DNA from: Hydra vulgaris
Lineage: Eukaryota > Cnidaria > Hydrozoa > Anthoathecata > Hydridae
Assembly (NCBI RefSeq): GCF_038396675.1
Contig: NC_088928.1
Location: 59,575,001-59,639,000 of the forward strand
Direction of reading: 5' to 3'
DNA length: 64,000 nucleotides
Position numbers and translations under genes: made by a program. Shown here in pieces: positions 1-64,000 of the stretch (positions are counted from its first letter, which is position 1; every line of letters begins with the position of its first letter). A model generated the notes under the pieces. The model was not told the DNA's origin and searched no databases. It saw only the letters and a list, made by a program, of their open reading frames with translations.

Positions 1-121
1 ATTAATACCATTCTATCTAAGATAGCAAAAAAAAAAAAAAATTTAAATACCTAATTAATTATGAATATTAACAAGATTAAGAAAAACAATTCTTGAAAAA
101 CTTACTTCATATAAAACTCAC

Positions 122-228
122 TTAAAAACAGTATCAGCAATCAACACATTGAAATCATAGTTGAATTTTTCTTGCCACAAACAATTTATATCATACTTCT
201 CTTTTACGCTGCTATAAAAAGTCATGAC
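122..228 (-). CDS. Candidate internal exon of an unidentified host gene
   Basis: Read on the minus strand, this 107-base segment is preceded by an acceptor-like TTATATAG and followed by a consensus donor GTGAGT. It is open in only one frame, starting VMTFYSSVKEKYDINCLW and ending ...FNVLIADTVF with two bases of the next codon. The mixed, non-repetitive amino-acid composition (W, C, charged residues) differs from the low-complexity translations of surrounding AT-rich DNA. I do not recognise the protein, and I found no neighbouring exon: downstream exons would lie before base 1, upstream ones to the right of 228. A spurious splice-bounded ORF cannot be excluded. Confidence 0.4.
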
Positions 229-1020
229 CTATATAAAAAAAAATTTAAGTTAGCACCATAAGTAATATATTCCAAAAAGTTTCAAGGAGAAAAAACATCC
301 TTGCACTAACATGGGTTGAGAACAACCAATATTTTAATCCAAAATTGTTGCTGAGTTTGGAAAAGACTAACAAACTACAAAGTAAATACATCAACTGACT
401 ATCTAAATAAAACATGCAAGGGAGAGCTTGTACATTGACTAAGGGTTTGGGCAGCAATAATTTTTCACTATACTTATTTTTCTTCTTTTTCTGGGTATCT
501 TTGCTATATTTTACATTTTTATTGGCTTGCTGTCTTTTTGGTTTATTTGTCTATATGTTACTTTATCCACACAAAACTAACATTAGCAAAGCAATTATAT
601 ATTAAATGATATGAAAGTCATTAAAAACATATTTTACTCTAATAAATAACTAGAAACAAGAAAATAAAAAAAACTATTGTGGCATTTTCTATCATTCTAA
701 ATATTACCATTTCTGGCAACAATCTAATTGTTAAATGGTTATATTGTCCAACATAATTATATAATTATATAGTTGCCAGGCATGGTAATGACAATTTGTT
801 CATTGTTGCTAGACATGGTAATTTATAAATTGTACATTTACATATTATTAACATTGGTGTAAATTGTAATTTGGTACTGAACTTTTTAATACTAACAATA
901 CATTAACATATTAATATTATATATTATTATGTTAATATATAATAATAACATCTTAGTCTAATGTGTTATTTAATCAGTTATGAAATACCTAAGCTTTTTT
1001 TTGTTATTTAATTTTAAATT
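229..1020. other. AT-rich non-coding stretch with a small inverted repeat
   Basis: I see no supportable gene. Around 704-830 a motif of the form TACCATNTCTNGCAACAAT occurs and is repeated in inverted orientation (CATTGTTGCTAGACATGGTA), followed by a further GTTGCCAGGCATGGTAATG unit, so this may be a short foldback element. The rest is simple AT-rich sequence, presumably intronic or intergenic. Confidence 0.5.
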
Positions 1021-1530
1021 ACTCATATTAAACATGAGACATTATGTAACAAATTGTTACATATTGTCTCATGTTTAATGAGTATTGTTACTAACAATAG
1101 ATTCAAAAAGCAAAAGATTCAAACAACACTTGATACAGTATGATAAAACTCAATAATGAATAAAGAATACTTGGACAAAGTTGAGTACTTTTATTATAAT
1201 ATATTGTCTCATATATACATATTGTCTCATGTCTAAAGAGTATTGTTACTAACAATAGATTCAAAAAGCAAAAGATTCAAACAACACTTGATGAAGAATA
1301 CGTCATACAGTACGATAAAGCTTAATAATGGATAAAGAATACTTGGACAAAGTTGAGTACTTATATTATAATATCAAGTACTCAACTTTGTCCGAGTAAA
1401 TTTTGACAAAAAGTTGACTAAATTTTAAGTTGAGTATTTGATAATATTACCAATAATGTTATTAAATACACAACTTAAAACTTAGTCATGGTTTCTTTAT
1501 CAATGGTTAAGTCTTTACCATTGATAAAAA
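1021..1530. repeat. Cluster of palindromes with a 158-bp tandem duplication
   Basis: 1021-1083 is a near-perfect palindrome with arms containing TTAAACATGAGACA. A block starting AGTATTGTTACTAACAATAG at 1081 recurs at 1239, offset 158 bases, with a small insertion in the second copy. 1341-1397 is another inverted repeat (arms with GGACAAAGTTGAGTACTT), and two more follow near 1417-1489 and 1490-1530. No ORF is present. The structure suggests a foldback-type or non-autonomous element, or several nested ones; no clear ends or target duplication were found. Confidence 0.6.
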
Positions 1531-2020
1531 TCATAGTTTCTTTACTAAAGACATACATACATCAATGTGGATTCTCCGTGCAGGAAGGAAACTTGTTATT
1601 CAGAAATTTCTTTTATAATAGGATCAACCACGTTTTAAAAGGTTACAAAGAATAACACCAGCAATGAAGCTTAGTGTCGTCAACGAGCATAGAGTTATTC
1701 AAGATAGAGATTATTCAGGTTCTACGAGATAAAAGCAAAACAACTTGCAACCTAAAAATCTATGATTAATGTTCTTTTAAATGATTCGAAATAAAACGCA
1801 GACCGCAAAAATTATTGAAAGAAAATTATTTCTAAAGTCTGCGTTTTTTGAAAAAGTCAAAACCTTTATAAATAGGTCGCCACAAATTACGTCACGCGAT
1901 TTTAATGGTAAACAATCAAACAATAAATAGAAGTTTAAAAAAAAGTGTTCTAAAAATTGGTCCGCATTTTTTCTGATTTAGTAAAAAGTTGAATTAGGCC
2001 AAACCAGACTGCACCTTTAT
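1531..2020. other. Non-coding stretch with one hairpin
   Basis: No gene seen. 1793-1850 forms an inverted repeat with arms AAACGCAGAC and GTCTGCGTTT, and a partial third copy (GGTCCGCATTTTTTCTG) lies near 1960, so this may be a small non-autonomous element. Confidence 0.4.
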
Positions 2021-2424
2021 TTTGGAGCTAAATGAAATGAAATTTTTTATTTATTTTAAAAAAAGGTAAACCTATAATTTGATTTATTTCATGGTTATTT
2101 TTGTAAATAAAATATTGTGTAATTTTACATTTTAAATCTTTGATGGTTTTCTATGAATCACTGCTCCTAAAATAAGCATGGGTCCTTAAAATAATTTAGG
2201 ACACTTAAAATTTTTTGGAGATTTTGGAGCTAAATGAAATGAAATTTTTTATTTATTTTAAAAAAAGGTAAACCTATAATTTGATTTATTTCATGGTTAT
2301 TTTTGTAAATAAAATATTGTGTAATTTTACATTTTAAATCTTTGATGGTTTTCTATGAATCACTGCTCCTAAAATAAGCATGGGTCCTTAAAATAATTTA
2401 GGACACTTAAAATTATTTTAAGGA
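2021..2424. repeat. Tandem duplication, two copies of a 202-bp unit
   Basis: The sequence beginning TTTGGAGCTAAATGAAATG at 2021 recurs at offset 202 and is almost identical through to GGACACTTAAAATT. Near-identity indicates a recent duplication. There is no coding potential. Confidence 0.85.
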
Positions 2425-2555
2425 CCCTTGCTTAAATAACTTTAATTCAAAGGTTCTTTTAAAACATTTATTAAACTACCTATCCTCAAAATTTGAAGTA
2501 AGTCTGATGTGCTCATATTAAGTTTAAGTCTCCTCAAGCACCCAAGGTATTTTTG
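2425..2555 (+). repeat. Dispersed repeat, related to 8590-8700
   Basis: A stretch of about 65 bases ending CAAGCACCCAAGGTATTT resembles the segment ending CAAGCACACTAGGTATTT at 8690, in the same orientation, including a shared AAAATTTRAAGTAA... start. It could be part of an element end or UTR. Too short and diverged to classify. Confidence 0.4.
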
Positions 2556-2841
2556 TGAATTTGAAAATTTGAAGCATTGTTACCCTGAGTTCGCATGTAT
2601 AAAATTTCTGGATCACATGGTAGTTTTATTGAATTCTGATTGGTGCAACACTTATTTTCTTATTTCGCTACAATACTTTTAACAGAGCATTAAATATACA
2701 AGTTGGTTGGTCTACTGTTCAGCCTATTATTTTGATTTTAGTGTATTTTTTATTAGATTTTTCATATTGGATTATTTACTATAAGTTGTTAAAAGAAAAT
2801 TAAAAGGTAAATATATTCTTTAGTGATTCACAAATCTCAAA

Positions 2842-5300
2842 ATGCCTAAAAAAATATTAATTTTGATCATCTTCAGTCTTTGTATGGTGATGTTACTTTT
2901 AATTCACAGACAACATGCCTAAAAGGACATGTTATTTTTTTATATTACAAAAATAAGTTTTCTTTTACTACCACAGCAAATATTGTTAGTGAAACATTTA
3001 GTTGTCAAACAACAAAAAATCAAGTTAGACATTTATTAAACAACAGTGTTATTAAATTCAAAAAGAACATCTCAAGGGATATGTCAAAGTTTGAAAAAGT
3101 TTGTTTAGAAGTTTTCTTTAGGACAATAGTTCCTGAAGCTATTAACGACTTTTCATTAGCATCTACTCCAGTCTTTTTTGAATTTTCTCAACCATCTAAT
3201 TCTTCAGTAAATAAAAATTTGATAAATCCAAATGTTTCAGGGGTTGTGTTATTCGAAGTTCAAGTTGAAGATCCAAGAGGAGCCTATGTGACACCAATAA
3301 AAGCTAAATTAAAGCATCGTCTTACTTTTATATCACAATCATGTAGTGATGAAAGAAAAAAATATAGGGAAGCAATTTTTAACACAAAGAGCAAACTTAA
3401 ACAAATGCCTATTGAAGTAAGACTTTTGAAGAAAAAAATTTGGAAAAAATATATCATTATTTGTAATCTTAGAAAAAAATTAAAATCTGTTAAAGTTGAA
3501 GCAGGTTAACAAAACTGCCAAAGGCTGTTGTTATTATTAAAAAGACAGAGACAAAAATATCAGCAACTTAAAAAACAAAACTCTACAACTTAAAGAAAAA
3601 CTTGTTATAAATTCTTAAGTAATTAAATCACCAGAACATCAAAATCTTCTTCTTGAAGTGAAGATTCATAGGTTAGAATGCAATTTAATGGTTTCAAAGA
3701 AAAACAAAAAAACATATAATACAGAACTATGAACACTTGTTTTTGATGCTGTGACTAACCAAGTATCTGCAAATTACATTTCTTCTTTAACTCAAAGTTT
3801 TACATAACATCTAGGTGTTACCATTAAAACTGTTCCTTGCCGCACTATTGTTGAACAAATGGTTAGGGAACTAGGTGTTATCACTGACCTCCAAACAACA
3901 GAAATTGCTATACCTGAAAAGAATTTAACACTTGGATTTGATGGCACAACTCAGGAAGGTGTACATGCCAGCTGTATCCACCTTACTACTATAGAACCAG
4001 TTGTAAAGTTGTAGTGCTAGATGAGTTAAGTGGTGGCACATCAGAGGACTACGAGCAGCATATATGTCAATCCATAGAAAACTTAACCAAAACGTTAAAC
4101 GCCTCTTTTCATTTAGAAGATTTTCAAGAATGTCGTCAAACTATAACTGGCAATATATCTAATACAATTTCCGATCGAGCTGTTACAAACCATGCCACAA
4201 TAAAAAAATCTGGCATGGAATAAAACCTTCACTAAAAGTAATAGAAACAGAAAAAGGAAAACTATTGGTTTACGACTGCATGGTTGGAAATATTGTTGTA
4301 CAACTAAATAAACTTTGGTACATGGATGGAAACACTATTGCTAAACAAGAACTTTGTGCTGCTGGATTAATAAGAAAACTTATAACTAGTCCTTTGATCA
4401 AAAATATTTTATGTTTCAGCTGAAAAACAAATCTCTCATTTGGATGGTATTGTTCTTATTAAAAGAGTCCTTGATAGGGTTGACCAATGTCTAAAAAATC
4501 CATTAAAAGTCTTATTAAGATTACAAAATTTCTTTGATGAAGAGTTTGATAAAAAAGATTTTGTCTGGAAGGCTCTTATTGAATTCTGCCCTAAAGATAA
4601 CAAAATGAAAAAAATGATTTCTGTTTGCTTGACTGCTATATCTGAAACAATCAATAGGCATTATAAGAAATACTTTAGTATGAAGCCCACAGAACAAATG
4701 GAATTTGAGACTGAATCTGCAAGGCTACACAATATGGATGCTGAGGAAATGATGGGAATGTTTAGTGCAGCACAGAAATTTGCACATAATGCAACTCTTT
4801 GTTACCTATCATCAAGAATGCGTACCAGAAAAAACAATGTCATCAACTATTTAAATGGTCTTCCAAAACATAAAGAGTTTGTGATGGAGTGGGCCATAAA
4901 TTTTGCAACAAAAAAAAAAAGAGAGATCAATCGATTAAAGATGTCTGAAGTGAATAAGGAGATGAGACGCAGAGCAGAGCAAAAAAGGCAAAAAAAAGGT
5001 CCAAAAGAAAGGAAAAAAATAGAAAAAAAAATTAAAAATATTAAATATAAGTGTTAAAACTTTTGGAAATGAGTTTCCAGACATTAGTGAAGCAAATTTT
5101 AATGATATTTTGGATGTCATGTCTGCCATAGGCAGAAATATATGCCATATTTGGTATGAAGATGAAAAAAAGGTTATATACAATGGGAAAATTGAAAAAA
5201 TAAAGAAAAAGATACAGGCTACATATGTTGCTGCTTATTGGAACAAGTAAGAAGATTATAATGATGTAATAGATAATATGATATTCCAAAAGTTCAACTT
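2842..5300 (+). pseudogene. Decayed gene of an unnamed repeat family
   Basis: The frame probably began at ATG 2842 (MPKK), is broken one base later in an A-run, then stays open from about 2850 to 3509 with a lysine-rich tail. The next part (3520-3780) is a coiled-coil-like, Q/K-rich stretch with stops. From about 3880 recognisable blocks follow: LTLGFDGTTQEG, DELSGGTSEDYEQHI, SDRAVTNHATIK (to 4223), then after apparent deletions a helical region 4440-5057 containing ESARLHNMDAEEMMGMFSAA and a basic C-terminus, continuing out of frame to about 5290. I recall similar multi-copy proteins annotated as uncharacterised in cnidarians and fish, but know no named domain. At least three frameshifts and several stops make this a pseudogene. 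A second, older relic lies at 16170-16860. No terminal repeats were identified. Confidence 0.6.
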
Positions 5301-6034
5301 GCTTGTGACATTATACTTGGTGATCTCATGATGGCATGAACATCTTTAAACGGAACACTTTTATCCATAAAATTTTAAAATAATAAAGTTTAATGTTTTT
5401 TTTATTATTTTGTTTTTACATATAAAACTTTATATTTAGTTTTAAATTTTTCAATTTTATATCCAGTTTTATATTTATAACTAAATATTTGTTTAATATA
5501 CTCTAAGCTTTATTTTGATATATAATTTTTTAGTTAAAAGACAAAAATTTAGACAAATATACATTTTTTGCAAAAAAAATTAAAAACTTGGGTCCAACTT
5601 TTCATAGCCTCTCCATATATAAAAAATCACAACTTAAAAATCTCATAACTTTTGAAATACTTGACCAACAGAGATAATTTTAATATTTTAAAAAGTTCAA
5701 AATTAGAGGCATATATTTATGTAAATGATATTGTTTTGTTTTAAAATTTTAAAATTTTCTCAAATCCCTAACATTTGTTAATAAATATCTCCATATATAA
5801 TAATATTGAGCTTAATGTTAATGTTAACAGTTTCCCTTTTTTAATTAAAGTGCTCCTTTGTGCGTTTTCTGAAACGTTGATTTCAAGAAAAATTCTAATC
5901 TATTGCTATATTCTAAAGTTCTAATTTATTGCTATATTTCATTAATTCAATTATTTCATACATTCTATATATTCAGCTATATATTTCAATAGTGATATAG
6001 AACTCATGTTGTACTTTTGACTTCTTCCTTTATT
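5301..6034. other. AT-rich stretch, nothing recognised
   Basis: Poly(A)/poly(T)-rich sequence following the decayed gene; it may include its 3' flank. No repeat boundary, RNA gene or exon could be supported. Confidence 0.4.
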
Positions 6035-6545
6035 GTAAGGGTTGACTCGAAGTTTTATCCTTGGCCCTTTAATTTTTCTGATAGTTTTCAATGATGATCT
6101 CTAAGAAATTTTCATATCTAAGGTGGCATTATTTTCTGATAATACCACTATTGATTCTTGTCTTTATTAGAAGTCAACACTCTGATTGCTTGGAGGGGGC
6201 ATTAGAGCTTCTGATTTCACTCCTGGTATGAAATTAGCTAAGGTGGATCTCTTTCATGCTTCAGATATCTTACTCTGGATTCTATTCTTTATCTCTATAA
6301 ATCTCAAATCTGTCTTTGTATGGAATACTGTGTCATATCTGTTGAGGATCTTCCAATGATGCCTACAAATAGTACAATAGTAGTTGCTCTAAAGAGCTAG
6401 CGTCTCTGGTACCATCTACTAAAATTTATTTTCGTGTTCCTCATCATTCAATAAAGTCTCGTTTTTATACTGTGTCTGTTCCTAAGTGCTCTCAATTTTT
6501 TGAATGTTCTGTTAATTGTAATCATGCTCTATAGCCTTCATCTTC
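6035..6545 (+). mobile_element. LINE family A relic, 3' part
   Basis: Matches the reverse-transcriptase end of the copy at 58507-61939: the segment TTTTATCCTTGGCCCTTTAA corresponds to the GSILGP motif, and AAGGTGGCATTATTTTCTGAT to the catalytic-loop region, followed by the C-terminal part with CTCTAAAGAGCTAGCGTCTC. It is heavily mutated and internally deleted (the copy jumps over roughly 150 bases of the reference), with no open frame and no poly(A) tail. Confidence 0.8.
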
Positions 6546-6806
6546 AGTCTTGTTTAAAACAAAAAACAATTATGTTTAAATATTTCTATTTTAATTAGAA
6601 TTTTGGGTTAAAAACCTTTAAAGATTTAGAGATTTTTATTGTTTTTATTGTTTGTTTTTTATAATTTTTTTAAATTTCTTTTGTTTTGCCATTCAACTAA
6701 TTTGTTAAAGTTTCCCTACTGTGTAAATATGATTTTAATTTAGTAAATTTTAATGATTTCAAATTTACTTTATTAATCATAAGCCAACAGTTTAGCAAAA
6801 GAGCTT
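6546..6806. other. Short AT-rich spacer
   Basis: T-rich sequence between the LINE relic and the minisatellite; nothing recognised. Confidence 0.4.
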
Positions 6807-6993
6807 GAATTCAACACAAGGTCTTTTGAATTCAACACAAGGTTTTTTGAATTCAACACAAGGTTTTTTGAATTCAACACAAGGTTTTTTGAATTCAACA
6901 CAAGGTTTTTTGAATTCAACACAAGGTTTTTTGAATTCAACACAAGGTTTTTTGAATTCAACACAAGGTTTTTTGAATTCAACACAAGGTTTT
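6807..6993. repeat. 21-bp minisatellite, nine copies
   Basis: GAATTC occurs at 6807, 6828, 6849, 6870, 6891, 6912, 6933, 6954 and 6975, always 21 bases apart, each followed by AACACAAGGTTTTTT. Copies are nearly identical, the first being the only clear variant. Because 21 is a multiple of three, the array reads as a 7-residue repeat on both strands (NSTQGFL on +, LNSKNLV on -), which makes artefactual ORFs. There is no sign that either is translated. Confidence 0.95.
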
Positions 6994-7059
6994 TTTACTT
7001 TTGTTTTTTAGTAACATTAAAAAACTAGTTAAAGCATCACATTACAGCTAATCATATTA

Positions 7060-7322
7060 GGCCGGGTAAATAAAAATGAGCAATTGCTTTTTTACTAAGT
7101 AGTTGGTCAGCTTGTGACTAAAATACTTCAGCAGTTTTCCTCATATTTTTATTCACGTAAAATTAAGCAATTTACTCAGTAATTGCTCAACTTTACGTGA
7201 ACAAAAACTTAAGCAAAATGTTGAAGTTTTTATTCACGTATTGACCAATTACTGAGTAATTAATCAAGTACAATTGACCAATTACTGAGTAAAAGCAATT
7301 GCTCATTTTTATTAACCCGGCC
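7060..7322. mobile_element. MITE with about 32-bp TIRs and TA target duplication
   Basis: The left end GGCCGGGTAAATAAAAATGA and the right end in reverse complement GGCCGGGTTAATAAAAATGA match over about 32 bases (through GCAATTGCTTTT) with one difference. The element is flanked by TA on both sides (7058-7059 and 7323-7324). It is 263 bp, has no coding capacity, and contains internal repeats of ATTACTGAGTAATT. TA duplication fits Tc1/mariner-type mobilisation, but the family was not identified. Confidence 0.85.
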
Positions 7323-7439
7323 TATTGAAAATAAGAATTTTTGTTATACTCATAGTAAGTGGTTTTAATGGCCTAATTTGCAGAGTTAGGTTACTAGTTT
7401 TTTTTTTAACAAAGATTTAAAATTTTTTTATCGTATATC

Positions 7440-8115
7440 AACATTACAATCAAATGTATAGCGTGAGTTGAATCTCTGATATGTTCTATTTTGCTAATGA
7501 AAGACATAGCTTTTCGCTATTTTATATATTGCAATATAAAGCAGATATCTAAAGTTCAAATCATGTAATAGATGTCAAAAGTACATCTATTAAAGTACAG
7601 CTATCAAAAGAGCAAACTATGCGATAAAAACCAAAAGTACAGTCATCAAAAGTGCAAATCATGTAATAAAAGTCAATATAATCATATAATAGAAGCCATA
7701 AGTACAGTCATCAAAAGTACAAATCATAATAGAAGTCTAAAGTACAGCTATTAATGTAAAGATATCAAAAGAGCAAATCATACAATAGAACGCGAGTTGT
7801 ATATCTGATATCTGTTATATCGCTATTGAAAGAAATAACGTGACGCTATTTTATATATTTCGGTATTTAACATATCAAAAGAACAAACCGTGCAATAGAA
7901 GTCAAAAGTACAGCGCAAGTTCTATCTATTGCATCTTTTCCATATGACTTATCGCTGTTTTATATATAGCAATATCTAACAGATATCAACAATAAAAATC
8001 ATTCGATAGAAATCGAAATTATAACACGAATTTAATCCCTGTCATCTATTTTATATCGTTAATCATAAATCTCGGGAAAAAAAAAATCGGTTTTGGAAGT
8101 CAAAAGTACACAAAC
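7440..8115. repeat. Degenerate complex tandem repeat
   Basis: Motifs such as GAAGTCAAAAGTACAG, CAAATCATRYAATAGA and CTATTTTATATATTGCAATA recur in similar order several times (around 7480-7580, 7780-7915, 7915-8060), suggesting three or four diverged units of roughly 130-150 bases with shorter internal repeats of about 50 bases between 7570 and 7790. No gene is supported here. Confidence 0.5.
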
Positions 8116-8339
8116 TATAATAGCGGCAACTGTTTATAATTTGAAAACAAGGCGTATTTTTGACTTCTATTGTATAATGCTTACCTTTATTTTAATTTTC
8201 CGTAATTTTTACCCTTTTTTTATTTATTTATTTTTTAATTTTATTTTATATTTTAGGTCTTACGGTCTTATCACAGAGCACCGCGAAAGAGCATTTGAAA
8301 GAAAGTTCACGCCTCTTTCGTTACTGATGTTTTAAAACT

Positions 8340-8445
8340 TGCCCAGAGGTGGCGTTGAGCCACGATCTCTTCAACATTGATAAATAGTTTCTGAGGCAAG
8401 CGCCTAACCACTGCGTTACGGCTGCTTAATTGCTTTTGCACATGC
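8340..8445 (-). mobile_element. tRNA-derived SINE-like unit 1
   Basis: On the minus strand GCAGTGGTTAGGCGCTTGCC resembles a pol III A box and the later AGATCGTGGCTC a degenerate B box, followed by CACCTCTGGGC. Spacing is tRNA-like with an oversized variable region, and the acceptor ends do not pair, so this is not a functional tRNA gene. Related units lie at 38190-38315 and 52480-52565. Confidence 0.45.
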
Positions 8446-8589
8446 TTTTTGACTCCTCCCCTAGACGCAACATTGTGACTTTTTAGTAACAAGTCCCGCA
8501 CGAGTCGTCACAAACCACTAACTCCTCCTCACTCCCGAGAGCGTGACGTATGTTATGAACTACCCCTAAAGCGGATTCCTGAAATTAAA

Positions 8590-8700
8590 GGGTCCTTTAG
8601 ATAATTTATTTATCTACAAATGTTTAAAATTTAAAGTAAATTTGTTGTGCACATATTGTTTCCAAGAACCATCAAGCACACTAGGTATTTCGGGTAGGTA
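8590..8700 (+). repeat. Dispersed repeat, related to 2425-2555
   Basis: Shares with the earlier copy the sequence around AAAGTAAATTTGTTGTGCAC...CAAGCACACTAGGTATTT. Non-coding. Confidence 0.4.
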
Positions 8701-8721
8701 TAATCAGCAAATCAAATCAGA

Positions 8722-8790
8722 TTAACTGAGCAGATCATTTATATGGTACAAACGGCTGAACGGATTATAAAATCAGCTGAAGTTTTTTAA
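8722..8790. repeat. Left arm of a widely spaced inverted repeat
   Basis: Contains TTATATGGTACAAACGGCTG followed by ACGGATTATAAAATCAG. The same sequence with a few changes occurs in reverse orientation near 15465-15530. The two arms bracket the ISL2EU-type element and a LINE copy, either as the ends of a larger composite element or as two independent insertions of one MITE. Confidence 0.6.
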
Positions 8791-8959
8791 GTAACCTGCC
8801 AAATAATTTTCAGATCTCATGCACGCAAAGCATTCTAAATTGAAAGTTAATGCCAGAAAGAAATCAAGCGTTTAGAGACTTAAGCCTTGTGCACAAATAC
8901 TTTTTGTGTTAGATAGTAAGCGTCTTACCAATGAAAAAAGTGATCTGCCGTATTCTAAT

Positions 8960-9026
8960 GGACCTTTCCCATAAATCGGCAACTGCGCAATGCATTGTGA
9001 TAGTTGTATTCATTTAAATCAAAACA
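8960..9026 (+). repeat. Left terminal inverted repeat of the ISL2EU-type element
   Basis: 67 bases, matching the reverse complement of 12434-12500 at all but about four positions, a three-base block after ATCGGCAA and one G/A change in CATTGTGRTAG. Ends at AATCAAAACA, 37 bases before the nuclease start codon. Confidence 0.9.
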
Positions 9027-9062
9027 ATCCGATTAAAGTATTAGGAATTAAATATTATTATA

Positions 9063-10709
9063 ATGATTAGTTCTTTTAATGCTAATTTAGAAAATAAAAT
9101 TGATGCTAGTTCTTTTCAGAACTCTTGCCAGGCATCTAAAGCTATGTTTCGGGAACTTAAGCATGATGAGCTTATTGCTGTTGACGAAGAAGAATCTATA
9201 AACAAGAGTATATCAACTTGGTCAAGAGACATTTCACTTTTACCAAATATATCTCACAATTTTATCAAGAAATATCTTGTTAATGATACTATACATATTG
9301 ATAATTGTAAAAAAGGAGCCAATAAACACCAAACTCTTGGCTATCGTTTATTTAAAGAAAACTATGTCAAAAATGTATGTGTTAAAGCAAATGTAACAGC
9401 ATCCATAAATTTGTTTATTGTTAAGTCTAATGTTGCTGCTTCTATGAAACGTAAACAATACGAAGTTTTTATACACTTGTGCCAATCTACTGGTGAAATA
9501 CTTTATTCGAAATGCCATTGTAAAGCTGGTGCGGGGGGCTGTTGTAAGCATGTTGCTGCATCATTATATCAACTAGTTGATTATAAAGAGTTAGACATTA
9601 AAGTGGTCCCAGAAACAGAAACATGTACTGATGTTTTACAGATATGGCATGTACCAGGTGAATCATCCAACTCTGAAGCAATTTTGTTTTCAAACTTAAA
9701 TTTTGAAAAAGCTGACGCTTTTAAAGACAAAAATAGTACTCGAAAAAGACCTTTAGCTTCAGGAACACGTAGATACCATTCATTACCAAATTGTTACGAA
9801 ACCTCAACTTTACAACTTCAAACTCTTTGTAAAGGTTTAGAAAATCTCTGCCAGGGGACATATATATCTTCAATAATTCGTGATAATAACTTTCAGGCAT
9901 GTTCCTTTTTTAATTCATCTCTGTCAACATTTATAGACAATGATATTGCAGAACCTTTTAGTAAAAAAGATGACCGATTGATAATTATTACTCTATTTGA
10001 CAATTTAAAAAAGGTGATTGATTTAAGTTGTTTGTCTACTGAACAAAAAGCATTTGTAGAATTACATTTAATTGTTGATATTGAGGAAGCTAAAAATATT
10101 GAAGTCAATACAGTTAAACAATCTGAAAGTACATTATGGTATCAAGAAAGATGCAAACGATTGACAGCTTCAAATTTTGGTACTGTAATAAATAGGTGGA
10201 AAAAAATTTACCCTACATCAATTTTAAAAAAATGTTTACAAACAAAAAATATCAAAGCAGGAGAAAACTGTATGTGGGGAAAGGTTAATGAAGATATAGC
10301 AATAAAACTATATGAAAACATAACGAAGTCAAGTGTTACTCGATGTGGTTTTTTTATAAACCCAAAATGCCCTTGGTTGGGTTGTAGCCCTGATGGAGTA
10401 GTTAGCGCTGAAAAAGTACTTGAAGTGAAATGTCCTTCTTCAAAAAAACATTTAACAATTAAGGAAGCGTGTCAAGATAAAAACTTTTATTTGAAATTTA
10501 ACGATGGTGCTCCAAAATTAAAAATAAACCATCCTTATTACTATCAGTGTCAAGGCGTTATGGCACTAACAGAAACTAAAACAATTGATTTTATTGTATA
10601 CACAGAAAAATCATTGCACATCGAAACAATAGAGTATGATGCGGAATACAATTATTTTTCCAGAGTTAACAGATTTTTATTTCAAATTTATGTCATCAGA
10701 AATATTTAA
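9063..10709 (+). CDS. SWIM-finger / YqaJ-type nuclease of the ISL2EU-type element
   Basis: 548-residue open frame from the first ATG inside the left TIR. The N-terminal half ends in a SWIM zinc finger with C151-H-C153 and C161-K-H163, followed by VAASLYQL. The C-terminal half (about 350-540) is a YqaJ-like PD-(D/E)XK nuclease: the entry helix around W359 (ERCKRLTASNFG), PWLGCSPDGVV with D444, LEVKCPSS with E454 and K456, and YYYQCQGVMAL with Q495/Q497. All expected catalytic residues are present. In known ISL2EU elements this protein accompanies the transposase and is presumed to process DNA ends or intermediates. The gene converges on the transposase, has no visible intron and no damage. A cellular YqaJ gene is unlikely because it lies exactly between the TIRs. 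Confidence 0.88.
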   Translation: MISSFNANLENKIDASSFQNSCQASKAMFRELKHDELIAVDEEESINKSISTWSRDISLLPNISHNFIKKYLVNDTIHIDNCKKGANKHQTLGYRLFKENYVKNVCVKANVTASINLFIVKSNVAASMKRKQYEVFIHLCQSTGEILYSKCHCKAGAGGCCKHVAASLYQLVDYKELDIKVVPETETCTDVLQIWHVPGESSNSEAILFSNLNFEKADAFKDKNSTRKRPLASGTRRYHSLPNCYETSTLQLQTLCKGLENLCQGTYISSIIRDNNFQACSFFNSSLSTFIDNDIAEPFSKKDDRLIIITLFDNLKKVIDLSCLSTEQKAFVELHLIVDIEEAKNIEVNTVKQSESTLWYQERCKRLTASNFGTVINRWKKIYPTSILKKCLQTKNIKAGENCMWGKVNEDIAIKLYENITKSSVTRCGFFINPKCPWLGCSPDGVVSAEKVLEVKCPSSKKHLTIKEACQDKNFYLKFNDGAPKLKINHPYYYQCQGVMALTETKTIDFIVYTEKSLHIETIEYDAEYNYFSRVNRFLFQIYVIRNI

Positions 10710-10766
10710 AGTAAAATAAACGTTTACAGAATATTTATAAAATGTTTCTTTTTTTGTCTGGTTACA

Positions 10767-12432
10767 TTATTTGCTATCAGTTTTTATTAGAGGTGGCAGA
10801 AAAGTAACTAAATAACAAACTATGACCCATATTTTGTTCATGTCAGCAGCCATTGAAAGTGGAAATGTGTTTTGTAATATTCTGTAGTTTTTGATTCTTG
10901 CAATTGCACGTTCGACATGAATTCGCACAGATGCAATTCGTCTTGTTTCTAATTCTTTTTCCAATGTAAGTTGAAAATCGCCTTCAAGAAATGGTGGTAT
11001 GTTGAGACTAATTCCTTTTGGTAAGTCATTTACGATATCGAAACCTCTATCAGCCATCAGGCTATCACCTTTTTCTAATAATTTTAGTATGCCACAGTGA
11101 TTTGTTATCTGTTTATCACTTGATCTTCCAGCATATAAATCAGATACAAATGTAATGGCACCACTCGGTGCAATACCAATCAAACCCTTTGCTGTGTGAT
11201 GATGTTTATATTTTGAAAACATAGCTGATTGAGTGCGATAGCTAGTTGGCATTACAGTAAATATTTCTGTACAGTCTATAATTACACGAGTATTAGGGTA
11301 TACATCTTTAAAGCAGCTAGGCATTGTTTCATTAACTAGTTTTTTTGTTGGCCATATTGGAATTGATCTAAATTTTATGTGCAAAAAATCATACCAAGTA
11401 ATTAATATCCTACTGGTAGTGCTTGATGAAATATTAAACCGTATTGCTAAATCTTCTATAGGAAAGGCGCAACGTAGTCGAATTAGCACCATGAAAAATT
11501 CCTCTTCAACGTTTAATATACGTGGTCTTCCTCTTGTTTTAGATGAAGAATTTTCACTTAAATCGTCAGCAACAGTAGACATTGAACCCCAATAATTTAG
11601 TGAATATATTTCTGGTTCTAAAAACTTCATGACTACTTTAAATAGTTCAAAATTTTCAAAACCTGTGTAAAATTTGAAATGTTCTTTGTTATGTTTAAAC
11701 CTTTCAACTGTAAATTGTGATAGAAGTATTTTGTCATTGAGCTTACATATAGCTTCTTTTTGAGTGTTTTCTAACGCTTGTTTTTCTTTTATAATGTCCT
11801 CAATTTGATCTTTAAGAATTTTATTTTCTTGTTTTAATGTTTCTTCGTAGCTTAAAACAGGTGTCGATAGTTCTTCACTATAAGGTATTTGTATTGTTTT
11901 ATGTATTAAACCAAGGCTATTTTTGGTTTTCCTTGGTACACGAGCAGTTAGCTTAACTGTTTTTGGAATAATTGTTGGAACATTATTCATATAAGTTTTT
12001 TTGTTCCCTTGAAAGTGTGCTGAACAAACTCTGTGTGATTTTGCTAATTTGCTCTGTGCTAATTTTGGCTAACCATAACTTTCTTAACACTTTTTCCTTG
12101 GGTATAACATAAAATGATAAGTTTTTATTAAAACAATTTGGTACACAACAAGTACATCCACCACTTGTTGAACTGAAGTCAACTTCACTGTGTTCAACTT
12201 CTCTCAGTGAGATCGAATTCTGTGAAAAGAGTGAAGTTAAACTTTGTGAAAAGAGTGGTTCACTGTTTTCGCAAAGTTCAACTTCTCCGTTAAAAGTGAG
12301 TTCACCTTCAGTAATTTCACTAGCATCTTCACTGTTTTCATAAAGTTCAATTTCACTGTTTTCACAAAGTTCAATCTCACTGTTTTCACATAATTGAACA
12401 TCACTGTTAAAATTTATTAGGCTTTTCGACAT
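10767..12432 (-). pseudogene. THAP-DDE transposase of the ISL2EU-type element (one frameshift)
   Basis: ATG at 12430-12432 (MSKSLINF) lies just inside the right TIR. An acidic segment with three-fold CENSE-like repeats precedes a THAP zinc finger: CTCCVPNC, FYVIPK, LRKLWLAKI. Around 12030-12050 the frame breaks by one base; the THAP finger's last ligands (RVCSAHF) continue in the next frame, which runs from about 12040 to 10767. That part has a coiled coil (about residues 48-85 counted from the MNNVPTIIPK methionine at 11990), a helix-turn-helix (FPIEDLAIRFNISSSTTSRI) and a DDE_Tnp_4-like catalytic domain with D239 (IIDCTE), D314 (MADRGF) and E360 (IHVERAIARIK). It catalyses cut-and-paste transposition in the family. 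Either the copy is inactive, or there is a sequencing error or programmed slip at an AAAA run. Confidence 0.85.
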
Positions 12433-12433
12433 T

Positions 12434-12500
12434 TGTTTTGATTTAAATGAATACAACTACCACAATGCATTGCGTTTTTGCCGATTTATGGGAAAGGTCC
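12434..12500 (-). repeat. Right terminal inverted repeat of the ISL2EU-type element
   Basis: Reverse-complement partner of 8960-9026, ending GGTCC and followed by the AT target duplication. The transposase start codon is immediately internal to it. Confidence 0.9.
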
Positions 12501-12507
12501 ATTTGTG

Positions 12508-15010
12508 ATTTTTTTTTTTTTAAATATCTTCTTTTCCAACATAGCTGCATACAACCAATATTAGTGTTGGAAGTTACTGAAAAGGAAAGATGACGTTTAT
12601 AAAATAAGATAACGGTTGCAAAAAATAAGACTGAAAAAATTATGTTATATCTGAGTTCACCATCCACTGAGAACCCCATGCTGTAGCAGAAGTGAGATCC
12701 TTTTCAAGCCCAAATGCCCCCTCCAAGCAATGGGAGAGTTGGCTTTTTATCGAAACAAGAATAAATGGTAGTATCATCAGTGAACAATGCTACCTTAGTG
12801 AGAATATTTGGAAGATCGTTAATGTTAATTAAAAAGAGTATAGGGCCAAGAATATAACCTTGAGGAACCCCTGAGGTTACAGGATATGAAGAAGAGTGCT
12901 GTCCATCAAAGACAACTTTTATACTACGATTGGTAAGGAAAGGTTCAATAATCTTAAAGATATTACCAGATACATCATAAGAAGAAAGCTTATGGAGAAG
13001 ACCAGCATGCTAAGCTTTATCAAAAGCTTTAGAAATGTCAAGAGCGATAGTCTTTACCTCCTCACCTTTATGTAATGTACGATAAAATCTATCGGTTATT
13101 ACTGTTTGCAAATCAGCTGTAGAACGAGAAGATCGGAATCCATATTGATGATGAGAAAGTAAGTTATTAGATTCAAGATGAAAGATTAAGTGTTTGTTAA
13201 TTACAGGTTCAAAAACCTTTCATATGATAGGAAGAAGACTAATGGGACGGTAGTTAGACGAGACAGATTGCTCTCTTAAGTTTTTGAAAATAGGGATAGC
13301 AGATGCCGCTTTCCAGTAGGGTGGAAAACAAGACTCTGATAAGCACTTGCTAAATAGTTTTTAAAAGTATACACAACAGCACCCGAAAAAACTTCTGAAA
13401 GACTAAAACCGGTGCGTTATCCGGACCACGAGCTATAGAAGAGTCTAAGCAGAAAATCACTTTAGATACAGAAGCTGGAGTGATACGAATGTCAAGCAAT
13501 GGATCCACCTGTTTGTCGGCTATATCAGGTAGGATGTGATTAGTAGAATCAAGAGATATGATTAATGGAAAGTTCTTGGCAAGCAATTCAGCCTTGTCTT
13601 TAGGTGAGGTAACAAAATATGAACCATGCAAGAGAGAAGAAATAACAGATGAGCTCTTATTACATATACTGTTAAAGATTCTCCAGAAGTCTGTGGAGCC
13701 TGATTTTTGAGATAAAATACGAAATTTTGTGATCTGAGAATAGCAGGATTTGGCATTGACAAAATCTTTTTACAATGGTTTCTATCAATAGTAAACAGAC
13801 GTCTGTTTTCTGGAAAATTGTTTAGGCAATAGATATGGAAGTAATGGTTACGATTGGAAATTGCAGAAGCACAATAAGAGGAAAACCATAGAGAAAATTG
13901 AGGCATAAGTTGAAATCGTCGAGAGAAAATGAAATATTTTATGCAAACCTGAATCCAAGAATTTACAAAAGAAGCACATTTGTCAGCAGGAAGATGAAAG
14001 ATTTCTACCCAAGGGTCATCACGAAGAAAGGGTCATCACGGAAAAAGTCTTAGTTAGCTTTAAGGAAGTTGTAAAGGTTACAATAATAGAAGACTTCTGA
14101 TAATGAAAATAAATTAAATAATAGTTTTAGAGAGATCAAACCGTGATCAGAAGCACCTAAGAGTGAATGTGGAGAAACGAGCACTGACTAGGATCAGAAA
14201 CAAGACACAAGTCGAGTAGAGAAGGTAAGTGATTCTGATTGTCTGAAAAGCGATTTGGAAAATTGAATACTTGTGTTAAAGATTGAGAAAGATAAAAGTT
14301 GTGGGCCTTAACACCAGCAGAGTCACTAATATTAGAACCAAGCTATTCAGTGTGATGAGCTTTAAACTTACTAAAAACAAACAATAATGGCTAAAGGATA
14401 AAGAGAAAGGACTTGGTCAATTTGATCAGAAATAACATCAAAAAGAGTGTAGTCTTGTGATGAAGGAGAGTAATATAAAACAAAGAAAAAGGTGATCGAG
14501 TGAAGTGGTGTTAAACTAAGGCACATAAAAGAATAGCCTGTAGATTCAAACCTAGTTTCCCGACAAATGGGTGAGTTTTTACAAATGTAAATGCAAATGC
14601 CAAACATATTGGAGTCTTTACGAGTTAAAGGAAGATAACCATCAACACTAAGATCACAAGATGAGACAGCTGAACTCAAATTTGTCTAACAAAGAGCAAG
14701 TAGGTCTGGTGAACTTTACAAGAGATAAGATTCAACAGAAGAAAAGTTACTTCGAAGACCACGAATATTAGTGAATGATAGATATAGAGAACTTAGTGAT
14801 GACAGTGGTTTTTTGTGTTTTATAGTTTTTGATACTTTAGTCATTTTTTAAATTTGTTAAAGAACTTGACTCAAAATACAAATAGTATTCAGTGCACTAT
14901 TTAATAGGCCTAGCAATTGCCTCATTATTATCAGTAAACCCTATACCGTGAGAAAGGGTTCCAAATGTGACCTCGACAGTGCAAACCAAAAGTACGAACA
15001 GGGACACCAA
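12508..15010 (-). mobile_element. LINE family A copy, 5'-truncated and decayed
   Basis: Reads as the reverse complement of the 58507-61939 copy. A poly(T) run at 12509-12522 is the poly(A) tail, followed by 3' UTR (GGAAGTTACTG...), the RT palm (GAGGTTCCTCAAGG... in reverse near 12870), the RT N-terminal region and the endonuclease up to about 14780, then 5' sequence to about 15010 (GGGACACC). Most of the RT C-terminal coding sequence is deleted near 12620-12650. Many stops and frameshifts: fragments 13350-13631, 13562-13906 and 14371-14679 are the longest open pieces. The tail lies only eight bases from the ISL2EU-type element's right end. Confidence 0.88.
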
Positions 15011-15570
15011 GGCAGCTTGACATGAAAGAGGATGTACTGGGTTACATGTTACCAGTAGCAGGATAACCTAACCTGACATAATTAACATGTAATCTGCCAA
15101 ATAATTCGGCAGATCATATGTTAAAATTAAGTTGTTCGGATTTCCGCAAGTTTCGGTATAATTTACCAAGCTTTATCGAAGATCAGTGGTAAAATGAATA
15201 TAGTTTCAGTAGTTTACATTAATTATTGTATATATATATTTTTTTACTACCAACATCAATCAAGCATGCAACAGTGTACCTTTATTGATTCTTTCTCCAA
15301 TAAGCTTCAATATGAAGTTTTTCATATTTCAATATGACGTTTATCTTTTTTCATAGCATATTTGGCGGATCACAATACATTATAACATTTGTTCTGCCAA
15401 GTAATTTGGTAGAACACATATATAAATATGGCTTACTTTATAATCTAAAAGAATGTCTCTAATAAGAACTGATTTTATAATCCGCTCAGCCGTTTGTACC
15501 ATATAAATAAACTGCTCATCCAATCTGCTATTGTACTATTCCAATCCTATAGTACTTATCCGTTTTTTCT
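15011..15570. repeat. Inverted-repeat-rich segment with right arm of the 8722 repeat
   Basis: 15085-15115 holds a small palindrome ATCTGCCAAATAATTCGGCAGAT. Near 15395-15415 a related TCTGCCAAGTAATTTGGTAGA occurs. 15465-15530 is the reverse complement of 8722-8790 with a few changes (CAGCCGTTTGTACCATATAA). The motif CTGCCAAATAATTTTCAG also occurs at 8799-8816, so these look like repeated parts of one non-autonomous element family. Confidence 0.55.
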
Positions 15571-16165
15571 GTGAAATTAAAGATTTCTTGCATTTTAATC
15601 TGTGTTAAAAAAAAAATTTGGTTTAAAAACCTAATTTTATATTTTGGTATTATAAGAAACACGAGTACTTTGGTTTTTATTGAGATTGATTTAATAGCAA
15701 TAATTTTGGTCTATAGCTTACTGCTTGCGAATAAACTGCGTTACAAAGTTTCTGCGTTACAAAGTCAGCTTTATGTTTTTTTGTTTGTTTAAAATTAACA
15801 ATAGGCAATTTAGAATTATAAACGAAACATTTATAACATTTAGCAAAAAAATTTAATTTTTTCTTTGTAACTTAAACATTTTATAAATAAATAACATCTT
15901 TTATGAATAAAATTTTAATGTAATGTAATTTTTTAATATTTTAATGTAAATCTTTGACAGTTAATGGAAGCTTTATTGTTATATTCTATTTTTATATTGT
16001 TATTATTGTTATACTGTATGTAAGGAAATTAATTTATATTCTTTTATTTAATGTTCAGCAATTGAACTTCAAATTTAAAAATACCAAAAAGAAAATGCAA
16101 AAGTGTAATTTTGAATTATCTCCAGTCCACCTTCAACAAACTGCCTAATTCTAAAAATTTAAATT
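15571..16165. other. AT-rich stretch, nothing recognised
   Basis: Short open frames here (for example 15571-15792 and 15954-16148) have low-complexity hydrophobic translations with no splice context or family resemblance. Confidence 0.4.
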
Positions 16166-16169
16166 CTAA

Positions 16170-16860
16170 TCAGCTTTATTTAAAAGGACATGTTATTTAT
16201 TTATTTAAAATGGAATTTTCAGCCATTTAAGTAGCAAAAGATATTTGCGAAAGATTTAGTATTTCATTAAATCAAATTAGGAATTTTTTAGTTAGCAGCA
16301 TCAGTAAATATAAAAAAAAACAATATCCAGGATAAAGAAAAATTAAAAAAAAATTTTCTCAGAAGTATTTTTTGAACCAGTTTCAATCAATTTATCCGGC
16401 GTTACAACTATTACGGTGCGTACTACAGTCTAAGTTAAATCATTTTTTAAATCTAATCTTTTGCCTCCTTTAACCCCTATAAAACCAAACAAATCTACTG
16501 AACCATGAGCTATTTTCTTTTCAAATTTTGGTTCTCCATCTCATGGTTCATCTCAAGTTCTCCATCTCATGGTTCACAACTACTGTTGCTCAAGCTGAAA
16601 AATGACTAACTGACTCGGATAAAAAAAAGTCATTAAACAAAGGTTATTTATTTTAATAATGAAAATTGCGACACCAAAGCTAAAACCTAAAGAGGGGTTT
16701 TAAATTTTTAGGAAAAAGCTCGATCAAAATAAGTTTAAACTACTTGATCAGACTAAAGCTTGAAAAGAAACAACTATCCATCAACTACGCGAAAAGTTAA
16801 ATAAAAATTGTTCTAAAGCCTTCTTAAAAAACTCTTCTTAAAGTTAAAAGCAACTATCAT
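16170..16860 (+). pseudogene. Older relic of the unnamed family seen at 2842-5300
   Basis: The translation LYLKGHVIYLFKMEFSA parallels TCLKGHVIFLYYKNKFSF of the first copy. The next block, ICERFSISLNQIRNFL, parallels VSETFSCQTTKNQVRHLL, and FSEVFFEPVSINLSGV parallels CLEVFFRTIVPEAIN. Near 16760 a TTIHQLREKL segment corresponds to the coiled-coil-like part. Stops and frameshifts occur throughout, so it is non-functional. The shared order of several blocks argues against chance. Confidence 0.5.
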
Positions 16861-16895
16861 AAGCCCAAAACCATTACAAAAGCAACTAGTAATAT

Positions 16896-17085
16896 TATTG
16901 CCATTTTTATTATTATTATTTTTATTATTATTATTGTTATTATTGTTATTATTGTTATTATTATTATTACTATTATTGTTATTATTATTACTATTATTGT
17001 TATTATTATTATTACTTTTATTGTTATTATTATTATTATTATTGTTATTATTATTATTATCACTATATTATTATATAACATATGT
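16896..17085. repeat. TTA/ATT trinucleotide microsatellite
   Basis: About 190 bases of ATT repeats with scattered GTT and ACT variants. It reads as leucine-rich or isoleucine-rich peptides in all frames; these are artefacts. Confidence 0.95.
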
Positions 17086-17099
17086 ATATTTGTTATAAT

Positions 17100-19920
17100 T
17101 GCTAATAATGCTGTTCAAAAAAAATATTCGAAGCCGCCAGTTAAACTTCATTGTAGTCGGTCTTAACAAGTCTAGCACAGTTAACGATAAAAGGCTTGTT
17201 GAGGATTTTTTTTTAGCAACGGGATTGGAGGATGCTACTGGTATCGTTTGTGTTGAACACCTCAAAATAAAGAAATCAAAGTAAAGTTGTCAAACTCGTA
17301 CATTATCCAGGTTACACTAATCTTTCATTACTAATCATTCATCTCGAACTGAAATACTCAAAACATGCTCACATCACAAGCAAGAGATATACAAGGGTGC
17401 CCACATACGCAAAGACAGAACGCTGGAACAACAAACCGAGTTCAAAACCACACACACCCAGCCACCACACGCACCCAGCTCAAGTTAAACAACAAACTCG
17501 CCACTGCTAAATAATTCTAGATAATTCTTTTCGGAATGATATACATCAAAGGACAGGTTGCATCTGTTGCATCAATGTCATTGAATCAACTTACTATTAG
17601 TGCTGCGTATTTGCATCCACAGCCAGAGCCTTGGCTGACTACGCTGGGCGCACAGTCATCCTAAATCAAGAATCTCCACTGCAAACTAGTTGTCCTAAAC
17701 TGATAACTAAAGCAAAAATAAAACCAATCCAGTCCAACGCTTCCACTGTTCCACCTATCCATCTACGCTACTAAATAAACAACTCATGCTCACTCAGCAA
17801 TGTCAAATGCCAAGAGCTCTTAGTTAGACTATCTGATCTGCCTTAATCCAGTTGGCCACGCGTCTTTTTTTTCGCAGAAACTTGGTTCACAGATTTATTA
17901 GACGTTGCCATACCTGGCTACCAATCACATCACAAAGGCAGAGATAATAGGGGCAGCGTAATCGCCATTTACACAAAAGACGATATCATGATCAAGAAGT
18001 TAATGCTACTCAGCTCAACTCAAAAATAAAGAATTATTTTTCTGCGTCAACTTATTGTCCGCACGACCTTCACAATCAGGTTCTTGCTCAGCCTATCACA
18101 TCAATCACAGCTGCTCGACAGATATTGCGTAATATAAACTGCTCGGCAACGCTACTATATGGAGATTTCGATTTTAGCCACACATCTTATGAGTCTATTG
18201 AAGTTAACGGTGGCATTGCAACTGTTGCTCACGTGAGAAGTTCTCACCTAACTCAGCTTGTCACATTGCCAACGCACCGTAATAGTCGAAATGTCAAGCA
18301 CACTAGCACACTTGATCTGATCATAACAAATGAGTCAGATCGTGCTATTTTCATCAAACAAGGTGACTCTTTTGCAAAGGTTCTATGACAGCCTTTAAAA
18401 GTCATACTGAAGCAATTTGCGTCGTCAAACCAGCAAGTTTTTCTATCGATATAATACAAAAATATCTCAACCACTTTAATGAAACACAAAAAACCAACCT
18501 GCTACGACAGCTTACATTTACAGATCCTAAGCAAATGTGCAGCTATCTTTTCCAAGCCTCTTTCACTTATCTACAAGTGCTCATTTGCGGCTAGTGTAGT
18601 TCCCGATTTGTGGAGAAAATTGAAGGTAACGCCTTTTTTCAAGAAGGGGAGTAAACTAAGTGCATCAAACTGCCAGGTTATTTTGCTCACATCCATCAGC
18701 AAAATGAAAGAAAATATTTTTCAAGCAAGCATAATGGAACACAGTGTTGCAAATGACTAATGCTAATAACTCCAAAGCAGCATGATTTTGTTCCTTGTGA
18801 GGGTTGCGTCTCAAACCTGTTTGAAAATCGGGCCATCATGACGGAAACAATTCATTGCAGACGTCATAGATGCTGGCTTTGCGAAAGCGTTTAATAAGGT
18901 GCAGCATAAACGCCTTCATTATAAGTTAAGAACTTACTGTATTCAAGGCGCACTCGTAGACTGCATCTCACCTTGGTTACGCAACCGAAGTCAACGAGTG
19001 GTCATTAACGGCATTACATATGAATGGCAAGCATCGTGCCTCAAAACTCAGTCTTGGGCTCATTGCTCATCATAAATTGACTATCGGACAGCATCACTCA
19101 TCATATTAAACTTGATGCCAATGACAGTAAAATTGTTGGCATAATTAAAAATGAGTCAGACAGCATCAGTCTTAAAGCTGATATTGACAGAGCAGTGGAA
19201 TGATCATATATTTAGGTAATGCATTTTAATGTTAAGAAATGCAAAGTAATGCATGCTGACAGCGCATAAAACAAGTTGACGCACAAATACTCAATGGCTA
19301 ACGTTGACGGCACGCGTGCTCCACTCAAAAAGACTGTAGTCAAACAAGACCTTGGTAGGATGATCTCCAATGACCTTAACGTTAGAACTCAAGTATATTC
19401 AGCCACATCAATAGCAAACAAAACGATAGGGCAACTCAAAAAAAAATCTTGCAGTCACAGTCTTTATTTATGGTGCACACTGTATCTAATTTACATTTGT
19501 CCTGACTTAAGTTTGCCGGGCAAGCCTGGTTGCCCCATTTAAAGTCCGACATTGCCATCCTCGAGCAAGACCAGCATTAAGCAACACCTGTCCTAAGAAA
19601 ATTGACTGCAACGGCTTGGTCTAACAACACTTGATGAACGCCGCAAAAGAGCAGACCTTATCGAGCAACGTAAAATTTGCAAACTTGCCAGCTTTTTCAT
19701 CCCGCAAAAACTTTCAAAGGGTAAAGCCAAGTATATTTTGAGAGAGCTTAATCAAAAACTAGAACGCCAGCAAGTACGAAATTGTGAAGAACAACAACTT
19801 TTTTTCAAATAGGGTTTTGTCCCATGGAATGCGTTTTCCCAAGCAGCAGTGAACGCTCCATCAATTTATACTTTCATTTTTTCAACATGGAGGGGCCTCG
19901 TGTAGCCCCTCTTCACCAAA
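17100..19920 (+). mobile_element. LINE family C relic (ORF1, endonuclease and RT remnants)
   Basis: At 17130-17280 an ORF1-like fragment reads RQLNFIVVGLNKSSTVNDKR...LEDATGI, followed near 17400 by IRKDRTLEQQTEF, both typical of LINE ORF1 RRM-like proteins. 18150-18390 is the end of an APE-type endonuclease (LLYGDFDFS... TLDLIITNESD). 18530-19260 is RT: PDLWRKLKVTPFFKKGSKLS, FAKAFNKVQHKRLHYKL and the thumb region. The C-terminal end near 19620-19900 retains TLDERRKRADLIEQRK and NAFSQAAVNAPSI. Frameshifts and stops are frequent and parts of the endonuclease are missing. No poly(A) tail is visible; a T-run at 19940 is not in the expected orientation. Distinct from families A and B. Confidence 0.85.
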
Positions 19921-20199
19921 CTATAAATAGATTTATTGTATTTTTTTTTTTTTTTGATCACTACATAAGAAATAAGAAAAAAAAAATCTTCTCCTCTTTC
20001 TTTATCCTTGTAAATAGGATAACATTTAAGAAAATATGTATTTTAAAGACATTTTTATATTTCAAATAAAGACATCTTTCATCGCCTAAGCAAGTATTTT
20101 TATAGTTTAAACTGTATTGTTAACCTGCTTCCAAACTGGTTCATTTAACATGGATACCCACAAAAAATGTTTTAAATAGTTGGAACTGCTCGGTCCGTG
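19921..20199. other. AT-rich spacer
   Basis: Contains a 14-base T run near 19940; otherwise nothing recognised. Confidence 0.4.
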
Positions 20200-21110
20200 A
20201 GTTTAAATAGCTCAAATCATTTAGGTGTAGATAAAAGCAATATTTTTGAAAACTATTATTTCGTTTGGTTGAAGTTCTTTGTTCATTTAGAAGAATGCGT
20301 ACTCCTATGGGCAAGAGCTTAGTTTCAATGCGAACTTTCGATCAATTTCAAAAACAATCTGATACTTCTTCCAAACCTTTTATTGCATTTATAATGCAAC
20401 TAGAATCTTCTTTTAAGTTAAGCACGTTCTGTTAAATTACATATGATAGTTAGTGAGCCAACAATAGGTAGCCTTCACTTAAAATATTTTCCATAAACTT
20501 TTTTATAATGACTGCAGGCTTATTTAATGATAGAAAAAACTTTTTAAAGCTGGAAACATTTGCGAAACTCAAAGGATTGCTGGATGGTATGATTATGATT
20601 ATCAACGAGACAAAATCTTTCGGTAACCACAAAATACAAAAATCTTTCAGAGATTCCACACAAACTGTGTAAATAGAGAAATACTGATAAATCTTAAAAG
20701 CTCCTGCTCTATGTTAATATCCATGGCATCAATAACATGCTGAATGCTGTTGTTAAGAACGTGGATAGAAAAGTTGTTTCCTTCAATAAATCCAAACTCT
20801 TTATGTAGTAAACTATAAACAATATGATTTCCATAGTGGGAAACTGAACCGAAATTGGTATTGCAGTTGTCTCCATCAAACGCCTTGCACTTTTCTTTGC
20901 ACCGTAAATCCTTTAAATTGCGACTACTAAATATAAAATCACCTTTTTGATTAAAAAATGATTTTAAATATGTATTAATATGTTTTCATTAATATTTTCA
21001 ATTATGTCCATATACGAGTCAGTCCATTTTGAATAGGATTGAAATATCGAGTTACAACTGTAATAAAGCCTGACATCTTTATGGTTACTTCTATCAGTTT
21101 GCACGCTCTC
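20200..21110 (-). pseudogene. hAT-like transposase relic
   Basis: Reading down the minus strand: KLIEVTIKMSGFITVVTRYF, a gap with stops, LKDLRCKEKCKAF, DGDNCNTNFGSVSHYGNHIV, FSIHVLNNSIQHVIDAMDI, NIEQELLRFISISLFT, then in another frame NLKDFCILW and NPLSFANVSSFKKFFLSLN. The D-N-x-N-T-N-F-G, HxLxNxIxHxxD and LKxFC blocks follow the order in the catalytic and insertion regions of a widespread hAT-like transposase-derived protein group. Multiple stops and at least two frame changes; N- and C-terminal domains are not recognisable. No ends or target duplication found. Confidence 0.6.
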
Positions 21111-21120
21111 AAACTATAAG

Positions 21121-23209
21121 AAAACATATTTTCAGCAAAAAAAATTTAGAAACGTTTAAATATCAATTATAATTGTTAAACTGGAAGCATATAAACTTTA
21201 ATGAAGACATAAATGTAATCTATAATAAGTTCTTTAATACATTCTTCTCGGTGTACGGTGCAAATTTTGCCGTCTCCGAAATAATCTTAAAACCAAAAAC
21301 ATTAAATAGTCCTTGGATTACCAAGGGTCTTAAAAAATCTTCAAAAATTGTGTATAAAATAATTAAAATCATTATCTCATGCTAATTAACGCTTATATAA
21401 AAACTACAAAACTCTGAAAAAAATTAATACTCTAATCTAATTACTAAATATAGAAATGACTCAAAACAAATATGGAAAATTTTGAAAGAAATAATGAGGA
21501 AACAGAAAACCTGTTCAAATTTCTTTCCGAAAATGATTGGAATGAACGATGTTTGTGTATGAGAACCAAATGAAATAGCAAAAGAATTTAATAAATACTT
21601 TACTGATATCGGTAGTTATCAACAAATGTTTCCTTTAATGATTTTTTGAACGGATGGAGTAAACGGGAACATTATTATTGATTGCTATGAAAGTTTGAAA
21701 GATATTCTATTTAAAGTTTTCAAAACATTTATATAACAAGGGATTTTGCCTGATCTAATAAAAATTGCCAAAGTTATCCCGATTTATAAAGACGGAGAAA
21801 AATCAAACGTCGATAATTATCGCCCTATTTCTATCCTTCCTACGTTTTCAAAAATATTAGAAAAAATTATCTTCGAAAAGACATACAACTACCTGATTTC
21901 AAATAGTTTACTATATAAAAATCAATTTGGCTTTAAAAAACTTCGTTCAACTGAACGAACCATTATTCAGTTTACATGCGAAGTCTCAAATTCTTTTGCT
22001 AAATCACAGTATACACTTGGTCTTTTTGTCGATTTATCAAAGGCTTTTGATACAATCAATCATGATATCTTACTTAAAAAACTTGAGTTCTACGGAATAA
22101 CTAGTAAATTGATCAAATGGCATAAAAGTTACTTGTCAAATAGAAAGCAATTCGTCTACCACGGAGAAAAATTGCTTCCTATTGATCTTCAAAATAAAAC
22201 ATTAATTGAAATAAAATGTGGTGTTCAACAGGGTTCTATCCTTGGTCCACTTCTCTTTTTAGTATACATCAACGATCTAAATAAGGCCTCGAACCTTATG
22301 AGCATCATGTTTGCAGTCGGTACCAATTTGTTTTTATCAAACAAAGGCATTAACAAACTTTTTTTAAGTATGAATAAAGAACTTATACAAACTTCTAATT
22401 GGTTTAAATGCAATAAACTAACCGTAAATATTGACAAAACAGAGTGGATCCTTTTCCACTCCTCAACAAAAAAACGTTTTTTGCCTAATGATTTACCCAA
22501 ACTTTATATTGATGAAGTAGAAATAAAAAAAGTTCTGTTTTAAAATTCCTAGGTATTTATCTTGACGAAAATATGACATGAAAAACTCGTATTGATTGTA
22601 TATCAACCTCTATAAGGCCAGAAATTATTTAAATAAAAATAATTTAAAACAACTATAATACTCATTTATTCATAGCTATATAAACTATGCAAATATTGCC
22701 TGGAGAAGTACAGGTAAAAGTAAGTTGCAACGTCTTTACCGCCATCAGAAACATGCAATTCAAATAATATATTTTTTAAATCGTTTTTCAAACACAAAAC
22801 CTTTATTCAAAGATATGAATGTATTAAACGTTTATGAACCCTTTTGTCAAACAAAGTTTAATCAATTTTGTATAGATTATCAAGTACCTTATCTCTGGAA
22901 TAAAATTGTCCAGCCTAATTTAGATTCATCAATCTCTTTTTCTATTTTTAAAAACAAGTTAAAGAATATTATTTTTTTAACGGAAAATATATTGAAATAT
23001 TTTTAAGATATTATTTTAACTATTTATTATTTCAAATTTTTGGATTATTATTTTGTTATAAACTATATTATTTTATATTTATATTGTAATTTTTATATGG
23101 TTCTGGCGACAAGATAATTGATCTTCTTCCAGATTCCAGAAAAAGTTTATGTTTATATTACATGTATCACGCCATGTAAATAATGTAAACTAAAAAAAAA
23201 AAAAAAAAA
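21121..23209 (+). pseudogene. LINE family B copy with dead reverse transcriptase
   Basis: 5'-truncated retrotransposon. Endonuclease-RT linker fragments read SPWITKGLKKSSKIVYK (21310-21385). The RT runs openly from 21746 to 22543: VIPIYKDGEKSNVDNYRPIS, GLFVDLSKAFDTINHDILLK (motif A), GVQQGSILGPLLFLVYINDL (motif B) and the thumb. The catalytic FADD box has become FAVG (IMFAVGTNLF, near 22310), which removes both metal-binding aspartates, so this RT cannot work. A frameshift follows at 22543; the C-terminus resumes at 22725-23006. The 3' UTR (GGTTCTGGCGACAAGAT) ends in an 18-base A run at 23192-23209. Related to 54545-56770. Confidence 0.9.
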
Positions 23210-24369
23210 ATGTTGTGGAAAATATATTACTTTTAAAGCCTTGTTTTGTAGGTTAGATATTCTTAAAAAAGCATGAGGCTCCCTAAACCTGACAAGCATA
23301 TCTGAGATGTGATTCGAAAATTGCATGGTTCATATTGAGTAGAGTTTTATAATTGACATAATGACGAACTTTGATTTAATTTTACAATTATTTTAACAAA
23401 TTTGAATAAATTTTTAAAAACTATAATAAATTTTTTTAACAACAAACTTAACATTTGATCTTCACAATTTTAAGTTGTATAGATCAGATAAGTTGCAAGC
23501 CAAAAAAAAAACTTTTTTTCAAGTTCATGTTATTAACATATTAAATTTATCTTAAATATAGATGATTTGCAAAAAAGTTCCATGATTAAAGCTTGGGAAC
23601 AAAAAAAGGCTTAAACTTTTTATTGTAAATGTTTTTGTTATTGTCTTTTTAAATTTAAAATTTATTATCCAGGCTCCAATCATCGCAATATTTTACAAAT
23701 CTTTATCTTTATTAAAATGAAGGTTCAATTCAGAATTAGATTTTGAAGTAATAGTCCGAAAGTGTGCTATGATTTAGCACATTTTCGGAATTTTTTTAAC
23801 TCTATCAGACTTACAACAAATCTCTAAAATCCTTCGTAAAGTCCGATACATAATATATAATTATTAAACTTAAAAATTCAAAAACTTATTTAAGGATATA
23901 AATAAAATCAAATATTATGATACTTTTGATTTTATTGAAACTTTAAAATCAAATTCTGAACTTTCATCTGAGCATTGGTTCTTTGCATTTTCACATCGAC
24001 TCTTCAGGCTGGTACTGCATAATAAGAAAACATGCCTTTTTTTTTATATTTATATTTTAATTTTGCCGTAGTAAGTTACAATTTTTAAAATAACAAAAAT
24101 AATAAAACAAATGGCTGGTGCAAGAAGAAGACATCAGTTTGCCTTATCATCAAGTCCCTTAATTATAGGTCGTTTCTTACAATAAAATATATAAAATCGT
24201 GATAAGTGCTTGTGATAAAATATATTTACAATGTGTAAAACTACGTTTCACAATAGATATAATTGTTAATATATAAATTCGTTTTATAAAATAAATTTAG
24301 AACAAATAAAAGTAAAATAAAATAAAATAAATAAATTGTGCTAGTTAATATTTTTTTACTAAAAAAGAA
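23210..24369. other. AT-rich stretch with one hairpin
   Basis: No gene supported. 23754-23790 is an inverted repeat (TCCGAAAGTGTGCTA / TAGCACATTTTCGGA) that may be a short foldback element. Confidence 0.45.
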
Positions 24370-24837
24370 ATAGAAAAATTTAAGTCCGTAGACAATAAAA
24401 ACGCTTTAATTCAGATTTAAACTGTTCAAGTGTATTTTTTTTGATAGTAACAATGTGAGGAAAAAATTTCCTCAAATGAGGTTTGCGGTGTTGGACTGAG
24501 TATGAGTTTAACTTTAATATAAATTTTGGGATGACAAAGTTGTTATATGAGAATCTAGTAGGGTATTTATGAAATATTTCGCTAAAATAGAGTTGAAATA
24601 TCGGCGAAGATAGCCCATATTTTATTTTGTGCATAAACTGTAAAACAAGATGTATGTTAATTTTGTATATATTCTACGCTCCAAGTTTGCATAAGAGAGG
24701 TTCACAAGACACTTTTTTACTTAATTCAAAGACAAATCCACTGGCATGTTTTTGTTTACTGTAGAGATTTTTAAGCTTAGTATAATTTGTGTAGTATAAC
24801 CCATAAAGAGTTTAGAAGAGACTCTAGTATTAATTCA
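24370..24837 (-). mobile_element. LINE relic, RT C-terminal end
   Basis: On the minus strand: YTKLKNLYSKQKHASGF, then KVSCEPLLCKLGA, MHKIKYGLSSPIFQLYF, FHKYPTRFSYNNF and a basic end VTIKKNTLEQFKSELKRF. The order (TKLKxLxxLQK, LFxxLxxLxIY, YxTR) is that of the C-terminal region after RT in CR1/jockey-type LINEs. Only the last third is present, with at least one stop. It abuts the BEL/Pao LTR end. Confidence 0.65.
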
Positions 24838-25060
24838 TGTAGCTAAGATTACTTTATCATATATTTCTTGAAGACACAACTCGTTATTTACAATAAAATC
24901 TTTGATCGCGCCAAATGCATACGCCAAGTCACACGTTGAATAATATGAAGCGCAAGAGAGAGAGAGCAAGAAAAAAGAGCGCTTTCTCTTTTATATATAA
25001 TATCAAGAAACCTACTGGCTGCTGCGTTAGCGAACTAACGCAACACTGCGGCCGGCACTT
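24838..25060 (-). repeat. Probable 3' LTR of the BEL/Pao element
   Basis: Immediately downstream (minus strand) of the pol end, sequence starts TGCCGGCCGCAGTGTTGCG, contains a TATA-like TATATATAAAAG near 24995 followed by CT-rich DNA, and could end ...TTAGCTACA near 24838. It is more GC-rich than its surroundings. Boundaries are inferred from TG...CA and position only; no second LTR exists in the window to confirm them. Confidence 0.5.
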
Positions 25061-25072
25061 TTAAATTGTTAT

Positions 25073-28000
25073 TTAAAATGGTAATGTTTTTTTTTCATTC
25101 ACAAATATTACTTGAGTTGATTGTTCTTTAATATCGTCATGTCTTTCTAACAGATTAAGTTTATTTGCTATTCTTTTAATAATAACAGATATATCGCCCG
25201 AGATAACACGTATTTCGGCAGCACGTACTTTACCATCATATGAATTTCGTAACCTTTGTATAACGCCCATTTTCCACATTGAACGTGGATCTTTTGGATC
25301 GTCAATTATCACAACATCGCCAACTTTCATTTGAAATCCCCAACTTTGGTGTGTCACGCTTTTATGCAATTCTCGTATATTTGTTAATATTTGGAAAAAA
25401 GTATTCTTTTTTCCAAATATGCCAATAGAAATCCAAAATTGCTTTTTGGTGTAAATACTTTTGTTTATCATTGCTTTGGTCTGTAGCTAAAAGGTTATTA
25501 AGATTCACAGATTCTAAAGGTAATTTTCGCCAAAACAAGAGATGATTTGGGGTTAGTAGTTTGTCGCCGGGTACCTCGTAAAGAAATGTAATCGGCCGGT
25601 TATTTATAGTAACCACAATTTCAGCCAGAATTGTAGTCATTTCTTCGTAAGTTACTCTAGATGTTCCAAGTACTTTTTTAATTACTCTCTTGGTAGTTCA
25701 GATCATTTTTCGAGTATCTCTCCTCACCAAGGAGCTGCTGGAACGTTGAAACACCATCGTATACGTCGTGAACTCGTGAAGCTTTGAGTTTCTTCCGCAG
25801 AGAAGTTAGAACCATTATCACTTCCGAATTATAAGGGTGCGCCATAGCGACTAATAAAGCGACGAAGACCAAGAATGCACGCTTTCGCTGTACAATCGGG
25901 TACCAAATCTAAATAAAGAAAACGTGTACTACAACATGTAGCAACAAATATCCACGCTTTATTCATCATATTAGTTTCATAAATATTTTTAATCATAATT
26001 GGACCGCAAAGATCTACTCCAACGTACTTTAATGCATATTTATCACTAACTCTCGATAAGGGTAGAGGCGGAGAATTCGGATACTTATAGGGTTTACTGT
26101 CAAATCTTCTGCAAATGTAACAATTTCTAATTATAGTCTTAATTAGACTACGAGCTTTTGTTAACCAAAACTTAGTTCTTAATTCATTAAGTGTTTCTTT
26201 AACACCACTATGTTTAGTAACATAATGATAATGGAAAATAATTAAATTCGAAAGGTAACTCTTATTAGGTAAGTATATAGGAAATTTAAAATCAAAGGGA
26301 ATCGGTGCGTTACTAAGACGACCTTGACAACGAATTAATTCATCAACAGTAAATCCTAAATCTCTTTCTAGTCGGTTGTAAGACTCGCTATTAAATATAC
26401 TTTTCTGAATAAATTTAATCCGCAACAATTCCGCATTATTTAGTTCTAAAGTAGTCATTGTATAAAAATCATTAATGAATTCTTTTTTGATAATACGAAC
26501 AAAACGTAAAACTAAAGCTGTAACCTTAGGAAGACGATCGTATGTTTTAAAATTCTTAATATTCATAAAATCTAAATTTATTATCGAATGTTCTGAAGAA
26601 ATTAAAGCTGCGACAGACAGAGAATCTCTTTGCTTTCTTAAATCAAATGAAGGCCATGAAATAAAATCATTGAATAGAAAACTTGGACCTTTAAACCAAA
26701 GGTCATTATTTTGAAAGGTACTAAATTTACAACCACGAGATATAATATCCGCTGAATTTTTTTCACTTTCAATATAACTCCAAAAATTAATATCAGACAA
26801 AGAACGAATTTTTTCTAAGCGTATCTGAACAAATGCTTCATATTTTTTGTTTACATTGTTTACCCAATAAAGACAAATAAAAGAATCAGAAAATAACTTG
26901 ACACAAGAAATATTTAAAACACAAGATAATTCTTTGTATACAACTGAAAACAAATTAGCTAATAACAATATTGCCCTTAATTCTAATTCAGGAATAGTAT
27001 TTTTAAGCAAAGGAGAAACTCTTGATTTAGAAGTAACTAGACAAGAATTCGCAATTTCCTCAGCGCTACTTCTTAAATAAATACAACACCCATACGCTTT
27101 TAGGCTCGCATGGCAAAAACCATATAACTCAAATTTTATTTTTTGGATGCTGCCTACACACTTACTATACCATCTTGGAATACAAATAAAAGGTACTGAA
27201 CCTAAATCATTAATAATATCGTTCCATTCAATCAAGATATCATCTCCTATAAGTGAATTCTAACCTAACTTTAACTTACAAATAGATTGAAATAATATCT
27301 TACATCTTACAATAATAGGATTCACTAATCCCAAAGGATCATAAAAACTTGCAATGAATCTAAAAATACTTCGTTTAGTAGGTCTATTGTCCACTAAATA
27401 CAATAAATCCTGAAAGGAAAAAATAAAGTTATCTTCAATTTTATCCCATTTTAAACCAAAAACTTTGTTTATTTCACTTGAGGTTGGGTTGTCCTCTTTA
27501 ATTAAACTATTAAGCTCCGTTGAATTTGACTCAAATTTTCTAAGATAAAAATTTCCTTCTTATAAACACAATTTTGCTTTATTATAAAAAATAAGTCCTT
27601 CGGAAGCATAATCGAAACTTGCATTTAAATCATCAACGTGTAACGATTGAATTAATTCCTTGCCAAAATCAAAATCGTTTGCAGCATAATGTTTAGCGTG
27701 ATTAATTAAGGTCGCAGATAAGAAAGGAAAAGAGGTTACGCTAAACAAAACTCGACACAATCAATGAACACTTAAATCAGCATTCTTTAAATTATTATTT
27801 TCTAAATTAAAGTCTTTATACCATATAAATCTTACAAAGCCACGATGCTTTTCAGCTAATGCAATGTTTAAAAATGCTTTCTCAATATCGGCAATTAAAG
27901 CGATTCGCTTTGCGCGAAAACGTAAAAGTGTACTATATAATGAAGTTGTAAGTGATGGTCCTGAAAATAGACACTCATTTAACGAAGGACCAGATGTGCA

Positions 28001-28850
28001 AGCACTTGTATCGAAAACTAAACGAACCTTTGAAGTTAGTTTATCTCCACGTATTACAGGACGGTGAGGTAAATAGTGAATGCCACCAATATTTGATTCA
28101 AGATTAGAGACTTTCTCAATAATGTCTTTAGATAACTGATCCTTAATAATATTTTTGTAAGATGCAAATAAATCTTTTTCGCTTGCAAGTTTTTTCTCTA
28201 ATGCTAAAAACCTAGACTTGCGTAAATTATAATTGTCGCCTATCACCGGATGATCTATTTTAAAAGGCAATTCAACTTCATACATGGCACCATTAAACTT
28301 AATATTTTTCTGAAAGTTTTCATAAACAATCTTATCACTCTCACTAATTTTGGAATCATCCCATAATAAATTTAAGTTATTTTTAATTAAAATTAGTTCC
28401 CTATTGAAATCAGACGCAACCTTTAAAACGTGAGAAGATAAAACAGTTGAATTACCAATTTGATTCCTATTAACCATCGTGGGACCGCTTATTAAATATC
28501 CTAATTTAGATTTAGTCGCTACGGGACCGGTAACTCCCCTTATAATTGAATTTTCCATAAATTTCCAATAAAAATTTGCACCTATTAAAATATCAACTGA
28601 TAAATTTTCTTTAGAATTATTATAATCGGCTAATCTAAGACTCTTAAGATGTTTATAATTATTACATGCTATATTAATATGCTGCCCACTTAAAGGGGAA
28701 CATATATCCTTTACAAAACATTCAACACTTATAAAATAACCATAAATAATTTTGATAGAAACTCTCACTCTATCTAAGACCTCAGAAATGCTACCGTGCC
28801 CAAATGTTTGTAATGATATTCTAAATTTGACTAATTTCGCAAATATGAAT
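25073..28850 (-). pseudogene. BEL/Pao retrotransposon pol, 5'-truncated and broken
   Basis: Reading 28850 to 25073: the end of the aspartic-protease region (SVDILIGANFYW, GPVATKSKLGYLISGP), reverse transcriptase (PHRPVIRGDKLTSKVRLVFD, IALIADIEKAFLNIAL, catalytic box SLHVDDL with the usual Y changed to H), RNase H-like region, integrase zinc finger and core (FHYHYVTKHSGVKE, NCYICRR, YVGVDLCGPI, SDNGSNFS) and the C-terminal DUF5641-type domain (KVGDVVIIDDPKDPRSMWKM). In-frame stops lie near 27760, 27558 and 27265; frameshifts lie near 25830-25680 and 25471. Gag and the protease active site are missing. The order protease-RT-RNase H-integrase with this C-terminal domain is diagnostic of BEL/Pao. 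Not functional. Confidence 0.9.
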
Positions 28851-28929
28851 AATTTCAAATAACAAATTAATGATAGAAACAAATAATTTAAACATAAATA
28901 GTTAAAATACAAATAACTTCTTGCACAAA

Positions 28930-29205
28930 TGGATGACTAAGCGCCAAACCAGCCTATACAACGAATATGTTGAAATGAGATAACTTGACGCAAAGTCATC
29001 ACCAGATATTATTTCAATCTATTAAAAGTCTTTGACAAAAGCTACTAAACCGAAAAAATTAAAAGTAATTGCAGTTTAGTGCACTTAAAAATTTTAATCA
29101 TAGTATTTTGGTGTTTGCAAAGAAACACTAGGTTAATCGTTTTTTAAATTTAAATTATTTTTTTTCAACTTTGTTGTATAGGCAGGTTTGGCGCATAACC
29201 ATCCA
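28930..29205. mobile_element. MITE with about 45-bp TIRs
   Basis: Left end TGGATGACTAAGCGCCAAAC and right end in reverse complement TGGATGGTTATGCGCCAAAC continue to match through CCTATACAACRAA and GTTGAAA. 276 bp, no coding capacity. Flanks are A-rich (CACAAA / AATAAG), so a target duplication cannot be fixed. It sits directly at the truncated 5' edge of the BEL/Pao element. Confidence 0.75.
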
Positions 29206-29247
29206 AATAAGAGTTAATTATGGTTTAAATTTAAAAAAACTCTGAAA

Positions 29248-29330
29248 AACGTATAACTTTTTTAAGGTTATACGTTTTTCAACAAAAAATGTTTTACTTT
29301 TTCAAAAAAGTGAAAAAGTAATACATTTAA
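29248..29330. repeat. Two adjacent hairpins
   Basis: Arms TGAAAAACGTATAAC / GTTATACGTTTTTCA, then TGTTTTACTTTTTC / GAAAAAGTAATACA. Both are nearly perfect and close together, probably from a foldback element. Non-coding. Confidence 0.6.
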
Positions 29331-29929
29331 CAATGATGTTTTCTCCTAAATATTCAGAACCGACAACACCAGGGGATCATGGGGGCACCGGCCCCCGCTT
29401 TTTATTTTTAGAAAATGATAGATATAGAGGAATTTTTTTAAGAAATTGATGATTGTACCCCTCCACTTCGAAACACGTATCGTCGGTCATGATATTATCT
29501 GCTTCTTGTTTCATGAGTAACATTTCAACAAGTAGGAGATATTATTCCTATTTGAAATTTCTCTAACATATACAATCTTAATCACCTTAATCATGTATAG
29601 TTAAGCTAACAAAAATTAAACAAATTTATTCATAAATTATATTTTTGTTTGATTTCATGAGTTCGTGTTTATTGTATAAAGTTGTTCTTTACAACATAAA
29701 TAAAAATTTCTTCCTGTTTGAAAAGAGAATAGTCAAAAACTTATGTTAAACATCTAATTAAAAAAAAAAAAGAAATCCATTGTAAGATAATTAATTAGTT
29801 TATAAATAACTCATCGAATAATTCTTTTTCATTCGTCCTTTTTGTTACTTTATTAATTTAATAAAAACCAAAAACTCACAGTAAAAGTAGTATTAAAAAC
29901 AAAATTAGATTAGATTCAAGATCAGCTGC
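29331..29929. other. Non-coding stretch with a GC-rich palindrome
   Basis: 29383-29398 is GGGGGC-ACCG-GCCCCC, a strong hairpin and unusually GC-rich for this window; such runs occur near the ends of hAT-type elements. The rest is AT-rich with nothing recognised. Confidence 0.45.
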
Positions 29930-30230
29930 CTGTTCTTAGCGATCGAAAAGAGAAGACATTTTGTCAAAACAGGAGTATGAAGTTGAGTCATCACCAAAAA
30001 GAGCTACTTTAGATGAAAAGTTGTAGGAAAGATCATTAATGTAGATAAGAAACAAAACAGGACCAAGGATAGAACCTTGAGGTACCCCAGAGGTTACTGG
30101 AAATGAGTGTTGGCCTTCGAGAAGGACTTTAATAAAGCGGCTAGAAAAAAACAATTTGATAATCTCAAAAACTTTTCTCAGATATACCATATGAAACAAG
30201 CTTATGGTTTTAGGCTACTTTTTTATGCTT
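29930..30230 (-). mobile_element. LINE family A RT fragment
   Basis: Minus-strand translation includes [34 protein letters not shown] and [16 protein letters not shown] motif B followed by the catalytic box (here FGDD for FADD). Closest in the window to 57190-58115. Truncated on both sides. Confidence 0.85.
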
Positions 30231-31239
30231 ATAAACTTGCAACAGTTAACGCCAGACCAGCATAGTTTGTGTTATTTGTGACCGTATGTCACAGTAGTGC
30301 TCGTAAAGGTGGCCCAAAATTGGACGTCTGGAATGCGCTTAATCAAGAAATGCCGCTTATTGCCATATTGCCAGAAATCATTTTCAAATGTTAAAGTCAT
30401 GCATTCATTAAAAAGATGTTTGATTGCAATTTAGTTTTTTGTATTATTTTTATCATTTCATGTCTTATCCGGTTCAAAAAAACACTCTTTATAACAAACT
30501 TGTTCTAATTTTGTTAAAATACAACTAGGGAGCTATTATAGTTGTTGTAGCCGACATGTGATGTTGATGAAAAAGATGGATGAGTATTGTTTAAAATAGC
30601 AATATACAAGTAAAAATATATTATTTTGAATCTTCCTCGAGCAGTAAAGTTACTTAAGATAGTTGATGAATTCATTTAATATACAAAATTAATATATTTT
30701 TACTTAAAAGCCGCACATCAGCTTAAGAGGAAAAAGGTGAAGCAAAACAAAAAAATTTTTTTTTTGGTTAAAGCAACAAAATAAATGATATTTCTCAAAA
30801 AGTTATTGAGTAATCTACCAAGAAAGTTTTGTAAGAAAGTTTTGTATCTAATATTTTGAAATGATTTTGAAGTAAAAACACAAAACAAAAGTTGCTCTTG
30901 TTTTTCATCATGTTTTGATTGGTTAATTACAAACTTTCTCTTTAAAGAAAAGAATATTGGTTTATAAAAAATGATTATTCGAAAATGTATTTTCATTGTT
31001 CTTATGAAAGTCAAATCGTGGATTTCAGCGGAATTAGCTTTGCGAGGCCCCTTTATGTAAAAAAACAAAAAAACAGACGAAAACAAACCTTGATTTGGCC
31101 AAATCTCCAGGCTTGAATTTTTATTGAGCACTATTCTTTATTGAAAGTTATAAACTCAAGTCAGAGCTGTTATTGTTAATTATTTTCGACATATTTTTAT
31201 TTGCGTATATTTATATAACATATTTATTTATATATATAT

Positions 31240-31240
<1 letters not shown>
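30231..31240. other. Unassigned stretch
   Basis: A 137-codon minus-strand frame (30718-31131) is lysine- and phenylalanine-rich and unconvincing. Near 30330 the + strand reads LDVWNALNQEMPLIAILPEI, loosely like the last part of a LINE protein, too weak to call. Confidence 0.35.
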
Positions 31241-31334
<94 letters not shown>

Positions 31335-31335
31335 C
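31241..31335. repeat. (TA)n microsatellite
   Basis: About 90 bases of uninterrupted TA flanked by further TA-rich DNA with TATATTACATATAT motifs on both sides. Confidence 0.95.
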
Positions 31336-31549
31336 ATATATATTTACATATATATATAACACATTTATATTTACACCTAATTTTGATATAGGCATTCACA
31401 CTTATTTGTTTCTAATATTTAAATATTAGAATTCATAATAAGTTTAAAAATTTAGATTGAAAAATTTAGGAGGAGCATATAAGTTTTAATGTTAATTATG
31501 ATATGAAATAATAACAATAAATACACGAACAAACACAAATTAAAAAAGA

Positions 31550-32440
31550 CGAACATTTTGGCTTTTAGTCTCGCTTAACCTTTTTAAAATTGTGTCATAA
31601 CTAACACCCGCTGCTATTTCAACTTCAATGAACAAGATGAATAATATAGATAGTCTTTCTTGTCTTATCGTGCTCTTAATCAGGTCTTAATCAGTTTTAA
31701 CTTTGAGAAGTTTCTCTCAGCAGAAGCTGTACTTACTGGAATTGTGAGCATGGTTCTGATTGTTATGTAAAGATTTAGATATACTTCTTCAAAATTTTTT
31801 TCTAAAATGTACTGGATAAGTTGCTTTGCATCATTTAGATTTTCTAGTAAAGTGGATTATAAATTTTGCAGTTCTTCATAAAGTTCGAAAGGATCTATGT
31901 CACTGTTTTCACCTTCCCGAAGTATTGTACATAAATTATTGCAATGCTTAAGCAGGTCTTCTATTGGCAAAAATTTAAAAAAAAATTGATATCGCAAATA
32001 AAATTAAAACGTCAAAATATTCATTAAGCGCTTTGAATCGACATTCAGTGTCGACTATGACTGTGTCTATCATTGTGTTGAAAAAATTTACTTTGTACTG
32101 TGTTTCAGGAGATTGTATAGGTTCATCCATGTGTTCATAACATTAGTGTTCTTCATGCTATTCTTTTTTCTTTAAATTGTGATTCAATTTCCTTAGCGCT
32201 TTTTTACACAAACAATTGAGCATTTGCGACGCTTTTCTCAAAACCAGTATCACGTTTTCTTTCCAAGTCTTGAATCCAAATACAAAGTTAACTTTTTTAC
32301 TAAAGGGTCTTTTTTTTTTTTTTAAAGAAAATTCTAGATACAGAAGACTTTTTTTAAGAATTGACAATTGCGCACATGCATTCCATGTGTCCTTGATTTT
32401 TTTCATGTTTATGCCATGTCCGACTCAGATCTTTCCAATC
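31550..32440 (-). pseudogene. hAT transposase relic, C-terminal part
   Basis: On the minus strand: MIDTVIVDTECRFKALNEYF, LCTILREGENSDIDPFELYE, LNDAKQLIQYILEKNFEEVY, then IRTMLTIPVSTASAERNFSK and LKLIKT. The last block is the hAT dimerisation domain (hAT_C) signature, in which S/A-E-R-x-F-S-x-L-K is characteristic. Upstream the frame breaks; 32158-32406 is a lysine-rich open piece probably from the same gene. Stops and frameshifts are present. No ends recognised. Confidence 0.75.
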
Positions 32441-33112
32441 ACAACAAGGGTTTCTGAACGCTGTTTAACAGTAACAGTAAAACAGGTGTTTTTTTTTACG
32501 AAAAAACAAAGACACCAAACAGCTGTTTTTTAAATGACATTTTTAACTGTTTTTTTAATTGAAATTAACTTTTTTTTGCATTCGCATTACGATTAAATTC
32601 TATTTCAATATTATAATGAGTTTTAACTGCATAAAGTTTCATTCAAACCTGAAAGTGTTCGAATTTTTTTATTTGAACACTTTCAGATAAAAGTTTAATT
32701 ATTTATATTTTAAAAATTAACAATTGCTAAGAAAAAAGTTTTTTTTATTAACAATATAACAAAACGTTTATTAAAGCAATTTGAATGGTAATTTAACTTG
32801 ATTTATTTTTCAATAACAATTTAATAAATAGTTTAAAATATAGGATAATAAGTAATTTTAATAAATAACTTTAGCTCAGTAGTTATTATTTTTTATAAAA
32901 AAAAACTAAGCACACAGGCAAGTACTAATTAGTTTCCTATTTTAATAGTTGTTTTTTTACTAATCTAGTGCTAAAAGTTTCTTAAAGGTTTCTTAAGAGT
33001 TTCTTTAGAGTTATAAATAGGGCTTCTAGCACCAGTTTCTTATTTACATTGACTTAAAAATAAATGCATAGTTACTATTTATAAATTAGTTTTTAACGGT
33101 GGGTAAAATGGC
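32441..33112. other. AT-rich stretch with a hairpin at 32647-32690
   Basis: 32647-32690 is a near-perfect inverted repeat, arms CCTGAAAGTGTTCGAAT / ATTTGAACACTTTCAG. Near 32970-33050 CTAGTGCTAAAAGTTTCTTA and GCTTCTAGCACCAGTTTCTTA repeat loosely. No gene. Confidence 0.5.
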
Positions 33113-34794
33113 CAGTGGCGGATTTACCATATGCGAGGCCATAGGCAAGTTTTCTATTATATTAGTTGAGTTTTTAATTCTTGTGTTTTATCGTGTTTTG
33201 GATATTTATTAGAACGTAACGAAGCAAAAAACGCACATAGGTTTTAAATGTACATTAAGTATTTTTTTATTTTGGATGAAGATGCACTAATAAGACTACT
33301 CAAAATGCGATACCATTTATTTTTTTCGCAGATTTTAGGAGGATCGATTACATTGACTTAAAACTTAACCTTTCTGACTTTTAAAGACGCAAACTCATCA
33401 ATTAAATCAGAACAGTCCAAGGACCGACTTATTTTATTTTCAATGGAAATTAAAGCTAATGCAGATAAGCGGTCTTGACCCATAGTGGAACGTAAATAGT
33501 TTTTTATGAGTTTTAATTTGAAAATTTTTATGAGTTTTTAATTTGGTTTTTTACATCATTCATTACTTACATTATACCAAAAAATTGTAACTCGCACTCA
33601 ATCATAACACAACATTTTTTATACCAACAACAATCATACTATAGCTATAGCAATATAACAAACGAGAAACTAAAAACAAAATTGTTGTCAGGAAAAATAA
33701 AAAGATCGTTAATGAAGACATTAAAGTGCTCACAAAAACAAAAATGGCATAGAGACGTCAAACAAATATAATACTACAGAAACCACAAATCTTTTCAATA
33801 TAAAACCAAAAACGTACCAGGATTTTGTATATTAAAATGTACATAAAGAACTCAACTCATAAAATGCATAAAGACTCAAAGTCAGAAGGAAGGAACAAGC
33901 GTCCTCGTGAAAACATTAAAAATAGTATGTAAATGTGATAAATTAGTAAAAGAAAAATCAGTCTTTGTTGTAAGTTCTGTAACGTCGAGTCTAATCAAAA
34001 GCCAGCGTAAGGAGTGAATATAAAAGCCACAACAATAATAAGGGAAGTGCCATTCGTAAATCAAAGAACCCAAGATGGCTTTAACAGCAATGCAAGGAGA
34101 GTCTCCAACTTTAGACTTCACCAACTCACCATGGATATTCCCAGGGAGGGGGCAGCCCCGCTTATGGGACTATTGTCAATAACTGTTAGCAAATGTAGCC
34201 ATTCTTCATCGAATCCACAATGGATAAAACACCTATACATGGAATAAACACTGATCTATGGCTCAAAGAGAAACCGCTACAACAAATACCCGGAACCAGC
34301 ATAACATCCCATCACTGCTCAGATTATGTCTTGTGCAACAGTAAAAATGTAAAGACAATATTATATAAAATAAATAAACAAACAAACATAAAGTCATTCA
34401 GTGAGGAGGATGGAAAAACAGAAAAAGCCTTTGAGACGTGTATGTATATATGGGCAAAGATATATTTGTCACAGTCATTGTCAATGTATATGAGACTAGA
34501 AACCGCATACTCTTTTATATGGTTGCCAGGCATTATGTATAACGCAAAAAAAAATTGCTACATACATAATAATAGATGTATATGTAAAGTTGAATATTTT
34601 ATAAAAATACTGTTTATAAAAATACTTTACGCATACATTATATTGAATTTTAATAAATGAGTTTCGTTGTTTATATTTATTGTACTAAGAAAATTTTTTT
34701 ATATTACTTGTACTAAGAAAAAAAAAATGCGAGGCCACCTGAGCGCAAGGCCACCGGCAAATGCCTGCTTTGCCTGTGCTTAAAACCGCCGCTA
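33113..34794. mobile_element. hAT element with 8-bp target duplication
   Basis: Left end CAGTGGCGGATTTACC; right end in reverse complement TAGCGGCGGTTTTAAG. AAAATGGC flanks both sides (33105-33112 and 34795-34802), an 8-bp duplication as expected of hAT elements. Length 1682 bp. Internally the minus strand keeps only the transposase C-terminal domain (33362-33526). Subterminal GCGAGGCC occurs near both ends. The element is defective and was probably moved in trans. Confidence 0.88.
33362..33526 (-). pseudogene. hAT_C dimerisation domain remnant
   Basis: Translates as FSKLKLIKNYLRSTMGQDRL followed by SALALISIENKISRSLD and DLIDEFASLK, the C-terminal hAT dimerisation segment. No other part of the transposase is recognisable in the element, so it is a remnant. 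Confidence 0.75.
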
Positions 34795-34802
34795 AAAATG
34801 GC

Positions 34803-36400
34803 TAATTAATATCCTTACTTTCTATTCATATTATTAACAATGTCAGTCAGGATATACGCAACAAAACGGAAATATCCAATTACAAAAGAGTTGGAAGGAC
34901 AGTGTCAGCGTTGTAACAAAATAATAAAATGCTCAGGAAATTCGACAACTACCTTAAAAATCACTTAAAAAGTCACGGACTTTGTTTAGATAAGACAACA
35001 TTATCAATCATGCTAACAGATGAGAGAGTGAGCGAGTAGAGACGAAAAACTGTTGGCGACTTCTTTGCGCAAAGAAGCTTGAAGATATTGTTTCTAATTT
35101 AGCTACGGATGGCATTTCAGTTCGAGCTATAACCAGAAATAAATACTTTCGCTAGTCAATAGCTCGAGATGGGTTTAAACCCCCCCCCCCCTAGTGATGT
35201 TATGAAACGTTTAGACAAAGATTTTGATGAAAAGCAAAAAAAAATGATTGACACCATAAAATTAAAAGTAGCCAATAAAGTTTAGCATGACTCGATGAGG
35301 TTAGTACTTTAAGAGAACAAAGATGTTTTGGAGATGATATTCATGATAAAACTGACAATATCACGTATAAAACAGGATTAATTCGAATTTTGGGTTCATG
35401 CAGTGCGCTTGATATGGTTGAAATAATGAAACAACATATAAATGATGATTGCAAAATTTATATTGGCTACAATAATTTATTTAAGAACTCACGCAAACAG
35501 ATAAAATACATCAAACTGTCAAGTGTTCTAAATCAAGTTTTTTCAATCAAAAGTCAAGGCTCTACTTGGAAAAGAAATTGAACTATATCTTGATGTAAAA
35601 ACTCGTTGGAACACAATACTAATAATGCTTGAGCCATTGATAAAGACAGAGACGGCAATTCAAGAAATTTTATGAGACTTTAAGGCAGATATAAGTTTAG
35701 CTAATAATGTAGACTTCGATGCCTTCAGTTGCCTTTAGGGGAGGCAATAAAACCCATTAAACGTACTATAGAGAATCTTAGTAGAGAAGATGCAACTCTG
35801 TTGAGCGCTGACACGATTTTAGAATTTATGTTTGAGAAACTTTCTTTAGTTAATAGTGAAATTAGCAAAAAAATGATGGATAATTTGAGAATTAGAGTCG
35901 ATGAACGCCTGAATACAGATGTCATGAATTTATTACTCTGTCTAAAGAACTCTGCAATAACCCATCCAGAGATACGATAACTTTTGCAGGAATGTTGGCA
36001 TCTCGACTTTTTGGTGTCCATGATGTTAATATTATTGAAACAGCTTCCAGTATCGATCAGATAAAATTTTAACTCTTCAAGAACTGAATGTGTTGCTGAA
36101 GAAAATGAATCACCAATAGTGCCTTCTGGACAGGACAATTTCAGGTAGTTAAAAGCTGAATTTATTCTTTTTAAGAATACGGGCCAGCATACAGAAAATT
36201 TACAAAAGCTTTATGATGCGTTATTAATAATTAAGTCCACATCTACAGATGTTAAAAGAGTATTCTCCATGTGTGCCAACTTTTGTACAAAAATAAGATC
36301 ACGACTTTCAGATAAGTCATTATCAGCTCTTGTATTTTTGAAATAATATTATAAAATGTAAAGTTTATGTTAGTATATATATTATTGGCAAAAATTTTAC
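34803..36400 (+). pseudogene. BED-finger hAT transposase relic
   Basis: Starts with a BED zinc finger (CQRCNKIIKC...TTLKNHLKSHG, 34900-34985). Next come a helical region (LEDIVSNLATDGISVRAITR), KRLDKDFDEKQKKM, then RWNTILIMLEPLIKTETAI and LPLGEAIKPIKRTIENLSRE (35600-35800) and, in another frame, the dimerisation end STSTDVKRVFSMCANFCTKI, RSRLSDKSLSALVFLK (36240-36345). Resembles ZBED-type hAT transposases. Several stops and frameshifts and a missing catalytic centre make it non-functional. A run of 12 Cs at 35179-35190 interrupts the N-terminal half. Confidence 0.8.
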
Positions 36401-36414
36401 TCTTGTCTGCTTAA

Positions 36415-36492
36415 TACAAGGGGGGTGGGTGGGGGTAAAAAATTGGGGTGTGTGCAAATTTCAAAAGCCTTGGGAGGGGGGGGGTACAATTT
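36415..36492 (+). repeat. G-rich tracts
   Basis: GGGGGGTGGGTGGGGG at 36421-36436 and a run of nine or so Gs near 36475-36484, in otherwise AT-rich DNA. The tract spacing could allow a G-quadruplex. Similar G-rich ends occur at hAT elements, so this may be the end of the preceding relic. Confidence 0.5.
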
Positions 36493-36559
36493 TCAAAAAC
36501 AGTAAAACAGCTGTTAACAGCTGTTTTTTAAAAACCACAGAAACCGTAGTCATAACATC

Positions 36560-37110
36560 TTTCGCCATCTGAGTCTGTGTATGCGAAAAAAGTCTTTAAG
36601 GAAAGCAATAAACATTTTCTTTTGACAAGTAGTAAACTAACCATCTACGTTTTGCCCTTTATCAGTTTTCGCGTAAAATAAAACTTAGAAAACGTCTGTT
36701 ATTTGCGTCTTTGGGGTTGCTTTCATCAGATTTCTCTATACTTTGATGGGGACTGTTTTGAATTAAGTCATAACGCTGAGAGTTGGTTATTGGAAATGCC
36801 CATTTTACTGCATCAAATTTTATCACTTGCCAAACCTTTATTGCGTTCAAACTCTTGGGTCACAGCTGATACATTCGACTCTAAAGCTGTTTTAGAAACC
36901 AAAGAAACTTGGCCGAGGTTTCATCAGAGGACTCTGGAGCAGTAACAGTTGAAAGGAGTTTCTTAAGAAATTTCATCATACTGGAAATCATAGCTTGGTT
37001 TGATTCTGTTTCAGTTTTTTTTTTTTTTTTTTTTTTGATGCACCAGATTCCCATATCTTTGTCTCTCGTTAGTTTTCCAGACATGTCTTTGGACTTATAC
37101 TTGGAATAAT
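36560..37110 (-). pseudogene. N-terminal relic of a TTF-finger hAT transposase
   Basis: On the minus strand: MSGKLTRDKDMGIWC, a K/T-rich linker with a long A run, TVTAPESSDETSAKF, then DAVKWAFPITNSQRYDLIQN, PKDANNRRF, and in the next frame WLVYYLSKENVYCFP followed by a stop. The order (SGxxxRKK, WPxxLTxxQR, FPKDxxxRxF, WLxYSxxxxxxYCFPC) is the N-terminus of DUF4371-type hAT transposases, ending at the TTF-type zinc finger. The rest of the gene is absent. Confidence 0.65.
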
Positions 37111-37450
37111 GAAAAAAATTATAGTTAGGTACTTGCATGAATTTTAAGTTTTGATTTTAATTATTTTTTTATGGTATTAACTTTAGATAATAAACAATAT
37201 TTAAAAATGCTTTTATGTTATCAGAAACAGTTAAAATAAGATTGATACTTAGAAAACGATATTTATTTAAAGTTGAAGTAATATAATAACAATGATAAAA
37301 CCGACGAATAAACATATTTTCATCCAGCAAAGCAAAATAAGATATGTAAAAATATCATCAATTATAATTAAGATACAATATTTAGCTTTTTTAGTACATT
37401 TTTGCGAAGCCTTTCCAAGCACGTCGGCAGTCGCAGAAGCCTAACACCGC

Positions 37451-37577
37451 TGTCACGTTAAATAAGTAGATCGTTAAATAAGTAGACAAAATGATATTCT
37501 GCGCATGCGTTAGTTTACGGATACTTATTTAACGTATTAAGTCACGTTAAATAAGTAGATCGTTAAATAAGTAGACA
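37451..37577 (+). repeat. Left TIR of the Ginger relic with internal direct copy
   Basis: TIR 37451-37488, then an inverted single unit (ATACTTATTTAACGTA), then a direct copy of the TIR at 37541-37577. The GTTAAATAAGTAG unit is probably the transposase-binding site; that is inference. Confidence 0.8.
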
Positions 37578-38189
37578 AACTGAACAATCGAGGCATTTTG
37601 CTAACCCAGACGAACAAATTTAAAAAAAAACATACGTTAACCGAACTAAAAGCATTTCCTTTGCCATGCGAACTGTTATTACTTAAGGGCATTTTTATAG
37701 TGATAATTTACTACTTTTAATAATATTTAACTCACGACGTATATTCTAGTCGCAATTTATATCTTTATAGTATAGTATGACAAGAAACATATTTTTAAGA
37801 AAAAGCTTTTTGATAGGCCATTCACCCGTATTAATGATATCAAATAAAATACTCATCTCACAAGGAAGTTTATTGTATTCCTAAATAATTTAACTGTGCA
37901 TTTTAGCAAAATGTTTTACATTAAATTATTTATCCTTAACCCTTAAACTTAATGATTGTAAAATTTGTAATTGTTACTTGATTCTACGCAGATAAATAGT
38001 AAGGACAGCATTCTGATATTATCCCAGAAAAAAGAAAAGAAGAGAATTTATTAGTTCGTGTCTAGCCTTTTTTTGTGTGTTAATTTACCTCCTCAGAGCC
38101 GAAAAAGACACTACAGTCAAGGAGGCTGCTTTAGTTGTTTTTACAACCCTCTCTCAAGTCTATAACTTCGAAACACAAACCATGACGAT

Positions 38190-38315
38190 CAAGATCGCTA
38201 CGCGGAGAAACAAGTTGAGCGCGGTACTGCCAGGGACGCGGTAGCGATCGAACTCAGAACTTTTTAATTATGAGGCGAGCGCTCTACCACTACACCACTA
38301 CTGTACTACCGTTGA
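38190..38315 (-). mobile_element. tRNA-derived SINE-like unit 2
   Basis: Minus strand: GTGGTGTAGTGGTAGAGCGC (A-box region) and GAGTTCGATCGCTACC (B-box region, GTTCGATC), then GTCCCTGGCAGTACCGC. The A/B boxes are well preserved; acceptor and anticodon stems do not fold, so it is a SINE head rather than a tRNA gene. Lies inside the Ginger relic. Confidence 0.55.
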
Positions 38316-38877
38316 ATAACAATCTAGACGGGTATTATTCGACGATTTTAGCGATTTTAATGTATGCATAGCGCAATAATAATAAAATGTGACCTAAACT
38401 TAGTTTACTATTTCTTACTATGAGAATGTTTTAAATACAAACGATATTAAAGAAACGACACACTTCATGCTACACTAAAACTTTATTTGGAAAATAAAAT
38501 CAATATAATAATATCCTTGCACATCAATGAGAAAAATAATATCCTTACACAATATAAATAGCAAAATAAAACAACATGGTTTTTAAGACCTTTTGAAAAA
38601 ATTTAACTTGGTTGAAACTTGGGCATTTTCGAAAGAAATTCGATTTTTCCACATGAAATTACAAGCCTACATAGAATAGAAATATAGTATAATATAAATA
38701 GTATCATGAAATCACAACGAATAAATAAAATTATTATAAAAATGCCTTTGTGCCAGAAAAGTACTTAATAAATGCATTGAATAATGTATGTCAATAAATT
38801 GATTTACAAAATGAACTCTAATTGAAGGATTTGAATTTTTAAATCAAATATATGTTAAAAATGTTAAAACAGCCATA

Positions 38878-39136
38878 TCTTTGATGGGCGGACATAAGAG
38901 TATAACTGCAAAAGTGTAACTTTTCAGGAGAGCAAAAAAACATTATTATGAACCCAATTATTTTGCTACAGAAGTCATATTTTGAGAAATGGGTTATTAC
39001 TTTTATTCTGTTTGAACCGAATGGTGTAACTATACTGTTAAAACCATTGATGCCGGCATACACAAGTCACATTTTCTCATATAAATCGTTAAATGGTCAA
39101 AAATGCAGTTATACTCTTATGTCCGCCCATCAAAGA
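38878..39136. mobile_element. MITE with about 36-bp TIRs and TA target duplication
   Basis: Both ends read TCTTTGATGGGCGGACATAA, continuing GAGTATAACTGCA. TA flanks both sides (38876-38877 and 39137-39138). 259 bp. Ends are nearly identical, which suggests recent activity; no coding capacity. Inserted in the Ginger relic. Confidence 0.88.
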
Positions 39137-39719
39137 TATATCAACATGCCAGAATAGTCTATACTTTCACAATATTCTATAAAAAAATTGATCAAATATC
39201 TCATTATAATTTAAAATTACATAGCCATATTTTTTAATTACTACTTTTGGTGTAGTTGTAATAGTAGCTATAATCAACTGCAACAAAATGTATGTAAATA
39301 AAGAACTGACTTTAATAACTGTACCTATTGACTATATCTTATATCGATAACCCTAGTTGAATAACTGATGACAGTAAGAAAAAAACAACTACAAAGTGAG
39401 CAAAACAAATCATCATGCCAACAACAAAATAAAGAACAAACAATAGTTGACCTAAATTAGCCAATTGTATAACTTTAGACATCTATAAGACACTTAAAAA
39501 ATAAAATAAGTAATGAATTTTTTAAATATTAACTAGAACATAAGGTACAAAAACAAATCAACAATAAAAAACAAAAAAAACATATTTATGTATATTGATT
39601 GAATTTAAATATTCAAATATGTCATAAAACAAAAACAGTAGAAATAACAGGATATATTCACAACATTGATAGTATTAAAGACACACTGTTTATGACAGTA
39701 TAACACAGTAATAAAAGGA

Positions 39720-40560
39720 AACATCTCTAATTTACCATTCTCAATACATTTCAGGTAATGCTACCGCATGTCATTATCTTTTTACATAACTAAACTTAGG
39801 TTGATACTGCTACACAAAACCATTGCATTTCTTTCTAAGAAAAAATCACAATCATTTTCATGTGCAACTCTATGCACTAACAATGGCACATCACCTTTAC
39901 TTAAACTATTAAAGAGTGAATCATAAAACTAAACACACTACTAATGTAAAACAACATCAGGACACATTACTTAGAAACACCCAATATGATTTTCTAACAT
40001 TAATCGTTTGCATACAACTGTAACTTTCTGAAAAACCACATGAATTAAAACAACTAAAAATGCAAAAAATCCAGATTTTTTAAACTTGGAAACCCAAACA
40101 TTTTAGAAAACTGATATAAAAACAAACTTTGTGCTATATCAATCAAGGTATCATCAACCCAGCAAGGTGAGTCTCTTAAAATATCTAAGGCCTTGTCTTT
40201 AGACTGTATTGACAAACTTTAAAGAAAACTTTAGAAAAATTTTGAACTTCGACAGCCCCTTTTTACAACGATACTATCATTAACAAATAGCTTTTTTCAA
40301 ACCTTTACCGCTACCAGTTTAAACTCTGAACCTTTTTCTCATTGATTGGTTTAAGGAAAATAAGCAGACTTTATCAAATAATCTAAAATTTTAGAGTTTT
40401 TTGAAGAGTACCAAAAATCTATAAAATAAAGTAGTTGCATAAATTGTTAATTTTTCAATATATTTACTTCAATTATCAGTAATTGTAATAATATATTTTT
40501 TTCAAGTTTTATTAATTCAAGAGGTCCAATAAGGTCTAAGGGAAGTTTGTGTACCTATAG
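39720..40560 (-). pseudogene. Gypsy-like integrase and C-terminal region of the Ginger relic
   Basis: Integrase pieces on the minus strand: LPLDLIGPLELIKLEK (40547 downward), KKYIITITDN-stop-SKYIEK, then EKGSEFKLV-like sequence. These are the first catalytic-aspartate block and the ITD block of an rve-type integrase. Further on: DKALDILRDSPCWVDDTLID, IAQSLFLYQFSKMFGFPSL, YDSLFNSLSKGDV, and HYLKCIENGKLEMFPF near the end. The last four blocks resemble the C-terminal cysteine-protease-like domain found after integrase in some Ginger-type proteins. Stops and frameshifts in every block; no open frame remains. Confidence 0.65.
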
Positions 40561-40711
40561 CCAGATTTTTTTAGTGCCCAAATGTAAGTCCCCAGACTTG
40601 TCTAAAGAAGGCAAAACTGATACGATCACATCTCTATACTAATTACTTTGTATTAGTATAAGTATATTGACTTATACTAATAAAATTCCATCAAGTAAAA
40701 GGGTTTGAAAA

Positions 40712-40762
40712 TTAGTGGCCCTAGGTACAATAAGCTTTTTTTACACTGTACCTAGGGTCACT
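40712..40762. repeat. Hairpin
   Basis: Arms AGTGGCCCTAGGTACA and TGTACCTAGGGTCACT around an 18-base loop, within the Ginger relic. Confidence 0.7.
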
Positions 40763-41329
40763 TTCTAAAAATTAGATTTAAATCCATAATAAATTTACAG
40801 TTAATTTGGTCTTAGATTGTTTTCAATAAGTATTTCTAGTAATACTTAATTGCAACTCTTAAATACATAACAAAATTGACTAATAGTTCTGAGCAAAATC
40901 GACAAATAAGTCAATGCATAAAATGGAAGCCCCAAAACAACTGTGAGTTTTGAGATGCTGAGACATAGTATAAAATTAACTTCAGAAACATAAAATAATA
41001 TAAAATATACAATAATAATTAACTCTTAATCATAAATTATATAAAAGTTCAACTTAAATAGTGGGTTATATATACACATACCACAAAGTTGACACTTTTT
41101 TATTATAATAATTTATTATTCCATCAGAGACTGCTAAACATCTTCAACAGAGTAATTATAGATTCGCATTTTAATTATATAATTTTAAAAAATTTTAAAA
41201 CATGATCATTTTTGTTTTTTGAGTTTATACCTAACGGAAACAAGGCAACTTATTTAACGATAGATTTAACCTACCTAACGGAAGCTTTGCGCTGTATCTG
41301 CGCAGGCGTTACGCTTGCGCAGAACTGAC

Positions 41330-41367
41330 TGTCTACTTATTTAACGATCTACTTATTTAACGCGACA
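41330..41367 (-). repeat. Right TIR of the Ginger relic
   Basis: Reverse-complement partner of 37451-37488; ends ...ACGCGACA and is followed by the CCGC duplication. Confidence 0.85.
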
Positions 41368-41371
41368 CCGC

Positions 41372-42604
41372 CACTGATGAAAATAATAAAATTGTATTAC
41401 AATGTTACAATAAAAAAGTTTTAAAGTAATAAGTTTATATTACGAAAAAAAAGTCGCCCGAATGTTTTTTGATGAAATGAACATTTTAATTAACAATATT
41501 GTAAGCATAATGATTATATACACATAATATAAACATTTGTTTATACACATCTAATAAAGAATATTTTATACACATAATATAAGCTAATGTTTATATTACG
41601 TGTATTTCAATAAAAATGCGTGTTAAGTCTATTAAATCTAAAAGTCCGAATTGGACTTTTTAGCCTAAATTCGGTTTTTAGTTAAATTCGGTTTAAAAGT
41701 CCGAATTCGTCTTTCAGTTAAAATTGGAGTACAAATATGGTAAAAATTCGTCTTCAATTCTTAAGTCTTAAATTCAGGTCTTAAAAGTCAACTTCGCCGG
41801 TTCTTTTTCAGAACCAGCTTTTTTATTCCAAAACCATCTTTTCTAACAACGATATTACAAAAGCAATTTGTTGACAAAAATGCAGAGATTCAAGTCCTAC
41901 AGAATGATATGATGATATTACAGTAGAAATTGAAATTCATATAGCAAATATAACAAAACTCAACACCAAATTCTACTCATTAAGCATTAGGGCGCTAAAC
42001 TAGAACATGCTTATGTGTCAAGTTCTTTTCCACAGAGTGCCACCGCTACTCTATAAAATTGGAGAACACACAGGGTATTGGTTCAAAAACATAATTTCCA
42101 CGTTTTTAATAACTTTTTACTAAAAGCTTCGTATTTATGTTAGTGTTACATAAAAAAATTAAATTTGTATAACTTTTTATAGTATATAAATTATAATAGT
42201 ATAAGTATTACTATCATTAAATTCCAAACATTGGTTAATAAATGCCTTTGGGTTAAAAAGGAAATGGGCTCATGTCCTAATTTAGAAAAAAACGCAAGCT
42301 TATATTGTTTAGCATTCTTCTATATAAATCAAAACTAAGTTTTCATTTTTTGAAAAAAGATTAATCTGGAATGTTTCTAGTTTTTACGTTTTTTTAAAAT
42401 TTAGTATATATCGTAGAAATGGTTAATTACGGATGAGTTCTAATTACGGAAGTTTTAATAAAACGTTGTAAATTATTATTTATTTTGAATTAACTTTCTT
42501 TTTGTTTAGATAAATAAAAATGAGTACAAACCAAATGAAACTATGTAAAAATTATAGTAAGTTCAAATTATAAAAACTAATAACACTACCTTGTGCAAAG
42601 TTTA
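41372..42604. other. AT-rich stretch, no gene
   Basis: Local repeats of AAAGTCCGAATT and AAATTCGGTTT at 41640-41720 form a small palindromic patch. Otherwise nothing recognised. Confidence 0.45.
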
Positions 42605-42620
42605 ATTCTGATTATATATA

Positions 42621-42700
<80 letters not shown>
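42605..42700. repeat. (TA)n(CA)n microsatellite
   Basis: TA repeats followed by CACACACACA; directly joined to a LINE 3' end on the minus strand, so it may derive from that LINE's simple-repeat tail. Confidence 0.9.
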
Positions 42701-42965
42701 TCGCATATATTCAAAGAAGACCATTAGGTCTTGTCTCAGGGAACCGCTGATGAAGAACTTGAAACTTAAAATTTATACAAAGTATAAAAGTCGTTATACA
42801 AATAAATTAAATCGTTAAGATTAAAAAATCCTATAACTAGAAAATATAAATTAAAAAAAAATGTATAAGTATTTGATTTAATAAATAAAAAGAAAGCAAA
42901 CACTCGCAGAAGACCATCAAGTCATTCATCGAGAACCGCTCGTAAATTTACAAATCTCATAAAAA
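42701..42965 (-). mobile_element. Two LINE family B 3'-UTR fragments
   Basis: Two similar blocks in + orientation, AGAAGACCATTAGGTCTTGT...GGGAACCGCT near 42716 and AGAAGACCATCAAGTCATTC...GAGAACCGCT near 42907, match the 3' UTR of the family B copy at 54555-54590 (AGAAGACCATACGATCTTGT...). Only UTR sequence remains. Confidence 0.65.
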
Positions 42966-42985
42966 TCAAATGCATACATACATGA

Positions 42986-43816
42986 TCAAGTGTTTACAAT
43001 AAAGCAAATAATAAAGCAAATAATAAAGCAAATCCCCATCTCTATCAACGACAGATTATCACAAAATTTCTTAAATGAAAAAACATTTAGTTTATCTATA
43101 CCAGAATACGAAGATGAATTAAGAAGAAATGGCTTCACTGGTTTTAATTTAAAGTATAACCCCGAAAAACAAGATAAAAAGAAAAGAAAAAGAAATATAA
43201 CATGATTCAACCTCCCGGATAGTAAAAGTGTTTCTATCAATTTCGGACATATCTTCCGAAACTTCGACAAACATTTCAATCGAAATACCATCACAGCTCC
43301 TCCAAAAATATCGAAAAAAAAAAAAAAAAGCCAAAACAAGAAAATCTGTTCAGAAAGATAAAAAGAATACCCACCCTGCAATTGCATATATAAAGAAAAC
43401 TGCCCTATAATAGGAAAATGTAAAGCCTCTAATCTTATCTATAAATGTATAGTACTCCCTCTAACACTCCAGAAAAAGTATATATTGGCCTAGCAGAAGG
43501 TGAATGGAAGAAAAGATGGGCAAACCACAAGCACTCATTCACAAACATAAAGATAAAAAATTCAACCACCCTTTCAAAGTATATATGGCAGATAAGTGAA
43601 AACTTAAATTTAACACCCAAATTAACCTGGTCAATTATTAAGCAAGTCCCTGCCTACAGCAACGTAACAAAAAAATGCTTGCTTTGCTTTCATGAAAAAC
43701 TTTGCCTAATATCATACAAAGGTGCGCAAGAATTATTAAATAAAAAAACAGAAATAATATCTAAGTACCGTCACGAAAAAAAGTTCTTGCTTGACAACCA
43801 CGAGCCCGAAGATTAA
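42986..43816 (+). pseudogene. Penelope-like element fragment with GIY-YIG domain
   Basis: First part (42990-43205): NGFTGFNLKYNPEKQDKKKR, KRNIT, a linker typical of Penelope-like or related proteins upstream of the nuclease. Middle part is frameshifted with an A run: CNCIYKENCPIIGKC. The GIY-YIG region is open from 43445: KVYIGLAEGEWKKRWANHKH, LSKYIWQISENLNL, TWSIIKQVPAYSNVTKKC, CLLCFHEKLCLI, then KYRHEKKFLL. RT is not present. The Y-I-G core and downstream R/H/N positions are visible; the upstream G-I-Y strand is degraded. Assignment to Penelope-like elements is from domain context; another GIY-YIG retroelement is possible. Confidence 0.65.
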
Positions 43817-43889
43817 AAAACTAAAATAAATTTTTACTAAATCTAAGCAACCTAATCTTAAAAGTTCATTTTATTGAAATATGCACTTA

Positions 43890-45390
<1,501 letters not shown>

Positions 45391-46114
45391 CTCTTTAAAA
45401 AAAAGTTATATGTCATATATTGATAGACTGTTTTTTAACTTTCTTAAATAAATGTCTTTTTATAAAGTTTTCTTTGAATTTTGTATTTTATTTTTATATG
45501 CTGAAGTGATGTAAAATATTATTTTAAGAACTACTTATAAAATTATAAACATGAATTCTTATTTAAACAGAATTTAGAAATAATCATCGAAATCATAGAA
45601 ATTAGTAATCATTTCATTTACAATTTTATTTTGGAAGCACATTTTTTTAATAAGGTTTTTGTTTTAGGTGATATATTCATACTTTACTAAAATAGGTGGT
45701 TCAAAAATTATTAATCTTTCCAATTGCAACGCCCTTAATTAAATGCAAATTAGGTTTAACAAATTCCATTTAAGAGATCATTACTTTATACAATGCAGAT
45801 TTATAGCTGTTTATAACATTTTAATTATATTAATGCGTTTTCAACGAACGTCTTAATTTTCTTAAGTATGCCAAATTTACTGTATCATTGTGCCGAAAAT
45901 ACCATACTAGGTCGCTAATTTCGTCATTTTTGAGTATTTTGTAAAACAAACTTTACATAAAGCTAAGTTTGAAACAATTCTCTAACTATTATTTAATAGA
46001 TATATCTGCAGGGCATCGATATGCATGATTTTTTAACGTTATTACAGCAACCATTGTCTATAAACAACAAAATAGCTTAATACGCCGAAATTACCCTACT
46101 TTAGCCTATATATA
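45391..46114. other. AT-rich stretch, nothing recognised
   Basis: Follows the pogo-like relic; probably its 3' flank. No feature supported. Confidence 0.4.
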
Positions 46115-47227
46115 CACTGGCGAGCAAAAAAAAGTGAACAGTACAATTTTTCAGTAAATTATGTATTATTAATCAATTAAAAATATAATACATAAAATAT
46201 AACATATCGCTTATGTTAAATACATATACATACACATATATACGACTCATTTTGAAAAAAAAAATTAATATTATGTGCGGCCACCACCATTTTTCATCAC
46301 TTCATTTAATCGACGCGGCATCGACTCAATTAAATTTGCTATCAAACGGTCAGGTATCGTAACCCAAACTTGTTTTATGGCTGCCCAAAAATCATCCAAA
46401 GATGAATTATTATTTTTATGGACCTCTTTATCCATATAGTCCCACAAATTTTTAATGGGAATAAGGTCTGGACTTTGGGCAGGCCAATTTTCAAAAAGGA
46501 AGATATTGTTATCCTTGAGGCATTTTTTAACTTGTTTTGACGTATAGCAAGGAGCATTGTCATGTTGAAATTTAATTTCATCCTCTTCTAATTCTTCCAG
46601 TGTGGGCAGCAAAGATTTTTGTAGAATACTAATGTATTCTTGGGAATTTATTCGTAATCCATCTTCGACTCTATGCAATCTGCCCACACTTTTGGCAGAA
46701 AAACAACCCCAAACCATAATTCCAAGATTACCCTTTACCGTTTGGTGAATACAATCTGGATTTAATTGTTCGTTCTTACGTCTAATGCACATCTGTGGAC
46801 GATCTGAATGCAAACAAAATCGTGATTCATCTGACCATAATATTTTTGTCCAGTCGGTGTTTTTATTATATTTTACCCAAGCTAACCTTGCCTTTTTATG
46901 GCGTGCTGTAAAAAAATTTCGAGGCGTCTTAAAGATCAGGGGTTCAAAATACACCCATGTAAAAAAGTACCTCTTCTTACAGCATATACCTGACCGTTTG
47001 ATAGCAAATTTAATTGAGTCGATGCTGCGTCGATTAAATGAAGTGATGAAAAATGGTGGTGGCCACACAAAATATTGATTTTTTTTTCAAAATGAGTCGT
47101 ATATATGTGTATGTATATGTATTTAACATAAACGATATGTTATATTTTATGTATTATATTTTTAATTGATTAATAATACATAATTTATTGAAAAATTGTA
47201 CTGTTCACTTTTTTTTGCTCGCCAGTG
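46115..47227. mobile_element. Tc1-like element with duplicated 3' end (243-bp inverted repeats)
   Basis: Starts CACTGGCGAGCAAAAAAAAG and ends with its reverse complement, flanked by TA on both sides (46113-46114, 47228-47229). The inverted repeats run about 243 bases (46115-46357 and 46986-47227) and include the last 80 or so bases of transposase coding sequence. Thus the right end is a second, inverted copy of the left (gene 3') end, and the normal 5' end with its N-terminal coding part is missing. Confidence 0.88.
46271..47068 (-). pseudogene. Tc1-like transposase, truncated and catalytically dead
   Basis: The 265-residue open frame starts in the inverted copy of the gene's own 3' end, so its first 35-40 residues are antisense-derived nonsense. 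Real homology begins near residue 41 (FEPLIFKTPRNFFTARHKKA). D80 (ILWSDESRF) and D170 (KFQHDNAPCYT) are the two catalytic aspartates. The third acidic residue is lost: the PxxNPIENLW motif reads PDLIPIKNLWDYM with K206. The C-terminus is NEVMKNGGGRT. The N-terminal paired HTH domain is absent. Not functional for transposition. Confidence 0.88.
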
Positions 47228-47244
47228 TACATATTTATACATAG

Positions 47245-47452
<208 letters not shown>

Positions 47453-47455
47453 TTA

Positions 47456-54292
<6,837 letters not shown>

Positions 54293-54544
54293 GTGAGTAA
54301 TTTTAAATATTTCTTAATTTTTTTTCTATTTTTTTTAGACTTGTTAAATTTTAGCACGACATAATTTACGAAAAGTCTCATATATATATATATATATATT
54401 TTTTTGTTTGTTTGTTTGTTTGTTTTGTTTTGTTCTTTTTATTACATTTTAAATAAGCATTTCGTTACAATATTTAAAATACAAATATATAATAATAAAA
54501 AAATATATTTATATATAATGACCGTTATTAAATAGTAAAAGAAC
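54293..54544. other. Start of intron 4; simple repeats
   Basis: Contains (TA)n at 54379-54399 and TTTG repeats at 54400-54435. No exon found. Confidence 0.5.
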
Positions 54545-56770
54545 GCGGGAACTCATAGAAGACCATACGATCTTGTTGTCGAGTTCTGCTAAAAATGATT
54601 GTGTTAAAATTTATAAGATATTTACAAGATAAAAAATAAGTTAACAAAGTAAGAAAACTTAAAATATTCCGTTACAAACACAAGATATATTATTTCATGT
54701 TACAGTTTTTAATTATACATATATAGTTTTTATAAATTAATGATTAAGTAGAGGTTAAAAAGGAAGATCAGTAAAAAAAAGATCAGTAAATAAAAAGTAG
54801 TTACTTTGATGAATAAAATCCTCAGTAAAATTTTTTAAAACTATTTTATTCCATAAGAATGGTCCGCGATAATCAATACAAAATTTAAAAAGGTTTGTTT
54901 GAAAAATGGGCTGCTTAATAAAATTATCATTGCATAAAATGTATTTATTTTTATCTTTCAATGAATACAAATTATGGAAAGAAATAGGGGATGAATTGGT
55001 TTTACATTTAAACAAAACAAAGAATATTAAAAATGTTTAGCTCATATATATTAAAAACTTTCATTTCAAATAACAGAGGCTTGGCATGAGTATAACGGTC
55101 TTTAAAGTATATGAGATGTGCTACATGCTTCTGCTGATAATAAAGAGGTTTAAGTTTATTTTTCTTTGTACTACCTCAAGCAATGTTTGCATAGTTTATG
55201 TGACAATGAATAAATGAGTGATATAATTGTGCTAAAGTATGTTTTTTTAAAACATTTCTTGCTTTGTACAATATTCCTATACTTTTTGAAATTTTACTTG
55301 ATAAGTTTTTAATGTGACTTTTCCATGTAGGATTTTCATCTATACAAACACCTAGAAAGTTGGTTACTGTTACTTGTTTAATTTGTATATTGTCAATAAC
55401 AAGATAAGGCATGTTAATTGGCAGTTGATGTTTAATAGTGATAAGAGATAATAGTGATGTTTAATAATGATAAGAGGATGGAAAAGAATCCATTTAGTTT
55501 TATCAATGTTAAGAGATAATTTGTTAGTCTTAAACCAGTCAGATAATTTGATTAACTCGATGTTCACGCAATGAAATAGAGTAGGAATGGTTTTATGTGA
55601 CATAAATAAACTGGTGTCATCAGCAAACATAATTGTTATTAAATCCGAGGCTTTGTATAGATCATTAATATAAATAAGAAAAAGAAGAGGTCCTAATATG
55701 GATTCTTGAGGAACTCCACATGTAATATTTAACAAATTTGATGAAAATGTTTCATTGGCATAAACAAATTGTTTACGATTAGTTAAATAACATTTTAACA
55801 ATTTTAAAACATTGCCCATTATACCATAATATTTTAATTTTTTAGCAAGAATTTTATGATCAATGATATCAAACGCTTTCGCTAAATCAATAAATATTCC
55901 CAATGTGAATTTGGAATTATTAAATGAGTCTGATATATCTGAATTATTTTTTTAAAATCCATATTGCATGTTATATAATAATTTGTTTGATAAAAGGTGA
56001 TTGTATATTCTGTTGTATAAAATTCTTTCTAAAATTTTAGAAAAAACAGAGAGGATAGAAATTGGACGATAGTGTTTTACATTAGTTTTTTCTCCTTCTT
56101 TAAATATAGGAATAATTTTTACTATTTTTAAATCATCAGGAAAAACTCCCTTATTGATAGAGCATTTAAAAATTTGAAAAAGTATGTCTATTAAAATGTC
56201 AAAATAGTTTATAATAACATTCCCATTGACATTATCAGGACCAACAGCTTTATTTGACTTTAACAAGTTAAAAGCACTTCAAACTCTTCAAAAGACAAAT
56301 CAAAAAAATTTAGATACGAGTTTAGAGGGTCATGTGTTGCCTTTATTAATTTTTTAGGGTTTGGAATTTTTTCGGCTAGGTTTGGTCCTACAGATACAAA
56401 AAATTTTTTAAATTCGGAAGCAATTGTTTTTTGATCAAGAAAAAAATTATCATCTGCTTTAATAACTGAGGGCAAAGATTGCGATATTATTTAAGTGTTA
56501 CCATTAATTTTGTTTATTAGTTGCATAGTGCGTTTTGAGTTTAATTTGTATTTTTTAAGTAAATTAGTGGAGTATATTGATTTTGAATTTTTCCTTAGGC
56601 GTTCAAATAGTCTTACATAATTTTTATTAATGGTCTTACTCTCAGTTGTTTTTGATTTTAAATATTTAATATAAAGTTTTTGTTTAATTTTAGAAGATGT
56701 TAGAATACCCTTAGTAATCCGCGGCAATTTAATTTTTTTATGTTTGTAATTTATTTCTACTTTGGGAAAA
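54545..56770 (-). pseudogene. LINE family B copy, 5'-truncated RT
   Basis: On the minus strand from 56770: PRITKGILTSSKIKQKLY, KSNKAVGPDNVNGNVIINYF, VKIIPIFKEGEKTNVKHYRP, MGIFIDLAKAFDIIDHKILA (motif A), [20 protein letters not shown] (motif B), IMFADDTSLF (catalytic box intact), FLGVCIDENPTWKSHI and the C-terminal FCIDYRGPFLWNKIV. Frameshifts between the pieces 56491, 56260, 55952, 55910, 55410 and 55010 and a stop near 55920 break it. The endonuclease is absent. The 3' UTR (AGAAGACCATACGATCTTG) is at 54555. Inserted in the presumed intron 4, antisense to the host gene. Confidence 0.88.
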
Positions 56771-57189
56771 TTGATGTCATAAATTTCATAAAAAATTTAA
56801 GAATTAAATTGAATTAAAAAAAAATTAAGATTTCTTGTAGCAATATATGACAATGAATGAGACATAAATCCATTCACATGACTGCATACTTGAATCAAAA
56901 AGACCATCAGCTTAGTAGACATTAATCATTGAAAGTCCAAACCAGCCAATATTTCAAAAGTTAGTTGGCAAAATTGTGGAATTTTTATTGGAATCCTTAT
57001 TTTAAAATGACTTAACAATAAACTTAAATAAAAATTATATATTTTCTCTTTATGTAGAAAAATGTTAAAAAATCTAGAAAATAACATTTCAAAATTGTGC
57101 TGAAAAACTCTTGTTAAAATTATTTTAAATTATGGCTATAATTAAATTTAGGATTTTTAAAAATATCGAAACATCAAAAATTTGATGTT
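56771..57189. other. AT-rich spacer
   Basis: Between two antisense LINE copies; nothing recognised. Confidence 0.4.
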
Positions 57190-58115
57190 TTATAAGGTTT
57201 TTATATTCTCAAGAGCTTTGTTGGCAGAAGACTTAAAAAGTTGAAGGTTGTATGAGTCAGGAAACACGGAGATGGGAGAGAGTTCCAAAGCGTTGAAGCG
57301 CTATCAAATAAAAGTTTTTAGAGCATGTAGGAACAGATACAGTAAAAGAATGAGGCTTTGCTAAATGATAAGTCAAGCAAGATTGAGTCTTAGTTAATGA
57401 AACTAGAGGTGATAGCTCCTTTGAGCAGCGACTACATTTTTGGACTTTGTCTTCAAGAAAAAGAGCATCATTAGAAGAACCGGCCCAAATATGATAGCAG
57501 TATTCCATACAGGGACAAATAAAAGATTTGTAAAGATAGGAAATGGAATCAGGAAAGAGAAAATGGCGAGCATGATAAAGAGAAGCAACCTTAGCAGATG
57601 CTAATTTAGCAATCAGTTATAAATACAGTTTCCATGAAAGGTCTGTATAAAACATTAAGATGTAAAGAAGAGGACTCAGAGGTTTGCCATTCATTAATAT
57701 AGGAATGTCAACAGTACTGCGATAGTTGTTTGCAGTAAATAAATGAGTTTTGGAGTTAAAATTTACAAGCCACTGTGAGCCTCATTCTTTTACAAAAGTG
57801 AGATCAGATTCAAGATTGGCTGCCTTTTCTGAAAGATCATAAAGAGAAGACTTTTTGTCAAGACATAAGTATTAAGTTGAGTCATCAGCAAAAAAAGTTA
57901 CTTTAGATTTAAAGTTTTCAGGAAGATCAATAATGTAGATAAGAAACAAAACAGGACCAAGGATAGAACCTTGAGGTACCCCAGAAGTTACTGGAAATAA
58001 AGAAGAGTGTTGGGCTTCGAGGATGACTTTAACAAAGCAGTTAGAAAAAAACGATTTGATAATCTCAAAAATAATCTCATAAAATAAAAAAAAGAGCATC
58101 TCTTTCAAAAAACTG
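57190..58115 (-). mobile_element. LINE family A relic, 3' half
   Basis: Minus strand: [118 protein letters not shown] and the C-terminal AKPHSFTVSVPTCSKNFYL. Several frames and stops. Closest to 29930-30230. No clear tail. Confidence 0.85.
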
Positions 58116-58264
58116 TTTGACTTTTTGACACAATGCTTTAAAATTTACTAACAATTGTTTATAGTAATACATTTTATTTGCACTGTCAACAGCAACATTG
58201 TCAATTAATTCTATTGCAATGATTCGTTTTTTAAGCAAAGAAAAGTCAGAAGCTATTATAAAAA
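58116..58264. other. Unassigned spacer
   Basis: Minus strand reads IIASDFSLLKKRIIAIELID, without a recognisable family. Confidence 0.3.
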
Positions 58265-58381
<117 letters not shown>

Positions 58382-58497
58382 GTTAGCTAGCCCAATGGTG
58401 CCGCGTATAACGTGGAATTCCCCATGGGCTTAAAATTCCCAAAAGTCAATGTCCTTTTTTTTTTTTTGTGTTTTTTGTTGTTGAGTTTTTAAGACCT

Positions 58498-58506
58498 TTT
58501 CTAGAA
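58498..58506 (+). repeat. Left target-site duplication of the LINE
   Basis: TTTCTAGAA, identical to 61940-61948. Confidence 0.85.
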
Positions 58507-58879
58507 AATTCCCAACATTTGCGCAGATGTATTTTTAATACATTGTTTCCAGTTTAGGATGTTGAATGCTGGATCTTCTTGACTCAATGCATGGGTTTGC
58601 TTGTGTCACTGTTTTTATGACTAAGCAACTCATTCTATTATCTCCTTATGAGGGTACAGCTCTAAAACTCAGTTTTATGGTTCTGAGGCCGGCTGGTAGT
58701 CAGGTTTCCCGAACTCTGTGGTAGCTCTCAGAGAGGCTGATTCCATCAACAGCTGAAAAATATCAAAGTACTAACAGTGCCATGTTGCGCATGGATGGTG
58801 TCCCTGTTTGTACTTTTGGTGTGCATTGCGGAGGCCACATTTGGAGCCCTTTGTTACGGCTTAGGGTTTATTAGTAGTA

Positions 58880-60886
58880 ATGAGGCAATTGCTTGGGCTA
58901 TTAAACGGTGTTCTGAGTACTATCTATGCTTTGAGTCAAGTTCTTCAATCTAATTTAAAAATGAATAAAGTCACAAAAACTATAAAACACAAAAAACCAT
59001 CATCATCACCAAGTCCTCTAAACCTATCATTCACTAATATTCGTGGTCTTCGAAGTAACTTTTCTTCTGTTGAGTCTTATCTCTTGCAAAGTTCACCAGA
59101 CCTACTTGCTCTTTGTGAGACTAATTTGAGTTCGGCTGTCTCATCTTGTGATCTTAGTGTTGATGGTTATCTTCCTCTGATTCATAAAGACTCCAATAGT
59201 CACATGCTTGGCCTGGGCATTTACATTCGTAAGAATTCACCTGTTTGTCGTGAAACTAGGTTTGAATCCACAGACTATTCTTTCATGTGCTTTCGTTTAG
59301 CACCACTTCACTCTATTGCCTTTCTCTTTGTTCTATATCGCTCTCCTTCATCTCAAGACTGCACTCTTTTTGATGTTATTTCTGATCATATTGACCAAGC
59401 CCTCTCTCTTTATCCATCAGCTAATATAGTTGTTGTCGGTGACTTTAATGCTCACCACTCTGAATGGCTTGGCTCTAGTGTCAGTGACTCTGCAGGCATT
59501 AAAGCCCACAACTTTTGCCTTTCTCAATCCCTAACTCAAATAGTCAACTTTCCAACTCGCTTTCCTGACAACCCTAATCATTTACCTTCTCTACTCGACT
59601 TATGTCTTGTTTCTGATCCTAGTCAGTGCTCAGTTTCTCCACATTCACCCTTAGGTGCTTCTGATCACAGTTTGATCTCTTTAAAACTATTATCTCATTC
59701 TTCTTCATCACCTGAATCCCCCTATTATCGAACCTCTTACAACTACAGTAAAGCTGACTGGGATTCTTTCCGTGATTTTCTTCGTGATGGCCCTTGGGTA
59801 GAAATCTTTCAACTTCCTGTCGACAAATGTGCTTCTTACATAACTTCGTGGATTCAGGCTGGCATGGAATCTTTTATTCCCTCTCGACGATTCCAGGTCA
59901 AGCCTCACTCTCCTCCATGGTTTTCCTCACACTGTGCTGCTGCGATTGCCAATCGAAACCGTTACTTCCATATTTATCAGCAAAACAATTCTCCAGAAAA
60001 CAGACGTCTGTTTATTAATGCTAGAAACAACTGTAAAAAGGTTTTGTCTAACGCCAAAACCCGCTATTCTCAGGTCATGAAATCTCGTATCTCATCTCAA
60101 AAATTAGGCTCTCGTGACTTCTGGAGAATCTTTAATAATATCAATAATAAGGGCAAATCTATAATTCCACCTCTCTTGTATGGTTCAGACTTTGTCACCT
60201 CACCTAAAGACAAAGCCGAACTGTTTGCTAAAAACTTTTCATCAATATCATCTCTTGATTCCACTAATTGCGTTCTACCTGATATTGCCAACAAACAGGT
60301 TGATCCATTGCTTGACATTCATATCACTCCAGCATCTGTATCTAAAGTGATCTCCTGCCTAGACTCTTCTACAGCTTGTGGCCCAGACAACATACCTGTT
60401 ATTGTCTTGCAGAAGTGTTCTCCGGAGCTGTCGTCTATACTCTCAAAACTATTCAACAAGTGCTTATCAGAGTCTTGTTTTCTAGCCTGCTGGAAAGCCG
60501 CATCTATTATCCCTATCTTCAAAAATTCTGGGGAGCAATCTGATTCGTCTAACTACCGTCCCATAAGTCTTCTTCCTATCATAAGCAAGGTTTTTGAATC
60601 TTTAATTAACAAACACTTAATTTCTCATCTTGAATCTAATAACTTACTTTCTGACCATCAATATGGATTTCGATCTTCTCGCTCTACAGCTGATTTGCTA
60701 ACAGTAATAACTGACAGGTTTTATCGTGCATCAGATGAAGGTGGAGAGGTTAAGGCCATCGCTCTTGACATTTCAAAAGCGTTTGATAAAGTTTGGCATG
60801 CTGGTCTTCTCCATAAGCTTTCTTCTTATGGTGTATCCGGCAACATCTTTAAGATCATTGAATCCTCCTTTCCAATCGTAGCATAA
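58880..60886 (+). CDS. LINE family A endonuclease-reverse transcriptase, N-terminal 668 residues
   Basis: ATG at 58880. Endonuclease residues: N53 (SFTNIRGL), E80 (LLALCETNL), D188 and N190 (VVVGDFNAHHSEW), D240 (SLLDLCLVS), D262/H263 (GASDHSLI); all APE-type catalytic positions are present. A linker (PPWFSSHCAAAIANRNRYF, SRDFWRIFNNINNKGKS) leads into RT from about residue 490: ACGPDNIPVIVLQKCSPEL, IIPIFKNSGEQSDSSNYRPI, motif A AIALDISKAFDKVWH near residue 635. A single-base frameshift after KIIES ends the frame early (SFPIVA-stop) and moves RT motifs B and C to the next frame. It belongs to the CR1/jockey group by layout; the clade is not resolved. Confidence 0.9.
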   Translation: MRQLLGLLNGVLSTIYALSQVLQSNLKMNKVTKTIKHKKPSSSPSPLNLSFTNIRGLRSNFSSVESYLLQSSPDLLALCETNLSSAVSSCDLSVDGYLPLIHKDSNSHMLGLGIYIRKNSPVCRETRFESTDYSFMCFRLAPLHSIAFLFVLYRSPSSQDCTLFDVISDHIDQALSLYPSANIVVVGDFNAHHSEWLGSSVSDSAGIKAHNFCLSQSLTQIVNFPTRFPDNPNHLPSLLDLCLVSDPSQCSVSPHSPLGASDHSLISLKLLSHSSSSPESPYYRTSYNYSKADWDSFRDFLRDGPWVEIFQLPVDKCASYITSWIQAGMESFIPSRRFQVKPHSPPWFSSHCAAAIANRNRYFHIYQQNNSPENRRLFINARNNCKKVLSNAKTRYSQVMKSRISSQKLGSRDFWRIFNNINNKGKSIIPPLLYGSDFVTSPKDKAELFAKNFSSISSLDSTNCVLPDIANKQVDPLLDIHITPASVSKVISCLDSSTACGPDNIPVIVLQKCSPELSSILSKLFNKCLSESCFLACWKAASIIPIFKNSGEQSDSSNYRPISLLPIISKVFESLINKHLISHLESNNLLSDHQYGFRSSRSTADLLTVITDRFYRASDEGGEVKAIALDISKAFDKVWHAGLLHKLSSYGVSGNIFKIIESSFPIVA

Positions 60887-61866
60887 AAGTTGTCCTCGAT
60901 GGACAACACTCTTCTTCTTATTCTGTAACTTCAGGGGTTCCTCAAGGTTCTATCCTTGGCCCTATACTCTTTTTAATTTACATTAACGATCTTCCAGATA
61001 TTCTCACATCTAAGGTGGCATTGTTTGCTGATGATACTACCATTTATTCTTGTCGTGATAAGAAGCCAACACCCTCTGATTGCCTGGATGGGGCATTTGA
61101 GCTTGAAAAGGATCTCACTTCTGCTACAGCATGGGGCTCACAGTGGCTGGTGAACTTTAATTCAGATAAAACTCAATTTTTTTCAGCCAATCGTTATCGC
61201 AATAATTTAGATCTTCCTATATTTATGAACGGTGATGTACTCGATGAGTCACCTACTCTTCATCTTCTAGGATTAACTCTTACTTCCAATCTTTCTTGGA
61301 AACCATATATCAAATCAGTTGCAAAATTAGCATCTGCTAAGGTTGCATCTCTTTATTGAGCTCGCCACTTTCTTACTCTGGATTCTATTCTCTATCTCTA
61401 TAAATCTCAAATCCAGCCTTGTATGGAATACTGTTGCCATATCTGGGGCGGATCTTCTAATGATGTCCTTTCTCTTTAAGACAAGGTGCAAAAACGCATT
61501 GTAAACATAGTTGGACCTGCTCTTGCAGCCAACCTCCAACCATTATCACATCGTCGTAATGTTGCTTCTCTTTCTCTTTTCTACAAATACTATAATGGGC
61601 ACTGCTCTAAAGAGCTAGCGTCTCTTGTGCCATCTACTAAAATTCATTCTCGTGTTACTCGTCATTCAATTAAGTGTCATCCTTTTTCTGTGACTGTTCC
61701 TAAGTGCTCCAAAAACGCTTATTTGTCTAGTTTTTTTCCTCGAACATCAGCTCTTTGGAATTCGCTTCCTTCATCTTGCTTTCCTGATTCATATAATTTG
61801 CAATCTTTTAAATCATCTGTCAATCGTTATCTTGCTCTACAACCTTCATCTTTTCTCTTACAGTAA
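60880..61866 (+). pseudogene. LINE family A RT palm/thumb and C-terminal domain, broken
   Basis: Continues the preceding frame after the frameshift: [45 protein letters not shown] (intact catalytic DD), WLVNFNSDKTQFF, LHLLGLTLTSNLSW, KLASAKVASLY. Stop codons at 61357 (TGA) and 61477 (TAA) interrupt what is otherwise a continuous frame through CMEYCCHIWGGSSNDV, KRIVNIVGPALAANLQPLS, RHSIKCHPFSVTVPKCSK and ALWNSLPSSCFP to the natural stop at 61864. Little divergence otherwise, so the insertion is young. Confidence 0.88.
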
Positions 61867-61939
61867 CTTCCAACTTTAATTAGTGGCTGCTTGCAGCCTT
61901 GATGGAAGCGAAGATGTTTAAAAAAAAAAAAAAAAAAAA

Positions 61940-61948
61940 TTTCTAGAA
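61940..61948 (+). repeat. Right target-site duplication of the LINE
   Basis: TTTCTAGAA directly after the A tail, identical to 58498-58506. Confidence 0.85.
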
Positions 61949-62012
61949 CAACAACAATAAAAATTCCCAATACGGCAAATACGCGGTATAAAATTTATTT
62001 CTGGCTAACGCC

Positions 62013-62181
<169 letters not shown>

Positions 62182-64000
62182 TTATTAAACGCGTTGTTAT
62201 TTAACTACTTTGTATTGTTGCAAGATAACATATAACATTTTATTTGGCAAACAAATTTATCATTATTGTTTTTAAAATATAGATGTTTAATAGGCGTGAA
62301 AGGTGCACATCTAAAATTTATTAAGGTGTGTGATTGAATGCACATAATGCTAAATTTAGGCATGCACAGAAGTCTGCATGCCTAAATTTTAGGAAAAACA
62401 ATTTCTTATGCAAAAGGAAAAGTGCTGTTTCACCGTAGCAAGGCCTGGTGTCACAAATTGATGAAAACAATAGTTAAATCAAATGAGTTAAGCTTTGAAT
62501 TACTTCTGCACTCGCTGTATTTTCTCTAACATACTATATTTTCTCGACTCCCTGTATTTTCTGGATCTTGCTTCCAGTGACTTCTGGCATTAAGCAGTTC
62601 TCAAATTGCTTCTGAAAAATAAGTTTAGCTTGAATAAAGAAGTGGTTGTTAAAACTGAGGCCTATTTTGAAAATAAAGACAATCGAATTTACAAAAAAGA
62701 CATTAAAAAGAGTTAGAGGAGTTTCATAATAAATGTCTTTAAAGAGGAGTATGTTGATGAATAAACTAATATTTCTAAAAGAAAAATTGAATATTTTAGT
62801 TAGATTCATACATTTATTGAAAAATGTGTTAATTGATTTACTGATTTTTGGTTTTAATAAAATATAGTTAATGAATTGAATTATTTGAAATTGAATAATA
62901 TGTTTTTAAATTTAATTTAATACATATTTTTCATTAAAGAAAGATTATAAAAAAGATAATTATTACTGACAATATGTTATAACAATAAACAGATAGACTT
63001 ATACAGATAAACAATCTTTTAGATTAAAACAGATAACAAAACTTTGACAAATAATTGATCCTTCTAATACTCTTTATTACAGAAAATACTTGAAATGTAC
63101 AAAAATAACAATCATCAGTCTTGATAGTGATTAAACAGATAAGTAATAGCATAAGAAAAAAAACAAACATACTTGTTTGTTTATATTAGGCGTTAATGCA
63201 CAAGCTGATTTCTTTTTTCATGAGCATTTTAAAGATCTAACTTCTTGATACTTTAAAGTTAAATAGGTTAATACAAAGTGAACAGCTGCTGAACAAAAAG
63301 ATGGATGGTCTTGTACCAGAATGGTCAGCAACAGCAATATTAAGGCAATGATAATAACATCATATGTGAAATTCACATTTTGAGTAGCTTTGTGAAAATA
63401 ATCAGCAAACTTTGTTTTCACTAATTCACCATTAAAACTGCACAATGCAATTTAATTTCCAGTCAGTTGTGTACAGAATGTTAAATATGTCTTTAAATAA
63501 GTTGCTCTTCTACTGGAGTTTTAGCATATAAATAAAACATATAAAAATTGTTTGTTATTAAATGCTACAAATGGCAAAACACATTTGTTGTTTATTAAAA
63601 AAAACATATTTGTTGTCTTATTGGCTTGTATACTAAAAGAGGTCATTTTTATTTTTGATGCTCATGATTTTACTTTTGTATTTTAATAGTGAATATAATC
63701 AATGGTGCATCAAAAGTGTGGTTGCCAAATAATTTTAAGATGATTGTATTTTACGTTTCAGACTTGTTGTTGTGAGACAGATAAGGTTACAAAATGGTGG
63801 TAGCATTTTTGTTTGATGCTTATGTTGAGTGCATCACTTGTAAATTGCGTGTTGTCATTTGTCATCGTAATTCATATTGTGTAAAGTAATTTACATAGTA
63901 TGAACTACAATGTCACTTATTTTATATTATGTATACTTCTGATTTGAATTAAATTTTTTTTTATCATTAGTATAATTTTTAAGACAAAAAAAATCAAAAT
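62182..64000. other. AT-rich stretch; one hairpin, no gene supported
   Basis: 62349-62392 is a strong hairpin: CTAAATTTAGGCATGCA / TGCATGCCTAAATTTTAG with a short loop. Minus-strand frames at 62534-62809 (91 codons) and 63218-63445 (75 codons, with a hydrophobic core IIIALILLLLTILV) show no family resemblance. If the RALGAPA-like gene extends through here, this is intron 4. Confidence 0.45.

Follow-up and report, generated by a model that had tools for sequence, protein, structure and literature searches.

The transposon at positions 37451-41367 of the window (the whole 64,000-bp stretch of Hydra vulgaris DNA that was analysed) is very probably one copy of a young, non-autonomous Hydra Ginger1 family, whose gene is dead and whose ends are probably still mobilised in trans by the transposase of an intact relative into 4-bp staggered CCGG-like targets. 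The element is 3917 bp long and is defined by its inverted ends, its target duplication and its copies elsewhere in the genome. The dead transposase gene reads along the minus strand. Ginger elements are the DNA-transposon counterparts of retroelement integrases.

Structure of the element

The ends of the element, read inward, are TGTCACGTTAAATAAGTAGATCGTTAAATAAGTAGACA and TGTCGCGTTAAATAAGTAGATCGTTAAATAAGTAGACA. These terminal inverted repeats are 38 bp long and identical at 37 of the 38 positions, with a single A/G mismatch at position 5. When gaps are allowed they extend to about 60 bp at 87% identity, which is at the lower edge of the Ginger1 range. From base composition, such a repeat pair is expected about 7e-12 times within 5 kb. 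CCGC lies directly outside both ends. CCGN/NCGG four-mers are scarce in the window (268 of 63,997 positions), so that a GC-rich target is notable in itself. A sequence-only reading of this DNA had described TGT...ACA ends with exact CCGC 4-bp repeats and no long open reading frame; the ends and repeats are found as stated, and the window copy has no stop-to-stop frame longer than 83 aa. The features are listed in Table 1.

Table 1. Features of the element and its flanks (window coordinates)
Feature	Position	Strand	Basis
Ginger1-type non-autonomous element	37451-41367	-	inverted ends, target duplication, near-full-length copies elsewhere with their own duplications
Target site duplication CCGC, left	37447-37450	.	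sequence
Target site duplication CCGC, right	41368-41371	.	sequence
Left terminal inverted repeat, TGTCA start	37451-37488	+	37/38 match to right end
Right terminal inverted repeat, TGTCG start read inward	41330-41367	-	37/38 match to left end
Inner second copy of left repeat	37541-37577	+	sequence; start of the element in some other copies
Two CGTTAAATAAGTAG modules (candidate transposase-binding sites)	37456-37485	+	
Further CGTTAAATAAGTAG modules, left side	37521-37534; 37545-37558; 37561-37574	- (first one)	mismatch-tolerant motif search
Further CGTTAAATAAGTAG modules, right side	41246-41259; 41333-41346; 41349-41362	- (all)	mismatch-tolerant motif search
Nested small inverted-repeat element, 36-bp perfect ends	38875-39139	.	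sequence and empty site in L035
tRNA-promoter-like stretch	38231-38325	-	by eye
Integrase fossil: LDLIGPL (40539-40519) and KYIITITDN*SKY (40498-40460)	40460-40539	-	informal motif
Ulp1-like fossil, N-terminal (W) block WVDDTLIDIAQSLFLYQF	40108-40161	-	informal motif
Ulp1-like fossil: NHI, YDSL, NDC, MR*HYLKCI	39743-39988	-	single frame with stops; informal motif

The left terminal repeat is present twice. In L030 and L031 the element begins at the inner repeat; its TGTCACG end is complete there and CCGG flanks it on either side. L064 and L068 also start there. The ends carry a shorter repeated module as well, as the sequence-only reading had noted. CGTTAAATAAGTAG with up to two mismatches occurs nine times in the window and eight of these occurrences are inside the element; the chance mean is 1.27, and none of 100 shuffles reaches nine. 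By inference from their repetition, these modules are likely transposase-binding sites.

A small inverted-repeat element is nested inside the transposon. Its position is shared by 25 of 26 aligned copies; in L035 the site is empty and reads gcc-ATAT-atcaac. Among copies beyond these 26, some, for instance the second one in L013 and those in L037 and L052, also align across this place without the nested element. Another stretch resembles a tRNA promoter and may tentatively be taken as a possible remnant of a tRNA-derived SINE; ARAGORN finds no tRNA gene.

Copies in the genome and their targets

The genome searched comprises 911,502,276 bases in 15 contigs, labelled C2, C4, C6 and so forth. At least 22 places, including the window, match 3,895 or more of the query's 3,915 bases in a DNA search (best 31 of 3,975 candidates scored). 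Matches to the terminal repeat with up to two mismatches, inner copies included, number 338, and the reversed control gives none. Thirty stretches (L009-L038) were retrieved for study. The duplication survey has 29 rows (the window, L009-L035, and L038). The right end is not matched by the pattern in four of them (L014, L026, L032, and L034), leaving 25 copies with both ends. These 25 are not wholly independent, since L030 and L031 are 0.13% apart and have flanks in common.

Exact 4-bp duplications flank 23 of the 25 copies: 14 CCGG, six ACGG, one CCGT, one CCGC (the window) and one GCGG. Thus 21 of the 23 are CCGG, ACGG or CCGT. The sequence-only reading had proposed to examine other copies of the terminal repeat for their duplication length, and had named a missing integrase hit together with a different length as grounds against itself; no profile integrase match is obtained, but the duplications are exactly 4 bp in 23 of 25 copies. 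The inexact flanks are ATGG/ACGG in L011, one transition apart, and CCGG/GTTA in L033, whose right end has two changes. TGTCA/TGTCG ends are common to the copies, with one altered base at the right end of L029.

Some details of single copies may be recorded here. The CCGC and GCGG targets are rarer than the published Ginger1 targets. Two copies have altered right ends: in L014 other DNA interrupts the right repeat, and in L026 the end is shortened. L026 and L032 lack a 16-bp module at one end, yet by eye CCGG borders both sides. L034 is truncated.

Assignment to Ginger1

In Bao et al. 2010 (PMC2836005) Ginger1 elements are described as having TGTNR ends, terminal repeats of about 40-270 bp and 4-bp duplications of CCGG (75%) or CCGT/ACGG (24%). 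Their transposase is integrase-like, with an OTU or Ulp1 tail in nearly all families, and Hydra holds 12 Ginger1 families. The same source gives AT-rich RTATAY targets for Ginger2, and calls the excision mechanism of Ginger elements unknown. The copies of the present family have TGTNR ends and 4-bp duplications that are mostly CCGG, CCGT or ACGG (CCGC in the window copy), and the terminal repeats are of the length described. It is assigned to Ginger1 because its ends and targets match this published description, which narrows the Ginger-type label of the sequence-only reading. Ginger2/Tdd does not fit, the targets being CCGG-like rather than AT-rich RTATAY.

A young family that does not encode its own transposase

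Twenty-six copies were aligned, four of which are partial or shorter (L030, L031, L032, and L035). On average two copies differ by 2.0% (range 0.08-3.0%), and no stop-to-stop frame exceeds 136 codons in any of them. The family is young and non-autonomous, as the low divergence and the short frames indicate, and none of the 26 copies has an intact transposase gene. The pair L024 (contig C4, CCGT duplication) and L025 (C6, ACGG) differs by 0.08%, and the pair L012 (C2, CCGG) and L013 (C10, ACGG) by 0.2%. Copies this similar, inserted at different CCGG-like sites, show that the family moved recently. Because the copies carry the nested element and the dead gene at different sites, it is the composite element with its broken gene that moved and multiplied. 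The youth of the family, its non-autonomy and the prior death of its gene had been missed by the earlier reading.

The source of the enzyme is probably an intact relative acting in trans, which is the economical reading. Genome searches with Peptidase_C48 (at least 79 matches; best 150 of 266 candidates scored) and rve (best 150 of 1631 candidates scored) reveal no autonomous donor among the matches listed. Four longer facing end pairs, chosen among about 100 of the 258 exact ends described below, were inspected by eye (C5:9264041-9268932, C3:33891662-33896553, C4:12579477-12584633, and C4:42061072-42066141), and no listed C48 or rve match falls between them.

Putative remnants of the transposase gene

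On the minus strand, motif blocks follow in the expected order: LDLIGPL, KYIITITDN*SKY, WVDDTLIDIAQSLFLYQF, and then NHI/YDSL/NDC/MR*HYLKCI. The two integrase blocks are in different frames, and 59 nt separate their two D residues. The last four blocks stand in the order that we take for the His, Asp, and Cys blocks in Ulp1 proteases. The integrase and Ulp1 patterns were informal, and the shuffle test with 36,688 dinucleotide shuffles was post hoc; the long Ulp1 patterns failed on the element in their first version, as did the integrase-D motif, and both were relaxed before the test. The first integrase block is contained in 34 of these shuffles, the second in four and the MR.H block in eight. 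None of the 36,688 contains the integrase pair, the W block or any of the Ulp1 combinations, and the motif combinations are absent from the 60 kb of the window outside the element. The spacing from YDSL to NDC is shorter than the first pattern permitted.

The sequence-only reading had proposed minus-strand blocks of an rve integrase followed by C-terminal blocks like a cysteine protease, with a profile search of that strand for rve and C48-type domains as the check. That check came out negative: no Pfam family matches at E<=10, either in six frames with X at stops or in pieces, joined ones included. What stands is the first-D block of the integrase and the Ulp1-like motifs, in order and by informal motif. 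PDB searches with the remnant give nothing credible, nor do Pfam on the relatives L079-L082 and L050 or NCBIfam on L079 and L080 give any match. By eye, the second D, E, H2C2 zinc finger, GPY/F and YPYY are not recognised in the element; that the first-D block is all that can be recognised of the integrase had escaped the earlier reading. The integrase and Ulp1-like blocks are thus putative, motif-level fossils.

Divergent relatives bear on the identity of these blocks. The joined remnant has at least 183 matches in a genome protein search (best 150 of 959 candidates scored), and every match listed has at least one stop. L050 is 89% identical to the window at the DNA level, and its two integrase blocks are likewise in different frames; it reads LNLIGPL in the first one, N replacing the first D. 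The W blocks of L050 (WLDDTLINIAQ) and L079 (WLNETLIDIAQ) are closer to the informal Ulp1 pattern. L079 reads WLNETLIDIAQRLLLYQF, and its Asp and Cys blocks stay in frame after one stop. L083, a 200-aa stretch of a 545-codon open frame in the same genome, is assigned to Peptidase_C48 by Pfam. Around the Cys block and in the expected frames, phmmer against L083 gives E-values of 0.0036 for L080, 0.0086 for L079, and 0.051 for the window, which are weak in a nine-sequence set. BLASTP matches L079 and L080 only (0.010 and 0.013), and the window is without a match. These alignments support a Ulp1-like identity and do not amount to proof.

The raw counts of differences from the window at codon positions 1-3 are 18/99, 14/96, and 16/98 in L079, and 7/57, 6/56, and 2/57 in L050. 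No third-position excess is seen in L079, L080, L081, or L050 (copies 77-89% identical to the window). The gene therefore probably died before these copies diverged, a pattern that a never-coding stretch would share; since the divergent copies have no third-position excess, coding ancestry rests on the motifs.

End-to-end arrays

Exact ends (TGTCNCGTTAAATAAG) occur 258 times in the genome (control 6), corresponding to roughly 130 elements. At eight places, each listed on both strands, two ends face each other 0-24 bp apart (control 0). Six of the spacers are 4 bp long (five CCGG and one ACGG), and two are CCGGGG, both on C6. At C6:2776247-2795822 five elements lie end to end, the last one inverted. 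The neighbour in the C5 array differs in its right-end region, and at two places on C2 and one on C12 two right-type ends (TGTCGCG) face each other. A further junction on C8 has a mutated end and the spacer ATGG, and a probable one on C10 reads ACGG and then TGTC. The genome has about 313,000 CCGG sites, as extrapolated from 22 in the window. Under random choice of CCGG sites about 0.05 junctions are expected (N squared over T, rough), a figure that counts exact ends only and rises to about 3 if there are 1,000 elements including older altered ends.

The arrays probably arose by insertion of the element into its own duplication, by tethering or local hopping. That they came instead from unequal crossing-over or segmental duplication is the less likely course. 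It would account for the same unusual CCGGGG spacer at two of the four C6 junctions, as local duplication predicts, and it gains from the chance rate, which was estimated from exact ends and is higher with more older elements; against it are the inverted last unit on C6, the different right-end region of the C5 neighbour, the facing right-type ends on C2 and C12, and spacers of 4 or 6 bp at all eight exact junctions where 0-24 bp were allowed. For the two CCGGGG units on C6, local duplication is favoured. Insertion into the own duplication may be part of a wider picture, which we put forward as speculative: a Ginger1 lineage that lost its gene before the 77-89% identical copies split, kept jumping until recently and prefers its own CCGG-type duplications, implying tethered self-targeting by an integrase-type transposase.

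Proposed history and alternatives

An ancestral Ginger1 with an integrase-plus-Ulp1 transposase would have lost its gene through frameshift, stops and probably internal loss, and would have acquired a small inverted-repeat element and perhaps a SINE. Its ends presumably stayed recognisable, so that the transposase of an intact relative could cut at TGT...ACA, perhaps bound at the CGTTAAATAAGTAG modules, and join the element to 4-bp staggered CCGG-like targets. The duplications are observed in the copies, and the enzymology is that expected of the family. Since each insertion leaves two CCGG-like sites beside the ends, later insertions could use them and end-to-end arrays can build; the junctions are seen and this route would explain them.

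An autonomous or recently autonomous Ginger1 that has merely decayed in the window copy would agree with blocks still recognisable in order on one strand, but it is made very improbable by frames of at most 136 codons in the 26 aligned copies, stops in every match listed from the joined-remnant search, 77-89% identical relatives without third-position excess, and integrase blocks that are in different frames in L050 too. We give very little credence also to a DNA transposon of another superfamily with 4-bp duplications and CCGG targets, in which the integrase and protease blocks arose by chance. No profile search backs these blocks, and the motifs were informal and in part relaxed after inspection; TGTNR ends with CCGG/ACGG/CCGT duplications, however, fit the published Ginger1, the motif combinations are found neither in the shuffles nor in the other 60 kb of the window, and the W blocks of L079 and L050 are nearer to the informal Ulp1 pattern.

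Comparison with known elements

The terminal repeat's inner 33 bp have no exact match in IMG/VR or in a bacterial and archaeal genome collection. A search of IMG/VR with the Ulp1 remnant gives no confirmed relative, and Rfam gives no match in the whole window at gathering thresholds. The main text of the Hydra vulgaris AEP genome paper in Genome Biology (PMC12220107) contains no word beginning with Ginger, and a full-text literature search on non-autonomous Ginger elements and CCGG targets returned Bao et al. 2010 alone.

The closest known elements are the Hydra Ginger1 families of the Ulp1 type (Ginger1-4 to -10_HM and -12_HM), as described in PMC2836005. They are from the same genus and likewise have TGTNR ends, CCGG/ACGG/CCGT duplications, short terminal repeats and, at the motif level, integrase-like and then Ulp1-like blocks. 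In contrast, the present element has no intact gene, has a nested insertion and a duplicated left terminal repeat, and is shorter than most of the listed families (3,758-7,091 bp where given). Set against them by description only, it may derive from one that is already named. Ginger2/Tdd elements (PMC2836005) are alike in TGTNR ends and 4-bp duplications in animals and differ in their targets.

The element is an addition to the known Ginger1 group; the analysis adds the youth of the family, its lack of autonomy and its occurrence in end-to-end arrays. In other respects it is an ordinary non-autonomous member of a group that was already known from this genus. Studies of excision by the transposase could use this young Hydra family, which has a clear target of the CCGG type and repeated modules at its ends, as a substrate, and the end-to-end junctions make self-targeting testable. 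Multimers of MITEs, according to what Jiang and Wessler reportedly found in 2001, form when an element inserts into its own target duplication. They likewise consist of end-to-end elements with one common target copy, while each unit here is a Ginger1 derivative of 3.9 kb and the common site is CCGG-like.

Terminal structure and arrangement of copies

The outer 90 bp of the element (window 37451-37540) contain a complete terminal repeat and seem to be an extra end that was added on: the copies at L030, L031, L064, and L068 elsewhere in the genome start at the inner terminal repeat. On contig C4, a facing pair of ends (C4:42061072-42066141; loci L077 and L078) spans 5.1 kb with GCGG at both borders. 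Since both of these ends read as the window type, the pair is probably a copy of the element carrying an insertion. On contig C6, five copies form an end-to-end array (C6:2776247-2795822; loci L069-L074), in which neighbouring copies are separated by CCGG or CCGGGG and the fifth, last copy is inverted.

At the right end of L014, and past the right end of L030 and L031, a terminal repeat is broken directly after GATC by another sequence beginning TGTCACGGAGAAAACTGTCCGCGG. It reads as if it were a second transposon with GATC as its target. The interrupted repeat occurs in opposite orientations.

Internal features and other mobile-element genes

Features of the window and of copies of the element
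Feature	Position	Strand	Remark
YqaJ-domain open frame	window 9045-10709	+	
DDE_Tnp_4 transposase open frame	window 10767-12068	-	
Peptidase_A17 (Pao) + Integrase_H2C2 open frame	window 25829-27259	-	
Near-perfect short hairpin	window 40648-40685		16-bp arms; within dead gene
Near-perfect short hairpin	window 40714-40762		16-bp arms; within dead gene
148-codon frame	L056 651-1094	-	beside divergent element copy
TGTCACGGAGAAAACTGTCCGCGG-starting sequence	L014 right end; L030 and L031 past right end		

The Peptidase_A17 frame belongs to a BEL/Pao-type retroelement. The DDE_Tnp_4 and YqaJ frames adjoin each other, and the L056 frame, by eye, looks like a Harbinger-type transposase. The hairpin at window 40648-40685 is also present in L050, a relative with 89% DNA identity. 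Both ends of the element carry subterminal GC-rich motifs, TGCGCATGCG, TGCGCAGGCG, and TGCGCAAGCG (window 37500-37509 and 41299-41321), which resemble the NRF1 binding motif.
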